A DNA stretch of 64,000 bases. Origin: Bacteroidota bacterium. GTDB taxonomy: Bacteria > Bacteroidota > Bacteroidia > AKYH767-A > 2013-40CM-41-45. Positions 1-64,000 of this stretch are shown piece after piece; position 1 is the first letter of the stretch, and each line of letters starts with the position of its first letter. The notes below the pieces were generated by a model. That model worked only from the letters and a program-made list of their open reading frames with translations. It made no database searches and was not told the DNA's origin. Where the stretch lies: contig QQVM01000016.1 in assembly GCA_003389385.1 (NCBI GenBank), forward strand, positions 124,001 to 188,000. Reading direction: 5' to 3'. The translations under genes and the position numbers were made by a program.

Positions 1-198
1 ACTACATTCAGCAAATACAAGCAATTTGTAGAGAACTGCTTTGAGATAATGCCCAGACAAGCGCTGCATGCCAAAACACTGGGTTTTGTTCATCCTGTGA
101 ATGGAAAGAAAATGTTCTTTGAAAGTCCGCTTCCTGAGGACTTTTCAACTGTTTTGGAAAAATGGCGGAATTATATCCGGCATAAAAAAGAAGACTAA
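1..198 (+). CDS. RluA/RluD-family 23S rRNA pseudouridine synthase, C-terminal fragment
   Basis: The window opens inside an open frame that ends with TAA at 196-198. The last 65 residues include PRQALHAKTLGFVHP, then GKKMFFESPLPEDF and EKWR. This is the typical end of RluA/RluD pseudouridine synthases, where the PRQALHA...F.HP segment belongs to the catalytic fold and the FESPLP motif closes the domain. These enzymes isomerise specific uridines in rRNA or tRNA in the cytoplasm. The catalytic aspartate region lies outside the window, so RluD cannot be told from RluA or RluC. The gene converges on mqnE with a 16-base gap. Confidence 0.85.
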   Translation, partial: TTFSKYKQFVENCFEIMPRQALHAKTLGFVHPVNGKKMFFESPLPEDFSTVLEKWRNYIRHKKED

Positions 199-214
199 GT
201 TATTCAGCTTTAAA

Positions 215-1372
215 TTACTGAGATAACTCCTCTGAATAATCCTTTATCACATTGTAAAGGGTATCCCTTTCAATTGGTCTCCTTCCGCTTTCACGTATGA
301 GTTCAACAAGCTGCTCTGTTGACAAGGCAGGATTCTGGTCTTCAGCACCTGCCATGCTGTAAATCTTCGTCGAATCATCGATGGTTCCATCCAGATCATC
401 CACTCCAAATGCCTGGCTTAGCTGAGCCGTGTTTCGACCAATCATCGGCCAGTAGGCTTTCACGTGAGAGAAATTATCGAGGTAAATTCTTGAGACAGCA
501 TAATTTTTCAGATCTTCAACTACACTGACTTCAGGCACATGTGACATGTCATTTCCCTTATTCCTGAACTTGAGCGGGATGAAGGTATTGAAACCTCCTG
601 TCACATCCTGCAGCTGACGCAATCTTTCCATATGATGGATTCGGTGAGAATAATCTTCGATGTGACCGTAAAGCATAGTTGCGTTGCTGTGCATTCCCAA
701 CTTATGTGCGGTTTCATGAATTTCAAGCCACTCATCAGCGTTGCATTTATCTGCGCAAATTTTACTTCTGATTTCTTCATCAAATATCTCCGCGCCTCCA
801 CCGGGCAAAGAATCAAGCCCTGCTGATTTCATCAGGCGCAAACCTTCTTCTATGTTAACTTTTGCTTTTCTGAACATGTAGTGAAGCTCCACGGCAGTAA
901 ATCCTTTGATGTGAAGATCAGGTCTGAGCATTCTGATTTCTTTCAATAAGCGTATGAAAAAATCAAGATTCATTTTGGGGTGCACTCCTCCAACGATATG
1001 CACTTCAGTTACAGGTTGACCTTTGTACTTTTTTACCAGATCGAGCATCTGATCCAGACTTAACTCCCAACCTTCTTCCTTTTCCTTCAGCATTCTGGAA
1101 TATGAGCAAAAGTTACAGGTGAATACACAGATATTCGTGGGCTCAATGTGAAAATTCCTGTTGAAGTAAGTCGTCTTACCATTCTTCCGCTCTCTAACCG
1201 CATTCGCAAGTGAGCCTAAAAATCCAAGACTTGCATCGCTGTATAAAATAAGTCCTTCTTCAGGCGTGATTCTCTCAGAAGCAAGCACCTTAGCAGCAAT
1301 TGCTTCAAGCCTTGGATCCCGGTTCTCATCCTGATATATGAAGCTTTCGAAAACAGTTTGATTATAAATCAT
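215..1372 (-). CDS. mqnE: Aminofutalosine synthase MqnE (radical SAM)
   Basis: Radical-SAM enzyme of the futalosine menaquinone pathway. It joins the MqnA product (3-[(1-carboxyvinyl)oxy]benzoate) to SAM to give aminofutalosine. The 385-residue protein carries the CxxxCxxC iron-sulfur motif in ICVFTCNFCSYSR near residue 85, followed by HIVGGVHP and a SLPGGGAEIF segment, as in the MqnE/MqnC/CofH group. The open frame extends 10 codons upstream, but the ATG at 1372 is preferred: MIYNQTVFE begins the family-like sequence, and a -7 box TATCTTTG lies only 7 bases before it. No other menaquinone gene is in the window. MqnC is the closest alternative, but length and overall sequence favour MqnE. Confidence 0.88.
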   Translation of the reverse strand: MIYNQTVFESFIYQDENRDPRLEAIAAKVLASERITPEEGLILYSDASLGFLGSLANAVRERKNGKTTYFNRNFHIEPTNICVFTCNFCSYSRMLKEKEEGWELSLDQMLDLVKKYKGQPVTEVHIVGGVHPKMNLDFFIRLLKEIRMLRPDLHIKGFTAVELHYMFRKAKVNIEEGLRLMKSAGLDSLPGGGAEIFDEEIRSKICADKCNADEWLEIHETAHKLGMHSNATMLYGHIEDYSHRIHHMERLRQLQDVTGGFNTFIPLKFRNKGNDMSHVPEVSVVEDLKNYAVSRIYLDNFSHVKAYWPMIGRNTAQLSQAFGVDDLDGTIDDSTKIYSMAGAEDQNPALSTEQLVELIRESGRRPIERDTLYNVIKDYSEELSQ

Positions 1373-1379
1373 AACAGAA

Positions 1380-1387
1380 CAAAGATA
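1380..1387 (-). promoter_or_regulatory. Bacteroidota -7 box TATCTTTG for mqnE
   Basis: On the minus strand TATCTTTG matches the Bacteroidota TAnnTTTG consensus exactly. Only seven bases separate it from the ATG at 1372, so transcription should start at or within a few bases of the start codon. I see no clear TTG-type -33 element at the usual spacing. Confidence 0.6.
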
Positions 1388-1482
1388 AGCAAAGCCATCC
1401 AAATGAAATCTTCATTGGAAAGGAATTCGTGCATTTCATCCTGATAAAAAACATTATGTATTTTTAAAGCCAGAACATTGCT

Positions 1483-3384
1483 ATGTGCGGAGTCGCAGGA
1501 TATATTTCATTTAGTCACAGCAACTCGGAAAAAGAACGTTTGCTGAGAATAGCCGTTTCCTGCTTAGCCAGAAGAGGCCCTGACAATAGCGGATACTATA
1601 ACGACAGAAACGTTTTTCTTGGTCATGCTCGCCTGTCGGTCATTGATATTTCCGATGCGGCATCCCAGCCAATGACAGATCCTTCGGGGAGGTATACAAT
1701 AATTTTCAACGGAGAGTTTTTCAACTTCAAGGAACACAGAGAATACTTGCTCTCAAAAGGCATCAGTCTGATTACTCAAAGCGATACGGAAGTGTTGCTA
1801 CATCTTTATATTCTTGAGAAAGAGAAATGTCTTGAAAGGATAAACGGATTCTTTGCATTCGCTATTTATGATAATTCTGAACAGGAAATTTTTATCGCGC
1901 GCGACAGGATTGGGGTGAAGCCATTGCTTTATTCTTTGGATGCCGGTAAATTCATTTTTGCCAGCGAAATGAAGGCGATGATGGCGATGGGAATTGAAAA
2001 AAAGATTGACAATTCTTCAATCCTCACCTACTTACAACTGAATTATATCCCTGCTCCGCATTCCATTTTCGAAAACGTGAAAAAACTGATGCCCGGGCAC
2101 TTTATTAAGTTCAGCACTAAAGGATCAGTTCCTGATATTAATCCGGTGCGCTATTATCAGATTGAAGTGAGGGAAGAAAAACGCGATTATGCTGATGCCT
2201 GCAGCAGATTGAAAAATCTTCTGGAAGCATCTGTGAATCGAAGAATGATATCGGATGTGCCTCTGGGAGCCTTTCTGAGCGGCGGGCTTGATTCATCCAT
2301 CATCACAGGCATTGCCGCAAGCATGACGGACAAACTCCGCACATTTTCAATCGGCTTCAGAGATGAGCCAAGGTATGATGAAAGCCACTATGCAGAGATT
2401 GTTGCAAAAAAGTTTCGCACCGAACATCAGACATTCATGCTGAAAAACGATGACCTGTTCAGCAATCTTTTTGAAGCTCTTGACTACATTGATGAACCCT
2501 TCGCAGATTCTTCTGCACTGAATGTTTACATACTCAGCAAAGAAACCAGAAAACACGTAACTGTAGCTTTAAGTGGAGATGGCGCTGATGAACTTTTCGG
2601 AGGATACAACAAACATGCGGCTGAACTCAGGGCAAGATCAGGCGGTGTATTGAATCAGCTTCTTCGTTCATCTTCGGTCCTGCTTCAGCATATGCCACAG
2701 GACCGCAGCAGCGGTTCTGGAGACATATTCCGCAAGCTCACCCGAATGTCGATAGGACTAAAACTTAGTCCGGCTGAGCGTTACTGGAGGTGGGCATCTT
2801 TTGAGAGCGAAGAAAATGCAGGACATTTCCTTGCCCCTGATTATTATTCAGAAAGCTCAAGAGATGAAAGCAATAAGAGAAAAGAAGCTCAATTAAAAAA
2901 TCTGAAGGAGCCACACAGCATGCAGCAAGTGCTGCTTACTGATATGCAATTGGTTTTAGTCAATGATATGTTGGTGAAAACCGATCTGATGTCGATGGCC
3001 AACTCCCTTGAAATCAGAAATCCATTTCTCGACTATACTCTGGTCGATTATGCATTCAGCCTACCGCTTGAATACAAGATTCGCCACGGTGAAAGAAAGA
3101 AAATACTGCGTGATGCTTACAGGGATTTTCTTCCAGATGAAATCACAAGAAGGTCAAAACGCGGCTTCGAAGTACCTTTGTTGAAATGGCAGCGTAATGA
3201 ATTAAACGCATTGCTACGCAATGAACTCCTTGAAAAAAACTTCATTGAAACACAAGGGGTATTTAATTTTCCTGCAATAGAAAAACTGCTTAACAGGCTC
3301 CACTCAAAAAGTCCGGGTGATGCCCCTGCACAAATCTGGGCGTTGATGGTGTTTCAGTACTGGTGGAGGAAGCACATCGCTTGA
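1483..3384 (+). CDS. asnB: Asparagine synthetase (glutamine-hydrolysing), AsnB type
   Basis: Transfers amide nitrogen from glutamine to an aspartyl-type substrate activated with ATP. The 633-residue protein starts MCGVAGY, so Cys2 becomes the N-terminal nucleophile of the glutaminase domain (residues 1 to about 210). The synthetase half has the PP-loop SGGLDSS near residue 267 and GDGADELFGGY near 365. The length fits the long AsnB class also found in surface-polysaccharide loci (WbpS/exosortase-associated amidotransferases), so a sugar-modifying role is possible. No polysaccharide genes are adjacent, and plain asparagine synthesis is the simpler reading. It is divergent from mqnE. A weak -7-like TATTTTTA lies about 20 bases upstream. 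Confidence 0.87.
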   Translation: MCGVAGYISFSHSNSEKERLLRIAVSCLARRGPDNSGYYNDRNVFLGHARLSVIDISDAASQPMTDPSGRYTIIFNGEFFNFKEHREYLLSKGISLITQSDTEVLLHLYILEKEKCLERINGFFAFAIYDNSEQEIFIARDRIGVKPLLYSLDAGKFIFASEMKAMMAMGIEKKIDNSSILTYLQLNYIPAPHSIFENVKKLMPGHFIKFSTKGSVPDINPVRYYQIEVREEKRDYADACSRLKNLLEASVNRRMISDVPLGAFLSGGLDSSIITGIAASMTDKLRTFSIGFRDEPRYDESHYAEIVAKKFRTEHQTFMLKNDDLFSNLFEALDYIDEPFADSSALNVYILSKETRKHVTVALSGDGADELFGGYNKHAAELRARSGGVLNQLLRSSSVLLQHMPQDRSSGSGDIFRKLTRMSIGLKLSPAERYWRWASFESEENAGHFLAPDYYSESSRDESNKRKEAQLKNLKEPHSMQQVLLTDMQLVLVNDMLVKTDLMSMANSLEIRNPFLDYTLVDYAFSLPLEYKIRHGERKKILRDAYRDFLPDEITRRSKRGFEVPLLKWQRNELNALLRNELLEKNFIETQGVFNFPAIEKLLNRLHSKSPGDAPAQIWALMVFQYWWRKHIA

Positions 3385-3721
3385 GATCCTGTCTGCGTCA
3401 GACGAGAGCGTGTTCTGCCTGCGCGCTGCGCGCTTCGGCAGACGAGAGTGAGTGTGGGTTCGGGTGTGGGGTAAGTTCGCAGTTCGTCATTCGCTAACCG
3501 TTAATCAATATTCGTTATTCCTTTTTCAGATTTTGAACAGCGAATGCTGAACACGAACCTCGAACTCGTTCCTGTGCACTCCGAACACGTTCTGGCTGGG
3601 TCATGTGTTCAAAATGCCGACCAGCAGCAGATAAATCCGGCTCCTCATCTGCAAATTCCTCATAAAAAGCAATATATACAGATTAATTTTAAAATAAATT
3701 AGGATTCGGAGATTTTATGGG
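3385..3721. other. Gene-free spacer with GC-rich hairpins and TTCG-rich low-complexity sequence
   Basis: No credible gene lies here. Just after asnB two segments end in the same CAGACGAGAG string (about 3,399 and 3,440). The first contains a GTCTG-CGT-CAGAC hairpin, and the second TCTGC...GCAGA around an internal GCGCGC repeat. A G-rich stretch with three G-runs follows (3,456-3,471), then a tract with many TTCG steps (about 3,475-3,525). It looks like decayed repeat sequence. I recognise no known element. Confidence 0.5.
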
Positions 3722-3865
3722 TATCTTTGCAGTGCTACAAAAGAGAGGTGAATCTCAGGCGATTGAGATTATTGATTTTTACCAAAGGTTTCTTTCACAT
3801 TTTTCTTTAGGCGATAAAACGCATTCAATCCCGCCTCGTTTAGCATAACAATTTTAATATTACAC
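3722..3865 (+). promoter_or_regulatory. Promoter -7 box TATCTTTG and long leader of the helicase/cold-shock operon
   Basis: TATCTTTG at 3722-3729 is a perfect TAnnTTTG box. It leaves an untranslated leader of roughly 130 bases before the helicase ATG at 3866, unusually long for this window. The leader contains an AATCTCA / TGAGATT hairpin (3751-3757 with 3764-3770). Long structured leaders are known on cold-shock mRNAs in other bacteria. A temperature-responsive role here is inference. Confidence 0.55.
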
Positions 3866-4999
3866 ATGTCATTTACCGAATTACAGTTAATCGAGCCTTT
3901 AATGGAGGCTTTGAAGAAAAAATCCTATACAGTTCCAACACCGATTCAGTCCAAATCAATTCCTCCGATTTTAGAAGGAAAAGATATCCTTGGGTGTGCC
4001 CAAACAGGAACCGGAAAAACAGCAGCCTTTTCACTTCCGATGCTGCAACTATTGCACAATTCCAAAAACGGATCACGTCGTAATATTCGTGCTCTTATAC
4101 TTGCCCCGACAAGAGAATTGGCTACTCAGATTAAAGAAAGCATTGACACTTATGGCAGCGGATTAGGCCTTACACATACCGTTATCTTCGGTGGTGTTTC
4201 ACAGGTTAACCAAGTTAACAGATTGAAGCAAGGTGTAGAAATCCTGATTGCCACTCCCGGAAGGTTACTCGACCTGATGCAACAGGGATTGATTAAACTC
4301 AATCATATTGAGTTTTTTGTCTTAGATGAAGCAGACCGCATGCTGGACATGGGATTCATCCATGATATAAAGAAGATCATAGAAAAACTTCCGGCAAAAC
4401 GGCAAACTCTGCTCTTTTCCGCGACTTTTCCTGATGAAATTAAAAAGCTGTCATCCAAACTACTCAAAGATCCAGTCCAGATCAGCGTAACTCCTGTTGC
4501 TTCCACTGTCGACACAGTGAAGCAGGTTGTTTACTATGTAAACAAGGCAGATAAGCGTTCCCTCCTGAAGCACGTGATTAAAAATGAATCCATCGATCAC
4601 GCAATAGTCTTCACAAGAACAAAGAGAGGAGCCGACAGAATTGTGAGGGAACTGAACAAGTCAGGAATCAAATCCGATTCCATTCATGGTGACAAATCTC
4701 AAAACGCCAGGGAACGTGCATTGAAGTCATTCAAAAGCCGCAGCATTCAAATTCTGGTAGCGACCGATATTGCATCGCGTGGTATTGACGTAGACAAGCT
4801 TTCCCATGTGATCAATTTCGAAATCCCTGAGACTCCGGAAGCCTATGTACACAGAATCGGCAGGACAGGTCGAGCCGGAGAGAGTGGCACCGCACTTTCA
4901 TTCTGCACAGAAGATGAAATGGATTATATGAAGCAGATTCGCAAACTCATCAGAAAAGATCCTGAAATCTATGAGTCGCATCCGTACAGTAACAGATAA
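3866..4999 (+). CDS. DEAD-box ATP-dependent RNA helicase, RhlE-like
   Basis: ATP-driven RNA unwinding protein of 377 residues. All core motifs are visible in order: the Q-motif region with TPIQ, AQTGTGKT (Walker A, about 46-53), PTRELA, TPGR, DEAD, SAT, then in the second RecA lobe VFTRTKRGADRI, ATDIASRGID and HRIGRTGRAG. There is almost no C-terminal extension, so it resembles compact RhlE-type helicases that remodel rRNA or mRNA, especially in the cold. A small cold-shock protein gene follows 42 bases downstream on the same strand, which supports a cold-response operon. DbpA-, SrmB- or CsdA-like roles cannot be excluded. Confidence 0.9.
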   Translation: MSFTELQLIEPLMEALKKKSYTVPTPIQSKSIPPILEGKDILGCAQTGTGKTAAFSLPMLQLLHNSKNGSRRNIRALILAPTRELATQIKESIDTYGSGLGLTHTVIFGGVSQVNQVNRLKQGVEILIATPGRLLDLMQQGLIKLNHIEFFVLDEADRMLDMGFIHDIKKIIEKLPAKRQTLLFSATFPDEIKKLSSKLLKDPVQISVTPVASTVDTVKQVVYYVNKADKRSLLKHVIKNESIDHAIVFTRTKRGADRIVRELNKSGIKSDSIHGDKSQNARERALKSFKSRSIQILVATDIASRGIDVDKLSHVINFEIPETPEAYVHRIGRTGRAGESGTALSFCTEDEMDYMKQIRKLIRKDPEIYESHPYSNR

Positions 5000-5041
5000 A
5001 ACCAACCAATCAATTATATTACATCATCAAATTAAATTACA

Positions 5042-5233
5042 ATGAAAAAAGGAACAGTAAAATTCTTTAACAACACAAAAGGCTTCGGATTCATTATTGA
5101 AGAAGGAAGCGGAGAAGAAATCTTTGTACACACCACAGGTCTGAGAGATGATATCCGCGAGAACGATACAGTAGTTTTCGAAACACAGCAGGGAAAAAAA
5201 GGCGTCAACGCAGTGAATGTGAAGCTGGCCTGA
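5042..5233 (+). CDS. Cold-shock domain protein, CspA family
   Basis: A 63-residue single cold-shock domain. The RNP1-like motif reads KGFGFI and the RNP2-like motif EIFVHT, preceded by KKGTVKFFNN. These residues bind single-stranded RNA or DNA, and such proteins melt RNA structure or act as antiterminators. It lies 42 bases after the DEAD-box helicase and ahead of a strong terminator, so the two are probably one transcript. The helicase and the chaperone would act on the same structured RNAs. Cold induction is inferred from family and context. Confidence 0.95.
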   Translation: MKKGTVKFFNNTKGFGFIIEEGSGEEIFVHTTGLRDDIRENDTVVFETQQGKKGVNAVNVKLA

Positions 5234-5267
5234 TTTATATCTGATTTGCCTTAAGAAAAGGCAAAAC

Positions 5268-5309
5268 AAAAGCCTGGAATCTCATTTGATTCCAGGCTTT
5301 TTATTTTTT
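5268..5309. terminator. Bidirectional Rho-independent terminator
   Basis: A perfect 13-bp stem (5269-5281 with 5288-5300) with a 6-base loop is flanked by A-rich sequence on the left and a T-rich tract on the right. It sits between the convergent cold-shock gene and the T9SS cargo gene, and can serve both. Confidence 0.9.
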
Positions 5310-5321
5310 ATCCGAAGATAA

Positions 5322-6386
5322 TCAGTTCTTCACAAAACGAACCTGCTTTGATTCTCCACCAGCACTTCTGAGAACAAGAAAATAAGAACCCTGACTGAGT
5401 TGATGAATCACAATTTTGCCGGGAACTTTTTTGCCTTTCATCACTTCCTGGCCTGATTCATTAATGATAGTCCATGACTCAAGATCATTCATATCAAATC
5501 CGTTAATACCAAGAATGTTAGTGGCCGGATTAGGATAAGCGCTTACACCTTGAGAGGAAGTTGGCTTGTGTATTCCTACTGTTGTGCTACTTCTTAAAAA
5601 GTGTACATCGTGCAGACCTGTATCATCAAACAGCGCATGAGCAATATGCTGCAAACTCTGGTCACCGTACCAGTAAAATGCGGAATCCACATATGTTTCT
5701 GGAAAACCCGGAAAGAACACCCACTGGTTACCTGTGGATGCACCTTTCATCCAGGCTGTATCAATTGTGGTGTTTATTTTTCTTTCGAGTATTGAAGGAA
5801 AACTTCCAGATGGCAATATAATAGTTCCAGAAGCAATCACGTCTGCATCCATTATCAGTGTTGACTTCAATTTTACCGAATCCAGTTGAGGTTGTCCGAT
5901 ATCAGCACCAGTTGCCTTAACTTCATAATATGTATTCATATTAACTGAACTTCCGTAGGTATATGGAAAATTCATTGCAGCTGAAGGTGGATTGAGAGGA
6001 ACCGGTACCAGGTTTCCGTTACCTGTAATGTCTGTCAGAAGACCTTGATAGATGAGTGCGGAAGGAGTCACCTGCAGAATTACCCAATCTTCGTCATCAT
6101 TCTCCCTGGTGGCGTGGGTGGCTGATGTAAAGAAAGAACCACCGGGAATTGTGGAAGGATGAACAAAATACACCGTATCCTCATCAATCGGATCATAGAA
6201 AAGGGAAGAGAAATCCCATGTGTTACCAGTTCCACTCATACTGAAAGTGAATGGCGGCGAAGGAACATTGGCATCATGGTAAAATAACATGCTGTTCACC
6301 GATGGTGCCAGGGACGAATTTAAACTAACCTGTGCATTTGAAATCACAGGAATTACTACAAACAGAATTGCGTAGATTTTTTTCAT
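5322..6386 (-). CDS. Secreted protein with T9SS type A sorting domain
   Basis: 354-residue exported protein. It begins with a Sec signal peptide (MKKIYAILFVVIPVISNAQ). The last 80 or so residues form a T9SS type A tail: AYPNPATN, an ESGQEVMKGK turn, LSQGSYFLVL and a basic end QVRFVKN. Such tails direct export through the T9SS outer-membrane channel and usually attachment to the cell surface. The central 250 residues show no family I recognise. They are rich in Ser, Thr, Pro and aromatic residues, and motifs such as GNTWDFSSL recur in Bacteroidota cargo proteins. PorQ, encoded later in this window, belongs to the same secretion system. A TATTTTTG box lies 23 bases upstream of the ATG. Confidence 0.85.
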   Translation of the reverse strand: MKKIYAILFVVIPVISNAQVSLNSSLAPSVNSMLFYHDANVPSPPFTFSMSGTGNTWDFSSLFYDPIDEDTVYFVHPSTIPGGSFFTSATHATRENDDEDWVILQVTPSALIYQGLLTDITGNGNLVPVPLNPPSAAMNFPYTYGSSVNMNTYYEVKATGADIGQPQLDSVKLKSTLIMDADVIASGTIILPSGSFPSILERKINTTIDTAWMKGASTGNQWVFFPGFPETYVDSAFYWYGDQSLQHIAHALFDDTGLHDVHFLRSSTTVGIHKPTSSQGVSAYPNPATNILGINGFDMNDLESWTIINESGQEVMKGKKVPGKIVIHQLSQGSYFLVLRSAGGESKQVRFVKN

Positions 6387-6409
6387 AAAAATTGGTTATA
6401 AGTTTGAAA

Positions 6410-6417
6410 CAAAAATA
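6410..6417 (-). promoter_or_regulatory. -7 box TATTTTTG for the T9SS cargo gene
   Basis: Exact TAnnTTTG match on the minus strand, 23 bases before the ATG at 6386. The rest of the 6,387-6,604 gap is AT-rich and shows no other feature. Confidence 0.5.
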
Positions 6418-6604
6418 ACTTAATAATGCGCAGCTGAAATCGCAGACTATCAGCATATATGTATTTTTTTCAACCACAGCTGTTGATAATAAGTGAGTTA
6501 AAAACTGAAAAATTTATAAAACACTCACATTCTGATTCAGCAGATTATTGCAGAATTAATTAAAAAAATTTGAAAATAAATCCGGACTTGAGAGGCTTTT
6601 ATTT

Positions 6605-8416
6605 TCAAATGGTATATTTTCTTCCCTCGTTTATCTTTTTCAGGTAATCCATCAGAGGAGAAAAATACTCCAGCATTGCTCTTGCGCTCAAATCTTCCCC
6701 TGTACTCTCTTTAAGCAGTTTCCTCCAGTCGACGCTGCTGCCCGGACGCATGAGTCCGTCAATGAATTTGCCGACTTCCTTATTGCCAAAATAATTCGTG
6801 GCTCTCGGATCCTGTTTCAGGATATTCTTTGATATGTGATCATGGAATTGAAATAAGAGAATATAAGACAATGCGTAATCATAATACTGAGCCGGGTCAT
6901 CATTAATGTGCGTTTTAGTTGCCGCATCGCAATACATCTCCCCTCTCGCATCCGGCGGAACTATTCCCTGATACTGTTTCACAATCTCCCACCATTTTTT
7001 ATTCCACTCATCTGGCTTTAAATTATTCCTGTACAATTCATACTCGAACCGCGGCATAGTACCTGCACTCCACGGAATAAAGACAACGTAATTCAATGCG
7101 TCTTTCAACAACTGCTTCATATCGTCTGTCGGAGTGTTGATATCCACAAGTCCAAGCCCTGCCGCGAATGGTTTCTGCATAGCTGCTAAGCCTAAAAGGC
7201 TTCCCAAAGCTTCATGATATGCACGGTTCGCTCCTTCTCTCAATATGTAAGGCACCTGAGGATTGCTATAGGATAGATAATAGTATATATGTCCGTATTC
7301 GTGATGCACTGTTTCATACCAGGATGCATTGGGAGTAACACTCATGAGCGTACGCACGTCTTTCTTCAGATCCATGTGCCATGCAGATGCATGTGTATTC
7401 TTTTTATAGCCGGCATCCTTGCTGACAGGATAAATGCTCGACAATTCCCAAAACGATTTAGGGAGCTCTTCGAATCCGAGAGAAACATAAAACACTTCAC
7501 CCTGCCTTGCTACCCACTCCGCTCCTCTTTGTTTCAATGCTTTATCAAGGTCAAGCCCTTCCACAGTAACCATCTCGCTCCAATCCTGACCCCAGCGGTT
7601 ACTTAACAGGTGAGCCGGAATGTAATCAGGTACATCTTTCAGAGTAAATTTCTTAGCGAGTTCATAACGCATGTAAGTATGCAACTCTCTGTACAGCGGC
7701 ATGAGTTCAGAATTAAACTTGTCCAGCATACTCATCATTTCATCTGCATCCATACCATAATCAGAAACCTGATAGCTGAAGTAATCCGAATAACCCAGCC
7801 CCTGCACCACTCCATTTCTTAGGTCTCGGAGATTTTCAAGGCCCGGCTTAAGTTCAGCTCCGATTTGTTTACTGGACTCCCAGACTTTCCTGCGTTTTAC
7901 CGGATCAGTTTCAGCAACCATCAGAGAATCGATATCATTTGGAGTGATCTCACGGCCATCGAGTATGAATTTATATCCATATAACTGTTCAGTTTGTGCG
8001 GTATTTGCCTTAATCAGGTCTTTCACTTTTTCTCCGACGCTCTCAGGATTTCCTGCGGCCAGATAAAGTACTTTCTTCAGCTGGCGGATCTGTAGATCGC
8101 TGAGCATTTCTGTTTTTTTCAGGTACTCTTCGGCTTTTTTTATGTTCTCTGCACTGCCTGTATATGCTGCCATGGCCTCATCCGCCTGTCTTGAATTCCA
8201 GGCATTCATGGTATCTCCCTCCACTATGTAGGTATTCACTTTCCATTGCCCTTCCGCACTGGCATTGTAGAGTTCACGGTATTTCTCGTTGTATCCGTCC
8301 AGAAAGCCCTGGACATCTTTCTGAAAATCTTCTTTTCCACCCTTGCAGGTAGTCATGGCAAGCATCAGAGATAATATGATTAATGCTTTGAACTGAAGTT
8401 TGATTTTACTGATCAT
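6605..8416 (-). CDS. M2-family peptidyl-dipeptidase (ACE-like) lipoprotein
   Basis: Zinc metallopeptidase of 603 residues related to angiotensin-converting enzyme; family members remove C-terminal dipeptides. The zinc site is clear: HHEYGHIYYYL supplies the HExxH motif (about residue 370), and the third ligand lies in AYHEALGSLLGL about 24 residues later. The N-terminus is a lipoprotein signal peptide with lipobox LAMTTC, so the enzyme is probably membrane-anchored in the periplasm or at the cell surface. The length matches single-domain ACE homologues. Nothing nearby suggests its substrate, and peptide scavenging is the simplest role. It lies just downstream of tRNA-Ala on the same strand. 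Confidence 0.9.
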   Translation of the reverse strand: MISKIKLQFKALIILSLMLAMTTCKGGKEDFQKDVQGFLDGYNEKYRELYNASAEGQWKVNTYIVEGDTMNAWNSRQADEAMAAYTGSAENIKKAEEYLKKTEMLSDLQIRQLKKVLYLAAGNPESVGEKVKDLIKANTAQTEQLYGYKFILDGREITPNDIDSLMVAETDPVKRRKVWESSKQIGAELKPGLENLRDLRNGVVQGLGYSDYFSYQVSDYGMDADEMMSMLDKFNSELMPLYRELHTYMRYELAKKFTLKDVPDYIPAHLLSNRWGQDWSEMVTVEGLDLDKALKQRGAEWVARQGEVFYVSLGFEELPKSFWELSSIYPVSKDAGYKKNTHASAWHMDLKKDVRTLMSVTPNASWYETVHHEYGHIYYYLSYSNPQVPYILREGANRAYHEALGSLLGLAAMQKPFAAGLGLVDINTPTDDMKQLLKDALNYVVFIPWSAGTMPRFEYELYRNNLKPDEWNKKWWEIVKQYQGIVPPDARGEMYCDAATKTHINDDPAQYYDYALSYILLFQFHDHISKNILKQDPRATNYFGNKEVGKFIDGLMRPGSSVDWRKLLKESTGEDLSARAMLEYFSPLMDYLKKINEGRKYTI

Positions 8417-8463
8417 AAGGCCTTGGCTTTAAAGTAAAAGAGCTGCAAAATTGCAGCCCGGAT

Positions 8464-8540
8464 TGGTGGAGATAGTGGGACTCGAACCCACGGCCTCTTG
8501 CATGCCATGCAAACGCTCTAGCCAACTGAGCTATACCCCC
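8464..8540 (-). tRNA. tRNA-Ala (GGC anticodon), CCA encoded
   Basis: Read on the minus strand from 8540, the acceptor stem GGGGGTA pairs with TATCTCC. The D-arm GCTC/GAGC, a T-arm with GGTTCGAGTCC, and an anticodon loop ATGGCAT give anticodon GGC (alanine, codon GCC/GCU). The 3' CCA is present in the DNA (8464-8466). A -7-like TTTCTTTG lies a few bases upstream of the 5' end. Confidence 0.95.
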
Positions 8541-8731
8541 TTTTAAATCAGGCAGCAAAGAAAATAAAAATTAAGAAATCCTGAGTATGATTGGAAAATT
8601 TTAAGCGGTGATTTGCAATTGCATGAATGATATGGATCAGATAGGGCGGTCCGGTTTTTGTTATCAACAATTTGCAAAAAAGGCATGTGAATGACCCCAA
8701 TGTGATTCTTAGCCAGGCCCTTTAATTCTCT

Positions 8732-8739
8732 TATTTTTG
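8732..8739 (+). promoter_or_regulatory. -7 box TATTTTTG for tamL
   Basis: Exact TAnnTTTG match, 9 bases before the ATG at 8749. It overlaps the alternative upstream TTG start at 8737, which argues against that start and implies a leaderless or nearly leaderless mRNA. Confidence 0.55.
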
Positions 8740-8748
8740 CGTCAACAG

Positions 8749-11109
8749 ATGTTCCAGAAGTTCCAAAGATTTTCCGCCCCGATCCCGCAGATACTGCTTA
8801 TCAGTATAATGCTGATCGTAAGCGCATGTAGCCCGATGAAGCATGTACCTGAAGGAAGTCATTTGCTTGTAAAGAATAACATCATCACTGATAAGGACAT
8901 CATTGAAACAAGCAAGTTCGAAGACCTTATTAAGCAAAAGCCAAATCGCCAATTGCTTGGGATCTACAAATTTCATCTGAACATGTACAATCTGGGCAAT
9001 AGAGGAAAGGAAACACGCTTTAAAAACTGGCTGAAAAAAATCGGTGAAGAACCTACCCTGCTTGATTCAGTTCAGACCTGGAGAACACGCAATCAGTTCA
9101 GACTTCTATTGAATCAGAAGGGATTTTTTAATTGCGTTGTCAGTGACACTACAGAACTCAGAAAGAAAAAAGCAATCGTCAATTATTACATTCAGTACAA
9201 TGAGCTGTACACATTGAGGAATATAAAATACGATACCAAGGATCCTAATATCAAGGGCTACATCGACTTTTTCAAAAACACTAGTCTGCTCAGAGCAGGT
9301 GAAGCTTATGATGAAGAATTATTCAATAAGGAAAGAGAAAGAATCAGTTCTGAACTGAAGGACAGGGGTTATTATTACTTCAATAAAAACTACATCACTT
9401 TCACCGTCGACAGCTCACTCAACTCCCATCAGGCGGATGTAAGCTTATACATCAACAGAATCAATGAAAACATTGATCCTTCTTTGGCCGGTGTCAGACC
9501 GATTGCAAATCATCAGTCATTTTATCTGAATACAATTTACATACGAACTGATTATAATCCCAGAGATCCATACGGGACAGTCCGTTCAGACACGATCGTG
9601 TATAAAGGATTTCATATTATCAGTTCGGATTCAGTCAGGTATTTAAAAGACGATGTTCTTCTGAATAATATTTTCATTTCAAAAGGTGACCGTTATCTGC
9701 AGCGTGACCTTGACTACACATACAACAGACTTCAGGATTTGAATATATTCAAGTTCATCAACATTTCATTTACTGAAGTGCCCAGAGATTCTGTTCAGAC
9801 AGCATATCTTCTTGACGTGAGCATACAACTCACGCCAATGGAAAAGCAGGACTTTACTACTGAAGCAGAAGCAACCAATACCGGTGGAAATTTCGGAATT
9901 GCCGGAAGTTTTGGCTACAGAAACAAAAACGTGTTCAGCGGAGCTGAGGTCTTTGAATTAAAGTTTAAAGGCGCACTCGAAGTGCTGCCTAATTTTGGCG
10001 ATTCTTTGCGCGACAACAAGGTGCTGTTCTTTAACACCTATGAACTCGGACCTGACGCTTCACTTTCTTTTAAAAAATTCCTGCTGCCTGGATTCATCAG
10101 CAAGAATACTTCGAGGTATTTCAATCCTCGAAGCGTATTGAACGCAGGATTCAATTTCCAGGAAAGGCCTGATTACAAACGCTCCATTCTTAATGCCTCC
10201 TTTGGATACAACTGGCAACTGTCACGAAGCCAGCGATGGCTGGTTTATCCGGTAAATGTCAACTCTGTATACGTTGAACCTACTCCGGCATTCACTGCAC
10301 GCCTCGACTCTTTGCGTGACCCGCGCCTGAGTTACAGTTACGAATCGCACCTCATTCCAAGCTCTCGTGCTACCTGGATATTCAACAATCAGGCAGTGAG
10401 AGTGAATAAAAACTTTGTGCAGTTCCGTGCAAATCTTGAATGGTCAGGACAAATTTTGCGCGCTCTGGCTCCTTCTCTTAACTTGAAGAAAGATGATCTT
10501 GGTAATTTCCAGGTATTTGGGATACCGTTTTCCCAATTTATAAAACCGGATGTGGACATGAGTTACCACATGCGCATTGACCTGAACAATACATTGGTTT
10601 ATCGTTTCGCGGCAGGAGTTGGATTTCCTTTTGGTAATTCAAGCGTTCTTCCGTTTGAGAAAAGTTTCTTTGCCGGAGGTCCCAACAGTCTCAGAGCATG
10701 GAACGCACGAACTCTCGGTCCGGGTTCATACCAAAAGACTGTGAACATTGAACAAAGCGGAGACATTAAACTCGAAGCCAATGTAGAGTACCGCTCGTTT
10801 CTGTTTAATGTACTCGAAGGAGCAAAACTCGAAGGAGCACTTTTTGCTGATGCAGGAAACATCTGGACAAGAAATGAAGACATCGGCAGACCGGGTTCAG
10901 AATTCAAAGTTGAAAATCTTATGTCTGAACTCGGACTCGGTGCAGGTGCCGGCCTGCGCTTCAATTTTTCTTTTTTCATTCTGAGATTCGATGGTGCCGT
11001 GAAATTGCGCGACCCTTCTCTTCAGATTAATAAGAGATGGGTGTACCCTAATCAGAAATTCGTCATAGGTGATATCACTGTCAGCCTTGCGATCGGATAT
11101 CCGTTCTGA
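8749..11109 (+). CDS. tamL: TamL-like BamA-family outer-membrane lipoprotein
   Basis: Omp85-superfamily protein of 786 residues. The N-terminus has a lipoprotein signal with lipobox IVSAC, so the mature protein starts at a lipidated cysteine. This is the hallmark of the Bacteroidota TamL branch as opposed to BamA. POTRA-like regions span roughly residues 30-380. The C-terminal half is a beta-barrel with the FFAGGPNSLRAW motif, which resembles the strand-6 loop motif of Omp85 proteins, and it ends in an aromatic residue (SLAIGYPF). TamL-type proteins help insert or maintain outer-membrane proteins, and the F. johnsoniae homologue is reported to be essential. The partner TamB gene is not in this window. 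The ATG at 8749 is chosen over TTG at 8737 because the latter sits inside the -7 box. Confidence 0.87.
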   Translation: MFQKFQRFSAPIPQILLISIMLIVSACSPMKHVPEGSHLLVKNNIITDKDIIETSKFEDLIKQKPNRQLLGIYKFHLNMYNLGNRGKETRFKNWLKKIGEEPTLLDSVQTWRTRNQFRLLLNQKGFFNCVVSDTTELRKKKAIVNYYIQYNELYTLRNIKYDTKDPNIKGYIDFFKNTSLLRAGEAYDEELFNKERERISSELKDRGYYYFNKNYITFTVDSSLNSHQADVSLYINRINENIDPSLAGVRPIANHQSFYLNTIYIRTDYNPRDPYGTVRSDTIVYKGFHIISSDSVRYLKDDVLLNNIFISKGDRYLQRDLDYTYNRLQDLNIFKFINISFTEVPRDSVQTAYLLDVSIQLTPMEKQDFTTEAEATNTGGNFGIAGSFGYRNKNVFSGAEVFELKFKGALEVLPNFGDSLRDNKVLFFNTYELGPDASLSFKKFLLPGFISKNTSRYFNPRSVLNAGFNFQERPDYKRSILNASFGYNWQLSRSQRWLVYPVNVNSVYVEPTPAFTARLDSLRDPRLSYSYESHLIPSSRATWIFNNQAVRVNKNFVQFRANLEWSGQILRALAPSLNLKKDDLGNFQVFGIPFSQFIKPDVDMSYHMRIDLNNTLVYRFAAGVGFPFGNSSVLPFEKSFFAGGPNSLRAWNARTLGPGSYQKTVNIEQSGDIKLEANVEYRSFLFNVLEGAKLEGALFADAGNIWTRNEDIGRPGSEFKVENLMSELGLGAGAGLRFNFSFFILRFDGAVKLRDPSLQINKRWVYPNQKFVIGDITVSLAIGYPF

Positions 11110-11210
11110 AACATGATTCAATTTCATCATTCAGCCTGAAGCCAAAGTTTTGTTATATTTTATGCGGAAAATGAATGAGAAAGCGCATTTTCTAATTCAA
11201 AATTCTGTCT

Positions 11211-11218
11211 TAGTTTTG
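11211..11218 (+). promoter_or_regulatory. -7 box TAGTTTTG for fructose-bisphosphate aldolase
   Basis: Exact TAnnTTTG match, 28 bases before the ATG at 11247. No clear -33 element is seen. Confidence 0.45.
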
Positions 11219-11246
11219 TCAGCCCAATTCAATTAATTATTTAAAC

Positions 11247-12305
11247 ATGTCAATTCAGAAAATTACCGAACTGCTCGGTCCTGCGGCCAAAAGCCTTCTC
11301 GAACATAATTGCCAAACTATTAGCAAGGATCATCTCCATTTGCCCGGACCTGATTTCGTGGACAGAATTTTCGCGCCAAGCAACAGGAATAACAATGTAC
11401 TGAGGAGTTTGCATTCCATTTACAATCACGGAAGACTCGCAGGTTCTGGTTATGTTTCCATACTTCCGGTTGACCAGGGAATTGAACATTCCGCCGGAGC
11501 GTCATTTGCTCCCAACCCGATTTTTTTCGACCCTGAAAACATTATCAAACTAGCCATTGAAGGAGGATGCAATGCAGTAGCTTCAACATATGGTGTACTG
11601 GCAAGCGTTTCAAGAAAGTACGCACACAAGATTCCATTTGTCGTCAAGATAAATCATAATGAGTTCTTGTCATATCCGAACAAGTACGATCAGATCATGT
11701 TTGGAAGCATCAGAGAAGCATGGAACCTTGGCGCTGCAGCAGTCGGCGCGACCATCTATTACGGTTCGGAAGAATCTTCCAGACAGATACAGGAAGTGAG
11801 TGAAGCATTTGAATATGCTCATGAACTAGGAATGGCTACTATACTCTGGTGCTATATGAGAAACAGCGACTTCAAGAAAGATGGCACCGATTATCATACT
11901 GCCGCAGACCTTACAGGTCAGGCCAATCATCTGGGAGTGACAATTCAGGCCGACATCATCAAGCAAAAACTTCCTACAAACAACGGAGGATACACAGCGA
12001 TCAAGTTTGGCAAAACACATCCTAAAGTTTATTCTGAACTCTCCAGCGAACATCCAATCGACCTGTGCAGATACCAGGTAGTGAATTGCTACATGGGAAG
12101 AGCCGGACTAATCAATTCAGGCGGTGAATCCAAGGGCGCCAGCGATCTTTCGGAAGCGGTGACAACGGCTGTAGTTAATAAAAGAGCAGGCGGACAAGGA
12201 CTTATATCCGGAAGGAAAGCATTTCAGAAACCTATGAAAGAAGGAATTGAATTATTGAATATGATTCAGGACGTTTATCTGAGTAAGGAGATCAGCATCG
12301 CTTGA
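11247..12305 (+). CDS. fbaB: Class I fructose-bisphosphate aldolase (FbaB/DhnA type)
   Basis: Cleaves fructose-1,6-bisphosphate to dihydroxyacetone phosphate and glyceraldehyde-3-phosphate through a lysine Schiff base, in glycolysis and gluconeogenesis. The 352-residue sequence has the DhnA-family segments [24 protein letters not shown] and, near the C-terminus, [17 protein letters not shown] for phosphate binding. The lysine of the VKINHN or AIKFGKTHP segment is a candidate Schiff-base residue. I cannot decide which from sequence alone. accD follows 43 bases downstream on the same strand. Confidence 0.9.
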
Positions 12306-12348
12306 TTATTTTGCATTTCGTATCTTCATTGAAATTTAGTCATACACT

Positions 12349-13194
12349 ATGTCCTGGTTCAAAAGAATAAAAGAAGGCATTACCACCTCCACCAAAGAGA
12401 AAAAAGAAACTCCGGAAGGCCTTTGGCACAAATGCCCAACCTGTAAAACCATCATCCCAACCAAGGATCATGAAACACATATGTATGTCTGTACCGAATG
12501 CGGGCATCACGACCGAATTGGTTCTGCTGAATATTTTGAAATCCTTTTTGATGACAACCGTTTTGAAGAACTGGATGCAGACTTGAAATCCGACGATCCT
12601 CTGCAATTCATAGACACAAAAAAATATACAGACAGAGTCAGGGAAACCGAGAAAAAGACTGGACTGAAAGATGCCATCCGCACAGCCGGAGGGGATATTG
12701 ACGGCCAGGCCATTATCGTGGCTTGCATGGATTTTAAATTCATCGGAGGATCTATGGGATCTGTAGTAGGAGAAAAAATCTCCCGAGCTATTGACCATGC
12801 TTTGAATAAGAAAGTTCCGCTCATGATAATCTCCAAATCCGGAGGTGCCAGAATGATGGAAGCCGCATTCTCACTGATGCAAATGGCTAAAACATCAGCT
12901 AAATTAACCTTGTTGGCAGATGCCAGACTGCCATATATTTCACTCCTGACAGACCCCACAACTGGTGGAGTAACAGCATCTTATGCCATGCTGGGGGACT
13001 TCAACATTGCTGAGCCGGGCGCACTCATCGGCTTTGCCGGTCCCAGAGTTGTGAAGGAGACGATTGGAAAAGACCTTCCAAAAGGATTCCAGACTGCAGA
13101 ATTTGTCCTGGAACATGGATTCCTTGATTTCATTGTAGACCGTAGGGAGCTTAAAAGCAAAATCTCCACTCTTTTGAGAATGCTTAAAAATTAA
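12349..13194 (+). CDS. accD: Acetyl-CoA carboxylase carboxyltransferase subunit beta
   Basis: AccD of 281 residues. With AccA it transfers the carboxyl group from biotin carboxyl carrier protein to acetyl-CoA in fatty-acid synthesis. The N-terminal zinc ribbon is visible as CPTC (about 29-32) and CTEC (about 48-51). The crotonase-like body contains [43 protein letters not shown] and [13 protein letters not shown], the usual oxyanion-hole and CoA-site segments. A TATTTTG -7-like box at 12307-12313 could give it its own promoter, although it may also be cotranscribed with the aldolase gene. Confidence 0.96.
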
Positions 13195-13204
13195 TTTATT
13201 ATAC

Positions 13205-13233
13205 TTGTTTGTTCTGAAATTTCAGTACATTTG
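13205..13233 (+). promoter_or_regulatory. rpsO promoter (TTG, 18-bp spacer, TACATTTG)
   Basis: TTG at 13205-13207 and TACATTTG at 13226-13233 match the Bacteroidota -33/-7 pattern. The ATG of rpsO follows 26 bases later. Confidence 0.6.
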
Positions 13234-13259
13234 CAGTCCTAAAAATTGAAAGAAGAAAA

Positions 13260-13529
13260 ATGAAGCTGAATCAAGAAGCAAAGAAGCAGATTTTTAAAAA
13301 ATTTGGCGGTTCTGAAACAAATACCGGTTCCTCTGAAGGTCAAATTGCCCTTTTTACAGAAAGAATCGCATCCATGACTGAGCACCTTCGAATTAAACAG
13401 AAGGATCACTCGACAGAGCGTTCTTTGATACGCCTGGTTGGTAAGCGCAGAAGGCTGCTGGACTACCTCCACAAAACGGATATTGAAAGATACCGTAAGA
13501 TCATCTCAGATCTGAACATCCGAAAATAA
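13260..13529 (+). CDS. rpsO: 30S ribosomal protein S15
   Basis: Primary 16S rRNA-binding protein of the 30S platform, 89 residues, the usual size. Diagnostic segments are GSSEGQIALFTERIASMTEHL, KDHSTERSLIRLVGKRRRLLDYL and RYRKIISDL. The neighbour pnp follows after a hairpin, the classic rpsO-pnp order in which S15 production and mRNA decay are linked in other bacteria. It has its own promoter immediately upstream. Confidence 0.98.
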   Translation: MKLNQEAKKQIFKKFGGSETNTGSSEGQIALFTERIASMTEHLRIKQKDHSTERSLIRLVGKRRRLLDYLHKTDIERYRKIISDLNIRK

Positions 13530-13548
13530 TTTCACCATTAAGAGTATT

Positions 13549-13580
13549 AAAGGCAATTCCAAGGATTGCCTTTTTTTCTT
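13549..13580 (+). terminator. Rho-independent terminator between rpsO and pnp
   Basis: AAAGGCAAT and ATTGCCTTT (13549-13557, 13565-13573) form a 9-bp stem with a 7-base loop, followed by a T-rich tract. It would end or attenuate rpsO transcripts before pnp. Confidence 0.85.
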
Positions 13581-13611
13581 TTTTAGATATATATAAATAA
13601 GCAACAAGAAG

Positions 13612-15783
13612 ATGTCGAACAAAGCAATCATTAAAGAATTTGACCTCGGTGACGGAAGGAAAATCACCATTGAAACAGGCCGCCTCGCCAAGCAGGCAGA
13701 TGGCTCAGTCGTAGTACGCATGGGAGATGCCATGCTTCTTGCGACAGTAGTATCCAATGTAGAAATCAAGGAAGGAACAGATTTCCTCCCGCTCTCTGTG
13801 GATTACCAGGAGAAGTTCGCCTCAGTGGGAAGATTCCCCGGCGGGTTCCTCAAGAGAGAAGGCAGGATGTCTGAATATGAAATCCTCATTAGCCGCTTGG
13901 TTGACAGGGCCCTCAGACCTATGTTCCCGGACAATTACCATGCAGACACACAAGTGATGATATCGCTCATCTCCGGTGATCCACGTGTTCAGCCCGATGC
14001 ACTTGCAGGCCTTGCAGCATCAGCCGCAATTACGATCTCAGACATTCCCTTCAACGGTCCGATTTCAGAAGTGAGAATCGCGAGAGTTGAAGGTAAGATG
14101 CTTGTAAACCCTTATACTGAAGATATCGAAAAAGCAGATCTTGACCTCATCGTTGCCGGCTCAATGGACAGTATCGTGATGGTGGAAGGCGAGATGAAAG
14201 AGGTGACTGAAGAAGTGATGCTTGAAGCAATCAAAGCTGCCCATGAAGCTATCAAGATTCAGTGCCAGGCTCAGCTTGAGCTGCGTGAACTTTGCGGCAA
14301 CAAGCCTAAGCGTGAATACGAACACGAAGTGAATGACGAGGAACTGCGCAAAGACATTCGCGCAGCAGTCTATGATAAAGTTTACGCGGTTGCGAAGTCG
14401 GCCAACCCGAACAAGCAGCAGCGTAAAGAGAACTTCAAGGCAATCCTTGAGGAATATGTTTCCAAATTTTCAGAAGAAGAACTCGAAGAGAAATCAGCCA
14501 TGATCAAGCGTTACTTCCACGATGTGGAAAGCGAGGCCATGCGCAACTGCATTCTCGATGAAGGTATTCGCCTCGATGGAAGAAAGACAACAGACATTCG
14601 TCCTATATGGGCTGAAGTTGACTACCTCCCTTCCACTCACGGCTCTGCAATATTCACACGCGGTGAAACTCAGTCACTCACTACAGTTACTTTGGGAAGC
14701 AAACTTGACGAGCAGATGATTGACGTAGCCATGAGAGAAGGCTCCAGCAAGTTTCTCCTGCAGTATAACTTCCCTGCATTCTCTACCGGAGAAGTGAAGC
14801 CAAACAGAGGTCCTGCCAGAAGAGAAATCGGCCACGGAAACCTGGCCATGCGTTCACTCAAAGTTATTCTCCCGAATGAAAATGATTGTCCGTATACAAT
14901 TAGAGTGGTATCAGATATACTCGAATCAAATGGTTCATCTTCCATGGCCACCGTTTGCGCAGGAACATTGGCGCTGATGGACTCAGGTGTGAAGATCACC
15001 CGTCCTGCTTCAGGCATCGCGATGGGACTCATCATGGATGAGAAAGGACGTTACGCTGTACTGAGTGATATCCTGGGTGATGAAGATCACCTTGGCGACA
15101 TGGACTTCAAAGTAACAGGAACAGAAAAAGGAATCTGTGCCTGCCAGATGGACCTGAAAATCCAGGGACTTTCTTTTGAGATCATGCTGAAAGCCCTCTT
15201 CCAGGCGAGAGAAGGACGCATGCACATTCTCAATGAAATGCTTAAGGCAATCCCTGAGCCTCGTGCAGATTACAAGCCACATGCACCGAGAATCGAGAAG
15301 ATGATTATCGCAAAAGAATTTATCGGCGCTGTTATCGGACCAGGCGGTAAAGTGATCCAGGAAATGCAGCGTGAAACTAACACCACCATATCTATAGAAG
15401 AAGTGAACAATGAAGGAATCATCGAGATCTCTTCTGTAGACAAGGCCGGCATTGAAGCTGCCAAGGCAAAGATCAAAGGCATAGTAGCTATTCCTGAGAT
15501 CGGAGAGATCTACGAAGGAAAGGTGAAAAACATCATGGACTTCGGAGCATTCATCGAATTCATGCCTGGCAAGGACGGACTACTTCACATATCAGAAATC
15601 ACATGGGAGCGTCTTGACACCATGAAAGGAGTATTCACTGAAGGAGATTTGGTTAAAGTGAAACTTATTGATGTGGACAAGAAGACCGGCAAGTTCAGAC
15701 TTTCAAGAAAAGTGCTTCTTCCAAAACCTGAAAATGCAAATCAGGATGGTGGAAGGCCACAGAGAAAGCAGCCTCAGAGTTAA
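13612..15783 (+). CDS. pnp: Polyribonucleotide nucleotidyltransferase (PNPase)
   Basis: 3'-to-5' phosphorolytic exoribonuclease of the RNA degradation machinery, 723 residues. Two RNase PH domains flank an alpha-helical domain (roughly 1-210 and 300-540; [20 protein letters not shown] and [21 protein letters not shown] are visible). A KH domain follows at about 560-620 ([19 protein letters not shown]) and an S1 domain at about 625-695 ([24 protein letters not shown]). The charged tail is short. The length is normal, and rpoD follows as is common in this phylum. Confidence 0.98.
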
Positions 15784-16091
15784 AAATCCCGCTTATGATT
15801 CTTTTTATTGATCGTAAGCATCAAAAATCCTTCAATCTTTAATGAAAGCAAGCCTCGTGCTTGCTTTCGTCGTTTATGCGAAATATTGACTTTTTTAAGT
15901 GATTTTTCAATAAAATGAAAGATCTGAGACTCTTTTTAAATTCATTTATCACAAGGCAGCTGTAAGAATGCAAAGCCCCTTTTTAAAATTTCCTGAAACT
16001 TACATGAAAGGTTCACGTTTCAAACGCATATCAATTTTATTGACACGGTTAAACAAAACAACAAAACTTATTTAAATAAAAGTACAGAAGC
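15784..16091. other. pnp-rpoD spacer with a perfect 10-bp hairpin
   Basis: This 308-base gap has no gene. GAAAGCAAGC (15844-15853) and GCTTGCTTTC (15859-15868) form a perfect stem with a 5-base loop. There is no T-run after it, so it is either a processed 3' end for pnp or a protein site rather than a standard terminator. The rest is AT-rich and probably holds the rpoD promoter, which I could not place with confidence. Confidence 0.5.
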
Positions 16092-16958
16092 ATGAGACAA
16101 CTAAAGATTACAAAGCAGGTAACGAATCGTGAAACAGCATCCCTCGACAAGTATTTGCAGGAAATTGGAAGGGTTGAACTGATCACCGCGGAGGAGGAAG
16201 TGAGACTTGCCCAGCTTATCAAGAAAGGCGATTCAAAAGCCCTTGAGCGACTCACCAAAGCGAACCTGCGATTTGTCGTATCAGTAGCCAAGCAATATCA
16301 GAATCAAGGCCTTACTCTGGGTGACCTTATTAATGAAGGAAACCTCGGACTAATCAAAGCCGCACAGCGTTTCGATGAAACACGCGGATTCAAATTCATC
16401 TCCTACGCGGTATGGTGGATTCGCCAGTCAATTCTGCAGGCATTGGCAGAGCAGTCAAGAATTGTTCGTCTGCCGCTTAATAAAATCGGTTCAATCAATA
16501 AAATCAACAAAACATTCTCTGTACTCGAACAGGAATACGAACGCGAACCATCTACTGAAGAAATAGCCACAGCAATGAAAATTTCTGTTGACGAAATACA
16601 GGACGCGATGCGCACTTCCGGCAGGCATATATCAATGGATGCTCCCCTTACCCAGGGTGAAGACGGAACACTGATCGACGTACTTGGCGACGATGACCAA
16701 CCGCATCCTGACAGCACACTAATCACGGAATCTCTCAGAAGAGAAGTTGAAAGAGCACTTTACACACTCACTACCCGTGAAGCAGACGTAATCCGCCTCT
16801 ACTTCGGACTGGCAGAAGGAGAACAACCGATGACACTCGAAGAAATCGGCGACCGTTTCGATCTCACGCGAGAAAGAGTGAGACAGATAAAAGAAAAAGC
16901 GATCCGTCGCCTAAAGCATACCTCACGCAGTAAAATATTAAAAACTTATCTCGGCTGA
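16092..16958 (+). CDS. rpoD: Primary RNA polymerase sigma factor (RpoD/SigA type)
   Basis: Sigma-70 family factor of 288 residues that directs RNA polymerase to housekeeping promoters. It lacks the N-terminal region 1.1 and the non-conserved insert, which is normal for the Bacteroidota primary sigma factor. Regions 1.2 ([10 protein letters not shown]), 2 ([37 protein letters not shown]), 3 and 4.2 ([27 protein letters not shown]) are complete. The TAnnTTTG boxes noted in this window are the promoters such a sigma factor recognises. Confidence 0.95.
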
Positions 16959-16981
16959 TAAAGCCTGGTGATCCCGCAGGA

Positions 16982-17010
16982 AAGAGGAAATGACATTGTC
17001 GTTTCCTCTT
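16982..17010 (+). terminator. Hairpin terminator after rpoD
   Basis: A 13-bp stem with one T-G pair (16982-16994 with 16998-17010) and a 3-base loop is followed by a moderately T-rich tract. It lies just past the rpoD stop. Confidence 0.65.
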
Positions 17011-17072
17011 CTGCTTTTCAGGAGGTTCTATTTCATTATTATTAATAAATTTGAATCTCAAATATTCAATTT

Positions 17073-17720
17073 ATGGCCATTATCGCTCCTTCCATTCTTT
17101 CAGCAGACTTCGCCAATCTTCAGCGTGACATTGAGATGATCAATAAAAGCAAGGCTGACTGGTTTCACATAGATATCATGGACGGAGTATTTGTTCCTAA
17201 TATATCATTTGGCTTTCCTGTTTTAAGTGCTATAGCTAAACACGCGAAAAAACCTCTGGATGTTCATCTGATGATTGTTCAGCCTGAAAAATACATTACA
17301 CGCTTCCGTGATGCCGGGGCAAATGTTCTAACTGTTCATCTTGAAGCATGCCCTCACCTCCACCGCTGCATACAGGAAATTAAGCAGGCAGGGATGCAGG
17401 CAGGGGTCGCCATCAATCCGCATACCCCGGTCTCAATGCTTGAAGACATCATATCCGAGATTGATCTTGTTTGCATGATGAGTGTTAACCCCGGTTTCGG
17501 AGGACAAAAATTCATCGATCATACTTTTGAGAAATGCCGCATGTTAAACGACATCACTTCAAAAAGAAATGTAAGTGTAAAAATTGAAATTGACGGAGGC
17601 GTGGACCTGATTAACGCAGCTGCGCTTGTGAAAGCCGGAGCAGATGTGCTTGTAGCGGGTAATACAGTTTTTTCTTCGAAAGATCCTCTGGCTACCATAG
17701 AAGAACTGAAGAGCTTTTAA
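17073..17720 (+). CDS. rpe: Ribulose-phosphate 3-epimerase
   Basis: TIM-barrel enzyme of 215 residues that interconverts ribulose-5-phosphate and xylulose-5-phosphate in the pentose phosphate pathway. Signature segments are IAPSILSADFANL, HIDIMDGVFVPNISFG (metal-binding His and catalytic Asp), DVHLMI, MSVNPGFGGQKFI (phosphate loop) and EIDGGV with the second catalytic Asp. The length is typical. It sits between rpoD and a T9SS cargo gene on the same strand, without obvious operon partners. Confidence 0.97.
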   Translation: MAIIAPSILSADFANLQRDIEMINKSKADWFHIDIMDGVFVPNISFGFPVLSAIAKHAKKPLDVHLMIVQPEKYITRFRDAGANVLTVHLEACPHLHRCIQEIKQAGMQAGVAINPHTPVSMLEDIISEIDLVCMMSVNPGFGGQKFIDHTFEKCRMLNDITSKRNVSVKIEIDGGVDLINAAALVKAGADVLVAGNTVFSSKDPLATIEELKSF

Positions 17721-17837
17721 AAGCGCTGAATCACAGTATAATACTGCAGTGAAAAAGAATGTGAAAATCAGAATTTCTTCACGGTCGAAATAATTATGAG
17801 ATTTTATTATATTTATTAAAATTCAAATTGAATTCTC

Positions 17838-19205
17838 ATGAAAAAATTTCTACTCATTCTTCTCTTATTTTCTTTTTGTAAAAAAACAATAAAGGCGCAG
17901 CCAATTCCGAATGCAGATTTTGAAAACTGGACACTGACTCCTTATTCAGAACCCGATGGATGGTTCACAAGTGGAATTTTCAATCTGTTAGAGCACGGTG
18001 TGATCAATGTTACGCAAGTTCCCGGAAATACAGGAAGCGCTATTCGTATGGAAACAGTGGTAGTTGGAGGCGATACGCTGGAGGCTGTGATTACAAACAC
18101 CTTCGGTGATCCGCTTTCAGGAGAAGGCGGTGTTCCTTTCTCTCAGCAGGCGACAGATATTGAGGGGATGTACCGCTTTAATCTTCCGGGGAATGACTCT
18201 GCATTGCTTCTTGTGATCTTTAAAAACAACGGTACCATAATCAGCACAGATATTTTTAAAATCAGAGGAAGCGGATCGCAAATGACTTTTGCTCCGTTCT
18301 CCTTCCCGGTTTCTCTTGCTTCAATGCCTGATTCCGTGATTATTGCAGCCACATCCAGCAACCTCATCAGCAACACCGGAGTTGAACATGGCAGCTGGCT
18401 GGAGCTTGATGATCTCAGATTCACTGGGCCCGGCGTAACGCAACAAATCCCCAATGCAGATTTTGAAAATTGGATGAACAAATCATATGACATTGCAGAC
18501 GGATGGTCAAATTACACCATTGGAATCAGCAGAAGCAGTGACAGCCACTCCGGCAACTATGCAATGCGGATGGAGAATATGTACTTTGATGGCATGGTAC
18601 AGATGGCATCAGTGACCAGCGGAGAAATCACAAATACCGGAACGAATGCAGGACACCCCTATTCTCAACTTTCAGATACTCTCAGAGGCTACTATAAATA
18701 TGTGACAAGCGGAAGCGACAGCGCCACCATCATTGTTTCTCTCAGCAATGCCGGAGCACTTGTCGGCTGGAATATTTTGCTGCTCCCTCCTGCTTCTGCT
18801 TATACATTTTTTGAAATGCCCTTTGACGCAGCTATTCTGCCGGATTCAATCAGGCTTGACATTTACGCATCAAGCTTTCCTTATGACCAGATGATTGACG
18901 GTTCAGCATTATATATTGATCACCTGAGTTTGAGTTCACTCAGTACATTCATCAGAAATTCTGACAGTAATAATGACAGCCCTGCACTAGCCTATCCAAA
19001 TCCTTTTCATGATAAGCTGCGTTTCACGTCTGTGAACAAATCTTTCAACACTACCTACAGAATATTCGATACAGGAGGATCGCTTTTGAAGGAATTGAAT
19101 TCATCAACATCAGAATTCAATGCTGAAGACCTTGCACCCGGGCTTTACATTCTTGAAATGCGAAGTGAAGACAGTGTTACAAGGCAAAAACTGATCAGAA
19201 GATAA
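17838..19205 (+). CDS. T9SS cargo protein with two tandem NADFENW domains
   Basis: 455-residue secreted protein. A Sec signal peptide (MKKFLLILLLFSFCKKTIKAQ) is followed by two related domains of about 180 residues. The first starts PIPNADFENWTLTPYSEPDGW and the second IPNADFENWMNKSYDIADGW. Each is followed by a segment with SGNYAMRME- or GSAIRME-like strands, suggesting a jelly-roll (carbohydrate-binding-like) fold. The C-terminal 80 residues are a T9SS type A sorting tail (LAYPNPFHDKLRF, ...LAPGLYILEM..., basic end). The binding target is unknown. A polysaccharide-binding role is inference from the fold guess. Confidence 0.8.
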   Translation: MKKFLLILLLFSFCKKTIKAQPIPNADFENWTLTPYSEPDGWFTSGIFNLLEHGVINVTQVPGNTGSAIRMETVVVGGDTLEAVITNTFGDPLSGEGGVPFSQQATDIEGMYRFNLPGNDSALLLVIFKNNGTIISTDIFKIRGSGSQMTFAPFSFPVSLASMPDSVIIAATSSNLISNTGVEHGSWLELDDLRFTGPGVTQQIPNADFENWMNKSYDIADGWSNYTIGISRSSDSHSGNYAMRMENMYFDGMVQMASVTSGEITNTGTNAGHPYSQLSDTLRGYYKYVTSGSDSATIIVSLSNAGALVGWNILLLPPASAYTFFEMPFDAAILPDSIRLDIYASSFPYDQMIDGSALYIDHLSLSSLSTFIRNSDSNNDSPALAYPNPFHDKLRFTSVNKSFNTTYRIFDTGGSLLKELNSSTSEFNAEDLAPGLYILEMRSEDSVTRQKLIRR

Positions 19206-19226
19206 TCAGGATTATGAATGAATGAT

Positions 19227-19257
19227 AAATGCTCCGGAATTTCCGGGGCATTTCTTA
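19227..19257. terminator. Bidirectional hairpin terminator
   Basis: AAATGCTCCGG (19227-19237) and CCGGGGCATTT (19243-19253) pair over 11 bp with one T-G wobble. The hairpin sits between the convergent cargo and dehydrogenase genes. Confidence 0.75.
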
Positions 19258-20475
19258 TCAGAGGCCGGCATAATCTTTTAAATAATCGAATCGGGGCATC
19301 AAGGCACCATTATTTGCGATTGTTGCCCGCTCTATTAACTCTGTATTCTCCCGTCCGGTAAGCGATGGCAAAACCCTTTCAATGAGATGTTTGCCAAAAC
19401 CTTCGGATGCATCCCTGGGCAGTTCGCATGGAAGATTATCAATGGCCATTACGGTAATCACATTGCTACCGAAAGGATCAGTAATGCTCTCCTTCAAGGG
19501 ATCGTAACCGTAAAATTTATTATCGATGGTGCTTGCCTTCATTGTGGAAGGAATACTGCCGTTGATATCGCATGTGACATCCGCAATCACGCTGATACGG
19601 AAATCAGGATCACGCATTCTGGATTTCGAAAAAAGAATATCAGCTTTAGGATCCCAGTAAGTGCAATGAATCAGAAGATCCGTTACGCTGGCGAAAGAAT
19701 TAGCATCGCTGAATTTACAGCGGTATGATTCAGGATTGTTGTGAAAGTCCCAGGAACTATAAGGCGAGTTGTCTCTTGCTTCATAATAATCTTCTGAATG
19801 GAGCTGTACATAAACTGGCTCACGAAACGTATAGTTTAAAAACTCATAAGGAGTCACTTTGCGCAGGTTCATTGCACCCATAGTTTCGCAGGCTCCGTTT
19901 GCCACTCTCCCGCTCCCTGTAACGACAATCTTGATATTGGGAAGGTTGGCTTTTTGAAGTTCGGAAAAGACCTCCTTTTTATCATGGCATTGATCTGCAG
20001 GTTTCAGATCAAATAATTTGTAATGTTTACCGTAAGCCATCACGCCGTTATAAGCCCCGACTATTCCAGCGTATCTTCCAAAACCGATGATGCGGTTATC
20101 ACGATGATCCACGAGGCATTCGTAATCAGTGAGCTTTATCTTCTTCTTCAATGATTCCTGCAAAAGTTTGCGATTGTGCTCCTGTTTCTTGATGGTATGT
20201 GAAAAGAACAGATAATGCTTTTCGGGTATGAGCAAATCAGGTGGAACTTCCTTGATGCCAAGCAATACATCGCAGTTTGAAATGTCTTCAGAAATGCTGA
20301 CTCCGGCCTTTGTATATTCCTCATCAGAATAACATCTCCAGGCACTGGGCTGAATGCATAAATCAACTTCATTATAATTCGCTATGATCCAGGAGCATTG
20401 TTCGGGCGTAAAAGGAACTCGCTTATCATGTGGTTGCTTCTCTTCCCTGACTATCCCAATTTTTATTTTTTTCAT
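19258..20475 (-). CDS. Saccharopine dehydrogenase (LYS1)-like NAD-dependent oxidoreductase
   Basis: 405-residue protein with the two-domain fold of alanine dehydrogenase, transhydrogenase and LYS1. The N-terminal domain begins KIKIGIVREEKQPHDKRVPFTPEQC, where the R-x-x-K/R-x-P pattern contacts substrate. A nucleotide-binding motif IVVTGSGRVANGACETM lies near 180. It is followed by VIADVTCDINGSIPSTM, which resembles the LYS1 and AlaDH active-site segment. LYS1-type enzymes interconvert saccharopine and lysine plus 2-oxoglutarate. No other lysine genes are nearby, so the true substrate is uncertain. It may act in lysine breakdown or on another imino acid. Confidence 0.75.
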   Translation of the reverse strand: MKKIKIGIVREEKQPHDKRVPFTPEQCSWIIANYNEVDLCIQPSAWRCYSDEEYTKAGVSISEDISNCDVLLGIKEVPPDLLIPEKHYLFFSHTIKKQEHNRKLLQESLKKKIKLTDYECLVDHRDNRIIGFGRYAGIVGAYNGVMAYGKHYKLFDLKPADQCHDKKEVFSELQKANLPNIKIVVTGSGRVANGACETMGAMNLRKVTPYEFLNYTFREPVYVQLHSEDYYEARDNSPYSSWDFHNNPESYRCKFSDANSFASVTDLLIHCTYWDPKADILFSKSRMRDPDFRISVIADVTCDINGSIPSTMKASTIDNKFYGYDPLKESITDPFGSNVITVMAIDNLPCELPRDASEGFGKHLIERVLPSLTGRENTELIERATIANNGALMPRFDYLKDYAGL

Positions 20476-20610
20476 GAATGATTACCGGAATACCTTGTCC
20501 GACTTAAAGTTAAAAGCCGGAAGACTGACAGACTATTACGAAAGGAATAATTAAAGGTTTTTATTAAAAAATAAAGATTATTCCCTAAAGCTTTGTTACT
20601 TTTATCAGAT

Positions 20611-21519
20611 ATGAACACAACTAAAATCATCACACTTTTTCTTCTGCTTAGTTCAGCAATGATTTACCCATTTAAAATTCAGGCACAAGACCGTCTGGAT
20701 GTTTCAGAATCACAGGAAATGATGAGCCAGAACATGCAAAACGGCTTTGGTATCAGCATTCCAAAGGCCAAAATAAAAGATGTGGAAAAGGCCTGGAAAA
20801 AATACGTGAAAAAAGAAAGCAAGGCTTCCTTGAAGGAAAATGAAGGAGAATATTCTGCCATGTCCTGTGTGATACCTGCTGTCTCAACCGATACTTGCAA
20901 TCTCTACACTCGCTTCAATGAAGCGGACAATGCAGTACGGATGTTTGCATTCCTGGAGGTGAACGACCGATTCATTTCTTCTTCAAGAGATTCAGAAAAG
21001 ACAACAAACTTCAAATTCTGGATTCGCAACTTTGCTCTCGAACAATACCGCGAAGCTGTTGAGGATGAACTGAAGACAGAGAAACGAAATCTTGACAAGA
21101 TGGAAGGAGACCTGAAATCGTTTGAAAAAGAAATCAGCAGCGCGGAAGACAGAATCAGGAAAAACAACAGAGAGATTGAACGCCTGAGATCAGAGATTGA
21201 AACGCTTCGCAAGGAACAAGCTTTTACCAACAATGAAATTCTCAAGCAAAAGCAAATGCTAACGACATTCCTGGGCAGTGCTGAACAGAGAAAGGTAGAG
21301 GAAAAACGTCTGAAAGACATGGAAAAGGAATACAAGCGTTCAGTTAAAAAAGATGAATCTGCTCACAGGAAAATTGACAAGCTTGAAGATGAAATAAAGA
21401 AGCTTGATAAGGAGATTGATAAGAACAAGAAGAAAGAAATTCCTGACAAGAAAGATGAAATCAATGCCCAAAAACTCAAGGTAAAAAATGTGGAAGATCT
21501 CCTGAGCAATATCCGTTGA
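20611..21519 (+). CDS. Secreted coiled-coil protein of unknown function
   Basis: 302 residues from the ATG at 20611, which is preferred over TTG at 20593 because it gives a clean signal peptide (MNTTKIITLFLLLSSAMIYPFKIQAQ). Residues 30-150 form a mixed domain with the segment GFGISIPKAKIKDVEKAWKK. Residues 150-300 are a long, highly charged coiled coil rich in Lys, Glu and Asp, with heptads such as IRKNNREIERLRSEIETL. I recognise no family. It is probably periplasmic and may be a structural or scaffold protein. trmD starts 22 bases downstream. Confidence 0.75.
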   Translation: MNTTKIITLFLLLSSAMIYPFKIQAQDRLDVSESQEMMSQNMQNGFGISIPKAKIKDVEKAWKKYVKKESKASLKENEGEYSAMSCVIPAVSTDTCNLYTRFNEADNAVRMFAFLEVNDRFISSSRDSEKTTNFKFWIRNFALEQYREAVEDELKTEKRNLDKMEGDLKSFEKEISSAEDRIRKNNREIERLRSEIETLRKEQAFTNNEILKQKQMLTTFLGSAEQRKVEEKRLKDMEKEYKRSVKKDESAHRKIDKLEDEIKKLDKEIDKNKKKEIPDKKDEINAQKLKVKNVEDLLSNIR

Positions 21520-21541
21520 TTAATTTTCCGTTCCTCACATC

Positions 21542-22216
21542 ATGAGAATTGATATACTTAGCGTTGTCCCCGCACTGCTTGAAAGTCCGTTTGCACACTC
21601 GATCATGAAGCGTGCCATGCAGAAAGGACTTGCAGAAGTGCACATTCATAACATCCGCGATTACGCCATAAACAAACATAAAACTGTGGACGACTCACCT
21701 TATGGCGGAGGCGCGGGAATGGTGATGATGATTGAACCTGTGGTGGCCTGCATGGAAGCGCTAAAGTCACAAAGGGTATATGACGAAGTAATATACATGA
21801 GTCCTGACGGTGATACACTCGACCAGAGAATAGCCAACAAGTACGCGCTTTCAAAAAACCTGATGATACTCTGCGGACACTATAAAGGAATCGACGAAAG
21901 GATCAGAGAGCATTTTATTACCAGGGAAATTTCCATCGGCAATTTTGTAATCAGTGGAGGCGAACTGGCTGCGGCAGTTTTTGCAGACGCTGTAATACGC
22001 TTGCTACCGGGTGTTCTCAATGATGAAACTTCTGCCCTCTCCGACTCTTTCCAGGATGACCTGGTGGCCCCTCCGGCCTATACCCGGCCAGCAGAATTCA
22101 GGGGACTGAAAGTGCCAGACATCCTGCTCTCCGGACATGCTGGAGAAATCGAAAAATGGAGGCATGAAAAAGCGCTTGAAAGAACCAAAAAGCGCAGGCC
22201 TGACCTGTTGAAATAA
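21542..22216 (+). CDS. trmD: tRNA (guanine-N1)-methyltransferase
   Basis: SAM-dependent SPOUT methyltransferase that makes m1G37 in tRNAs to prevent frameshifting, 224 residues. The trefoil-knot region is clear: [26 protein letters not shown] and [41 protein letters not shown] precedes it near residue 50. The following gene is rplS, the conserved trmD-rplS order found in many bacteria, although a separate -7 box lies in front of rplS. Confidence 0.97.
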
Positions 22217-22261
22217 ATTTTGAGTCAGAAAGCCATTTCTTTTTTTATTTGAAAAATTCCG

Positions 22262-22269
22262 TATATTTG
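22262..22269 (+). promoter_or_regulatory. -7 box TATATTTG for rplS
   Basis: Exact TAnnTTTG match between trmD and rplS, 43 bases before the chosen ATG. It suggests that rplS can be transcribed independently of trmD. Confidence 0.5.
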
Positions 22270-22312
22270 CGTTCCGATTTCGGACAAACCGCATCGTAAA
22301 ATATTGAATATC

Positions 22313-22660
22313 ATGGACTTAATTAAGGTTGCCGGCGAAGCAATGGTTGAAAAGCGCGAAATGCCCGACTTCAAGGCAGGTGACACAGTCACTGTTTACT
22401 ATAAGATCATCGAGGGTAACAAAGAGCGTATCCAGCAATATCAGGGAGTGGTGCTTCAGCGCAAGGGAAGCGGCATCTCTGAGACCTTCACCGTTCGCAA
22501 AATCAGCAACGGCGTAGGTGTGGAAAGAATTTTCCCTTTATACTCACCAAAGATTGATAAGATCCAGGTTGATAAGCGCGGAGTTGTTCGTCGTGCGCGC
22601 ATCTTCTACCTGAGAAACATCAGCGGTAAGAAAGCAAGAATTGAAGAAAAGAAATCTTAA
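22313..22660 (+). CDS. rplS: 50S ribosomal protein L19
   Basis: Ribosomal protein at the 30S/50S interface, 115 residues from the ATG at 22313. An in-frame TTG at 22304 is possible but unnecessary. Diagnostic stretches are [55 protein letters not shown] and [16 protein letters not shown]. It lies directly after trmD and before a strong terminator. Confidence 0.97.
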
Positions 22661-22682
22661 TTGATATAACTTTTCAAAAAAC

Positions 22683-22716
22683 AGCCCCCAGTCGCCAGAC
22701 TAGGGGCTTTTTTATT
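22683..22716. terminator. Terminator after rplS, shared with the convergent gene
   Basis: AGCCCC / GGGGCT and AGTC / GACT arms (22683-22708), with one internal mismatch and a GCCA loop, are followed by a T-run. It separates rplS from the convergent CoA-binding gene. Confidence 0.85.
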
Positions 22717-23082
22717 TCAGTACTGTCCTGTGGCAATCATCACAAGCGTACAGGCATTTTCACATATGATGCCTTCAGCCCTCGCTCTCTTTTCAAGACG
22801 AGGATTTTCCGCACCCGGATTGAAGATGATTCTTTCAGGCTTCAATGATAAAAAGTAATCTTCCAGCTCTTCCTGGCGTGATGCATTTAAGTAAAGAGTG
22901 ATGGTGTGTACCGGATTAGCAAATTGCGGACGTCCTTTCAATATAGGCACATCCGCAATCATTCCTTCTCTATAGCCAAGCGCGTAAACCGAATTTCCGC
23001 TGTTCCTCAGTGAACGCACTGCGCGGTTGGAATAGCGGTCAGTTTTTTCCGAAGCCCCGACAACAAGAGTATATTTTTCCAT
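22717..23082 (-). CDS. Small CoA-binding domain protein (YccU-like)
   Basis: 121-residue Rossmann-fold protein. The N-terminus MEKYTLVVGASEKTDRYSNRAVRSL carries the GxSxxxxR-like loop of CoA-binding domains. It is followed by VYALGYREG and the C-terminal FNPGAENPRLEKRARAEGIICENACTLVML-like region (here TLVMIATGQY) shared with succinyl-CoA synthetase alpha-type domains. Proteins of this size bind CoA or acyl-CoA, but their cellular role is poorly known. The MFS transporter gene lies 24 bases upstream on the same strand, so the two may be cotranscribed. Confidence 0.85.
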   Translation of the reverse strand: MEKYTLVVGASEKTDRYSNRAVRSLRNSGNSVYALGYREGMIADVPILKGRPQFANPVHTITLYLNASRQEELEDYFLSLKPERIIFNPGAENPRLEKRARAEGIICENACTLVMIATGQY

Positions 23083-23106
23083 GATTAAATTTCCTTGCTT
23101 TTTCTA

Positions 23107-24393
23107 TCAGCATTCTTCAATGTAGTTCAAGTCGCGGCTGAAAGAATCTTTGATGGAGAAGATTCCGATGAAAGCCAGTATAAGGCAAATTATTCCGACT
23201 ACTGATGCGCTGTAAATTTTAGCTGTTCCGCTCGCCAAGAATACCGGTTCGAGTTGCTTGTAAAGTAAAGTGACAGGCACCACTGAACCTCTGACGAAAT
23301 TCGGAACAGTATTAGTTACAGTGGAACGGATATTGGTGCCGAATTGTTCAGAGGCTATGGTGACAAAAAGCGCCCAGTAACCCGCAGCGGTACCCAGCAG
23401 GAAGCACATGAAGTAGAAAAAAGTGAGCGAAGTCGTAAAAGGAAAGAGAAAGAGATATATCAGCAATGATGAAGCAATGAGATATCCGATCACCACTTTT
23501 TTCCTGCTTTTAAATAGCTGGCTGATGAGTCCGCTCATCAAGTCACCTACGGAAAGACCGATGTAAGTATACATGATTGCAGTCCCGGTCACTGCACCGA
23601 TGATGCCCATCTCTTTTGTGAGTCCGACACAAAGCGCGATGAGAATGCCCACGATGTACCAGATGGGGAGTCCGATGATGATGCAGCTGACATACCTCCA
23701 GAAGAGTTTCCTGCTTTTAAAAAGAATGCTAAAGTCTCCCCTTTTATGGCTGCTTGTTTCCAGTCGCGTATACATTCCCGATTCGATTGTACCGATACGC
23801 AGGAACAAGAGCAATAATCCGAGCACTCCTCCTACTATGTAAGCCATCTGCCAGCCCATGAATGATGTACCAAATATATCATTCACAAAGCCCGCCACTA
23901 TTGCCCCTTCCGAGCCTACGAGGGAGGCGAAGACAGCGCCCAAGGCACCGAAAGTAACAATGAGCATAGTCCCGTAACCCCTTGTTTCCTTTGACATGGT
24001 TTCAACCACCAGTGTAATTCCTGCACCCAGTTCGCCGGCTAGTCCAAGTCCGGCGAGAAAACGCACAATGGCGTAGGAAGTCATGTCGGTAACAAAAGCA
24101 TTGGCAATATTCGCTAACGAGTACATCAGAATGGATCCGAACAACACAGAGAGGCGGCCTCGCTTGTCGCCCAGCACACCCCAGAGAATGCCTCCGGTGA
24201 GCATACCGATCATCTGCCAGTTGAAAAGAAAAATCTCATTCGACTCATAATCAACACCTCCGAGACCAAGCGCCTCGAGGCTTTCCTTTTTAACCACATT
24301 GAAGAGGATGAGGTCGTAGATATCCACGAAATAACCCAGTGCGGCTACTACGACCAGGAGGTTAAAAGGAGATTTGATGCCTTCGGCTTTCAT
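23107..24393 (-). CDS. Major facilitator superfamily transporter, metabolite:H+ symporter-like
   Basis: 428-residue inner-membrane transporter with about 12 predicted transmembrane helices. The loop 2-3 motif reads GVLGDKRGRLSVLFG, the MFS signature. The helix-4 region RFLAGLGLAGELGAGITLVVE resembles the sugar and organic-acid (sialate/shikimate/proline-betaine) symporter groups. The substrate cannot be read from sequence. The ATG at 24393 is used; the longer frame starts with TTG at 24414, which overlaps a -7-like TATTTTG (24412-24418, minus strand). It probably shares a transcript with the downstream CoA-binding gene. Confidence 0.85.
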   Translation of the reverse strand: MKAEGIKSPFNLLVVVAALGYFVDIYDLILFNVVKKESLEALGLGGVDYESNEIFLFNWQMIGMLTGGILWGVLGDKRGRLSVLFGSILMYSLANIANAFVTDMTSYAIVRFLAGLGLAGELGAGITLVVETMSKETRGYGTMLIVTFGALGAVFASLVGSEGAIVAGFVNDIFGTSFMGWQMAYIVGGVLGLLLLFLRIGTIESGMYTRLETSSHKRGDFSILFKSRKLFWRYVSCIIIGLPIWYIVGILIALCVGLTKEMGIIGAVTGTAIMYTYIGLSVGDLMSGLISQLFKSRKKVVIGYLIASSLLIYLFLFPFTTSLTFFYFMCFLLGTAAGYWALFVTIASEQFGTNIRSTVTNTVPNFVRGSVVPVTLLYKQLEPVFLASGTAKIYSASVVGIICLILAFIGIFSIKDSFSRDLNYIEEC

Positions 24394-24513
24394 AAGAGAA
24401 ATTAGCTGCGGCAAAATAATTCAAAGCTCAGAGATGTAAAAGACTGATTTTCCAGCAGAAGATATTTCTTTTTGTTTTTTCGCAAAACGAATAATTCTCT
24501 TAATTTCGCCCCC

Positions 24514-24598
24514 GGAGAGGTGGCAGAGTGGTCGATCGCGGCGGTCTTGAAAACCGTTGACTGTTAAAGGTCCGGGGGTTCGAATCCCTCCCTCTCCG
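24514..24598 (+). tRNA. tRNA-Ser (TGA anticodon)
   Basis: An 85-base class II tRNA. Acceptor GGAGAGG pairs with CCTCTCC (24591-24597), with discriminator G at 24598. The anticodon arm GCGGT-CTTGAAA-ACCGT gives anticodon TGA (codon UCA), followed by a long variable arm and T-loop TTCGAAT. No CCA is encoded. Its last 16 bases are the template of the repeat copies downstream. A -7-like TAATTTCG lies about 6 bases upstream. Confidence 0.95.
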
Positions 24599-24754
24599 CA
24601 AGGATAAAACGCATTGCCCCGCAAGGGGCAATTTTTGTTTCAGGAGGGTGATGAGCTTGCTCATCTAATCGGATGAAATAAAAATTGATCAGGCGCGAAG
24701 TGCCGGCAATGCATTTTGGAATTGCAGGAACCACCTTAATGGATCACCGCGGGT
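24583..24754 (+). repeat. tRNA-Ser-tail repeat, unit A (172 bp)
   Basis: First unit of the array. It starts with the true tRNA 3' end (AATCCCTCCCTCTCCGCA) and continues with AGGATAAAACGC and a terminator hairpin, ATTGCCCC-GCAA-GGGGCAAT plus TTTT (24613-24636). Hairpins GATGAGC-TT-GCTCATC (24650-24665) and GGCGC-GAA-GTGCC (24692-24704) follow. GCAAT/ATTGC arms surround 24706-24725, and the unit ends GGATCACCGCGGGT. There is no open frame of note. Confidence 0.9.
24613..24640 (+). terminator. Terminator of tRNA-Ser, within repeat unit A
   Basis: Perfect 8-bp stem with a GCAA tetraloop and a T-run, 15 bases after the tRNA. The same terminator is repeated in units B and D, and a different one fills the same place in unit C. 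Confidence 0.85.
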
Positions 24755-24926
24755 AATCCCTCCCTCTCCGCAAGGATAAAACGCATTGCCCCGCAAGGGG
24801 CAATTTTAGTTTCAGGAGCGTGATGAGCTTGCTCATCTAAGCGGATGAGATAAAAATTGATCAGGCGCGAAGCGCCGGCAATGCATTTTGGAATTGCAGG
24901 AACCACCTTAATGGATCACCGCAGGT
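24755..24926 (+). repeat. tRNA-Ser-tail repeat, unit B (172 bp)
   Basis: Tandem copy of unit A at exactly 172 bp, nearly identical. It restarts with AATCCCTCCCTCTCCGCA and keeps the terminator hairpin with its GCAA loop. Its third hairpin reads GGCGC-GAA-GCGCC, where unit A has the wobble form GTGCC, so the stem is kept despite the base change. Confidence 0.9.
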
Positions 24927-25091
24927 AATCCCTCCCTCCCCGCAGATGAATCAAATGAAGGCCCGCGCTAGCGGGCTTTTTATTTTTCCGGAAAGATCAC
25001 AAGTTTGCTTGAATGATCTTGAAGGGAAAATAAAAAAGACGAAGTCTTTCATTTGATTTTGACAATAGGAGACACAGGGATCACCGCAGGT
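24927..25091 (+). repeat. tRNA-Ser-tail repeat, divergent unit C (165 bp)
   Basis: Begins with the same tRNA tail (one change, CTCTCC to CTCCCC) and ends with the shared GGATCACCGCAGGT junction, but its middle is a different sequence. The order of structures is the same: terminator GCCCGC-GCTA-GCGGGC with a T-run (24961-24980), an imperfect stem AAGATCA/TGATCTT (24993-25020), and AAGAC-GAA-GTCTT (25036-25048). Confidence 0.8.
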
Positions 25092-25219
25092 AATCCCTCC
25101 CTCTCCGCAAGGATAAAACGCATTGCCCCGCAAGGGGCAATTTTGTTTCAGGAGCGTGATGAGCTTGCTCATCTAAGCGGATGAAATAAAAATTGATCAG
25201 GCGCGAAGCGCCGGCAATG
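25092..25219 (+). repeat. tRNA-Ser-tail repeat, unit D, truncated at its 3' side
   Basis: Matches unit B from the tRNA tail to GGCAATG. It stops there, about 43 bp short of a full unit, where the AT-rich kinase islet begins. Confidence 0.85.
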
Positions 25220-25314
25220 ACCGAATCAAATAAATTGGGTAAATATATACCAGATTAAATATTTTCTTATAATTTTATATTGAGATGTTTAACTATTAAT
25301 TGAAGTAAGAAACA
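25220..25314. other. Left boundary of the AT-rich islet
   Basis: AT-rich sequence between truncated repeat unit D and the kinase ATG. I see no inverted terminal repeats or recombinase gene. A short CCGAATC string at 25221-25227 recurs at 26890-26896 near the right boundary, but 7 bases could be chance. Confidence 0.4.
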
Positions 25315-26391
25315 ATGGTTAATCCTAACACAAATATCTTTCTTTTAGAAAATGCTCTTGACAATTTATTGGAAGGTTTTCAGATAATCAGTCCAGAATG
25401 GAAATATCTCTACGTAAATAAATCCGTTATTAAACAAAGTAAATGTAATTCAAAGGAAGATTTGATAGGCTTTACAATGATGGAAAAATTCCCGGGAATT
25501 GAAAATACGAAATTGTTTAAAGTACTTTCTAGATGCATGTTGAAAGGAAATTCAAAATATTTTGAAAATAAGTTTGATTTTCCAGATGGCACTCAAGGGT
25601 GGTTTGAATTAAGAATTGAACCAATTCCTCAAGGTTTGTTTATCCTATCAATTGATATAACAGAACGGAAGCAGGCGGAAAAAGAAATTGAGATAAAATC
25701 TGCCGATTTATTGAAAGCAAATGCTGAACTAGATCGATTTGTGTATAGTGTTGCACATGATTTGCGTTCTCCTCTAACTTCAATATTAGGACTTTTATCA
25801 TTTATAGAACAAGATGATAATGAATTTGAGAAAATTAAACATTTAAATCTGATAAAAAGTAGAATAGAAAAAATGGATGAGTTTATAAAAAACGTACTTA
25901 GCTATTCAAAAAACAATCGAATAGAAGTAAAAGTCCAGAATATTTCTATAAGAAAAGAAATTGATGATAAATTAAATATATACAAGAATTTATTAGAGAG
26001 TAATATGATTGATATTCAACTAGAAATTGATCAATCAGTTCCATTCTATTGCGATCATACTAGATTTTCAATGATTATTGAAAATTTAATTTCAAATGCG
26101 ATTAAATATCATGACCCTAAAAAATCTAATAGGTATATTAAGATCAAAGGTAATGCTGATATCAATGTTGTAAATTTAATTTTTGAAGATAATGGAATTG
26201 GTATACCATACAAGCATCAAGATAAAATATTCAAGATGTTTTATCGGGTATCAAATCAGATCCCTGGATCTGGACTCGGATTATTCATTGTAAAGGAAAC
26301 TCTAGAAAAATTAGGTGGGAAAATCTGGGTAGATTCAATTCCAAAAATTAAAACATCCTTTAATTGCGAAATAAGAAATTATTTATCATGA
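25315..26391 (+). CDS. PAS-domain sensor histidine kinase
   Basis: Cytoplasmic-looking histidine kinase of 358 residues with no transmembrane segment. A PAS domain covers about 10-120 (LLEGFQIISPEWKYLYVN...). The HisKA domain has the phosphorylated His148 in SVAHDLRSPLTSILG, and the ATPase domain has ISNAIKYHDP (N box), DNGIGIP and GSGLGLFIVKETLEKLGG. The kinase senses a soluble signal and phosphorylates the overlapping response regulator (ATGA overlap, 26388). Its base composition stands out: two 60-base lines I counted hold 15 and 11 G+C, against about half in neighbouring housekeeping genes. Together with the flanking repeats this suggests horizontal acquisition. Confidence 0.9.
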   Translation: MVNPNTNIFLLENALDNLLEGFQIISPEWKYLYVNKSVIKQSKCNSKEDLIGFTMMEKFPGIENTKLFKVLSRCMLKGNSKYFENKFDFPDGTQGWFELRIEPIPQGLFILSIDITERKQAEKEIEIKSADLLKANAELDRFVYSVAHDLRSPLTSILGLLSFIEQDDNEFEKIKHLNLIKSRIEKMDEFIKNVLSYSKNNRIEVKVQNISIRKEIDDKLNIYKNLLESNMIDIQLEIDQSVPFYCDHTRFSMIIENLISNAIKYHDPKKSNRYIKIKGNADINVVNLIFEDNGIGIPYKHQDKIFKMFYRVSNQIPGSGLGLFIVKETLEKLGGKIWVDSIPKIKTSFNCEIRNYLS

Positions 26392-26801
26392 TTAAATTAT
26401 TAACATATGTAATAGAGAGGGTGATGATAGTAGACGATGATCCAACTGACTTATACATACTTAATAGAATATTAAAAAAGAACAATTTTGCAAAAATAAT
26501 TACGCAATTTTCATCTCCAGAAAAGGCTTTACAGCACCTTTTATCTAATCATAAAAAAAACTTTTTTTTTCCACAGATGATTTTTTTAGACATAAATATG
26601 CCTTTGATGAATGGCTTTGAATTTCTTAATGAATTTAATAAAATTCCTGAAAACATAATAAGAAATACTAAAGTAATTATTTTGTCTTCCACATGTGACC
26701 CAAGGGATTTTGATAAAATGAAGGCTTACCCTAATTCTTTAATGTTTTTTGAAAAACCACTTAAATCAGAAGATTTAGATTTAATTTCAACTATTTTATA
26801 A
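26388..26801 (+). CDS. Single-domain response regulator (Rcp1/CheY-like)
   Basis: 137-residue receiver domain without an output domain. The ATG at 26388 overlaps the kinase stop as ATGA, a sign of translational coupling, and is preferred over the longer frame from 26364. Acidic pocket residues lie in MIVDDDPTD, the phosphorylated residue is Asp68 in FLDINMPLMNG, and the conserved Ser/Thr (ILSST) and Lys (FFEKPL) follow. The long loop before Asp68 and the DDDPTD start resemble the Rcp1 class, which pairs with PAS/phytochrome-type kinases. Output is probably through protein contact. It shares the low GC of the kinase gene. Confidence 0.9.
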   Translation: MIKLLTYVIERVMIVDDDPTDLYILNRILKKNNFAKIITQFSSPEKALQHLLSNHKKNFFFPQMIFLDINMPLMNGFEFLNEFNKIPENIIRNTKVIILSSTCDPRDFDKMKAYPNSLMFFEKPLKSEDLDLISTIL

Positions 26802-26825
26802 AAATATTTTTCTTTAAAAGATTAT

Positions 26826-26853
26826 AAAAGCCCTCATTTGAGGGCTTTTCATT
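26826..26853 (+). terminator. Terminator of the kinase/regulator islet
   Basis: AAAAGCCCTC (26826-26835) and GAGGGCTTTT (26840-26849) form a perfect 10-bp stem with an ATTT loop, directly after the response-regulator gene. Confidence 0.85.
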
Positions 26854-26920
26854 TCAGATAAAGATTTCATCAGTACTTAAAAATCGGTGCCGAATCTATG
26901 GACATGTAAAAGTTACTTCT

Positions 26921-27055
26921 GCAAGGGGCAATATTTGTTTCAGGAGCGTGATGAGCTTGCTCATCTAAGCGGATGAGATAAAAATTGATCAGGCGCGAAG
27001 CGCCGACAATGCATTTTGGAATTGCAGGGACCAGCGTAGTATCAATGTCACCGCG
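26921..27055 (+). repeat. tRNA-Ser-tail repeat, unit E, truncated at its 5' side
   Basis: Resumes the repeat at about unit position 39 (GCAAGGGGCAAT, the right arm of the terminator), so it lacks the tRNA tail and left arm. It then runs through both small hairpins to GGAATTGCAGGGACCA and a weakened TCAATGTCACCGCGC end. It marks the right edge of the kinase islet. The rest of the 26,802-27,076 gap is featureless. Confidence 0.85.
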
Positions 27056-27076
27056 CTTTCAAGTTTAAGACTTTCT

Positions 27077-28717
27077 TCAGTCAGCATTCTTCTTTTCGGT
27101 CCAGTCCACTTTAAAATAACCAGGTCTTTCCTGCACGGCTTGCTTTAAAAATTCAGCATCGTAACCGCAGCCTTTTACTTTTGGTCTTGCATCATCGTTT
27201 TCACGACTGTAGCGGTCGTTGTATTTGGCAAAGAGATAATAACCGAGCTCTTTCCAGCGTTGCACTGTTTTTTCTGCTGTGTTAACAGAGTATTCCGTCA
27301 GAAATCTGGAAGCAAGTTCAGGATTTGTCGCGTGCAGTTCCGTTGCAGCTTTTTCAATTGCAGGCTGAACAGCAACCGCATAAGTTTCCAGATCTGATTG
27401 CACCTGCTGAATTTCTTTAATGATTGGCGCGTACATACCGTAAGCGTAGTTGGCCACAAGATTGAATACCCAAAATGCGGAATTCCAGTCGAAGCGGCTG
27501 ATGTTTCCAGTCGACAAAGATTTCGGAACTTCAGTCATCCCCATATACAATGGCATATAACAAGTACTGTAAGTGTCATCTACGCCATACCACAGTAGTC
27601 CGCCTACATTATCCGGGAGCGCGGAGCGTGATTGTGTCACAAATGAAAAACCGGTCTGCTGAGTGGAGATGGGGCGCTCCCAACCGTATTTTGTCACAGT
27701 GTCACCGGGAAGGTGAAAGAACAGTGGCTTCCAGCGATAAGGATTGCCGTGCGGACCCGCAGCAAAGCCCTTGGTCATGTCATACTTCGTTCCCTGAAAA
27801 TGGTCTCTCATCAAAGCGAAAGCGTCCTTCACTCCTATCTTCTTATCAGGCTTGATGAATAAAGGATAAGGCTCTGCTCCTTTGACAGCTCTCCAGTAAT
27901 CGTCTGAAAAATTCTGAGAAGGCGCGGCTCTGGAAAAGATGCTCCATACGCGACCTTCGCAAAGCAGCAGACTTGAAGGTTCAGTGGGATGATAAGCTTC
28001 GTTGAAAAGAAAGTCATCGTCCCTGCCTGTGAAAAAACCTTTGCTGCGTGCGAAAGAAATCACATCTTCAGACCACATCCAGTTTGCCTTGTCTTTAAAA
28101 TTAATTTTACCAATACGCGAGTGATTCGCATGGGCGGTGATGTATCCGTCCGGAACTTTGGCAGCGACCCAAACTGCTCCCTTTTCATTTTCCCCTTTTC
28201 CAATGAGGTCCATGATCCATACTTCATTTTTATCTGCTATGGAAAATGACTCGCCGGAACTAGCATAACCGTATTCGTTTATCAGCGAAGTCATAACCTG
28301 TATCGCTTCCCTGGCGGTTTTTGCCCTTTGGAGTGTGATGTACATCAGGCTTCCGTAGTCTATAATGCCTTTGGATTTTTCAAGCTCTTTTCTACCTCCG
28401 AATGTGGTTTCTCCAATAGCAAGCTGATGTTCATTCATATTTCCTATAACCTTATAGGTATAAGGCACCTGTTTGATTTTACCGAGAAATTTTCCGGTAT
28501 CCCATTCATAGATGTTGAGTGAGTCATTTTCACCGTGCTTCATCGCAGGTTGAAAGTATAGAGGATCCATGAATCCACCGGCATCGGCAAGGTAAGAGAT
28601 CATGGTGGACCCATCGGCGCTGGCGCCTTTGGATACAAGAAGATTAGTACAAGCCACCGAACTTTTTACAAGCATGGAGGCAATAAGGAAACAGAATGTC
28701 AGCCTGACAATTTTCAT
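27077..28717 (-). CDS. C69-family dipeptidase (Ntn hydrolase), secreted
   Basis: 546 residues from the ATG at 28717, which gives a clean signal peptide (MKIVRLTFCFLIASMLVKSSVA). The longer frame to 28912 adds 65 residues without family character. Cleavage before CTNLLVSKGASADGS exposes the N-terminal nucleophile cysteine typical of peptidase family C69. Further family features are the EYGYASSGESFSIAD and EVWIMDLIGKG segments and SVTQSR-like strings (SFVTQSRSALPDNVGG). Homologues cleave dipeptides, and here the enzyme would work in the periplasm or outside the cell. A cargo gene is divergent across a 213-base gap. Confidence 0.88.
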   Translation of the reverse strand: MKIVRLTFCFLIASMLVKSSVACTNLLVSKGASADGSTMISYLADAGGFMDPLYFQPAMKHGENDSLNIYEWDTGKFLGKIKQVPYTYKVIGNMNEHQLAIGETTFGGRKELEKSKGIIDYGSLMYITLQRAKTAREAIQVMTSLINEYGYASSGESFSIADKNEVWIMDLIGKGENEKGAVWVAAKVPDGYITAHANHSRIGKINFKDKANWMWSEDVISFARSKGFFTGRDDDFLFNEAYHPTEPSSLLLCEGRVWSIFSRAAPSQNFSDDYWRAVKGAEPYPLFIKPDKKIGVKDAFALMRDHFQGTKYDMTKGFAAGPHGNPYRWKPLFFHLPGDTVTKYGWERPISTQQTGFSFVTQSRSALPDNVGGLLWYGVDDTYSTCYMPLYMGMTEVPKSLSTGNISRFDWNSAFWVFNLVANYAYGMYAPIIKEIQQVQSDLETYAVAVQPAIEKAATELHATNPELASRFLTEYSVNTAEKTVQRWKELGYYLFAKYNDRYSRENDDARPKVKGCGYDAEFLKQAVQERPGYFKVDWTEKKNAD

Positions 28718-28930
28718 TTTAATTTTCTTTTGGATTTGGGATTGCGATTTTACATAAAATCTGTCAAAAATCCGAGCTGTGATCACACTATTACATATTT
28801 GTGCCCTGATAAAATGACAAATATTCTGATCATTTTCCGATACAGCATATAAAATCCCAGGTAATAAAGCACGATTTTTATTATCTTTAAAAATGGAATA
28901 CAGTGTAATCATCTAAAACGCATTCTTATC

Positions 28931-29578
28931 ATGAAAAAGCTAATACTCCTCCCCTTTCTCTTCTTGATGTTGTGCCTGGTGAACGCCCAGCCTATCATGA
29001 ATCTGAGAACCTCTCCAAATTATCCTGAACCAACAGATGATGTTTTGGTGATTATGGATCTAACATTTAACTCCGGCGGATGTGATATGCAATTTTCTAA
29101 CTTCAGCAGATCGAACGATACAATTACTGTAAATGTATTTCACTGTCCCGGACCACTCACGGTGATCTGTAATACTGTCGACACGGTGAATATCGGGACT
29201 TACAACCTTGGCACATATGTGCTCAAAGCCGTGGTACACCTGGCGAACAACTCAACACCCGACCCCTGCTCAAATCACAATCCGCAAGATTCGGCTTATA
29301 CCACTTTCCAAATCATACTCGTTCCAGGAATTCCTGAAGAGAAATTGAATTCAGGTTTCCGTGTTCTTTACCACGAGCAGGAGAATTTTATTGAAATTGC
29401 CTCAGAGCTCAGCAATTATGAATTCACACTATACAGTGCGGATGGAAAGATTATTGAAAGCAGATCTCTGAGCGGCAGAGCAATGATCCCGTCTCATACA
29501 TTTTCTGAAGGAATTTACTTTTATTCTATCACACAAAAAGGAAACAAGGAATCCGGAAAAATCAGAATTCACAGATAA
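28931..29578 (+). CDS. Small T9SS cargo protein
   Basis: 215 residues: a signal peptide (MKKLILLPFLFLMLCLVNAQ), a compact beta-rich domain (about 25-130) with three or four cysteines (GGCDMQF, FHCPGP, VICNTV, DPCSNHN), and a T9SS-type tail from about 140 (FEFTLYSADGK-like NYEFTLYSADGK, FSEGIYFYSIT, basic end GKIRIHR). The cysteine-rich core suggests disulfide bonds, but I recognise no family. It converges on the glycosyltransferase gene with a 3-base gap. A -7-like TATCTTTA lies about 45 bases upstream. Confidence 0.75.
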   Translation: MKKLILLPFLFLMLCLVNAQPIMNLRTSPNYPEPTDDVLVIMDLTFNSGGCDMQFSNFSRSNDTITVNVFHCPGPLTVICNTVDTVNIGTYNLGTYVLKAVVHLANNSTPDPCSNHNPQDSAYTTFQIILVPGIPEEKLNSGFRVLYHEQENFIEIASELSNYEFTLYSADGKIIESRSLSGRAMIPSHTFSEGIYFYSITQKGNKESGKIRIHR

Positions 29579-29581
29579 GAC

Positions 29582-30769
29582 TCAGGCATTTGCATTGGTT
29601 CTCTCTGTTCTGGACCAGACTCCGCTTCTTACACCGGCAGCATATCGGAAAAAACCTTTAAGAAGCGCCAGATTCATGAAAGAGAAGTATGAAATGAAAC
29701 GCAACAAGCGGAAATTCAATCCGACTCTTGAAAATACCTTGTCGAAGACAGGTGAAAAGACCAGCATCAGCTCAGCTATCAGGAGCAGTATAAAATACTT
29801 TGAGTAGAATGATAAACCAATAAGGCTGGCTGTGTTTATTATGATCAGAAATGGTGTCATCCATCTGATCACTTTATGACTGATAAAGCAAAATCCTGCT
29901 GCAGAGAATGGCCTAAGCAGCATTGAGCTGAATACAACAAGATTTTGAAAATTGCCAGCGCTGATGCGGACCTTTCTCTTGTACTCCTGATAAATATCGT
30001 CGGGAAGATCCTCGTAACATATTGCCTCAAGCTCATTGATGCATTTGTATTTTTTACGGAGCACACTCATGCTGATGTAAAAATCATCCACAAGAAAATT
30101 CGCCGGAACCGGCAAGAACAAGTCCTTTCGCATGGCATAGCAACCGCCGAACGGTCCCATCATACTGCCCCAGCATTTTCCTTCATGGTATTTTATTCTG
30201 TTCTCGCGGGCGATGTAACTCATTTCCTGAAATGAGATTCCCTCGTTCTTCATGCTTTCGTTCAGAATGTTCGCTCCGACCAGACCTGTTTTAGGATCAC
30301 GGAAATTTTTCATCAGGTGGCGAAGCGCATCGGGGCTAAACATCACATTCGCATCAGTTAGCACTATGAAAGGGTGCTTGGCTTCATTCACAAGATCGTT
30401 TATCACAGAAGGCTTGCCTCTGCGTTGTTTGAAATCGATGAAGCGAAGTGATGGGTACTTTTTCGCAAAGCGCTCTGCTATGAGGGCTGTTCCGTCATCT
30501 GATCCGTCGGAACCGATGATGACTTCCAGCTTTTCTTCAGGATAATCACTTTCCATGATGGATTCAAGTTTTGCTTCCAAAACTTTTTCCTCATTGAATG
30601 CCGAAATGAGCACGGACACAGCAGGTAGGTTTTCATGATTTTCCCATACTAATTTATCATACCTCTTCAGGTTAGAACACAGTGCGAGAATCCATGGAAA
30701 AAGCACATAAGAATAAAAGACCATGCCGGCCGAAAAGAGAAAAAACAAAAGAAGGATCAGGTACATCAT
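29582..30769 (-). CDS. Membrane-associated family 2 glycosyltransferase
   Basis: 395-residue GT2 enzyme. An N-terminal transmembrane segment (MMYLILLLFFLFSAGMVFYSYVLFPWIL) precedes a GT-A catalytic domain with VSVLISAFNEEKVLEAKLESIM, the DGSDDGT nucleotide-binding motif, TDAN for the metal-binding acidic pair and VDDFYISM for the catalytic acid. Two or three hydrophobic segments close the protein. It resembles processive or lipid-sugar synthases more than soluble transferases. A QxxRW motif is not seen; KRKVRISAGNFQNL occupies that place, as in other GT2 sub-families. The sugar product is unknown. Confidence 0.85.
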   Translation of the reverse strand: MMYLILLLFFLFSAGMVFYSYVLFPWILALCSNLKRYDKLVWENHENLPAVSVLISAFNEEKVLEAKLESIMESDYPEEKLEVIIGSDGSDDGTALIAERFAKKYPSLRFIDFKQRRGKPSVINDLVNEAKHPFIVLTDANVMFSPDALRHLMKNFRDPKTGLVGANILNESMKNEGISFQEMSYIARENRIKYHEGKCWGSMMGPFGGCYAMRKDLFLPVPANFLVDDFYISMSVLRKKYKCINELEAICYEDLPDDIYQEYKRKVRISAGNFQNLVVFSSMLLRPFSAAGFCFISHKVIRWMTPFLIIINTASLIGLSFYSKYFILLLIAELMLVFSPVFDKVFSRVGLNFRLLRFISYFSFMNLALLKGFFRYAAGVRSGVWSRTERTNANA

Positions 30770-30922
30770 TGAATGCGGTTCAAAAATACAGAATCAAATC
30801 AACCCTGAAAGTTTTTTCATCTTTCTCTGGCATTGTCACCTGATTGTTAAGGTTTAAGGTGCAACTTAAATTCCGAATAATTGCCCTTATTTTTTTGTAA
30901 TTTTATAGACAAATTGATGGTC

Positions 30923-32380
30923 ATGAAAAGATTGATACTCATTCTGATTGCCCTGAGTTCAAACCTGACAGGTTACGGGGCACTGAACGCATATTTTTCA
31001 TTTTGCACATTCGACGTGCCCAATCAAAGTCCTTTCGTTGAAACTTATCTGAATATTTCAGGAAACAGTGTGGCAAAAGCGAAAAACAGTCAGGGATTGT
31101 ACCAGGGTGTTATTGAAGTACAGTGGGTTTACAAGCAGGGAGATAAAGTGGTGCATTTCGACAAGTACAATTTGCTGAGTCCGGAATCAGAATCCCCTGA
31201 TAAAATTATGCCCGACTTCATTGACCTTCAAAGAGTATCACTCAAATCGGGTGAGTATCAGCTTGACCTAAAAATACAGGATAAGAATGCCAGCGATCAG
31301 GGATTTTCTGCCAGTCAGAAAATAATTGTTGATTTTCCTGAAGACCGAATCAATGTTTCACACATTGAATTGCTGGAATCTTATGAAGGTAATGCATCCG
31401 CGGGAAAATTTAGCAAGAACGGCTATTCGATGATCCCGCATGTGACAGCTTTCTATCCGAAAGAAATCAGTTCATTGAAGTTTTATGCTGAGATCTACAA
31501 CACAGCCAAATTCCTAAAGACTGATTTTTTGGTGCGTTCCTTTATCTCCAACAATGACAATAAAGTTCTGCTGAACGAGTTCGCATCCATAAAAAAATAC
31601 TCTCCTCAGGATGTTTGCATTATTCTCAGTGAGTTTCCGATTGAAAACCTGCCTTCCGGAAACTACAACCTTACTGTTGAAGTGATGAGCCGTGATAATA
31701 AATTGCTTGCATTCCGACAGGCATTTTTCCAGAGGAGCAATACCATAGTGAAATCGATACAGCACAGCGATTTCACTGCGGTAAATGTAAATTCGACATT
31801 TGTTGCTGAAATGAACAACGCGGATACTTTAAGAGAATATCTGAGTTGTCTTTATCCTATTTCCAGCAATCTGGAAAGACAGATTGCGGAAAACCAGAGC
31901 AGCATTGGCGATGTGGAGTCTATGAAGCAGTATTTCTATTCCTTCTGGATGAAGCGCAATGAACTTGATCCTGAATTAGCCTGGAGAAATTATAAACTGG
32001 AAGTAATTAAAGTTCAAAATGCATACGGCTCCCGCAACAAGCGCGGACATGAAACAGACAGAGGCCGGGTGTATCTTCAGTACGGAGCACCAAACAGTGT
32101 TACACGTGACGATATGGACCCTAATGCGAGGCCATATGAAATCTGGCATTACTACAGATTAAATCATCAGACTAACAGAAAATTTGTTTTCTACAGCCAG
32201 GGGAATTCTTCCAATGATTACCGGCTTTTACATTCCGATGCGGTTGGAGAAATGCAGGATCCAGCCTGGGAACTCAAGCTTCATAACCGTTCGCAGCAGT
32301 TCGGGAATGACCTGGACACAGAAAATTCGATTGACATTTACGGAAGCCGCACTAAAGAGAACTTCAAGGATCCGAAATAA
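30923..32380 (+). CDS. GWxTD domain-containing secreted protein
   Basis: 485 residues from the ATG at 30923 (MKRLILILIALSSNLTGYG signal peptide); ATG at 30917 is almost as good. A Bacteroidota protein type whose C-terminal GWxTD domain is recognised here by YSFWMKRNELDPELAWRNY, followed by GRVYLQYGAPNSVTRDDMDP and PYEIWHYYRL. The GWxTD pentapeptide itself has drifted. The N-terminal 300 residues are beta-strand rich. The molecular role of the family is not established; the signal peptide indicates the envelope or periplasm. A GT2 gene follows 65 bases downstream. Confidence 0.82.
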   Translation: MKRLILILIALSSNLTGYGALNAYFSFCTFDVPNQSPFVETYLNISGNSVAKAKNSQGLYQGVIEVQWVYKQGDKVVHFDKYNLLSPESESPDKIMPDFIDLQRVSLKSGEYQLDLKIQDKNASDQGFSASQKIIVDFPEDRINVSHIELLESYEGNASAGKFSKNGYSMIPHVTAFYPKEISSLKFYAEIYNTAKFLKTDFLVRSFISNNDNKVLLNEFASIKKYSPQDVCIILSEFPIENLPSGNYNLTVEVMSRDNKLLAFRQAFFQRSNTIVKSIQHSDFTAVNVNSTFVAEMNNADTLREYLSCLYPISSNLERQIAENQSSIGDVESMKQYFYSFWMKRNELDPELAWRNYKLEVIKVQNAYGSRNKRGHETDRGRVYLQYGAPNSVTRDDMDPNARPYEIWHYYRLNHQTNRKFVFYSQGNSSNDYRLLHSDAVGEMQDPAWELKLHNRSQQFGNDLDTENSIDIYGSRTKENFKDPK

Positions 32381-32445
32381 TTGAGTCTGACTAGAAATCC
32401 TTTCTTTATCTTCACGATCTAATCCAGAGCTTTTCAAACTTATTT

Positions 32446-33504
32446 ATGAATTCAAATGCGCGGCGCACCGCAGTGGTAATTCTCAACTGGAACGGGAAAG
32501 CCTTTCTGGAAAAATTTCTTTCCAATGTGGTGAGATTCAGTGAAGATGATGCTGAAGTGATAGTCGCTGACAATGATTCCACAGATGATTCGGTGGAGTT
32601 TGTTCAAAAACATTTTCCTTCTGTCAGGCTGATACAGCTGGAAGAAAACTCAGGATATGCCGGTGGTTACAACAAGGCATTGGAAAAACTCAATCACCAG
32701 TATTTCATTCTCCTCAATTCAGATGTGGAAGTCACTCAGAGCTGGATCAGTCCTTTGATAAAATTCATGGACGAAAACCCTAAAGTCTCTGCATGCCAGC
32801 CGAAAATTCTCTCATGGCATCATAGGGATGAATTCGAATACGCCGGCGCAGCAGGTGGTTATATTGACAAGTACGGCTATCCTTTTTGCAGGGGAAGGAT
32901 TTTTAATACTATTGAAAAAGATCACGGTCAATATGATGATGCAGTGCAGACCTTTTGGGCTTCGGGAGCTTGCATGTTTGTGAGATCGGAAGTGTTTAGA
33001 AAACTAAGAGGCTTTGATGAATCATTCTTCGCTCACATGGAAGAAATCGACCTGTGCTGGAGAATGAAGAAACTGAACTATGAAATCTGGTTTTATCCTC
33101 AGTCCAGGGTCTATCACGTAGGAGGCGGCACACTGGATAAAAACAATCCCAGAAAAACTTATCTCAATTTTCGGAATAATCTGCTGATGCTTTATAAAAA
33201 TCTTGATGCTAAAGAATTTGTTAAAGTGAAATTTTTCAGGAATGTAGCAGATTTCCTGGCTGCAATTCGCTTCCTTTTTAACAATTCCCTGAAGGACTGT
33301 CTTGCTGTACTGAAGGCTCACATAGACTTCAATAAGATGAAAGTTTCAGTGAGCCCCTCAGTGAAAAACCCTGAAAACACTGGGCAACAAGAGATTACAG
33401 GCATACTGAAGCAGTCCATCCTCTTCAGTTTTTATGTAAGAAAATTGAAGAAATTTTCTGACATTAATGCATCAAAGGGATTGAAAAATCAGGCCTTGCG
33501 ATAG
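32446..33504 (+). CDS. Family 2 glycosyltransferase (rhamnosyltransferase-like)
   Basis: 352-residue cytoplasmic GT-A transferase. Motifs in order are AVVILNWNGKAFLEKFL, VADNDSTDDSVEF, NSGYAGGYNKAL (sugar-nucleotide site), LLNSDVEV for the metal-binding D-x-D position, and ASGACMFVRSEVFRKLRGFDESFFAHMEEIDLCWR with the catalytic ED-like pair. This arrangement is typical of WbbL/RfbF-type rhamnosyl- or related transferases for surface glycans. No further glycan genes follow directly, so the acceptor is unknown. Confidence 0.9.
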   Translation: MNSNARRTAVVILNWNGKAFLEKFLSNVVRFSEDDAEVIVADNDSTDDSVEFVQKHFPSVRLIQLEENSGYAGGYNKALEKLNHQYFILLNSDVEVTQSWISPLIKFMDENPKVSACQPKILSWHHRDEFEYAGAAGGYIDKYGYPFCRGRIFNTIEKDHGQYDDAVQTFWASGACMFVRSEVFRKLRGFDESFFAHMEEIDLCWRMKKLNYEIWFYPQSRVYHVGGGTLDKNNPRKTYLNFRNNLLMLYKNLDAKEFVKVKFFRNVADFLAAIRFLFNNSLKDCLAVLKAHIDFNKMKVSVSPSVKNPENTGQQEITGILKQSILFSFYVRKLKKFSDINASKGLKNQALR

Positions 33505-33603
33505 TGTAAGGCATGAAGACATTTTGCATAAACTAAATCCGTTCCAACGCTTATAATTCACAATTGAATTAAACAGCTAAATTTTAAGGAACAACAGGCT
33601 ATT

Positions 33604-36198
33604 ATGGCTACCAGAGAATTCGATTTGCTCATTCAGAGAGCACAGGTATTAAGAGAGAAGAATACAAGACAGGCGCTTGCAATTCTTGATGAAGCATTGA
33701 AGAGTGCTCAGGAAAAAGACAACAAGCCTGAAATTGCACTCATCATCCGCGAGAAAGCTGCATGTCATCTTGCACAGAAAAATTTCAAGTTGGCTTTGAG
33801 CGGCTTCAACGAAGCTTTTCAATTCTATAAAGGTCAGGAAGACAAATTCGGGCAGCTAAGCTGCTTGCATGAGCTTAGCTCTACCTATTTGAAACTTGAA
33901 GACGTTCCATCTGCTCTGGAAGTCACGCTTGACGCACTTAAGATTCACGCATCATGCGGTGACTCTTGTGGAATTGCAGAATGCTACAATGAACTGGGAC
34001 GACTCTATGTTTACTTAAAAGAATATGATCAGGCTATAGAATATTTCAGAAAATCACTCAAGATTCACGAGGCCACTAAGAATAAACCGGAAATGATCAA
34101 TTCTTACTTCCTGATCGGAAACGTATACAACTGGAAGGATGAATTAGAAAAAGCCATGTATTATCTTCTCCGCGCATCAAACTCCATTGATTTGATGGAG
34201 AGCAGCGATGCAAGGGCTAAAACACTTGGCAGTCTGGCAATTCTTCATACCAAACTCAAGGAGTATGAAAAGGCGTTGGCACAGTTCAATGAAGCGCTGG
34301 AAACCTGCGGTCAGGACGGAAGCGCGACAGTAAAGGCCCAGTTAATGAAAAGCCTGGGTAATCTTTACATAGAACTTACACAATACGACAAAGCCATCGA
34401 TGTACTCAGCAAAGCTCTCACGATTGCACGCTTGTCTCCGGTCGAAGGACAGCTGGTAAAGATTCATCAGTTTCTTTCAATAGCCTATGAAAAAATCGGT
34501 GATTATAAAAATGCATTGAAGCATCACCAGGAATTTTACGAGCTGGACAAGCACATCACTTCTGAAGAAGTTAACTTGAAAACTAAGGCACTTCATATCC
34601 GTTATGACCTTGAAGAGCTGCAAAAGCAGAAAGAAATCGCCGAGCTTTCGGACAAACTGAAGGAGCAGTTTCTTGCCAATGTAAGCCATGAAATCAGAAC
34701 ACCCATGAATGGCATTCTGGGGATGGCTGAGCTTCTGAGCAGGACTCATCCAACCAATGAACAGTCAGAATTCATTGATGCGATTCGCATTTCGGCGAAC
34801 AACCTGATGGTCATCATCAACGACATTCTTGACTTCAGCAAAATCAATGCGGGAAAAATCGAATTCACTGAAAGTGCATTTAATCTGCGTGAACATGTAA
34901 AGGGTATCGTACAAATACTTCGTGTGAAAGCCGAAGAAAAGAAAATCCAGCTTGGCTGCACAATCGACTACAACATCAGCGAAAATATCTGTGGTGACCC
35001 TATTCGCCTTAACCAGATACTTACCAATCTGCTTGGCAATGCAGTGAAATTCACAGAAAAAGGAAAAGTGAATCTTGACATCAGACTCACCGAAGTGAAT
35101 GAAAAGAGCGTTTCTCTGAGATTCAAGGTGAGTGATACGGGCATTGGAATTCCTTCCGACAAACTCAGCAGCATTTTCGACAGCTTTGAGCAGGCCGGTA
35201 ACAACAAGCGCAGGTACGAAGGAACAGGTCTGGGACTTACCATAGTAAAGCAATTAGTGGAATTGCAGGGCGGAAAAATAAGCGTCAGAAGTAAAGTCAA
35301 TGAAGGCTCAGAATTCATCGTTGACATGGAATTCCGCATTGCTGAGAATGCCACGGTTAAAACCGAATCTGCTTCAAAGCTGGAATCTTCTCCTGAACAT
35401 GGCAATTACCGCATCCTTATTGTGGAAGACAATCGTGTTAATCAGCTACTGGTGAAAAACATGCTTCGCTCATTCGGATTTGTGAATCAACAGGCTTCTG
35501 AAAATGGCAGAACAGCATTGAATATGCTGGAAGAAAATGATTTTGACCTGGTGTTGATGGATATTCAAATGCCTGAAATGGATGGTTATGAGATCACACG
35601 TGAGATCAGAAGCAGAGCCAGAAAGGAAATGCGAAATATTCCTATTATCGCGCTGACAGCCGACGCATCAGAAAAGGAAAAGAAAAAAGCCAGAGAAGCG
35701 GGCATGAATGACTATCTCGTAAAACCTTATTCTGCTGAAGAGCTTTACAATATCATACTGAAAAATTTACCTGAATCCCAGCGTAAAATCAATCAGACAA
35801 GAGCAGAAGATTTCAGGAAGCAATCCACAGGCCGCAACCTGGATTTCCTTGAAAAATTTACCGGAGGTGATCAGGAACTCACTATTCAGTTACTTGAAAT
35901 AATTGTAAAGCAGGTACCTGAGGCAATTGAGAAAATGGACAGGCTCATCCCGGAAAAAAACTGGAAAGAGGTGCACTCCATTGCGCACAAAGTTAAGTCA
36001 AGCGTGTCAATATTTGAATTGAACGAACTTAAAAAGCTCATCACTAATATTGAAGAGTATTCGCGCGACAAAATTCACATGGAAAAAATTCCACTGCTAT
36101 TCGAAAAGTTCAGGCATACTTCCATCGATGAGATGGACTATCTTTCTACTGAACTTGAAAAGCTCCGCAACCTCGTGACTGTATCAAAAGGCAGGTAG
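33604..36198 (+). CDS. TPR-containing hybrid histidine kinase (TPR-HisKA-HATPase-REC-Hpt)
   Basis: 864-residue soluble phosphorelay protein. Residues 1 to about 330 are tandem TPRs (for example LGRLYVYLKEYDQAIEYFRKSL), a protein-binding sensor. A short helical linker leads to HisKA with His362 in NVSHEIRTPMNG, an ATPase domain (LLGNAVKFTEKG, DTGIGIP, GTGLGLTIVKQLVELQGG), a receiver with Asp653 in LMDIQMPEMDGYE, and a C-terminal Hpt domain with His795 in SIAHKVKSS. No signal peptide or membrane helix is seen, so input must come through a partner bound to the TPRs. No DNA-binding regulator is adjacent; a distant regulator would take the phosphoryl group from Hpt. Confidence 0.93.
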   Translation: MATREFDLLIQRAQVLREKNTRQALAILDEALKSAQEKDNKPEIALIIREKAACHLAQKNFKLALSGFNEAFQFYKGQEDKFGQLSCLHELSSTYLKLEDVPSALEVTLDALKIHASCGDSCGIAECYNELGRLYVYLKEYDQAIEYFRKSLKIHEATKNKPEMINSYFLIGNVYNWKDELEKAMYYLLRASNSIDLMESSDARAKTLGSLAILHTKLKEYEKALAQFNEALETCGQDGSATVKAQLMKSLGNLYIELTQYDKAIDVLSKALTIARLSPVEGQLVKIHQFLSIAYEKIGDYKNALKHHQEFYELDKHITSEEVNLKTKALHIRYDLEELQKQKEIAELSDKLKEQFLANVSHEIRTPMNGILGMAELLSRTHPTNEQSEFIDAIRISANNLMVIINDILDFSKINAGKIEFTESAFNLREHVKGIVQILRVKAEEKKIQLGCTIDYNISENICGDPIRLNQILTNLLGNAVKFTEKGKVNLDIRLTEVNEKSVSLRFKVSDTGIGIPSDKLSSIFDSFEQAGNNKRRYEGTGLGLTIVKQLVELQGGKISVRSKVNEGSEFIVDMEFRIAENATVKTESASKLESSPEHGNYRILIVEDNRVNQLLVKNMLRSFGFVNQQASENGRTALNMLEENDFDLVLMDIQMPEMDGYEITREIRSRARKEMRNIPIIALTADASEKEKKKAREAGMNDYLVKPYSAEELYNIILKNLPESQRKINQTRAEDFRKQSTGRNLDFLEKFTGGDQELTIQLLEIIVKQVPEAIEKMDRLIPEKNWKEVHSIAHKVKSSVSIFELNELKKLITNIEEYSRDKIHMEKIPLLFEKFRHTSIDEMDYLSTELEKLRNLVTVSKGR

Positions 36199-36204
36199 GC
36201 TGGA

Positions 36205-37047
36205 TCAGGAAAGGTGGTACTCCATCAAACCCTGCATCGGCGACTTGAGGATTTTACCTTTCCTGAAACCACTCTGTTCCAGAGCAATTTCAAGCATATC
36301 CCGAAATTCAAAAGCTACGGATCCGGTAAAATGAACTGTATTACCACAGCCCATTTTGATTTGTCTGCTGACATGTATGTCAAGAAACTCCTGAAACGAG
36401 CTGAAGATTATTTCTTTCATCTTATCATTCATGTTTGTAAGGATGAAAGGCATGAATGAGGCAAGAAACCTGTTGGGAAACTCTTTCCGGTAAACTCTGT
36501 CGAGGATAGCATTGGAATCCAATCCAAACTCTTCATTAAACTTTTCCTCCACTGCACTTCCAAGCTGCCCGTAACAGAGAGCTGTGATAAATTTTTTTCC
36601 GATGACAGCGCCGCTGCCTTCATCACCCAAAATGTATCCCAGTGAAATCTGAGTAGCAATGATTTTTTGTCCGTCATAAGCGCAAGAATTGGATCCTGTA
36701 CCCAGAATGCAAGCAATCCCCGCTTCCTTTCCACAAAGGGCACGAGCGGCGGCAAGCATGTCAGATTGCACTTCTACCCTGCTTCTGGAAAATATTTTTT
36801 TTATCCCCTCTTCTACAATGCGCCGGTTTGATTCATTTCCGCATCCTGCACCGTAAAAATAAATCTCCTCAATTTTGTTTGCCTCAGAAGCAATCCTGAT
36901 CAATCCCGATTGAATAATGGAGGCGATTTTAAAACTGTCTGCAAAATATGGATTGAGTCCTTGTGTGAATTCAGTGACGACCTCTCCTCCCGGTCCTGCC
37001 AGTCTCCACTCTGTTTTAGATGATCCGCTGTCTGCTACCAGTATCAT
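36205..37047 (-). CDS. BadF/BadG-family ATPase, N-acetylglucosamine kinase-like
   Basis: 280-residue actin-fold kinase. The phosphate-1 loop reads VADSGSSKTEWRL. Further motifs are the phosphate-2/adenosine segment ACILGTGSNSCAYDG and YILGDEGSGAVIGKKF. The family includes N-acetylglucosamine kinases that phosphorylate cell-wall amino sugars, and Bacteroidota members are usually annotated so; substrate specificity cannot be proved here. It is the last gene of a tight minus-strand run (STAS, cargo protein, rnz, this gene) and starts 4 bases after rnz ends. Confidence 0.8.
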   Translation of the reverse strand: MILVADSGSSKTEWRLAGPGGEVVTEFTQGLNPYFADSFKIASIIQSGLIRIASEANKIEEIYFYGAGCGNESNRRIVEEGIKKIFSRSRVEVQSDMLAAARALCGKEAGIACILGTGSNSCAYDGQKIIATQISLGYILGDEGSGAVIGKKFITALCYGQLGSAVEEKFNEEFGLDSNAILDRVYRKEFPNRFLASFMPFILTNMNDKMKEIIFSSFQEFLDIHVSRQIKMGCGNTVHFTGSVAFEFRDMLEIALEQSGFRKGKILKSPMQGLMEYHLS

Positions 37048-37051
37048 TGAT

Positions 37052-37966
37052 TCAGTCTATTGAAAAACGGTCTCCTTCCAATGCAAGCGTAGTGTTGGAG
37101 AATTCTGCTTTGGCTTCTTCCAGAAGAGGATAAAGATTTTTATATCTCGCAGAAAAATGTCCGATCAGAAGTCGCTTTGCATTAGCCTTTCTGGCCATAA
37201 TACCGGCCTGCGCGGAAGTGGAATGAAATGTCTCCTCCGCTCTTGAAGCTTTGTCGCTCATGAATGTTGCTTCATGATACAGCAAATCTACATTAGAAAT
37301 AAACTTCAAAATCCTTTCGTCGTATTTTGTATCTGAACAAAAAGCATAAGATCTGGGCTCTTTAGGGTCCTGCGTCAGCTCTGCATTTGAAATTGTTTTC
37401 CCTTCGGCTGTGACATAATCTTTTCCATCTTTCAGATCTTCATACAACTCAATCGGAACATTGTATTTCTCGATCATATCACGGTCGAGTTTTCTTTTCC
37501 TGGGCTTTTCTGAAAAGCGGAAACCTGTACAGGGTATTCTGTGATTCAGAGGAATGGAATTGACTGTGACTTCCTCGTCTTCAAAAATTAACTCTGAGGA
37601 TTTCGCATCAAGCATATGAAAGACCAATGGATATCTGAGTTTTGTTTCCGAATACTTCAGCTGGATGTCGATGATTTCCTTCAACTCAGGCTGCCCAAAG
37701 ACATGCAATTCATTGCTGCGCCCCTGCAGATGCATTGTAGAAATCAAACCAAGCAATCCGAGGTAATGATCTCCGTGAAGGTGACTTATGAAAATATGGT
37801 TGATCCTTTGATACTTAATTTTGTAACGGATCATCTGAATCAGGGTGCCTTCGCCGCAGTCGATTAAAAAAAAACGCTCATGAATTCTGAGAATCTGAGC
37901 GGTTGGATGTCTTTGATAAATCGGTGTGGCGGAACTGCTTCCGAGTATGCTGATTTCAAAATTCAT
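37052..37966 (-). CDS. rnz: Ribonuclease Z
   Basis: Metallo-beta-lactamase-fold endonuclease that matures tRNA 3' ends, 304 residues. The zinc motif is SHLHGDHYLGL (HxHxDH), with LIDCGEGT before it, DTKYDE and YHEATF in the middle, and LLIGHFSARY near the end. It is important for tRNAs without encoded CCA, such as the tRNA-Ser in this window. Its ATG overlaps the stop of the upstream cargo gene by one base (TAATG). Confidence 0.95.
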   Translation of the reverse strand: MNFEISILGSSSATPIYQRHPTAQILRIHERFFLIDCGEGTLIQMIRYKIKYQRINHIFISHLHGDHYLGLLGLISTMHLQGRSNELHVFGQPELKEIIDIQLKYSETKLRYPLVFHMLDAKSSELIFEDEEVTVNSIPLNHRIPCTGFRFSEKPRKRKLDRDMIEKYNVPIELYEDLKDGKDYVTAEGKTISNAELTQDPKEPRSYAFCSDTKYDERILKFISNVDLLYHEATFMSDKASRAEETFHSTSAQAGIMARKANAKRLLIGHFSARYKNLYPLLEEAKAEFSNTTLALEGDRFSID

Positions 37967-38724
37967 TATCTGCGCGATACAACAAAGCGGCGTGTAACTG
38001 AATTCCTGCCGTCAGAAACAATATAAAGATAAACTCCGTTCTCAAGTTCTGCTGCATCAAATGTCCAGTTGTAATTTCCTTTCGAAACACTTCTTGTGGA
38101 AGTATGGATCACATTGCCGATGAGGTCTGTGACTTTGAGCGTGATGTTCGCATTTGAAGGGCTGGTCACGGTAAAACTGGTAAAGCGGCTAAACGGGTTT
38201 GGTGCATTCTGCTTCACTCCGAATGTGAGCGCCTGCTGTGCTGCAACTGAAGTAGGGTTCTCTATCACAATGCGGTAATTGTCATTGGAATCCTGGATTG
38301 TCTGAGGAAAGCCGAGCACGCGTCCATAAATGGTCATGTCCACCACAATTGGATAGATCCCTACCTGACCAACTGTAGGGGCATTGCCCTGAATCAGGAC
38401 ACAAGCATCAGACCCTCCGGGGAAAACGCAGGAATTGGGATTGCATTGATAACTGAAGCCGGAAGGAATGCCTGATACTCCTGTGACTTTGATGGAATCG
38501 ATGACTGCAGGCAAACCCTGATATACGGTATCGCGAGGAACTTTAACCTGCAAAACTGTTGAGTAAGGCACACCGACGAAAGCATGAGGCAGTCCTGTGG
38601 CGGAATCAGGATAGATGCCCGGAATGTTCCGCGTGATGCTGGTATCCGGAATGCACTGAGCAATTCCTTTAAAGGAAAAAATCAGGCAAATCGCCAAAGT
38701 AAAAAGGACTGATGCTTGCTTCAT
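37966..38724 (-). CDS. T9SS cargo protein inserted between STAS and rnz genes
   Basis: 252 residues: signal peptide (MKQASVLFTLAICLIFSFKGIAQ), an N-terminal domain with CIPDTSITRNIPGIYPDS and several cysteines (FSYQCNPNSCVFPGGSDACVL, in part), and a C-terminal T9SS tail (NAPNPFSRFTSF, then LENGVYLYIVSDGRNSVTRRFVVSRR). The central 130 residues look like beta-sandwich sequence but match no family I know. Its stop overlaps the rnz start and the STAS gene lies 10 bases upstream, so it is embedded in a housekeeping operon. Confidence 0.8.
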   Translation of the reverse strand: MKQASVLFTLAICLIFSFKGIAQCIPDTSITRNIPGIYPDSATGLPHAFVGVPYSTVLQVKVPRDTVYQGLPAVIDSIKVTGVSGIPSGFSYQCNPNSCVFPGGSDACVLIQGNAPTVGQVGIYPIVVDMTIYGRVLGFPQTIQDSNDNYRIVIENPTSVAAQQALTFGVKQNAPNPFSRFTSFTVTSPSNANITLKVTDLIGNVIHTSTRSVSKGNYNWTFDAAELENGVYLYIVSDGRNSVTRRFVVSRR

Positions 38725-38734
38725 CGCAATCAGG

Positions 38735-39109
38735 TTAATCGTTTTTATGCAATTGCTTCTCCACTTCTTCCATGAAAATCAGGTCAACCGCTTCGTTGAA
38801 CGTGGGAACCTGCTGCAACATATTGTCCAATTGTGAAATTGAAATGAGTTTGCGCACATGGTCCTGCACTCCGCATAGCACGAAGCTGCCGTTGTTGTCA
38901 CGACAAGTGCGATAACCGACAAGAATTGCACTGAGTCCGGAAGAGTCGCAATATTGAACTTCTGTAAGGTCAATAATGAGGTTTTTGTAATTCTCGTGGT
39001 GGAGCATTACAATTTCAGCTTTGAGTTCAGGAGCTACACCGGAAGTGAGTTTTTCCTCGTGTATTTTGATACTGGCGTACTTTTCCTGTCTGTCGATCGT
39101 CGAATTCAT
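38735..39109 (-). CDS. STAS-domain protein (anti-sigma-factor antagonist type)
   Basis: 124-residue single STAS domain. The segment NLIIDLTEVQYCDSSGLSAILVGYRTCRD contains the DSSGL motif whose serine is the usual phosphorylation site in SpoIIAA/RsbV proteins. Such proteins switch partner anti-sigma factors or kinases in response to stress. No cognate serine kinase or phosphatase is encoded nearby. It heads the run STAS, cargo protein, rnz, sugar kinase. A TAAATTTG box lies 16 bases before the ATG. Confidence 0.92.
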   Translation of the reverse strand: MNSTIDRQEKYASIKIHEEKLTSGVAPELKAEIVMLHHENYKNLIIDLTEVQYCDSSGLSAILVGYRTCRDNNGSFVLCGVQDHVRKLISISQLDNMLQQVPTFNEAVDLIFMEEVEKQLHKND

Positions 39110-39125
39110 AAGAATAGTGTTTTCT

Positions 39126-39133
39126 CAAATTTA
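39126..39133 (-). promoter_or_regulatory. -7 box TAAATTTG for the STAS-rnz operon
   Basis: Exact TAnnTTTG match on the minus strand, 16 bases before the ATG at 39109. Confidence 0.5.
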
Positions 39134-39238
39134 CGCACAAAAAGCCGGACAAAGAAGTCCAAGCCATTAATTTTCAACATGGCTGCATGCTCAAATTGTT
39201 AATATTCGCGATGTTCAGAGGAAAGCTTAATTCAGCCT

Positions 39239-40168
39239 TCATTCAGCAGTTCTTCCTGCGAGAAGATACAATACAGCCATGCGTACGGCTACGCCGTTCT
39301 CAACCTGACTGAGAATTATCGACTGATCGGAATCGGCTACTTCACTTGTGATTTCGACTCCACGATTGATTGGGCCGGGATGCATGATTGTAATTTTCTT
39401 GCTTAGAGAACTGAGGATTTCCATGTTTAGACCAAACAGCTGAATGTATTCACGAAGTGATGGAAAATACCTGATATCCTGTCGTTCCAGCTGGATGCGA
39501 AGCATGTTTGCGACATCGCACCATTCGAGGGCTTCCCGTAAATTGTTGCTCACTTTCACGCCGAGTGAATTTATATGCTTTGGAAGTAAAGTGGAAGGTC
39601 CGCAAACCATCACTTCCGCACCAAGCTTCTGAAGGCAAAGAATGTTTGACAAAGCAACCCTTGAATGTAGGATATCACCCACTATGGCTACTTTGAGTCC
39701 TTTGACATCGCCGAATTTTTCCTGTATTGAAAATGCATCCAGCAAGGCCTGTGTGGGATGTTCGTGCGGACCATCGCCTGCATTTACAATTTGAGCATTG
39801 ACATATCTGGATAAAAATTCTGCTGCACCGGCATTAGGATGGCGCATGACGATGATATCAACTTTCATCGCCAGAATGTTGTTCACAGTGTCAATCAGGG
39901 TTTCGCCCTTGCTCACGGAAGAGGAAGAAGCTGTGAAGTTGATTACATCTGCGGAGAGCCTTCGCTCGGCAAGTTCGAATGACAATCGTGTACGGGTGCT
40001 GTTCTCAAAGAAAAGATTGGCAATCGTGACATCCCTTAATGAAGGCACTTTCTTGATAGGACGGCTCAGCACCTCTTTAAAATTCGCCGCGGTGGAAAGT
40101 ATAAGCCGGATATCATCCAGCTTAAGGTCTTTAATTCCGAGGAGATGTTTTGTACTGAGTGTTGTCAT
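39239..40168 (-). CDS. pyrB: Aspartate carbamoyltransferase catalytic subunit
   Basis: Second step of pyrimidine synthesis: carbamoyl phosphate plus aspartate gives carbamoyl aspartate. The 309-residue chain contains FFENSTRTRLSFELAERRL, the carbamoyl-phosphate loop, then VMRHPNAGAAEFL, GDGPHEHPTQALLDAF, and IMHPGPINRGVEI near the C-terminus. No regulatory PyrI chain is adjacent, so it resembles the unregulated trimeric class. It starts 9 bases after pyrR, an operon arrangement known from many bacteria. Confidence 0.97.
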   Translation of the reverse strand: MTTLSTKHLLGIKDLKLDDIRLILSTAANFKEVLSRPIKKVPSLRDVTIANLFFENSTRTRLSFELAERRLSADVINFTASSSSVSKGETLIDTVNNILAMKVDIIVMRHPNAGAAEFLSRYVNAQIVNAGDGPHEHPTQALLDAFSIQEKFGDVKGLKVAIVGDILHSRVALSNILCLQKLGAEVMVCGPSTLLPKHINSLGVKVSNNLREALEWCDVANMLRIQLERQDIRYFPSLREYIQLFGLNMEILSSLSKKITIMHPGPINRGVEITSEVADSDQSIILSQVENGVAVRMAVLYLLAGRTAE

Positions 40169-40177
40169 GCTGAGAAC

Positions 40178-40732
40178 TTATTCCTGTTTGTTGTTTTCAT
40201 CAGTGAAGAGCCAGATTCCGTCTTCTTCATTTTCTTCTTTCCACTTCACTCTGACTTTTTCTGAGCTTATAGTGTCGACATGAATACCAATATAATCCGC
40301 TTCAATTGGAACATGACGGCTGTATCGTCTGTTTACCAGGACCATGAGTTCCACTTTGGAAGGTCTTCCGAAATCAAGCATTGCGTCCATGCCAGCACGA
40401 ACCGTTCTCCCTGTGAATAGAACGTCATCAACCAGTATCACCTTTTTGTTCTCAAGACTGAAATCCATGCTGGTTTTACTGGGCGGTTCAATTCCTCTTC
40501 GTCTGAAATCGTCGCGGTAAAAAGTGATGTCCAGCTCACCATATAAGATTGAAGAAAGCGAGGTGATTTCTTTTAAGCTGGAATGGATTCGACGCGCCAA
40601 AAGTATGCCCCGGGGCTGCAGTCCGATGATTGCTGAATTTGAAAAATCATCGTGATTTTCGATCAATTGCCAGCAAAGCCGTCTGATCGTAATATCCAGG
40701 TGAGTGCTGTTCAGCAGTAAACGCTTTTGCAT
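40178..40732 (-). CDS. pyrR: Pyrimidine regulator/uracil phosphoribosyltransferase PyrR
   Basis: 184 residues from the ATG at 40732. The longer frame to 40810 runs through the GGGTGT repeat and is rejected. PRPP-binding motif VILVDDVLFTGRTVRAGMDAML is complete, preceded by AIIGLQPRGILLARRI and followed by VNRRYSRHVPIEADYIG. In Firmicutes PyrR controls pyr mRNA by attenuation and has uracil phosphoribosyltransferase activity. I see no attenuator hairpin between pyrR and pyrB (9 bases), and the promoter suggests a leaderless mRNA, so regulation here may differ. Confidence 0.93.
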   Translation of the reverse strand: MQKRLLLNSTHLDITIRRLCWQLIENHDDFSNSAIIGLQPRGILLARRIHSSLKEITSLSSILYGELDITFYRDDFRRRGIEPPSKTSMDFSLENKKVILVDDVLFTGRTVRAGMDAMLDFGRPSKVELMVLVNRRYSRHVPIEADYIGIHVDTISSEKVRVKWKEENEEDGIWLFTDENNKQE

Positions 40733-40741
40733 ACCGTTGCG

Positions 40742-40770
40742 CAAAATACGATAAAAGGACGGGAATGCAA
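40742..40770 (-). promoter_or_regulatory. pyrR promoter (TTG, 19-bp spacer, TATTTTG)
   Basis: On the minus strand TTG (40770-40768) and TATTTTG (40748-40742) have a 19-bp spacer. The -7 box is one base shorter than TAnnTTTG. The ATG lies 9 bases past it. A G-quadruplex motif begins 5 bases upstream of the -33 element. Confidence 0.5.
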
Positions 40771-40774
40771 AGAC

Positions 40775-40795
40775 GGGTGTGGGTGTGGGTGTGGG
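40775..40795 (+). repeat. GGGTGT hexamer repeat forming a G-quadruplex motif
   Basis: Three GGGTGT hexamers followed by GGGTGC give four G-triplets separated by 3-base loops, the canonical intramolecular quadruplex pattern. The G-rich strand is the template strand for pyrR. It lies between the stop of the DinB-like gene and the pyrR promoter. Confidence 0.85.
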
Positions 40796-40802
40796 TGCGC
40801 AC

Positions 40803-41267
40803 TCACACATCAGCTCCGAACTGTCTCAGGTGGTGAATGCTATGTTTATGCAGCAGTTGAACCCATTCTTCGAAATTCAGTTCGCCGAAAAAAGGATTCT
40901 TGATCCTGGCATCTACATTCATCTTGAAATGATTTACAAAGTCGTTCAGCTCTTTCTGAAGCTCGCGGATTGCATCTTCCTTGGATTTGTTTCGAATAGG
41001 TGCAGGAGTTTCAGACATGAGTGAATTGGGAGTGTTGGGTCTGAAATCTTTTTCACTCATCAGGAAGTCCTTCATTGGTTTCAACTTTTCTTCAGTTGTG
41101 ATGATCTGATGCGGATCTTTGCCATTTGCAATACGTACTGAGTCACTCATGTGCTCAATCATTTGTACGACATTCATTTTTCCCCATTGAGCAGGGGTAT
41201 TTTCATCCAGATTATTCAGGTGTCTGATGAAATCTATTGTAAGAAAGCTTAGTTTGGCGCTAGACAT
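40803..41267 (-). CDS. DinB-like four-helix protein (DUF1569 type)
   Basis: 154 residues from the ATG at 41267 (MSSAKLSFLTIDFIRHL); the 26-codon upstream extension lacks family character. The sequence has the helical pattern of the DinB/YfiT superfamily: WGKMNVVQMIEHMSDSVRIA with one metal-ligand-type histidine, and LLHKHSIHHLRQFG with further histidines near the end. Members are metal-binding proteins, some thiol-dependent enzymes, but the function of this subgroup is unknown. It lies upstream of pyrR on the same strand, separated by the quadruplex repeat. Confidence 0.75.
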   Translation of the reverse strand: MSSAKLSFLTIDFIRHLNNLDENTPAQWGKMNVVQMIEHMSDSVRIANGKDPHQIITTEEKLKPMKDFLMSEKDFRPNTPNSLMSETPAPIRNKSKEDAIRELQKELNDFVNHFKMNVDARIKNPFFGELNFEEWVQLLHKHSIHHLRQFGADV

Positions 41268-41342
41268 TTTTTTTGAAATTGATATTAATTTGAATTTGAT
41301 GATGCATGGATGACGGATTACCTGGCTTGAATCAGCTAAGTT

Positions 41343-41380
41343 CACAAAAAAAAAGATCCGTTCAATAATGAACGGATCTT
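41343..41380 (-). terminator. Rho-independent terminator of rpsA
   Basis: A perfect 12-bp stem (41353-41364 with 41369-41380) with an ATAA loop. Read on the minus strand it is followed by an uninterrupted T-run, placing it as the terminator of rpsA. Confidence 0.92.
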
Positions 41381-41403
41381 GTGCATTGATTCTGTATGCT
41401 TGA

Positions 41404-43287
41404 TCAGGAAGCTGAATCCTCAGAGTTACCGTTATTCTCAGGTGTTTTCACCGTATCGGTATCACTCTTTTTTGTCTTCTTTTCAGCTGCTTCCATTTCA
41501 GACTTCAGATTACTGAGAGCTGTAAGGTCACCAAGAGTAGTTTTCTCAACGCTTTCTTTTACTTTCTTCACAGCTTTCACGCCTTCTTCACGCTCCTTCT
41601 CCCTTTCTTTTCCTTCTGCTACACGTGAAGCAGCACTCACTTCCTCGTGAATACGGCTGTGAGAAACAACAATCTTGCGCTGATCTTTGCTGAATTCAAT
41701 CACCTTGAAATCTGCTTTCTCATCTGCGTGAAGTGCTTTTCCGTTTTCTTTGATCATGTGCTTACTAGGACAGAAAGCTTCTACGCCGTAAGGCATTGCA
41801 ACGGTAGATCCCTTCTCTCCTACCTTGAGAATTGTTCCTTCGTGAACTGAATCCATAGTGAAAATAGTTTCGAATACATCCCAAGGATTTTCTTCGAGCT
41901 GCTTATGACCTAAGCTGAGACGACGGTTTTCAGGATCAACCTCCAGTACCACTACTTCCATCTTGTCACCTACTTTGCAGAACTCAGAAGGATGCTTGAT
42001 CTTCTTGCTCCAGCTGAGATCAGAGATGTGAACGAGACCGTCGATTCCTTCTTCAAGCTCTACGAATACTCCGAAATTCTGGAAGTTCTTCACTGTAGCT
42101 TCGTGCTTTGAACCAACCGGATATTTTGTAGCCACATCGATCCATGGATCCGGCTTTAGTTGCTTAAGTCCAAGTGACATTTTTCGCTCTTCACGGTCCA
42201 GAGTAAGAATTACCGCTTCGATCTCATCGCCCACTTTCAGGAACTCATGCGGACTGCGCAGGTGCTGGGACCAGCTCATTTCAGAAACGTGTACAAGTCC
42301 TTCTACTCCGGCAGCGATCTCTACGAATGCACCATAGTCAGCAATCACCACCACTTTTCCTTTCACTTTGTCGCCAACTTTCAGATTTTCGTCAAGTTGT
42401 GACCATGGGTGCGGAGTAAGTTGCTTCAGTCCGAGAGCGATTCTCTTCTTCTCATCATCGAAGTCAAGAATTACCACGTTTACTTTTTCATCAAGTTTCA
42501 ATACTTCTTCAGGATGATTGATACGTCCCCATGAAATATCAGTTATGTGAAGGAGTCCGTCTACACCGCCAAGATCCATGAACACACCGTAAGAAGTGAT
42601 GTTCTTCACAGTGCCTTCGAGTACCTGACCTTTTTCGAGCTTCTTCATGATTTCCGCCTTCTGCGCTTCGAGTTCCTCTTCGATCAGCACTTTGTGGGAA
42701 ACAACTACGTTCTTGAATTCGTTGTTGATTTTAACGACTTTGAACTCCATAGTCTTGTCAACAAACTGATCGTAATCGCGGATTGGCTTCACGTCGATTT
42801 GTGATCCGGGCAAGAAAGCCTCGATGCCAAATACGTCCACAATAAGACCACCCTTTGTGCGGCACTTTACGTAACCTGTGATGACTTCATCACCTTCAAG
42901 AGCAGCATTCACACGATCCCAGGATTTGAGAGCACGTGCTTTTTTATGAGAAAGAATCAGCTGACCGTTTTTGTCTTCCTGCGTTTCAACGTACACTTCC
43001 ACCTTGTCGCCAACCTTCAGGTCAGGCATATGGCGGAACTCGGTCAGAGGAACCAGGCCGTCTGATTTGAAGCCAATGTTAATGAGCACATCTTTAGGGG
43101 AGATAGAAACAACGCTTCCTTGAACAATGTCGTGTTCAACCACTGAACTCAGTGTCTGATCGTACATTTTTTCAAGTTTTTCACGTTCCTCTTTGGAATA
43201 ATCATTCCAGCCCTTTCCTGAGTTTTCCCAGTTGAATGGCTCGGACTTCACTTCCGGTGTCTGGTTTGTAATTTCTTCGGTAATCAT
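41404..43287 (-). CDS. rpsA: 30S ribosomal protein S1
   Basis: RNA-binding ribosomal protein that helps bring mRNA to the 30S subunit, 627 residues. Six S1 repeats can be followed, e.g. GSVVSISPKDVLINIGFKSDGLVPLTEF, GTVKNITSYGVFMDLGGVDGLLHITDI, GKVVVIADYGAFVEIAAGVEGLVHVSEM and ATVKNFQNFGVFVELEEGIDGLVHISDL. The C-terminal 80 residues are charged and low in complexity (EKEREEGVKAVKKVKES). In Bacteroidota, where Shine-Dalgarno pairing is weak, S1 is thought to be important for start-site selection. Confidence 0.97.
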   Translation of the reverse strand: MITEEITNQTPEVKSEPFNWENSGKGWNDYSKEEREKLEKMYDQTLSSVVEHDIVQGSVVSISPKDVLINIGFKSDGLVPLTEFRHMPDLKVGDKVEVYVETQEDKNGQLILSHKKARALKSWDRVNAALEGDEVITGYVKCRTKGGLIVDVFGIEAFLPGSQIDVKPIRDYDQFVDKTMEFKVVKINNEFKNVVVSHKVLIEEELEAQKAEIMKKLEKGQVLEGTVKNITSYGVFMDLGGVDGLLHITDISWGRINHPEEVLKLDEKVNVVILDFDDEKKRIALGLKQLTPHPWSQLDENLKVGDKVKGKVVVIADYGAFVEIAAGVEGLVHVSEMSWSQHLRSPHEFLKVGDEIEAVILTLDREERKMSLGLKQLKPDPWIDVATKYPVGSKHEATVKNFQNFGVFVELEEGIDGLVHISDLSWSKKIKHPSEFCKVGDKMEVVVLEVDPENRRLSLGHKQLEENPWDVFETIFTMDSVHEGTILKVGEKGSTVAMPYGVEAFCPSKHMIKENGKALHADEKADFKVIEFSKDQRKIVVSHSRIHEEVSAASRVAEGKEREKEREEGVKAVKKVKESVEKTTLGDLTALSNLKSEMEAAEKKTKKSDTDTVKTPENNGNSEDSAS

Positions 43288-43492
43288 TTAATTTTTAAGG
43301 TTATTATGAGAGTTTCGGTTCTGATTTTAAAAGGGACGCAAATGTACCAATTTATCCTTTATGAAAAAAGGCATATGCGCTTAATTTTTTAAGCTGAAGC
43401 AGTGAAAATGAGGCAGAAAGGCACAATGCCTGAAAATTTTCGCATCAAATCTAACACAAGATTTAAAAAGCTGAATCACAAATAAATATGAA

Positions 43493-44386
43493 TCAGGCCA
43501 GGCTTTTATCAAAAGCGGCTATATGATCCTGTGTCTTTTTCATCAGCCACATAGGTGTAGAAGTGGCTCCGCAGATTCCGACTGAGGCGGCATTTTCGAA
43601 CCAGGCCGGATCAATTTCCGGGACATCAGAAACAAAATAGGATCTTGGATTGACTGACCGGCAGACTTCATAAAGGACTTTCCCGTTGGAGCTTTTCTTA
43701 CCGCTGACAAAGACAATCACATCATGTATTGCGGCAAACTTCCGCAATTGAGGTTCGCGATTGGAAACCTGCCTGCAAACCGTGTCATTCGCCGTGAGAT
43801 ACTCATCCCTCACCTCATCTTCAGCGGCTTTTTCGGCACGATCTTCTAAAAGTTTCTTCATGTTTTCAAAGCCCTTGGTACTCTTGGTTGTCTGTGAGAA
43901 AAAATAAACAGGTTTGCTAAAATCAATCTGATCAAGATCCTCCTCATTTCTCACGATGATGGCTTTGCCATGAGTTTGACCGACGAGTCCGTTCACCTCC
44001 GCATGACCAATTTCGCCGTATATGACCACTTGCCCCTCGTTCTTCAAAACTTCATCAAAGCTTGTTCTCACTCGATTCTGTAATTTCAGTACAACAGGAC
44101 AGGATGCGTCGATGAGTTCAATGTTGTTTTCAAGCGCGATTTTATAGGTCTCAGGCGGTTCACCGTGAGCGCGGATCAGCACTTTGCAATCGCGCAAAGT
44201 TTTCAGGCGTTCGTGGTCTATAATCTCGAGTCCTTTTGATCGGAGCCTCTCTACTTCCATGTTATTGTGGACGATATCGCCCAGACAATAAAGCTGTCCT
44301 GAGTTGTCAAGTTCATCTTCCGCCATCTGAATGGCATAAACTACTCCAAAACAAAAACCGGAATTGGGATCAATGGTGATTTGCAT
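43493..44386 (-). CDS. ispH: 4-hydroxy-3-methylbut-2-enyl diphosphate reductase
   Basis: Last enzyme of the MEP isoprenoid pathway, making IPP and DMAPP with an iron-sulfur cluster. 297 residues from the ATG at 44386 (MQITIDPNSGFCFGVVYAI); the 10-codon upstream extension crosses the promoter. The three cluster cysteines are visible: Cys12 in SGFCFGV, one in DASCPVV and one in VGICGATSTP. Substrate-site segments AHGEPPE and GEIGHAEVNGLVG are also present. cmk lies upstream on the same strand. The -7 box ends 5 bases before the ATG. Confidence 0.95.
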   Translation of the reverse strand: MQITIDPNSGFCFGVVYAIQMAEDELDNSGQLYCLGDIVHNNMEVERLRSKGLEIIDHERLKTLRDCKVLIRAHGEPPETYKIALENNIELIDASCPVVLKLQNRVRTSFDEVLKNEGQVVIYGEIGHAEVNGLVGQTHGKAIIVRNEEDLDQIDFSKPVYFFSQTTKSTKGFENMKKLLEDRAEKAAEDEVRDEYLTANDTVCRQVSNREPQLRKFAAIHDVIVFVSGKKSSNGKVLYEVCRSVNPRSYFVSDVPEIDPAWFENAASVGICGATSTPMWLMKKTQDHIAAFDKSLA

Positions 44387-44391
44387 CGCTG

Positions 44392-44423
44392 CAAAGATAC
44401 GAAATTGTACAGACAAAGGTCAA
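44392..44423 (-). promoter_or_regulatory. ispH promoter (TTG, 21-bp spacer, TATCTTTG)
   Basis: On the minus strand TTG (44423-44421) and TATCTTTG (44399-44392) match the Bacteroidota pattern. Only 5 bases separate the box from the ATG, the shortest gap in this window, pointing to a leaderless transcript. Confidence 0.65.
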
Positions 44424-44470
44424 CGACAGTGAGCATTATGCAAAAGAGAATTGTGTTTGTCGGGATAAGT

Positions 44471-45229
44471 TCAGGCAGTCTTCAAGGTGCTTACTAAGTC
44501 CATAGCAAATTGCAACTGTTCCTCCTGGTTAAGGTTGGAATTATCGAGAAGCACTGCATCTTCAGCCTGCCTTAGAGGACTTTCTTTTCTTGTGGTATCT
44601 TTTGAATCCCTGTCTTCGATGTTTTTGGATACTTCATCCATGGTTACCATGAAACCCTTTTCAGTAAGTTCATCGAATCTTCTTTTTGCTCTCACATTTT
44701 TCGAAGCAGTCATGAAAATTTTCAATTCAGCATTGGGAAAAACTTTTGTACCGATATCACGGCCATCCATTACGATACCTTTGTTTTTTCCGTAGATCTG
44801 TTGTTTTCGCACCATTCTTTTCCTAATCGCTGGAATGGCGCTCACAGGACTCACCCAATCAGAAACCTTCAGGTCACGAATCTTTTCCTCCACGTTTATA
44901 TCATTCAGATAAATTTCTGAAAAACCGCTATCACTATTTAAACGAAATGTAATCTGTATGTGATCCAGCATTTTTTCAAGCTGTTCCTCACTCATTCCTG
45001 AAAGCTCTTCAAGGGTAATACCGTTCTGCTGAATAAAAAGAGTCACAGCCCTGTACATTGCTCCGGAGTCGATATAATTATAGCCAAGTTTGCGCGCCAG
45101 CGCTTTGGCAAGAGTGCTCTTCCCGCAGGAAGAGAATCCGTCAATGGCAATAATTATTTTGCGCGGAAGTATATTGGGCTCTGCCTGCATTTTATAAGCG
45201 GTTCCGGAAATTGACCCTGACAACTGCAT
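44471..45229 (-). CDS. cmk: (d)CMP kinase
   Basis: Phosphorylates CMP and dCMP with ATP. 252 residues from the ATG at 45229; ATG at 45190 (239 residues) is equally plausible and closer to the usual length of about 225-235. TTG at 45244 lies inside a -7-like box and is rejected. The Walker A loop is AIDGFSSCGKSTLAKAL, with YIDSGAMYRAVTLF, GIVMDGRDIGTKVFPNAELKIFMTAS and RDSKDTTRKESPLRQAEDAVLLD after it. It lies between porQ and ispH. A TACTTTG box (45242-45248) lies 12 bases upstream of 45229. Confidence 0.93.
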   Translation of the reverse strand: MQLSGSISGTAYKMQAEPNILPRKIIIAIDGFSSCGKSTLAKALARKLGYNYIDSGAMYRAVTLFIQQNGITLEELSGMSEEQLEKMLDHIQITFRLNSDSGFSEIYLNDINVEEKIRDLKVSDWVSPVSAIPAIRKRMVRKQQIYGKNKGIVMDGRDIGTKVFPNAELKIFMTASKNVRAKRRFDELTEKGFMVTMDEVSKNIEDRDSKDTTRKESPLRQAEDAVLLDNSNLNQEEQLQFAMDLVSTLKTA

Positions 45230-45329
45230 TTTGATTTTTGGCAAAGTAACAAAGAAAAGGGCGGAACTGAAAGACGGAATTCATGCTGTGAAATAAAAAA
45301 TAATGCTGAATGCCACGCAAACAAAGTTT

Positions 45330-46367
45330 TTATTTTTTTCTTGTCATCTCTGAAAAATTTGTTGTGATGGAGATGTGGTCGGCTCCGCCGGCGAGATGAT
45401 AGTTTGCCCGGCCGTATGATATATGAAATTTGCTGACTTTCATCCCCACACCAAATGAAAAGCCTGTCAAAGCAGTTCTTGTATCCAGTAAAAGTTCCTT
45501 TCTTCTTTGAAAGTTATATGCTGCACGCAAATGAAAATTTTTCGACAATAAAACTTCAGCTCCAAGGATGAAATGTCTTGTGAGGTTGTCGAAGAAACCG
45601 ATTTCTTTTTGCTCAGCTCTTCCGGTAACAGGATCTACATCGCCAAGATTCAGCGGGTCATCATATTTAAGATTGAATTTCTGCAGATTGCGGACTGTCA
45701 GATTAAATCTTAAAGGAGTATGAGAAAGTCTTTTGGAAAGCCCCAGAAGAATTTCAGCAGGCAATGGCTCATTATTATCTTTTACATAATTCTTGAGCTG
45801 AACACCGGCATTGCGCGCCATCACTGTGACTGTAAACTGATGCGTTGTATCAAAATAAGTTGCTGATAAATCAGCTGCAAGTGCAAATGAATTGTATATA
45901 TAATAATCGCTGTACACCGGTTTCAATGAAGCTCCCACAGAAAACAATTCATTCAATGGCTTTGACCATCCGAGCACAAGAGCGTAATCAGCAGCCCGGA
46001 AGCTGCCCTGAATATCTCCGAACTCATTCGTTTCGGTAAAAGATCCGTACTGAGCAGAGTGAATACCGGCCATGAATGTGCCGAGTGCTCCTTTGTGATG
46101 AGCATAAGCTGCATCAGCGAATTTCACTCCGTCTACATAGGACACCGCGCTCAGGGCAAGGTTACGGTGCATGGAAGGATTCAATAATGATGGCGCCTGC
46201 ATCGCAAGATTCAGGTCATTGTCCTTCACTGAAATGAATGTGCCTCCCATCGCGGCTACTCTGGCAGATGCAGGAATATTCAGAAAAGAATGTACAGCTG
46301 ATCCACCGATCTGCGCTCCAGCACTGAAACATGAAAACAGTAATAAAAAAAGTAATGCTTTTTTCAT
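45330..46367 (-). CDS. porQ: Type IX secretion system protein PorQ
   Basis: Outer-membrane beta-barrel of the FadL/PorV type, part of T9SS. 345 residues from the ATG at 46367, where a signal peptide starts (MKKALLFLLLFSCFSAGAQ); the 35-codon upstream extension is rejected. Characteristic early segments are GSAVHSFLNIPASARVAAMGGTFISVKDNDLNLAMQAPSLL and NLALSAVSYVDGVKFADAAYAH. It should serve the T9SS cargo proteins encoded in this window. It is divergent from uvrA and upstream of cmk. A TTTCTTTG -7-like box lies 7 bases before the ATG. Confidence 0.9.
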   Translation of the reverse strand: MKKALLFLLLFSCFSAGAQIGGSAVHSFLNIPASARVAAMGGTFISVKDNDLNLAMQAPSLLNPSMHRNLALSAVSYVDGVKFADAAYAHHKGALGTFMAGIHSAQYGSFTETNEFGDIQGSFRAADYALVLGWSKPLNELFSVGASLKPVYSDYYIYNSFALAADLSATYFDTTHQFTVTVMARNAGVQLKNYVKDNNEPLPAEILLGLSKRLSHTPLRFNLTVRNLQKFNLKYDDPLNLGDVDPVTGRAEQKEIGFFDNLTRHFILGAEVLLSKNFHLRAAYNFQRRKELLLDTRTALTGFSFGVGMKVSKFHISYGRANYHLAGGADHISITTNFSEMTRKK

Positions 46368-46374
46368 CCGGATG

Positions 46375-46382
46375 CAAAGAAA
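46375..46382 (-). promoter_or_regulatory. -7-like box TTTCTTTG for porQ
   Basis: One mismatch to TAnnTTTG, 7 bases before the porQ ATG. The same TTTCTTTG variant occurs in front of tRNA-Ala. Confidence 0.4.
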
Positions 46383-46507
46383 ACAAGATTGGCGGAAAGA
46401 GAACGAATTCATCAGCACTTTATTTTCCAATTTTACAAAGTCATGAAGATAGGTCATGCATACTCCGAGCAAAACTTTTCACTAACTTCGCAAGTCCGAA
46501 TTTTTGC

Positions 46508-49366
46508 ATGCCGCGAGATATTGAATTTCTGGAGGTTTACGGCGCGAGAGTGCATAACCTGAAAAACATTGACCTGAAATTTCCCAGGAACAAGCTTGTT
46601 GTGATTACAGGACTTAGCGGAAGCGGAAAGTCTTCACTTGCATTCGACACGATTTACGCGGAGGGCCAAAGACGTTATCTTGAGAGCTTTTCTGCCTATG
46701 CAAGGCAATTTCTGGGAAATATGGAAAGGCCCGATGTGGATGCCATCAAAGGACTCAGTCCGGTTATTTCCATTGAACAGAAAACAACAAATCTCAATCC
46801 CCGGTCCACTGTCGGAACAATCACCGAAATTTACGATTTCCTTCGTCTTCTCTATGCGAGAGCCTCGGAGGCATTTTCTCATGTAACAGGAGAAAAGATG
46901 ATCCGTCTCAGCGATGACCAAATCATTGACCTGATTTTGCAGAAGTTCGAAGGCAGAAAAATACTGCTTCTTGCGCCCTTGGTGAAAGCAAGAAAAGGAC
47001 ATTACAGGGAGTTATTCGAACAGCTCATGCAGCAAGGCTTTCTGAGGGTAAGAACCGACGGAAAATTGACGGAACTCAAGAAAGGTATACAAGTGGACAG
47101 GTACAAAACGCACGACATTGAGTTGCTCGTTGACCGGATGGAAGTGACCCCCACTGTGCAAGCACGTTTGAGAGAATCTCTGGCACAGGCAATGAAGACC
47201 GGAAAGGGAAGCATTTTGATTGTGGACGCTGATACAGATGAAGAGCATTATTACAGCAGACATCTGATGTGCCCCACTTCAGGCATTTCATATGATGAGC
47301 CCCAGCCTAATACATTTTCATTCAACTCTCCTTACGGGGCATGCAGAAAGTGCAACGGGCTTGGCACTGTTTCAGAGGTGGATATTCGGAGCATCATTCC
47401 AGACCCATCCCTGAGCATCAAAGCGGGAGGAATTGCGCCTCTTGGCCCGCAAAAAGATTCCTGGATTTTCAGGCAGCTTACAGCACTTGGAAGAAAGCAT
47501 CAGTTCAATCTTTCCATGCCCATTGAAGATATTCCTGAAGAATCACTGAACCTGATACTGTATGGCTCTGATGATGTGCTTACTGTTGCAGGGGATCACA
47601 CGTCTGATTCGTATCATACCAGCATTACGTATGAGGGAATAGTCAACTTCATCGTCGGGCAAGATAACGAACAGGCTTCCTACTCCCTCAAGAAATGGAT
47701 AAACAGTTTTATGCAGCAGGTGGAATGTCCGGAATGCAATGGCGCGAGACTGAAAAAAGAAAGTTTATTTTTTCGAGTAGACGGAAAGAACATCAGCGAA
47801 TTGGCCAACATGGATATCGGCAAATTGGCTGAATGGTTCTCTGACCTGGATAAGCGAATCAATGAGAGACAAAGAAAAATTGCTTCTGAAGTAAATAAAG
47901 AAATACGAAAGCGAATAAAATTCCTTCTTGATGTAGGACTTGATTACCTCACTCTGAACAGAAAATCAAAGAGCCTCAGCGGGGGTGAATCGCAAAGAAT
48001 CAGGCTTGCCACACAAATCGGTTCACGCTTAGTAGGAGTCTTGTATATTCTCGATGAGCCAAGCATAGGTCTGCATCAGCGCGACAATGTCCGACTGATT
48101 AAATCACTTCAGGAATTGCGGGATACCGGAAACTCTGTCGTAGTGGTGGAACACGACAGGGAGACCATCATGGCAGCGGACTACATTGTCGACCTTGGTC
48201 CGGGTGCAGGTACTCATGGCGGAGAAGTAGTGGCTCAAGGCACACCAAATGAGATTCTGAAACAGGGAGGACTGACCACTGATTACTTGACCGGAAGACG
48301 AAACATTGAAGTACCTGAAACAGTCCGCAAGGGTAATGGCAAACACATTGAACTCAAAGGGGCAAGCGGCAATAACCTGAAAAAAGTAAATGTAAAATTC
48401 CCGCTTGGGAAACTCATTTGTGTCAGCGGAGTTTCCGGAAGCGGGAAATCCACATTGATAAATGAGACGCTATATCCCATTCTAAATCAGCACTTTTACA
48501 ACTCTCAACAAAAGCCATATCCATACACATCAGTCAAAGGAATTGAGCATGTAGACAAAGTGATTGAGATAGACCAGAGCCCTATCGGGCGCACACCCCG
48601 ATCGAATCCGGCGACCTATACTGGGGTATTCACTGACATACGAAATTTGTTTTCGCAACTTCCGGAAGCACAGATTCGCGGATATGCTCCAGGTAGGTTT
48701 TCCTTCAACGTGAAAGGAGGCCGGTGTGAGACTTGTCAGGGCGGGGGCATGCGAGTGATTGAAATGAATTTCCTGCCAGACGTGCATGTGGAATGTGAGA
48801 CTTGCAGAGGCAAAAGATATAATCGGGAAACTCTGGAAATACGATACCGGGGTAAATCCATCAGTGATGTACTCGACATGAGTATTGAGCAGGCTGTAGA
48901 ATTCTTCAGCCAGCTACCTCATATCCTGCATAAGATCAATACACTGAAAGAAGTCGGACTCGGCTATATCACTCTCGGGCAGCAGAGCACCACTCTTTCG
49001 GGAGGTGAAGCGCAAAGGGTAAAACTTGCAAGCGAACTCAGCAAGCGTGACACAGGAAATACATTTTACATACTCGACGAACCTACTACAGGTCTGCATT
49101 TCGAAGACATCAGGATATTACTTGAAGTGTTGAACCGACTGGTTGACAAAGGAAATACAGTGCTTGTGATCGAACACAACATGGATGTAATCAAAGTCTC
49201 AGACCACATTATTGACCTGGGTCCGGAAGGAGGCGACAGAGGCGGAAGAATTGTGTGCGAAGGAAATCCTGCCGAGATCCTTAAAAGCAAAGACAGTATA
49301 ACTGCAAGATTTTTACAAAAAGAACTTGAAAATGAAGCAGAATTGAGTAACCTTAAAAAAAACTGA
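46508..49366 (+). CDS. uvrA: Excinuclease ABC subunit A
   Basis: DNA damage-recognition ATPase of nucleotide excision repair, 952 residues from the ATG at 46508. The frame extends 59 codons upstream into the porQ region without homology. Two ABC modules are present: Walker A loops [35 protein letters not shown] (N-terminal, in part) and [11 protein letters not shown] (C-terminal), with signature sequences [12 protein letters not shown] and [12 protein letters not shown]. Zinc modules include [17 protein letters not shown] and CETCQGGG...CETCRGKR. The size is normal. The ATG follows a run of five T and GC with almost no space for a leader. Confidence 0.97.
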
Positions 49367-49478
49367 TCGTTTTTAAATAAGCTTTACGCAAAGAGACTAA
49401 CAAATCTGATTCCGGAGTGTTTTCAAGTTCCGGCAAGATTTAAAGGAGTTGCAGAGCAGAAAAATCAAACAGAAAGAA

Positions 49479-50186
49479 ATGAACTTCGACGAATTAAAAA
49501 TACGCAAAGCATTTTCAGACAAAGACTGGCAGGAAATTAAAGCGCATGACACCTGGCAGATTTTCAAGATCATGTCAGAATTTGTAGACGGCTTTGAAAA
49601 AATGAGCAAGATTGGTCCATGTGTTTCCATCTTCGGATCAGCACGAACAAAACCCGAGCACGAATATTACAAGCTTGCGGAAGAAGTAGCATATAAACTC
49701 ACCAAAGAAGGTTATGGTATCATTACCGGTGGCGGACCTGGTATTATGGAAGCGGCAAACAAAGGCGCAAAGACTGCAGGCGGCAAATCGGTCGGACTGA
49801 ATATCGAGCTCCCATTCGAGCAGAGCAGTAATCCTTATATTGATTCAGACAAGCTGATCACTTTCGATTACTTCTTTGTCCGAAAGCTCATGTTCATCAA
49901 ATACGCGCAAGGTTTTGTAGTGCTTCCGGGAGGTTTCGGAACTATGGATGAACTTTTTGAAGCCCTCACCCTCATTCAAACCAAGAAGATCGGAAAGTTT
50001 CCGATTGTACTGGTCGGAAAAGAATACTGGCAGGGCCTTTTCGACTGGATCAAGAACACACTGATTACAGAAAAGATGATAGCTCCAAACGACATGAATC
50101 TCTTCCTGCTGGCGGAGAGCGCGGATCATGCCGTATCTCACATCAACGAGTTTTATTCCCGCTATCTGCTCAAGCCAAACTTCTGA
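49479..50186 (+). CDS. LOG-family protein (TIGR00730 Rossmann fold)
   Basis: 235 residues from the ATG at 49479; the longer frame starts with TTG at 49449. The GGGPGIMEAANKGA and PGGFGTMDELFEALTLIQ motifs are the diagnostic phosphate-binding and catalytic segments of LOG enzymes, which hydrolyse nucleoside 5'-monophosphates (cytokinin-type phosphoribohydrolases). Many were formerly called lysine decarboxylases. A bacterial role in purine salvage or nucleotide housekeeping is likely. It follows uvrA with a 112-base gap. Confidence 0.9.
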   Translation: MNFDELKIRKAFSDKDWQEIKAHDTWQIFKIMSEFVDGFEKMSKIGPCVSIFGSARTKPEHEYYKLAEEVAYKLTKEGYGIITGGGPGIMEAANKGAKTAGGKSVGLNIELPFEQSSNPYIDSDKLITFDYFFVRKLMFIKYAQGFVVLPGGFGTMDELFEALTLIQTKKIGKFPIVLVGKEYWQGLFDWIKNTLITEKMIAPNDMNLFLLAESADHAVSHINEFYSRYLLKPNF

Positions 50187-50291
50187 TAATTCACTCCTTG
50201 TTATCAACAAATCTTAATTGATAACTGAACAATTATTTCCACAATCCTGTCTGTCAGGGTTGTATTTTCATGGCAGATATCATTTGGATAA

Positions 50292-51551
50292 ATGACCAAA
50301 TCGCTTGCAGCACTTCTGTCTGCATCCATACTGATTCTTTTGTCTTCCCTGCAATTGCCGCATGAGGATATTTCCGCTACTGTCAAGGTCCCCGGCAATG
50401 TGAAGGGGGGTGAAGAGTTTCAGGTAAGTGTTACTGTTTACAAAAAAAACATAAGCGGATTTGCACGCTTACAGCAATTTCTTCCCGAGGGATTCGCAGC
50501 TGAACCGATTGAAACGGCAAACGCACAGTTTATTGAAGACGGAAACAGCATCAAGTTCATCTGGATTCAGCTTCCGGCCAGCGATTCTTTTACTGTATCC
50601 TATTCAGTAAAATCCCTTGAAGAAAGTTCAGGTTTAAAAGTCATCACCGGGGTTTTCATTTACATTGAAGACGAAAAAACAAGGCAATTTGCTTTGCAGC
50701 CTGCCGAAATCATTTTCGGCACTGCACATCAGCCTACCCTCAATCAAAGTGCTCCGACAGTTGACCGCAAATTGTGGGTGACTGCGGCAGAAAAAAATGA
50801 ATATCAGGTAGAGCTGACCATCAGTCCGAACACTTACGGAATGGCTGCAAAATATGTAGACAATATTCCTGAAGGATTTGAAGCGAGTCTGGTAGAAGCA
50901 CAAGGCGGAACATTTCTCTTTGCCGACAATAAAGTCATATTCAGCTGGCCGGTTCTGCCGCAAGGCACTTTCAAGATTTCATATCTCGTGAGGTCCGCAA
51001 AGTCCGGTGAGACACCCAACATTGACGGAATGCTGGTATACGGGCATTCGGCAAAAAATTTGGAAATAGACAGTTCGACTGAGGAAACAGACATGTTACG
51101 TCAGGCCATCCAATCGTCCGCAGACCCTGCAGATAATATTATAGCGGAACTCTTCAACTCCGAAAAAAACAAGGAAAGCATTGCGATGGAGGCTGCAAGA
51201 GAAAAGAAAATTCCGCAAATCACTCTTGCTGCCCCAGGTCCGATTTCAACTCCTGCCCTCTCCTCAACTCCCGGAATTTATTACAAAGTCCAGATTGCAG
51301 CAACCATCAGAAGTCCTGAACGAAACACCGAATTCTTCAGAAAAAGACATGGAATTGAGGATTTTGTGGAACTGACTTATCATGAAGGCTGGAAAAAGTA
51401 TCTGATTGGCACATGTCCGGATTATAAAAGCGCACAAGATCTCAGGAAAAAAACTGTAATAAATATACCCGATGCGTTCATTGTTGCCTATAACAATGGA
51501 ATAAGAATTTCAGTAAAAGAGGCGCTGGAAATTGCCAGTCTTACACCATAA
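50292..51551 (+). CDS. Exported protein with repeated beta domains and a C-terminal SPOR-like domain
   Basis: 419 residues with an N-terminal signal or anchor (MTKSLAALLSASILILLSS). Residues 28-135 and 155-255 are two related beta-sandwich-like halves: GFARLQQFLPEGFAAEPIETANAQF and MAAKYVDNIPEGFEASLVEAQGGTF are repeats of one pattern. This recalls the repeated extracellular domains of DUF11/NEW1-type proteins. The last 85 residues (YYKVQIAATIRSPERNTEFF...) resemble a SPOR domain, which binds peptidoglycan lacking stem peptides. I cannot assign a function. It precedes the outer-membrane barrel gene by 46 bases, so the two may be an envelope pair. Confidence 0.7.
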   Translation: MTKSLAALLSASILILLSSLQLPHEDISATVKVPGNVKGGEEFQVSVTVYKKNISGFARLQQFLPEGFAAEPIETANAQFIEDGNSIKFIWIQLPASDSFTVSYSVKSLEESSGLKVITGVFIYIEDEKTRQFALQPAEIIFGTAHQPTLNQSAPTVDRKLWVTAAEKNEYQVELTISPNTYGMAAKYVDNIPEGFEASLVEAQGGTFLFADNKVIFSWPVLPQGTFKISYLVRSAKSGETPNIDGMLVYGHSAKNLEIDSSTEETDMLRQAIQSSADPADNIIAELFNSEKNKESIAMEAAREKKIPQITLAAPGPISTPALSSTPGIYYKVQIAATIRSPERNTEFFRKRHGIEDFVELTYHEGWKKYLIGTCPDYKSAQDLRKKTVINIPDAFIVAYNNGIRISVKEALEIASLTP

Positions 51552-51597
51552 TCTGATTTTAACAAACAACATATACGCATTTCAAAACGGTTTTCGT

Positions 51598-53025
51598 ATG
51601 ATTACATCATTTACGGGGAATTCAATAACACGAGGAAGTTCATCCCTCTTCAGACTGTCCTTGCTACTGCTTCTCTCATTCATTGTCCTGCCTTTCGAGG
51701 CAAGGCCTGAAGAGAAAAAGAAAGAGGAGTCTGGTCTTAAATCAAAACTTCCCACATTCGGAGCAGGAGGAGGATTTCTGTACTTCATGGGAGACATCGG
51801 CTACAAGCAATACAATGAACCACTCACATCAAGTTCTGCATTCCAGCTTGAACTTCAGCACAAATCCAATTCACGTACATCCATTTCAGCATTTATCCTG
51901 TCCGGAAATGTATTCGGCGAAGAAAAATCAAGAAGCCGGACTCTTAATTTCCGTTCTTCAATTGTATCGCAAGGGTTGATGGTGCGCTACGACTTCCTGA
52001 ATGAAAAGAAGCCAGGGCAGATTCTGATACCTTTTATCACCGGCGGACTTGAATACATGTTCTTCCGTGCAAAAGCTGACCATAAGGATGCAGCAGGAAA
52101 TACATATTACTACTGGGATGACGGAAGCATTCGCAGTCTGGATCAAAATGATCCGAATGCGCAGACAGCTGTAACACTTTATCGCGACTACAAATATGAA
52201 ACAGATCTCCGTCAGGCAAACATCGACGGATTTGGCAATTATCGTGAAGGAAGCTTGGCCATGCCGGTTGGCGGTGGTCTTCGTTTAAAGATTTCTCCCA
52301 AAGTATCTCTTCAACTCAGCACTGTGATGCATTACGTTTACACAGATATGATTGATGCCATAAGTGAAAACAGCACCGGTACAAGAGCAGGAGATTCCAA
52401 GAATGATCGTCTTCTTTACTCATCTGCTTCACTTCGCTACGACTTCTCAGCACGAAAAACTGATGGCAACAAATACAAATTCACAGCAGAAGATTTACGT
52501 AATGTAGATTTCAGTTCCATCGACATGGAAGATTCGGATAAGGACGGGGTAATAGATCTTCTTGATGTATCTCCTGATACTCCTAAAGGTGTGAAAGTGG
52601 ATGCTCAGGGGAGGCCTCTGGACAGTGACAATGACGGCATTCCGGACTATAAAGACAAAGAGCCAAATTCAGCCAAGAATGCAGTGGTGAATCAGGAAGG
52701 AGTTACCATCACTGAACAAATGATTGAAGAGAAATTCCGCAGAGATTCGCTAGCAGCCATGCCTGCAGTAATTGAATACATTGACAGTTACGAACGACTT
52801 GTGAAGAGGAATCCGGATTTTGAAAAGGAGCAAAAGCTGCAGTCCAAGTCCCTCAACAATTCCAACAAAGCAATTCCTGTACGTTTTTCTACGATCGACA
52901 CAGACAAGAACGGACACATTTCTCCTCCTGAAATAGGAATTGCAATCGACCAATTCATGGCAGGAAAATCAACTTATACGGTTTCCGAATTCTACAACCT
53001 GATTGACTTTTTCTTCAATCAATAG
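51598..53025 (+). CDS. Outer-membrane beta-barrel protein with thrombospondin-3-like and EF-hand-like calcium motifs
   Basis: 475 residues from the ATG at 51598 (MITSFTGNSITRGSSS..., hydrophobic stretch to about residue 40). Residues 50-300 look like an outer-membrane beta-barrel with alternating strands (GAGGGFLYFMGDIGYKQYN, VSLQLSTVMHYVYTDM). Residues 315-360 carry calcium-binding type 3 repeats (DSDKDGVIDLLDVSPDTPKG, DSDNDGIPDYKDKEPNS). The C-terminus contains an EF-hand-like loop (IDTDKNGHISPPEIG) instead of the OmpA domain usual after such repeats. A hybrid kinase gene follows 122 bases downstream. A calcium-stabilised envelope role is inference. Confidence 0.8.
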   Translation: MITSFTGNSITRGSSSLFRLSLLLLLSFIVLPFEARPEEKKKEESGLKSKLPTFGAGGGFLYFMGDIGYKQYNEPLTSSSAFQLELQHKSNSRTSISAFILSGNVFGEEKSRSRTLNFRSSIVSQGLMVRYDFLNEKKPGQILIPFITGGLEYMFFRAKADHKDAAGNTYYYWDDGSIRSLDQNDPNAQTAVTLYRDYKYETDLRQANIDGFGNYREGSLAMPVGGGLRLKISPKVSLQLSTVMHYVYTDMIDAISENSTGTRAGDSKNDRLLYSSASLRYDFSARKTDGNKYKFTAEDLRNVDFSSIDMEDSDKDGVIDLLDVSPDTPKGVKVDAQGRPLDSDNDGIPDYKDKEPNSAKNAVVNQEGVTITEQMIEEKFRRDSLAAMPAVIEYIDSYERLVKRNPDFEKEQKLQSKSLNNSNKAIPVRFSTIDTDKNGHISPPEIGIAIDQFMAGKSTYTVSEFYNLIDFFFNQ

Positions 53026-53107
53026 ATAAACAATGGATTAAAAATCACCTTTCTCCTGGTGTAAGATTTGGGGGAAATTCGACACAACATCCTTAATGCA
53101 ATTTTGT

Positions 53108-53139
53108 ATGATATAAGACCGGAAACGGTCTTATATCAT
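53108..53139 (+). promoter_or_regulatory. Perfect 14-bp inverted repeat with GAAA loop before the hybrid kinase gene
   Basis: ATGATATAAGACCG (53108-53121) and its exact complement (53126-53139) surround a GAAA tetraloop. It ends 8 bases before the ATG at 53148 and has no T-run, so it is not a terminator. It could be an RNA hairpin at the ribosome-loading region or a dimeric regulator site. Confidence 0.8.
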
Positions 53140-53147
53140 TTATAGCT

Positions 53148-55607
53148 ATGTCAGAAAACAAATTGCAAATACTGGTGGTGGAAGATGACCATTTAGACAG
53201 GATAATAATAAAAAAGGCACTCAATGGCTGCGGGATACCTGTTAACATTCACTTCGCGGAAGATCATGAAAGCGGATTGGCCGCAGCAGATGGAAAAGAA
53301 TTCGACGGAATTTTTCTGGACTATAATCTTCCTGGTGGTACCGGGCTTGAGCTGCTTATGGCTATTCGCGACTCAGGCAACACCTCACCCATTATTATCG
53401 TGACCAGCCAGGGAGACGAGAAAATTGCTGTAGAAGTGATGAAGAACGGAGCGAACGATTACATTCCAAAATCGCTGCTCTCTCCTGACGGTATCGGACA
53501 GAGCGTACGATACATGGTAAATCTCAAGCAGAAAGAAAGCGAGAGCAAACTTCTTCAGAAAAAACTCGAAGACACCAAGAGAAGGCTTCAAACGGTAGTA
53601 TCCAATTCTCCAATTATACTTTTCACGCTAGACAATCATGGCATCTATCATTTATTTGAGGGGAAAGGCATTGATTCATTAGGGTTGAGCAGCACGGAAA
53701 TCATAGGCAAACATTTTTCTCAAATTGAAAACTTCCCGCTAAGTCATGACATGTTTGAAAAAGCAATAGCAGGAGAGGAAATCGCCGTGGTTCTTGAAAT
53801 AGGATCTGCATTCTTCCAGGTCACCTTTACACAAATCCTGAATGACGAAAACAAAGTGGAGGGAATTACCGGTGTTGCTTCCGACATTACTACTCATAAG
53901 GAAGCTGAAGCGGAACTTTTGAATGCAAAGATTTATGCTGAACAAACCGCCAAGATCAAGGAACAGTTTCTTGCCAACATGAGTCATGAAATCAGGACTC
54001 CGATGAACGGCATTATAGGTCTTACACGACTCTTGCTGGAAAGCAGGCTGACTAATGAGCAGAGGAAATTTCTACAGTCAATCAAGACATGCTCCGACAA
54101 CCTGCTGGTGATCATCAATGACATTCTCGACTTCTCAAAAATAGAAGCGGGAAAGATGACATTTGAAAAAGTCCCATTCAGGGTCCATGAATTGATTCAT
54201 CACACACAGGAATTGTTCCAGGTGAAAGCAGACGAGAAATCAATCAGTCTGGTCAGCAGGATAGATGATAATGTACCTGCAAGAATACAAGGAGATCCAA
54301 CCAGGCTCAACCAGATCCTGAATAACCTGGTAAGTAACGCCATCAAGTTCACGGAAAAAGGAGAGGTGAGTATCAATGTCAAGGCTACGGACATACAAAA
54401 TAATAAAGCCATACTTCAGTTTGATGTAAAAGACACTGGGATAGGAATTCCACAGGTGAGCATCAAGAACATTTTTGAAAGCTTCACTCAAGCCAAAAAT
54501 GATACGAGTCGCAAGTTCGGTGGCACCGGACTGGGGCTAACCATTGTGAAGAAAATGATTGAGTTGCAAGGCGGAGAAATAAATGTGAGCAGTGAACCAG
54601 GAAAAGGAAGCACATTCAGTTTTAATCTCACATTCGAAATCAGCAATAAATCAGACGCTTCTAAAGAGATGATTGCAGAAAATACAGATCTGGACACTTC
54701 TCATCTTTGCGTACTGGCAGCGGAAGACAATCCGATCAACCAGCTCGTAATAAAGAAGTTGTTCGAGAAATGGAACACAAGACTTGTCATTGCCGGCAAC
54801 GGTCTTGAAGCTTTGGAGAGAATCCAACAGGAAAACTTCGACATCGTGCTGATGGATATACAGATGCCTGAAATGGACGGATATACCGCATGCAGGAAAA
54901 TAAGGACAGAGCTCCCCACCTCTTACAGGCAAATTCCGGTATTGGCGATGACGGCTCACGCCACACCATTGGAAAGGCAGAAATGTTATGATGCCGGCAT
55001 GGATGACTACATAACGAAACCGTTTGATCCTCATACACTAAAAAATATCATCATACGCCTAACCCAAAGCAATAAAGCTGCGTTAAAGGACGTTCCCGTT
55101 CCAGCACACGAAACGGAAAGTTCCAAACAGTTTTCTGAATCTGATCAAACAAAAGAAATGATTCCACAGCACAATCTAAACTCCGATAAGGCAAATCCTT
55201 TCCGGCCAGACCTGACAATAGAAAATCCGTCTGTACGTCCTATTCAGGAAATTCCTGCAGGAGCGAAAATCAACCTCAGCTATCTAAAGGAACTGGCAGA
55301 AGGAAATGATGCCTTTATCATTGAGATGATAGAAATGTTCCTGAACAAGACTCCACTTGCACTTGACGAAATGAATGAAAATTTCAAAAAGCAAAACTGG
55401 GATGAGCTTCGTAAAACTGCACACAGGATTAAGCCATCTTTTGGTTATATCGGATTGTCTGACACGCAGAAAGCATTAGCTGAAATCGAACGCCTCAGTG
55501 AGAATTCCACTGAGCCAGACAAGGTGCAATCGCTGATGAAAGAAGTCAACCATGTCTGCAAATCAGTATTCAGGCAACTTCAGACTGAACTTTCCGCAAT
55601 GAAATAA
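53148..55607 (+). CDS. Hybrid histidine kinase (REC-PAS-HisKA-HATPase-REC-Hpt)
   Basis: 819-residue soluble phosphorelay protein. It starts with a receiver (Asp58 in FLDYNLPGG), then a PAS domain (about 140-260). HisKA has His280 in NMSHEIRTPMNG, followed by an ATPase domain (LVSNAIKFTEKG, DTGIGIP, GTGLGLTIVKKMIELQGG). A second receiver has Asp570 in LMDIQMPEMDGY, and a C-terminal Hpt domain has His759 in KTAHRIKPSFGY. The N-terminal receiver means it takes orders from another kinase as well as from its PAS ligand. No membrane helices are seen. Its position ahead of a response regulator and the polysaccharide-type cluster suggests it controls them. A hairpin covers its leader. Confidence 0.93.
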   Translation: MSENKLQILVVEDDHLDRIIIKKALNGCGIPVNIHFAEDHESGLAAADGKEFDGIFLDYNLPGGTGLELLMAIRDSGNTSPIIIVTSQGDEKIAVEVMKNGANDYIPKSLLSPDGIGQSVRYMVNLKQKESESKLLQKKLEDTKRRLQTVVSNSPIILFTLDNHGIYHLFEGKGIDSLGLSSTEIIGKHFSQIENFPLSHDMFEKAIAGEEIAVVLEIGSAFFQVTFTQILNDENKVEGITGVASDITTHKEAEAELLNAKIYAEQTAKIKEQFLANMSHEIRTPMNGIIGLTRLLLESRLTNEQRKFLQSIKTCSDNLLVIINDILDFSKIEAGKMTFEKVPFRVHELIHHTQELFQVKADEKSISLVSRIDDNVPARIQGDPTRLNQILNNLVSNAIKFTEKGEVSINVKATDIQNNKAILQFDVKDTGIGIPQVSIKNIFESFTQAKNDTSRKFGGTGLGLTIVKKMIELQGGEINVSSEPGKGSTFSFNLTFEISNKSDASKEMIAENTDLDTSHLCVLAAEDNPINQLVIKKLFEKWNTRLVIAGNGLEALERIQQENFDIVLMDIQMPEMDGYTACRKIRTELPTSYRQIPVLAMTAHATPLERQKCYDAGMDDYITKPFDPHTLKNIIIRLTQSNKAALKDVPVPAHETESSKQFSESDQTKEMIPQHNLNSDKANPFRPDLTIENPSVRPIQEIPAGAKINLSYLKELAEGNDAFIIEMIEMFLNKTPLALDEMNENFKKQNWDELRKTAHRIKPSFGYIGLSDTQKALAEIERLSENSTEPDKVQSLMKEVNHVCKSVFRQLQTELSAMK

Positions 55608-55638
55608 AGCATTCTGAATTCAATATGATTAATAACAG

Positions 55639-55668
55639 AAAAGACTCTCTTGCGAGGGTCTTTTTTTT
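55639..55668 (+). terminator. Terminator after the hybrid kinase gene
   Basis: An 11-bp stem with one T-G pair (55639-55649 with 55654-55664), a TTGC loop and a T-run. It separates the kinase transcript from the next response regulator. Confidence 0.88.
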
Positions 55669-55769
55669 AACATTGAGGCTTTGATGATATTGATATATTC
55701 AGACTTTCAACCAAGCTTGATTGGATTAAAATATTGTATCTTGGCCCTGCCCTACATGCACAAGGCAAG

Positions 55770-56135
55770 ATGAAAGTACTGATCTGTGAGGACGATGAGA
55801 TGGTCCTCAAAATGGTAGAATTTAAACTCCAGAAAGAGGGATATGAAGTAAGTTTGGCTACAGACGGAAAGGAAGCCATGGATAAAATCCGTTCCTTTGA
55901 TCCAGACATAATCATCACTGACATAATGATGCCGTACATGACAGGCCTTGAGATTGTTCATCAGGTACGAAAGGAACTGAACCGAGAAACTCCCATCATC
56001 ATAGTTTCTTCCATAGGTCTTGAAAAGACCGTTTTGGAGGCATTTCAGTTAGGCGCGGATGATTTCATCACAAAACCATTCAGTCCGAACGAGCTTTCTG
56101 TCAGAGTGAAAAAATTATTGATGAAATCTGTTTGA
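55770..56135 (+). CDS. Single-domain response regulator
   Basis: 121-residue receiver from the ATG at 55770 (MKVLICEDDEMVLKMVEFKL); the frame upstream begins with TTG and lacks homology. The acidic pair is in CEDDEM, the phospho-acceptor is Asp51 in IITDIMMPYMTG, Ser is in IIVSSIG and Lys in DFITKPFSPNEL. There is no output domain, so it works as a diffusible phosphoryl carrier or through protein contact, perhaps with the hybrid kinase upstream or the cluster downstream. A TATCTTGG box (one mismatch, 55737-55744) lies 25 bases before it. Confidence 0.92.
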   Translation: MKVLICEDDEMVLKMVEFKLQKEGYEVSLATDGKEAMDKIRSFDPDIIITDIMMPYMTGLEIVHQVRKELNRETPIIIVSSIGLEKTVLEAFQLGADDFITKPFSPNELSVRVKKLLMKSV

Positions 56136-56186
56136 TTTTCAAACATTTCAATTCAGAAAACGTATAATTTCCGATTGATCAGACGG

Positions 56187-56219
56187 TTGGAAAAACTTCC
56201 ATACCTGATCCTATCTTTG
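56187..56219 (+). promoter_or_regulatory. Promoter of the polysaccharide-type cluster (TTG, 22-bp spacer, TATCTTTG)
   Basis: TTG at 56187-56189 and a perfect TATCTTTG at 56212-56219, 15 bases before the ATG at 56235. It is the only convincing promoter before the next four codirectional genes. Confidence 0.65.
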
Positions 56220-56234
56220 TGGCGTTGAATCTTC

Positions 56235-57554
56235 ATGCCTGATAATAATATAAGAAAATACTTCTCAATCCGAATAATCGGTGCTCTGGCATATTGCATT
56301 TTCCTGCACTTTTTGCCTGCGGACCTGTTCGCACAAACCGGAAGGGTTGACACTGTGATCATAGTCACCGATACGACTGACCTCGACCGGCTTTTCAAGC
56401 GTGCGAGAGATTTCAGCTATGCGGGAAACCATAACCAGGCAAGAAGAATTTGCTATAAGATCCTGGAGAAGAAACCAACATATTATGACGTCCGCACTTT
56501 CATTGGCAGAACCTTTGCATGGGAGCAGCAGTACGATAATGCCCGCACTGAACTTGGAAGAGTGTTGATTGAGAAGGAGAATGATCAGGAAGCATTGCTT
56601 ACCCTCATTGACGTGGAGTACTGGACGAATAATCTTGAAGTCGCCAAAGAATACATGCGAATAGCGGTCAGCAACTACCCCACTTCCCAGTCGGTGATGC
56701 TGAAAAAAGCAAAACTATTACTCCGTGAAGGTGAAAAAGAAAGTGCGGCCATTACTCTGCAAAGAGTGCTTGACATTAATCCTGGTAACAGGGAAGCACT
56801 TGTCATGCTGAACAGCATGAATGAAAACCGCCTCAGCAATAAATTTCAGGTGAGTTATTCAAACGACTTCTATGACATCAAAGATGCACAGAAATTATTG
56901 AGTGCCGAGATGGGCAGAAGCTTTCTTTTCGGTTCTATCATTTACAGGGCGAGTTACGCTGAAAAGTTCAATGATAAGGGACTGCAATCAGAAGCAGACG
57001 CGTACGTCCGTTTCGTTAAATCGAATTATCTTTATCTGAACGTCGGTTTCAGCGACTCAAAACTGTTTCCGGACCTTCGCGCCGGGGTGGAAATGTTTCA
57101 GAAACTTCCCAAGAGCTTTGAGCTTTCCGGCGGATACCGATACTTACAATTTTCAACACCCGGCACATCCATTTATACGGGTAGTCTCGGTAAATACCAT
57201 AAAGATTACTGGTTCTCATTCCGCACTTATCTCACTCCGAAAGTGAGCCTGGGCACAGAGAATTTCCTTCAGAAAACTTCGCAAACATACATTCTGAACA
57301 TTCGCAAGTATCTTGACGATGCTGACAATTATATAGGCTTTCGTGCAGGCCGGGGACAATCGCCTGATGACAGAAAGCTCAGCGAAGAGAATACCCCGCG
57401 CCTGAAATCAATCCAGGGCGCACTAGAATATCAGAGAAGAGCATTTGGCCGCTGGGTGATGAAAGGAGACATTACCTACAGCAATGAAGAGGTGAGAACT
57501 GAGGTTTATCAAAACAGAATAACCATCGGAGTACAGATGAAAACAGTATTTTAA
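56235..57554 (+). CDS. TPR/YaiO-family outer-membrane beta-barrel protein
   Basis: 439 residues. A signal peptide (to about residue 34, PADLFAQ) is followed by TPR-like helices at about 50-190 (GNHNQARRICYKILEKKPTYYDVRTFIGRTFAWEQQYDNARTEL, in part). The C-terminal barrel at about 200-439 (FQVSYSNDFYDI...) ends in an aromatic residue (GVQMKTVF), as outer-membrane barrels do. A periplasmic TPR domain joined to a barrel is the plan of PgaA and BcsC, which export poly-GlcNAc and cellulose. It is the first gene of a four-gene cluster with a membrane GT2, supporting the export role by inference. Confidence 0.83.
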   Translation: MPDNNIRKYFSIRIIGALAYCIFLHFLPADLFAQTGRVDTVIIVTDTTDLDRLFKRARDFSYAGNHNQARRICYKILEKKPTYYDVRTFIGRTFAWEQQYDNARTELGRVLIEKENDQEALLTLIDVEYWTNNLEVAKEYMRIAVSNYPTSQSVMLKKAKLLLREGEKESAAITLQRVLDINPGNREALVMLNSMNENRLSNKFQVSYSNDFYDIKDAQKLLSAEMGRSFLFGSIIYRASYAEKFNDKGLQSEADAYVRFVKSNYLYLNVGFSDSKLFPDLRAGVEMFQKLPKSFELSGGYRYLQFSTPGTSIYTGSLGKYHKDYWFSFRTYLTPKVSLGTENFLQKTSQTYILNIRKYLDDADNYIGFRAGRGQSPDDRKLSEENTPRLKSIQGALEYQRRAFGRWVMKGDITYSNEEVRTEVYQNRITIGVQMKTVF

Positions 57555-57561
57555 TTTAAGC

Positions 57562-58914
57562 ATGAATAAAATAATCAAGGCAAGCATCATTCTTTTGATC
57601 CTGGCTGCTTTCAGCACGGAAGGAGTAATTGCTCAAACCAACGTCAAGTCGAAAAAGCCGAAAAAGCCGAAAGACTACGGTAAATCATTCTTTGACAAGG
57701 ATGCAGTTCACACAATTCGCATCAACATGCACCAGTGCAACTTCTGGGATTCTCTTGTTTACTACAAGAAGGTGATGGACTCGATTGAAATTGCCCAGTA
57801 CATGCAGGCTACAGTAAACATCAACGGTAAAATCATGCATGCATGCGGAATCAGGATCAAGGGAGAATCATCTTTTGAATTCTATCCGGGAAAGAAAAAA
57901 GCATTCCGGCTCAAGTTCGATAAGTTTGTAAAAGGCCAGGATTTTGAAGGGCTTGAGGATCTGAACCTGACCAATAATTTTAAGGATCCGACGATGATCC
58001 GCGAAAAAATTTACCTTGATCTGATGCATAAGCACGGACTTCCTGCTCCCAGGGCCACTTTTGCCAAAGTTTACATCAACGATAAATACTGGGGCCTGTA
58101 TCTGGTCAATGAAAATATTGACAGGGTATTTCTAAAGACAAGATTTAACGATGACAGGGGAAATCTATTCCAGGGAGACCCTATTGCAAATTTCGTTTAC
58201 CTGGGAAATGACCAATCACGCTATTACCTGAGGTATACATTAAAAAGCAATGAGGAAAAAAACGACTGGTCGGATCTGGTGAGACTCATTAAAAAAATCA
58301 ATGATACAATACTGAGTGATGAAGAATATGTAAAAAGGCTGGAATCCTCAATGGATCTCGACAAACTGCTGAAGTGCTGGGCAATCAATAACCTGATTGG
58401 AAATATCGATGCCTATAACATGTTTTACCCGCACAACTTTTTCGTGTATCATGACAGTTTGACTCTCAAGTGGCACTGGATTTCCCTTGACGGCAATTAT
58501 TCATTTGCTGCATGGAATCCGATCATGAACTATCCGCAGTTGATCCGCATGAGTGTAATGGTCCCCGACTCCACTCCTTACAATGACAAGCGTCCTCTTC
58601 TTGAGCACACGATTGGTAAAAATAAGATTCTTCAGAAGCGCTACCTCGCCATCGTGAAGGAGCTTTTTTACAGCGACTTCCTTCCTGAGAGAATGAACAG
58701 CGTGATTGACAGTCTGGCCTTAAAAATCCGGGTTTCGGTATATGCAGACACTCATAAAATGTATTCGAATACAGATTTTGACACCAACCTGAATTCAACA
58801 ATCGGAGATCCCCTGGATCCCGGAAATTTTATTCCAGGTCTTAAAGGTTACATGATTGACAGGAGAAAATTTATTGAACAGGAAATTGAAGAACTCAGCA
58901 GAAGGCTCAACTGA
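57562..58914 (+). CDS. CotH kinase-family secreted protein
   Basis: 450 residues with a signal peptide (MNKIIKASIILLILAAFSTEGVIAQ). The CotH domain spans about 45-440: IRIKGESSFEFYPGKKKAFRLKFDKFVKGQDFEGLEDLNLTNNFKDPTMIREKI (in part), LPAPRATFAKVYINDKYWGLYLVNENID, then NIDAYNMFYPHNFFVYHD and WHWISLDGNYSF for the metal-binding and catalytic acidic region. Characterised CotH proteins are atypical kinases that phosphorylate proteins on the spore surface, and other members occur near polysaccharide genes. Export suggests modification of a periplasmic or surface target. It starts 7 bases after the barrel gene. Confidence 0.9.
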   Translation: MNKIIKASIILLILAAFSTEGVIAQTNVKSKKPKKPKDYGKSFFDKDAVHTIRINMHQCNFWDSLVYYKKVMDSIEIAQYMQATVNINGKIMHACGIRIKGESSFEFYPGKKKAFRLKFDKFVKGQDFEGLEDLNLTNNFKDPTMIREKIYLDLMHKHGLPAPRATFAKVYINDKYWGLYLVNENIDRVFLKTRFNDDRGNLFQGDPIANFVYLGNDQSRYYLRYTLKSNEEKNDWSDLVRLIKKINDTILSDEEYVKRLESSMDLDKLLKCWAINNLIGNIDAYNMFYPHNFFVYHDSLTLKWHWISLDGNYSFAAWNPIMNYPQLIRMSVMVPDSTPYNDKRPLLEHTIGKNKILQKRYLAIVKELFYSDFLPERMNSVIDSLALKIRVSVYADTHKMYSNTDFDTNLNSTIGDPLDPGNFIPGLKGYMIDRRKFIEQEIEELSRRLN

Positions 58915-58978
58915 TTTAATTTGTTTTTTTTCATATTATTGCAAGTGACAAGAATTTTCTGACTCGTCCTGCAACACT

Positions 58979-60127
58979 TTGAACAGACTGCTCCAAATAG
59001 ACTGGTACGATCTGCAATATACTATTGACGATTACGAGCGTACGCTCTATTCATTCCCCGTACATATCAGGGTTTTGATGGGCGTTTCAGTTCTCTTTCT
59101 GATTCTGATCATCATTCTTTTGATCATTATCCTGAGCAGCAGGATGTACAAGACAGGGCTTGCGAACAAGAGAAAGATGCTGAGAAAAAAGTATCAGCCT
59201 CTTTTCATGAAACTTTTATTCGAAGACGAGAGCCTGATGCTCAGCGACCGCCTTGAATCGGAATTCAGCCGGGAGGATCTGCGCAAACCCTATCACAGGA
59301 AAATTCTCATGAAGGAGATTATCCACCTACATGAAAACTTTACCGGTGAAGCAGCGGCCCGGCTGGAATTGCTCTACGTCAAGCTGGGGTTTCATCAGGA
59401 TTCTTTGCGCAAGGCATCAAGCAAGAAATGGTATATTGCTGCTAAAGGGATGAGAGAACTTGCACTCATGAATGTGAAGGAGCATTATCCGGACTTAAGT
59501 CATTTTCTAAACAGCAAGAATGAAGTACTCAGAATGGAAGCCAGAATTGCAATGATGAAACTGAGTGCAGACAACCCGCTTAGTTTTCTCTCGCAAATCA
59601 CAGAACCACTTACGGCATGGGATCAGGCCAACATATACTCCATGCTCAACAAGATGCATGATTCCAAGGTGCCAGATTTCAGCAAGTGGCTCAACTCTCC
59701 CAATAAGACAGTGGTCTTATTTTGCATACTCATGATAGGTGCGTACAGGCAAAGAGACTCTGTGAACATACTGATCAGTCACCTCGACAATCCGGACCCG
59801 AAGATACGCTTGGAAACAGTCAAGGCGCTGAAGGAACTCAGTGCCCATGAAGCCGAAGAGAAAGTGATCAGTATGTATCACAATCAGCCGGATGAAATCA
59901 AACTCGAGATTCTCAGACTTCTGGAAGCTGCTGGCAGGGAAAATTCGGTGAAACTCTTCATAGAAATTCTCGAAACACCTGTGGAAGAGTTTTCTCTCTC
60001 TATACAGGCTGTAAGGTCATTGATTGCCTGTACATCTGATGCGGAGAAGGTTTTACAATCTGTTTTGCCGGGAAGAGAGCAAGAATTACTGCCAATAGTG
60101 CTTCACGCGAAAAATAAAAATCTCTGA
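58979..60127 (+). CDS. Membrane-anchored HEAT-repeat protein, TTG start
   Basis: 382 residues. One transmembrane helix at about 30-55 (VLMGVSVLFLILIIILLIIILSS) is followed by a cytoplasmic helical domain with HEAT-like repeats from about 140 to 375, e.g. DPKIRLETVKALKELSAHEAEEKVISMYH. The only start between the preceding in-frame stop and the helix is TTG at 58979, so a non-ATG start is likely. HEAT repeats are protein-binding scaffolds. The GT2 gene follows after 3 bases, so it may hold or regulate the synthase at the membrane. I know no named family for it. Confidence 0.8.
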   Translation: MNRLLQIDWYDLQYTIDDYERTLYSFPVHIRVLMGVSVLFLILIIILLIIILSSRMYKTGLANKRKMLRKKYQPLFMKLLFEDESLMLSDRLESEFSREDLRKPYHRKILMKEIIHLHENFTGEAAARLELLYVKLGFHQDSLRKASSKKWYIAAKGMRELALMNVKEHYPDLSHFLNSKNEVLRMEARIAMMKLSADNPLSFLSQITEPLTAWDQANIYSMLNKMHDSKVPDFSKWLNSPNKTVVLFCILMIGAYRQRDSVNILISHLDNPDPKIRLETVKALKELSAHEAEEKVISMYHNQPDEIKLEILRLLEAAGRENSVKLFIEILETPVEEFSLSIQAVRSLIACTSDAEKVLQSVLPGREQELLPIVLHAKNKNL

Positions 60128-60130
60128 CCC

Positions 60131-61558
60131 ATGGGCTTGTTTTTCTATTACTTCACCAAGTTCGCAGATCACTTCATTCTGATCTACAGTGCCACATTGT
60201 TTGGCACATATTTTATTCTTTCGGCATTTTCCGCCCTTGACATCATGAAGTATATGCGCAAGAACAGCTTCATTGATTACAGGGATATACTCACCGCACC
60301 TTCTGCTCCTTCCATTTCCATCATCGCGCCTGCATACAATGAGTCGGCCACCATTGTGGAAAATGTACGCTCATTGCTCAACATCCATTATGTAAACTTT
60401 GAAGTGATCATAGTGAATGACGGAAGCAAGGACAATACGCTTCAGCTGATGATTGATGCCTATGAACTGGAACCGGTCGAATATGCTGTTGAAGATAAAA
60501 TGGAATCAAAGCCCATCAGGGCAGTATACAAATCAAGGATACCATCCATCAATAAACTCACTGTAGTCGATAAGGTTAACGGTGGCAAGGCAGACGCGCT
60601 CAACGCGGGAATCAATGTATCGAAATACGACATCTTCGCTGCTATTGACGTTGATTGCATACTGGAATACGAATCACTTCTCAAGATGGTTAAGCCTTTT
60701 ATGGAAGAAACCGAAGATGAGAAAGTAATCGCTGTCGGCGGTGTGGTGCGCATCGCGAATTCCTGCGAAGTGAAAGATGGAAAGATCATTCAGGTGAATC
60801 TTCCCAAACAGATAATTCCGAGAATTCAAGTTCTGGAATACATTCGTGCCTTTCTTCTTGGACGAATGGCATGGAGCCGACTGAACGGACTCATATTAAT
60901 TTCGGGAGCATTCGGGATGTTCGATAAAAAAATTGCCATAGCATCCGGAGGATACAATCACCGTACGGTCGGTGAAGACATGGAACTTGTGATCCGGATG
61001 AGAAAATATATGGAAGAGAAAAAGAAAGCCTACAGGGTTGTGTACCTTCCAGATCCGCTTTGCTGGACAGAGGCACCTTCTTCACTGAAGATTCTGAGCA
61101 AGCAGCGCAACAGGTGGACAAGGGGAACTGCTGAGACTCTGTGGATGCACAAGAAACTTATATTCAATCCTAAGTATAAATTTCTAGGCATGATCAGTAT
61201 GCCATTCTGGTTTCTGTTCGAATGGCTTGCTCCGATTGTAGAATCGACGGCCTTCCTTTACCTGGTGATGATGGCATTTTTGGGAATTCTGAACGTAGAG
61301 CTCTTCATAACGCTCTTCGTACTCATTTATACATTCGCTCTCCTCTACTCCACTTTCGCCATACTTTTTGAAGAACTCTCATTTCATCAATACCAGAAAA
61401 AGAGAGACATTTTCAGGCTGCTGGGAACAGCATTGATTGAGCCGCTGATCATTCACCCTTTAACGGTGTATTATGCCATCAGAGGCAATCTGGATCTCAT
61501 GACAGGAGTCCGCAACTGGGGTGAAATGAAGAGAAAAGGATTCAAGACCAAGAAGTGA
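60131..61558 (+). CDS. Processive membrane glycosyltransferase family 2 (PgaC/BcsA-like)
   Basis: 475-residue polysaccharide synthase type. A transmembrane region at about 15-38 precedes the GT-A core: ISIIAPAYNESATIVENVRSLL, VNDGSKDNTL, NGGKADALNAGINVSKYDIFAAIDVDCILE (DxD), a VGEDMELVIRM acid motif (TED equivalent) and QRNRW (QxxRW). Three to four more transmembrane segments follow from about 350. DxD, ED and QxxRW together mark processive synthases that also extrude the chain. There is no PilZ domain in the chain. The polymer could be poly-GlcNAc-like, cellulose-like or something else; sequence alone does not decide. Confidence 0.9.
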   Translation: MGLFFYYFTKFADHFILIYSATLFGTYFILSAFSALDIMKYMRKNSFIDYRDILTAPSAPSISIIAPAYNESATIVENVRSLLNIHYVNFEVIIVNDGSKDNTLQLMIDAYELEPVEYAVEDKMESKPIRAVYKSRIPSINKLTVVDKVNGGKADALNAGINVSKYDIFAAIDVDCILEYESLLKMVKPFMEETEDEKVIAVGGVVRIANSCEVKDGKIIQVNLPKQIIPRIQVLEYIRAFLLGRMAWSRLNGLILISGAFGMFDKKIAIASGGYNHRTVGEDMELVIRMRKYMEEKKKAYRVVYLPDPLCWTEAPSSLKILSKQRNRWTRGTAETLWMHKKLIFNPKYKFLGMISMPFWFLFEWLAPIVESTAFLYLVMMAFLGILNVELFITLFVLIYTFALLYSTFAILFEELSFHQYQKKRDIFRLLGTALIEPLIIHPLTVYYAIRGNLDLMTGVRNWGEMKRKGFKTKK

Positions 61559-61559
61559 A

Positions 61560-62726
61560 TCAGCGCAAGCGTCTGGAAGATGTCAGATATACATCCCTGA
61601 AAATGCTTTGCATCATAGGAAGATAGAATTCCCAGAAAAACCTGTTTCTGTCTGTCACGTCCACGGCGTTATACATCAGGAATTTCAAATTATTGATTCG
61701 ATTGAGTTTGGCAAACCTAAACTTTGTCGGATTGTCTGCATAGTCTCCACAGAAATAATAGAATTTGTAATCACCTGTTCTTCTGATGATGGAAGGAAAC
61801 ACTTTTGGTATTCTTTTATCAATCAGTTTCTTTTCTCCGGACCGGTTGGTTCCTATGATATACCTTGAAATCACCTCATTGCTGTCGTTTTTATTCACCA
61901 TGATATCAATCCAGTAAGGGTAAATCAATGAAGGAGGAACATTGTACTGATCCTGATAACGTTTTTCAGTATAAATTTTTGGAACAGATTCATTGAGATC
62001 TCTTCCTTCTTCGAGAATGACCACATCGCCGCTTTCATGAACGAAAATGAGTCCGGCATTTTTAAAATCCCAGATACCGTTATTCTTTTGCTTGTGTGTT
62101 CTTACCACCCATTTTGGCAAATCCGGATTGTTGATTGTGTCGAGAGATGCAATGTGCCGGGCAATCCAGCCCGACCATTCAATTCCGAAAGTTTGTTCGA
62201 AGTCTTTTCGAACAGCGCTGGTGGTAGGATAAGCGATTGAATTAAACTCTGCGATAATCATCTTCTTTTTCTGTTTCATCTTTTTCAGAAGAAGCATATC
62301 CTTTTCCGTCATGCCCCCATAGATGTTTTCCGAACGATCATTTACATCCCTGTGGCGATACCATTCATTTGCGGCTACGCCGTATGTATCAGTATAATAC
62401 ACCATGTTATAACGATACGAAACGCTGTCCACTTCCGCTTCGTCCATATTGTCAAGATCACGGATCTCATACTTTTCGTTTTCACCAGGAAAAAATCCGT
62501 AATAATCTTCAGTGATTTCATAGTACTTTCCATCTGCTTTGATGTACTTTTCATGATCCAGGATCCAGTTAACAGAACGGTGCTTCAGGCTGTTTTTATT
62601 GAGTACTGTTTTGTCGACAATGAGCAAATTCAGCACCCTTTTTGGAGTAAATTCCCATGAAATTCGCATCCAGGCCGGTGTGGCAAGAAAAATCCCAATT
62701 ATCAGCAGAATTATCCGGCTTTTCAT
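61560..62726 (-). CDS. Exported protein of unknown family beside the polysaccharide-type cluster
   Basis: 388 residues with an N-terminal membrane anchor or signal (MKSRIILLIIGIFLATPAWM). The mature part has strand-helix segments such as RVLNLLIVDKTVL, MVYYTDTYGV, NIYGGMTEKDMLLLKKMKQKKKMIIAEFNSIAYPTT and GLIFVHESGDVVILEEG. This order resembles the class-I glutamine amidotransferase-like fold used by some periplasmic polysaccharide-associated proteins, but no catalytic Cys-His pair is evident. I do not recognise the family. It converges on the GT2 gene with a 1-base gap and is divergent from the sigma-54-type regulator. Confidence 0.65.
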   Translation of the reverse strand: MKSRIILLIIGIFLATPAWMRISWEFTPKRVLNLLIVDKTVLNKNSLKHRSVNWILDHEKYIKADGKYYEITEDYYGFFPGENEKYEIRDLDNMDEAEVDSVSYRYNMVYYTDTYGVAANEWYRHRDVNDRSENIYGGMTEKDMLLLKKMKQKKKMIIAEFNSIAYPTTSAVRKDFEQTFGIEWSGWIARHIASLDTINNPDLPKWVVRTHKQKNNGIWDFKNAGLIFVHESGDVVILEEGRDLNESVPKIYTEKRYQDQYNVPPSLIYPYWIDIMVNKNDSNEVISRYIIGTNRSGEKKLIDKRIPKVFPSIIRRTGDYKFYYFCGDYADNPTKFRFAKLNRINNLKFLMYNAVDVTDRNRFFWEFYLPMMQSIFRDVYLTSSRRLR

Positions 62727-62837
62727 AAACTCTCAGGATGTAAGATTAGGAAGATAAAAGTAATTTTTTTAGCCCCTGTGAATGCAACAAAAGGGGCCTC
62801 GAAACACTAAAACATTCACAAACCAGTGTTAAAAATT
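62727..62837. promoter_or_regulatory. Divergent promoter region with a 6-bp inverted repeat
   Basis: A gap of 111 bases between two divergent genes. GCCCCT (62772-62777) and AGGGGC (62792-62797) form an inverted repeat. A weak TATCTTCC box faces the minus-strand gene. No sigma-54 TGGCAC/TTGCA pair is seen. Confidence 0.4.
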
Positions 62838-64000
62838 ATGGCGACAACGAGAATCTTTATTGTAGAAGACGACCAGTTCCTCGGAAACATTATTAAGAAG
62901 AATCTGGAGAAGATTGACAGTCTGGATGTGACACATTTCCTCACACCGGAAGAATGCCTTAAAAATCTTCATTTGAATCCAGACATAGTTTCAATTGACT
63001 ATCTGCTTCCAGGCATGAATGGTCTTGAACTGATGGAAAGAATAAAAAACTACAATAGCAATATTCACTGCATCATAGTATCCGGACAAGAGAAAATTGA
63101 TGTGGTAATTGAAACATACCAGAAAGGCGCTGAGGACTATATCATCAAAAATGATAATGCGATGATTAATCTTGAAAATTCTATCAGAAGACTTTGCAAG
63201 GCCGTTTCGCTTCAGCAGGAAAATGAAGCCCTGAAGGAGCAGATCATGGACAGAAACAAGTACAACACAATATTAGGGAACAGCGGAGCCGTATTAAAAG
63301 TACTCAAGCTTATACAGAAGGTTGAAAAGAGCAATATCATGGTTCTAGTAACCGGACAAAGCGGTACAGGAAAAGAGCTTGTAGCCCGTTCCATCCATTA
63401 CAATTCACCCAGAGCAAAAAAGCCTTTCGTGACTGTAAACATGGGTGCAATTCCTGAAGACCTGATTGAAAGCGAACTCTTCGGTCATGAAAAAGGAGCA
63501 TTTACTGATGCACGTGACAGACGCATCGGAAAATTTGAAGAAGCTAATGAGGGCACTATCTTTCTTGACGAGATCGGTGAAATGGATCTCATGATGCAGA
63601 CAAAACTGCTGCGTGTGCTGCAAGAAAAGGAAGTGACCAGAATTGGATCCAATAAAGCAATCAAGCTGGACGTGAGAGTAATTGCTGCTACCAACCGTAA
63701 CCTCGCCGTTGAAGTGAAAGAAGGCAGATTCCGTGAAGATTTATTCTATCGTCTGCAAGGATTTCTGATTCACCTCCCTCCTCTTTATGATCGCGGGGAT
63801 GATGTAATCCTTCTTTCCAAAACTTTCCTCAGTGATTTCTGCAGGGAAAATAAAATGCCAAACGTAACTCTCTCAAAAGAAGCTGCAAAGTTTCTTATGG
63901 ACTACAAATGGCCGGGGAATGTTCGTGAACTAAAAGCAGTGATCGAAAGAGCTGCCATCATGTCGGAGAACAATATTATTTCTCCTGAAGACCTGGTCTT
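62838..64000 (+). CDS. Sigma-54-dependent response regulator (NtrC family), cut by window end
   Basis: 387 codons are visible before the window ends. The receiver domain (about 1-125) has the acidic pair in IVEDDQF and the phospho-acceptor in SIDYLLPGMNG. The AAA+ domain follows: TGQSGTGKELVARSI (Walker A), ESELFGHEKGAFTDA (the sigma-54-contact loop, GAFTDA rather than the classic GAFTGA), GTIFLDEIGEMDL (Walker B) and NWP-type WPGNVREL near the end. The C-terminal DNA-binding helix is outside the window. It would activate sigma-54 promoters when phosphorylated. It lies next to the polysaccharide-type cluster and may regulate it or the divergent gene. Confidence 0.92.
   Translation, partial: MATTRIFIVEDDQFLGNIIKKNLEKIDSLDVTHFLTPEECLKNLHLNPDIVSIDYLLPGMNGLELMERIKNYNSNIHCIIVSGQEKIDVVIETYQKGAEDYIIKNDNAMINLENSIRRLCKAVSLQQENEALKEQIMDRNKYNTILGNSGAVLKVLKLIQKVEKSNIMVLVTGQSGTGKELVARSIHYNSPRAKKPFVTVNMGAIPEDLIESELFGHEKGAFTDARDRRIGKFEEANEGTIFLDEIGEMDLMMQTKLLRVLQEKEVTRIGSNKAIKLDVRVIAATNRNLAVEVKEGRFREDLFYRLQGFLIHLPPLYDRGDDVILLSKTFLSDFCRENKMPNVTLSKEAAKFLMDYKWPGNVRELKAVIERAAIMSENNIISPEDLV

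Follow-up and report, generated by a model that had tools for sequence, protein, structure and literature searches.

Islands that enter tRNA genes by means of a tyrosine integrase restore the tRNA gene and leave a copy of its 3' end at the distal side, with one att core per integrase. Short palindromic, non-autonomous repeats such as those of the REP/RAYT systems and MITEs depend on a nuclease or transposase that is encoded at another site; the enzymes are of the HUH or DDE type, and the repeats neither have caps made of tRNA halves nor keep to tRNA ends. SLX1 is a structure-specific nuclease with a housekeeping role, and to our knowledge no linkage to tRNA genes has been described for it or for the UPF0213 proteins. 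The 178-bp repeats of E. coli tyrT, associated with rtT RNA, form a tandem array behind a tRNA gene, and approximately 19 bp of the tRNA 3' end is included in each unit. We know of only a single such locus; an interrupted T-arm cap, related repeats at other tRNA genes or a nuclease partner are not known to us.

A further system is found in phages. Phage T6 SegB, a GIY-YIG homing endonuclease, cleaves within tRNA genes, and the complement (GTTCSAWTY) of its enriched motif (RAWTSGAAC) corresponds to the T-loop (PMC13096335). SegB breaks followed by recombination lead to tandem amplification and arrays, and across phages SegB is associated with tRNAs of many isotypes (PMC13096335).

The locus described here lies in a 64,000-nucleotide stretch of DNA from a Bacteroidota bacterium (the window). 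It resembles the tyrT repeats in that tandem units follow a tRNA gene and carry its 3' end. We consider the array to be probably a nuclease-less satellite run of GIY-YIG homing cassettes that target tRNA genes, that is, of selfish elements colonising these genes.

Array and fold at the tRNA-Ser gene

Four repeat units are present beside the tRNA-Ser(TGA) gene (Table 1). TRF reported a single array (24583-25219, period 172, 3.8 copies), in agreement with the original prediction of a tandem array of approximately 172-bp units, which can now be refined in that the third unit is divergent, the fourth is truncated and a fifth copy lies beyond a histidine kinase and response regulator pair. The tail AATCCCTCCCTCTCCGCA was confirmed at 24583, in the tRNA itself, and at the start of each tail copy in Table 1, while 0.04 occurrences would be expected in a shuffled window; its source is the tRNA-Ser(TGA) sequence from the T-loop to the 3' end. 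As was also predicted, the array is not CRISPR: spacers are absent and the weak matches to CRISPR repeats fall under threshold. No plasmid copies of the window array were found. The GC content of the segment with the kinase and regulator genes is 27%, compared to 42-46% in its surroundings, and this pair may be cargo captured between the truncated cassettes 4 and 5.

Table 1. Features of the tRNA-Ser(TGA) array and its neighbours (positions in the window)
Feature	Position	Strand	Remarks
tRNA-Ser(TGA), intact	24514-24599	+	ARAGORN; Rfam RF00005
Cassette 1	24601-24772	+	R1 116.9 bits
Cassette 1 structured core	24602-24722	+	
Cassette 1 terminator hairpin	24613-24632	+	inside core
Cassette 1 T-arm-like hairpin	24741-24760	+	
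Cassette 1 tRNA tail copy	24755-24772	+	
Cassette 2	24773-24944	+	97% identical to cassette 1; R1 110.1 bits
Cassette 2 tail copy	24927-24944	+	one mismatch
Cassette 3	24945-25109	+	core sequence different, fold same; R1 63.2 bits
Cassette 3 tail copy	25092-25109	+	
Cassette 4	25110-25219	+	ends at about 25219, without T-arm hairpin and tail; R1 91.5 bits
Low-GC segment between cassettes 4 and 5	25220-26920	+	GC 27%
PAS histidine kinase	25315-26391	+	Pfam
Response regulator	26364-26801	+	Pfam
Cassette 5	26921-27033	+	both ends truncated; 96% identical to cassette 2; R1 65.5 bits

Every complete unit has the same fold, consisting of a long outer stem, a terminator hairpin, a long arm and a small hairpin, and the core is followed by a T-arm-like hairpin that runs on into a copied 3' end of the host tRNA. 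In unit 1, the outer stem is formed by AAAACGCATTGCC paired with GGCAATGCATTTT. The long arm terminates in the small hairpin GAGCTTGCTC, a further small hairpin (GGCGCGAAGTGCC) precedes the closing strand, and after this strand comes the hairpin GGATCACCGCGGGTAATCC, whose 3' arm continues into the tRNA tail copy. What was reported earlier as two or three small hairpins after each terminator is a set of branches of one large palindromic fold with an outer stem that encloses the terminator. The consensus from ten units at eight loci contains 38 pairs, 23 of them with compensatory changes. Rfam searches identified tRNA as the only known RNA family in the array; the sX4 model scored under threshold, over the tRNA part, and the rtT model had no match in the window array.

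Such a fold could belong to a vertically inherited tRNA trailer RNA, a functional RNA made from tRNA read-through transcripts and acting in terminator control or as a decoy or sponge, as proposed for tRNA spacers; the arrays would then be duplications kept for dosage. We regard this as unlikely, although the fold begins at the tRNA 3' end, includes the tRNA terminator and is strongly paired with many two-sided changes. An excess of G.U over A.C pairs (102 to 35), as expected of an RNA, was obtained in the model-fitted alignment, which is subject to alignment bias, whereas in an unbiased count of the stems, 97% of whose pairs are Watson-Crick, the difference (G.U 17, A.C 9) is not significant and does not tell an RNA role from a DNA role.

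Caps and distribution of the ORF-less cassettes

The tail copy starts inside the T-loop (at about position 58), and the hairpin that precedes it pairs with the tail. The capping tail agrees with whichever tRNA adjoins the cassette, the T-arm hairpin and tail having been checked for Ser, Pro, Arg and Cys. Specifically, the hairpin pairs with the T-stem of the adjoining tRNA: GGGAT/ATCCC for Ser, TGGAT/ATCCA for Pro and GAGAT/ATCTC for another Ser. The T-loop motif GTTCRAWTC is present in 22/22 host tRNAs and in 0/30 tail copies. The distal tail forms the end of a tRNA-arm copy that has been interrupted, a feature that lay beyond the sight of the original prediction. A cap that changes with its neighbour argues against a trailer RNA.

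A covariance model of the cassette fold (R1) had matches in 24 of the 42 genomes of the order. By our own count, approximately 57 of 66 fetched loci begin at a tRNA 3' end (Ser, Pro, Arg, Cys, Met, Lys or Val) or lie in the array of that tRNA, and several of the others are at contig ends. Across the phylum, R1 matched 17/296 genomes, mostly at the ends of tRNA genes (Ser, Leu, Phe, Val, Lys, Cys, Arg, Pro and Asp), and among 61 relatives searched at the DNA level, the element was found adjoining tRNA-Ser genes of other genera. Within the window's genome there are also a second array, at tRNA-Ser(GGA) (L009), a similar folded element at tRNA-Cys and, at tRNA-Arg, 79-bp ORF-less units with a related hairpin. 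The family thus spans many tRNA types and genomes. The cores at Ser-TGA and Ser-GGA in this genome are 83-84% identical, compared to a mean of 65-67% for typical between-genome pairs, which suggests spread between tRNA genes.

The MFS gene next to the tRNA-Ser of the window is conserved across the family and so allows this site to be located in relatives. The orthologous tRNA-Ser is followed by the R1 array in the window's genome and by a GIY-YIG cassette with a hairpin and tail copy in G004, while no cassette was found at this gene in G001 (of the same genus), G006 or G003. This is the presence/absence at one site among relatives that is expected of a homing element, and a distribution so patchy, with absence within a genus, counts against vertical inheritance of a trailer RNA. 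Mobility of the cassettes is strongly suggested. Copies beside other tRNA genes, which the original prediction had named as its own check, are present, and copy number varies; together with the empty orthologous sites, they give good support to its proposal of non-autonomous cassettes that use the tRNA 3' end. As short, palindromic and probably non-autonomous elements, the ORF-less cassettes are like REP/RAYT repeats and MITEs, from which they differ in being capped with tRNA halves at tRNA ends.

GIY-YIG nuclease cassettes at tRNA genes

A Pfam search of the genomes identified GIY-YIG ORFs with an interrupted tRNA 3' half after tRNA-Ser, Pro, Asp, Met and Val. The order in a full cassette is: intact tRNA, terminator, short GIY-YIG ORF and hairpin-interrupted 3' half-copy of the same tRNA. 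One such nuclease gene is found at tRNA-Val in Flavobacterium dankookense (L209). The ORFs belong to the GIY-YIG superfamily (PF01541 at 4.9e-18 and 5.9e-18), and their alignment has invariant Tyr, Gly, Arg, His and Glu columns. In the Asp, Met and Val cassettes, the hairpin is located closer to the anticodon arm, with an intact T-loop motif, indicating that target sites differ by lineage. A mirror type, with a 5' half interrupted in the D-arm, is found upstream of tRNA-Ser in three genomes.

Both kinds of cassette occur together. At tRNA-Val of G038, a GIY-YIG ORF fills the slot between terminator and cap and an R1 unit is next in the array, and cassettes with and without an ORF share arrays or tRNA genes at L127, L149, L190, L192, L194, L201, L216 and L246. 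Two GIY-YIG cassettes stand in tandem at tRNA-Val in the window's genome; in G001, a nuclease cassette is present at tRNA-Met but no ORF-less core was detected. The units in the window have the insertion slot and the cap type of the nuclease cassettes and no ORF, as would be expected of satellites. There is no sequence relation between the ORF-less cores and the nuclease ORF, and a comparison of tail copies and T-arm hairpins found that the hairpin sequences of the two kinds differ; a satellite link is accordingly proposed from the common slot, the style of cap and the co-occurrence. With a nuclease gene taking the place of the core in the same slot, a trailer RNA becomes harder to defend. As the cassettes stand at many tRNA ends, often beside a small nuclease gene, they resemble passengers of a selfish element, as yet little known, which settles in tRNA genes and leaves them unbroken. 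The slot, the caps and the association with nuclease genes are, like the cassette family itself, solid observations.

A copied tRNA 3' end is also a hallmark of integrated islands, and tandem accretion is known for these, so that a tyrosine or other integrase might move the cassettes, with the tail as att core and the units accumulating in tandem. This seems very unlikely to us for three reasons. First, the tails within one cassette family match many different tRNA species, more than a single att core would account for. Second, the tRNA copy is interrupted by hairpins and, in the mirror type, is of the 5' half, whereas islands leave a copy of the 3' end. Third, the cassettes contain no integrase, whereas their slot holds GIY-YIG genes. 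An integrase-driven island was rejected for the window array as well, where no integrase was recognised among the ORFs listed around it and the slots hold GIY-YIG genes or no ORF; the earlier remark that no recombinase is present holds to the extent that no integrase was recognised in or near the units. As for its suggestion of footprints of serial integration, the partner of the cassettes is probably a GIY-YIG nuclease and not an integrase.

GTDB genomes were scanned with four nuclease sequences as seeds and without tRNA information (the seeds themselves came from cassettes), which yielded 79 nuclease loci; as the scan employed a narrower nuclease alignment, the named set of loci is biased to one subfamily. 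A co-oriented tRNA gene was located within 250 bp at 53 of the 63 loci having at least 250 bp on both sides, and an opposed one at 0/63, where we estimate a chance expectation of roughly 1% (approximately 45 tRNA genes per 3.4 Mb). A significant copy of half of the adjoining tRNA was found in 48 of 62 assessable loci, although at the sensitivity used it was often not found at tRNA-His. Clear splits of the half-copy are often at GG^TTCGAATC (G^TTCGA) or after nucleotide 10 and are filled by two 7-bp hairpins. At L246-L268, from candidate phyla and Acidobacteriota, where tRNA-Asn, Gln and Ala dominate, the half-copies have one hairpin (for example, TCCGCCAGCTGGCGG) and not two. The nuclease tree, built from few columns and with many unresolved forks, tracks tRNA isotype: it requires 20 changes, compared to a shuffled mean of 39, and 0/200 shuffles were as low. 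Its Gln clade spans Bacteroidota, Ignavibacteriota and two candidate phyla (support 99/96). The genes are therefore linked to their target locus, as homing genes are, both in position and in descent.

The closest solved relatives of the cassette nucleases are single-domain GIY-YIG proteins of the UPF0213 and SLX1 type (PDB 1zg2, 1ywl and 6seh). This relationship, the richness of the cassettes in perfect hairpins and the two adjacent 7-bp hairpins at the junction would be in keeping with an SLX1-like, structure-specific nuclease acting on hairpins or cruciforms, with transposition of a folded single strand as in REP/RAYT. We think this improbable: the nuclease lineages follow tRNA isotype, which suggests recognition of the sequence of the tRNA gene, and the junction is at fixed tRNA positions.

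Homing as an explanation

The preferred explanation, homing by the GIY-YIG nuclease, has a close precedent in phage T6 SegB. The cassette nucleases resemble the free-standing SegB of phages T4 and T6, encoded near tRNA genes, in their GIY-YIG fold and their linkage to tRNA genes of many isotypes; SegB differs in being a phage enzyme found near multi-tRNA regions, and the available part of its description does not mention half-tRNA caps with hairpins or ORF-less satellites (PMC13096335). Because the half-copies of many cassettes split exactly the T-loop sequence of the SegB motif, we infer homing, repair, protection by hairpins and satellites. The nuclease would cut a tRNA gene that has no cassette, either in the T-arm (near GG^TTCGAATC) or in the D-arm, and a cassette-bearing copy would serve as the template for repair, homology being provided by the tRNA body together with the copied half. 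Repair would insert the cassette and leave the tRNA intact with its own terminator, and the hairpins in the distal half-copy would split the nuclease site and block re-cutting there. Tandem arrays would grow by repair of breaks between repeated tails, and the ORF-less structured cores may be mobilised or amplified in trans. The presumed target motif is retained in the intact host tRNA, which counts against the cutting model, as does the intact T-loop motif of the Asp, Met and Val cassettes; the lack of a detected ORF-less core in G001 counts against the satellite link.

The chances are about even that these cassettes make up a phylum-wide, previously undescribed class of selfish elements of the chromosome. 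On this view, each GIY-YIG homing cassette would be specialised for one tRNA isotype and enter its gene by way of the D-arm, the anticodon arm or the T-arm; hairpins that split the copied tRNA half would protect it, and folded satellites without an ORF would parasitise it and build tandem arrays such as the present one. Novelty is judged here against general knowledge and the open literature, in which no account of tRNA-linked GIY-YIG genes in bacterial chromosomes or of such repeats was found (weak evidence); a tblastn search with one query found no match to the cassette nuclease in phages. Homing endonucleases directed at tRNA genes are known in phages; here they appear to be common in bacteria as well, in the chromosomes of Bacteroidota and, with a sparser occurrence, of Ignavibacteriota, Acidobacteriota and candidate phyla. 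By supplying a replacement end and a terminator, such an element could inhabit the most conserved genes of the cell harmlessly. The cassettes would be a natural source of nucleases that are each specific to one tRNA isotype, would give an example in bacteria of satellites that depend on a homing endonuclease, and would explain tandem repeats flanking tRNA genes and assembly breaks at these genes.

Contigs end inside tandem cassettes at tRNA-Val and tRNA-Arg, so the arrays may be a common cause of such breaks. Contig ends within cassettes were seen in G000 at the end of C12 (L157) and at the starts of C17 (L012) and C16 (L015). Two other kinds of sequence were noted after tRNA genes. In G009 (L271), a different tandem repeat (GTCCGCCGAAGCGC...GCGGAC) follows both tRNA-Ser TGA and CGA and is possibly another ORF-less cassette type. 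At L021, L025, L036 and L172, the terminators after tRNA-Met, Asn and Glu have a GAGTGAACAG / CTGTTCACTC motif in common, perhaps a further repeat family.

Follow-up and report, generated by a model that had tools for sequence, protein, structure and literature searches.

The window, a 64,000-nt stretch of contig QQVM01000016.1 from a Bacteroidota genome, holds an array of short non-coding units anchored at an intact tRNA-Ser(TGA) gene and interrupted near its far end by two signalling genes (Table 1). Unit C is a divergent lineage placed between near-identical units, and thus the array cannot have arisen simply by tandem duplication; compared by eye, its linker resembles units from other genomes. 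The kinase and response regulator genes (25315-26801) have a GC content of about 27%, against 44-50% nearby. Unit positions 39-129 occur at either end of this cargo, a pattern like that left by recombination of a unit-bearing circle with the array.

Table 1. The array behind tRNA-Ser(TGA) and the parts of unit C, in window coordinates
Feature	Position	Strand	Basis
Intact tRNA-Ser(TGA), array anchor	24514..24599	+	ARAGORN; Rfam RF00005
Unit A, starting inside the tRNA tail	24583..24754	+	R2 match 24600-24760, E 2e-22
Unit A T-arm mimic	24741..24759	+	Sequence; GGAT..ATCC hairpin in place of the T-loop in the tRNA 3' copy
Unit B	24755..24926	+	97% identity to unit A; R2 E 2.6e-24
Unit B T-arm mimic	24913..24931	+	Sequence
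Unit C, other sequence, architecture kept	24927..25091	+	R2 91 bits, E 3.1e-17
tRNA tail copy AATCCCTCCCTCCCCGCA, left of unit C	24927..24944	+	Sequence
Unit C outer stem, 5' arm	24949..24959	+	DNA fold
Unit C intrinsic terminator, GCCCGC-gcta-GCGGGC plus T run	24961..24987	+	DNA fold, sequence
Unit C terminator stem arms	24961-24966/24971-24976	+	DNA fold; T run after
Unit C long stem	24977..25036	+	T-rich 24977-24989 with A-rich 25024-25036; DNA fold
Unit C inner hairpin, within long stem	24993-25003/25008-25020	+	DNA fold
Unit C small hairpin AAGAC-GAA-GTCTT, C(GNA)G loop	25036..25048	+	Sequence, DNA fold, loop census
Unit C outer stem, 3' arm	25048..25058	+	DNA fold
Unit C T-arm mimic / junction GGGATCACCGCAGGTAATCCC, itself a hairpin	25077..25097	+	DNA fold
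Unit D, ending within the outer 3' arm	25092..25219	+	R2 match 25121-25219, E 7.6e-13; 98% to unit B
PAS/HisKA/HATPase histidine kinase, low-GC cargo between D and E	25315..26391	+	Domain scan; GC about 0.27
Response regulator receiver protein, cargo	26364..26801	+	PF00072 (scanned 26385-26801)
Unit fragment E, far array end	26902..27041	+	R2 E 4.3e-10; 96% to unit B

The original prediction held that unit C keeps the fold of the repeat with a different sequence, and that observation is right and wider than was claimed. All three stems it described are present at 24927-25091, and an 11-bp outer stem that it missed encloses the whole fold. As DNA, positions 24945-25097 fold with a z-score of -7.6, a value that none of 200 shuffles reached; the RNA fold of unit C has a z-score of -6.3. 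The small hairpin of unit B reads GGCGC-GAA-GCGCC, as stated, against AAGAC-GAA-GTCTT in unit C, and the C-to-T change reported for the same stem of unit A is real (GGCGC-GAA-GTGCC). The possibility that unit C is an unrelated terminator joined by chance is ruled out, as it is recognized as a true family member (E 3.1e-17) by the covariance model R2, which was built from 62 elements of other genomes and had no sequence of this genome in its training.

The palindromic tRNA-end elements form a widespread and apparently undescribed family of the Bacteroidota. A first model, R1, built from nine units of this genome and four relatives, matched in 25 of 42 genomes of the order. An independent 21-nt pattern covering only the junction, scanned through named genomes, matched at least 116 stretches, nearly all from Bacteroidota by title, with two from Chlorobiota and one from Lacticaseibacillus. 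Run on 80 of these pattern loci, R1 recognized the complete structure in most, with 111 matches (E up to 1e-3) in 81 sources, locus L279 included. In a sample across the phylum, at least 16 of 198 genomes were positive, a lower bound with 14 candidates scored per genome, and two genus samples yielded 36/40 and 13/40. Within the genome of the window, R2 recovered unit C, the other array units, a further array at tRNA-Ser(GGA) and a lone element at tRNA-Cys(GCA); three of the 36 detected tRNA genes carry a non-coding element, and in 43 further loci, roughly half of which surround other tRNA genes, R2 found nothing (best E 0.55). Searches against Rfam at gathering and relaxed thresholds returned only tRNAs and sub-threshold chance matches, the RtT model had no match over 24400-27200 even with E up to 5, and no description of these elements was found in open-licence papers. 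In Methanopyrus kandleri, a conserved palindrome is described that follows tRNA genes at a distance of about 10 bp (PMC5217627); it differs in being a single short palindrome of one archaeon, and the portion of that paper drawn on here mentions no tail copy or arrays.

Position at a tRNA gene is characteristic of these elements. Among 60 first units in the order, hand-listed from 106 rows after second units and opposite-strand shadows were dropped, 50 start no more than 40 nt after a tRNA, mostly a few nucleotides from its 3' end (Ser 29, Arg 6, Pro 5, Cys 3, Lys 3, Met 2, His 1, Ala 1). Most elements that have no adjacent tRNA begin at an orphan tRNA tail or a contig edge, and tmRNA also carries an element (L211). 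The anatomy runs from the intact tRNA through an outer arm, the unit's own terminator, a nested palindrome and the second outer arm to a copy of the last ~20 nt of the tRNA with its T-loop replaced. Each unit ends in a copy of the 3' part of its own tRNA, in which the T-loop is exchanged for a C(GNA)G hairpin, one arm of which equals nt 59-65 of the host tRNA and the other the complementary sequence; the tail copy is lost in many last units. None of 31 units with a recognizable tail copy keeps an intact T-loop before the tail. When mimics were searched for blind to the tRNA, with 5-nt arms and a flanking C and A, a hairpin could be called in 41 of 84 loci (22 of 84 in a stricter search with 6-nt arms), and its arms equalled nt 61-63 of the unit's own tRNA in 38 of the 41, against a mean of 16.9 and a maximum of 26 over 5000 shuffles; for tRNAs other than CCC the match was 14/16. 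An intact tRNA on one side and a loop-disrupted partial copy on the other is an arrangement found both for the non-coding units and for the GIY-YIG units described below.

Variants of this layout occur at several loci. The T-arm mimic alone stands in five copies at 25 bp behind one full element at L212 (1360-1480). At L320 (1651-2544), an 890-bp segment with an ORF for a collagen-like lipoprotein lies between tmRNA and a tmRNA tail with its element, and the tmRNA tail is repeated again after the element. At L199, L226, L029 and L074, the second and following units are frequently truncated at the 5' end, so that tail, outer arm and terminator are missing, and their periods are near 100-125 bp. 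Broken copies of tRNA 5' halves lie upstream of tRNA-Ser at L430 (700-1900) and L031 (1300-1430), mirroring the 3' arrays.

Comparison of units shows that bodies copy between the tRNA genes of one genome while the tRNA copy matches the local tRNA. The genome G310 has ten matches, and eight of its units at eight tRNA genes were compared; the Leu and Arg bodies share 90% identity over 121 nt, and arms and tails follow each tRNA. A strong nearest neighbour exists for 59 of 84 compared units, lying in another genome at the same tRNA (24) or a different one (20), or in the same genome at a different tRNA (12) or the same one (3), counts that indicate both inheritance and spread. Gain, loss and tandem amplification, moreover, affect entire units. 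Four genomes of one genus-level group illustrate this, two having the order tRNA-U1-U2 and two tRNA-U2, with U2 98.6% identical over 139 nt. In a congener (G001), the tRNA-Ser(TGA) locus has a conserved left flank and no element, though with its differing right flank it cannot count as a clean empty site.

The stems of the family covary strongly. In a model-fitted alignment of 62 homologues, 93.4% of the alignment cells pair, and the covariation score of 0.651 against 0.147 ± 0.007 for shuffled and at most 0.141 for slid alignments rules out that covariation stays at background, the outcome that would have spoken against the original prediction. The covariation check proposed there, carried out in a simpler form than R-scape, gave double changes at 41 of 45 pairs, and an unfitted alignment of nine units already had them at 19 of 36. 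Folded freely, 112 chosen elements had a mean z-score of -6.75, with 108 below -3, and the outer stem was recovered in 102.

Strong covariation could be taken as the mark of a structured RNA, that is, an rtT-like trailer at the tRNA 3' end, with a fold that would act once transcription has passed the terminator. The rtT RNA of E. coli tyrT (Rfam RtT) comes from tandem repeats of ~175 bp behind a tRNA gene, each with the tRNA 3' end, and the tandem, tail-containing layout of our arrays is alike. In contrast to rtT, the family here has no Rfam match, spans many isotypes and a whole phylum, and has a conserved palindrome and a broken T-loop. The mismatches in the fitted alignment also appear RNA-like at first sight (93 G-T against 28 A-C). 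In a count that treats both mismatches alike, this asymmetry is gone for the outer stem (31 G-T against 33 A-C, beside 1177 Watson-Crick pairs) and left for the inner stem (42 against 10); the unbiased recount on the 112-element set gave 36 against 25 for the outer and 62 against 20 for the inner stem. A structured RNA should prefer G-U over A-C in all covarying stems, and the outer stem lacks this preference, whereas the inner excess can be explained by the need for the T run as a terminator. As the outer stem has no G-T preference and the larger part of the fold is situated beyond the terminator, DNA is favoured over RNA.

The loops point the same way, as those of the small hairpin and the mimic are GNA triloops, whereas the true RNA terminator has GNRA or other tetraloops. 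GNA triloops close 29 of 50 small hairpins in the phylum set (A3) and 44 of 67 in the order set (A2), and 34 of 62 mimics, counted in A2 alone since the A3 mimics are constrained by the search pattern. Central hairpins have CNNG or TNNA loops (47/53 in A3, 70/75 in A2), and terminator loops are mostly tetraloops (31/46 and 38/58), with GNRA in 10/46 and 18/58; the census covers all but the last 26 of the 106 A2 rows. Hairpins of the C(GNA)G and G(CNNG)C types, with GNA and CNNG loops, are very stable in single-stranded DNA. Together with the absence of units at the same tRNA of the congener, these observations make a structured RNA unlikely, and we favour an element that acts as a DNA-level palindrome. 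The original prediction had proposed selection on folding of RNA or of single-stranded DNA, as in structured RNAs or attachment sites; its attachment-site side comes closer, because the junction is a copy of the 3' part of the host tRNA with a broken T-loop, whereas its structured RNA is less likely than a DNA palindrome.

Part of the covariation could arise from correction of palindromes during replication rather than from selection. On a rival reading the units are neutral palindromes: the inverted repeats of terminator regions would stay perfect through template switching at replication, and slippage from one tail copy to another would multiply them. Near-perfect Watson-Crick arms, the symmetry of G-T and A-C mismatches in the outer stem, the frequency of 5'-truncated tandem units and the 25-bp array of the mimic alone all agree with such an origin. 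It leaves unexplained, however, the conserved loop types, the architecture shared across the phylum, the tracking of each tRNA's T-stem and the copying of one body to several tRNA genes, and we consider it quite unlikely.

Islands and phages integrated at tRNA genes target the segment from the T-loop to the 3' end and regenerate the tRNA. A further alternative is that the units are minimal cassettes moved by a tyrosine recombinase or an integron-like integrase, acting on T-arm att sites or on folded single strands. The block of identity from the T-loop to the tRNA end, the line of units behind the tRNA, the palindromic C(GNA)G hairpins and the gene pair between units would suit such cassettes. 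Unlike those islands and phages, the units are ~170 bp long, contain no integrase gene, and have a far copy that lacks the T-loop. Their tRNA and mimic share no T-loop overlap (0/31), so the identity required of att sites is missing, and each isotype has its own matching copy, though a single recombinase would need a common core. Recombinase cassettes are thus also quite unlikely.

MITEs, and REP elements with RAYT transposases, are likewise short, non-coding, palindromic, patchy and copied within genomes, whereas the present family is anchored to tRNA ends, has a host-specific tRNA copy and has no associated transposase that we could find. Mobilization as REP-like single-strand elements by a Y1 or RAYT transposase is highly improbable, despite the loops typical of single-stranded DNA, Y1_Tnp genes in 36 of 42 genomes and one RAYT gene beside an element, since G028, G031 and G041 bear elements and lack Y1_Tnp, that RAYT gene has its own, different REPs, and no element lies near any of 20 Y1 loci. 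The RAYT-like gene with its REP hairpins occupies L091 1673-2227 and adjoins an element behind tRNA-Ser. Reverse transcriptase was also considered as a mover and rejected, with PF00078 present in 13 of 42 genomes and absent from this one.

The reading that we prefer links the units to small GIY-YIG nuclease genes. Among 37 such genes in the order, picked regardless of tRNAs (25 in loci returned by the search and 12 in ten further regions), 16 lie within 400 bp of a tRNA, compared with none of five large ones and a chance expectation of ~1%, estimated from the 36 tRNAs in 3.36 Mb of the genome of the window. A tail copy follows the ORF in 10 of the 14 small GIY-YIG genes with a tRNA upstream. 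A GIY-YIG ORF is present in sister units elsewhere, for instance in the arrays L333, L433 and L406. At L333, the third unit of an array has an 87-aa GIY-YIG protein in place of the palindrome, with a left end of ~45 nt common to its non-coding neighbours, and the nearest solved structures to this protein are the UPF0213 proteins 1zg2 and 1ywl. At L433, a GIY-YIG unit and a non-coding unit lie behind one tRNA-Val, with left end and T-loop hairpin in common. The scanned proteins measure 78-98 aa and have little outside the catalytic domain, unlike SegB, which is a longer protein. Of the 116 junction-pattern loci listed, only 3 have a small GIY-YIG ORF within the flanks covered, and G028 has eight elements, yet its sole GIY-YIG match is UvrC-sized. 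Units A-E contain no GIY-YIG ORF, and thus we call them nuclease-less relatives, not members, of the GIY-YIG tRNA-linked homing elements.

The hairpin of a GIY-YIG unit sits in the T-loop of the tRNA copy at L406, L408, L413 and L433, in the anticodon loop at L409 and L431, and in the D arm at L430, L432, L441, L443 and L448; at L430-L432 and L443 the unit lies 5' of the tRNA, with a broken copy of the tRNA 5' part. The genome of the window itself has GIY-YIG units at tRNA-Val(TAC) and a minimal array of hairpin-broken copies at tRNA-Arg(TCT). The latter (L131 1-142, minus strand) is a 79-bp tandem repeat composed of a short spacer and a copy of the tRNA 3' part, whose anticodon arm is swapped for the hairpin TCCCGTGC-AAA-GCACGGGA. 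The GIY-YIG units at tRNA-Val(TAC) lie at contig ends (L402, L125), and their tRNA-Val copy has its anticodon arm swapped for a hairpin like that of tRNA-Arg(TCT).

A parallel exists in T-even phages, where, in the part of the source used here, SegB, a GIY-YIG homing endonuclease, cuts within phage tRNA genes, 23 of 83 sites having the motif RAWTSGAAC, and causes tRNA-linked segments to be amplified in tandem (PMC13096335). Read on the opposite strand, the motif gives the T-loop GTTCSAWTY, the stretch replaced in the units. SegB and the small GIY-YIG units are alike in linking a GIY-YIG nuclease to tRNA genes; SegB differs in being phage-borne. The cited part of that paper mentions no palindromic non-coding units or hairpin-broken tRNA copies (PMC13096335). 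The units of the window differ further in carrying no nuclease.

The analysis shows the window units to be non-coding members of a family at tRNA and tmRNA 3' ends across the Bacteroidota, and we give an even chance to the proposal that they are nuclease-less relatives of GIY-YIG tRNA-homing elements. From these comparisons we infer that a nuclease drives homing, that the hairpin in the loop confers self-immunity and that the non-coding units are satellites. In such a scheme, the window units would be MITE-like, nuclease-less relatives of small GIY-YIG elements; the nuclease would cut a tRNA gene in a conserved loop (the T-loop for this branch), repair of the break would copy or amplify the unit beside the tRNA, the terminator of the unit would maintain tRNA expression, and the spare tRNA copy would escape recutting through its hairpin. 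It counts against this explanation that the window array has no nuclease gene, that G028 and most junction-pattern loci show no small one, that the scanned proteins are so much smaller than SegB, that many last units have no tail copy, and that not all GIY-YIG units break the T-loop, several breaking the anticodon or D arm. Additionally, copying across isotypes with host-specific tails needs an extra step beyond the proposed mechanism. More tentatively, and with somewhat less than even confidence, we suggest that Bacteroidota genomes host a class of parasites in which minimal GIY-YIG loop cutters always leave an intact tRNA and a hairpin-immune copy, and in which palindromic units are nuclease-less satellites spread across the phylum.

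The model has a use in annotation, as it tells these units from tRNA pseudogenes and terminators. If the proposed explanation is right, strong covariation of a palindrome need not mean RNA, a warning for other studies of conserved folds. The small GIY-YIG genes beside tRNAs would be accounted for, and homing of the SegB type in phages would be linked to chromosomal repeats. A common repeat beside the tRNA genes of Bacteroidota would then be a mobile element with a simple and testable device for self-immunity.
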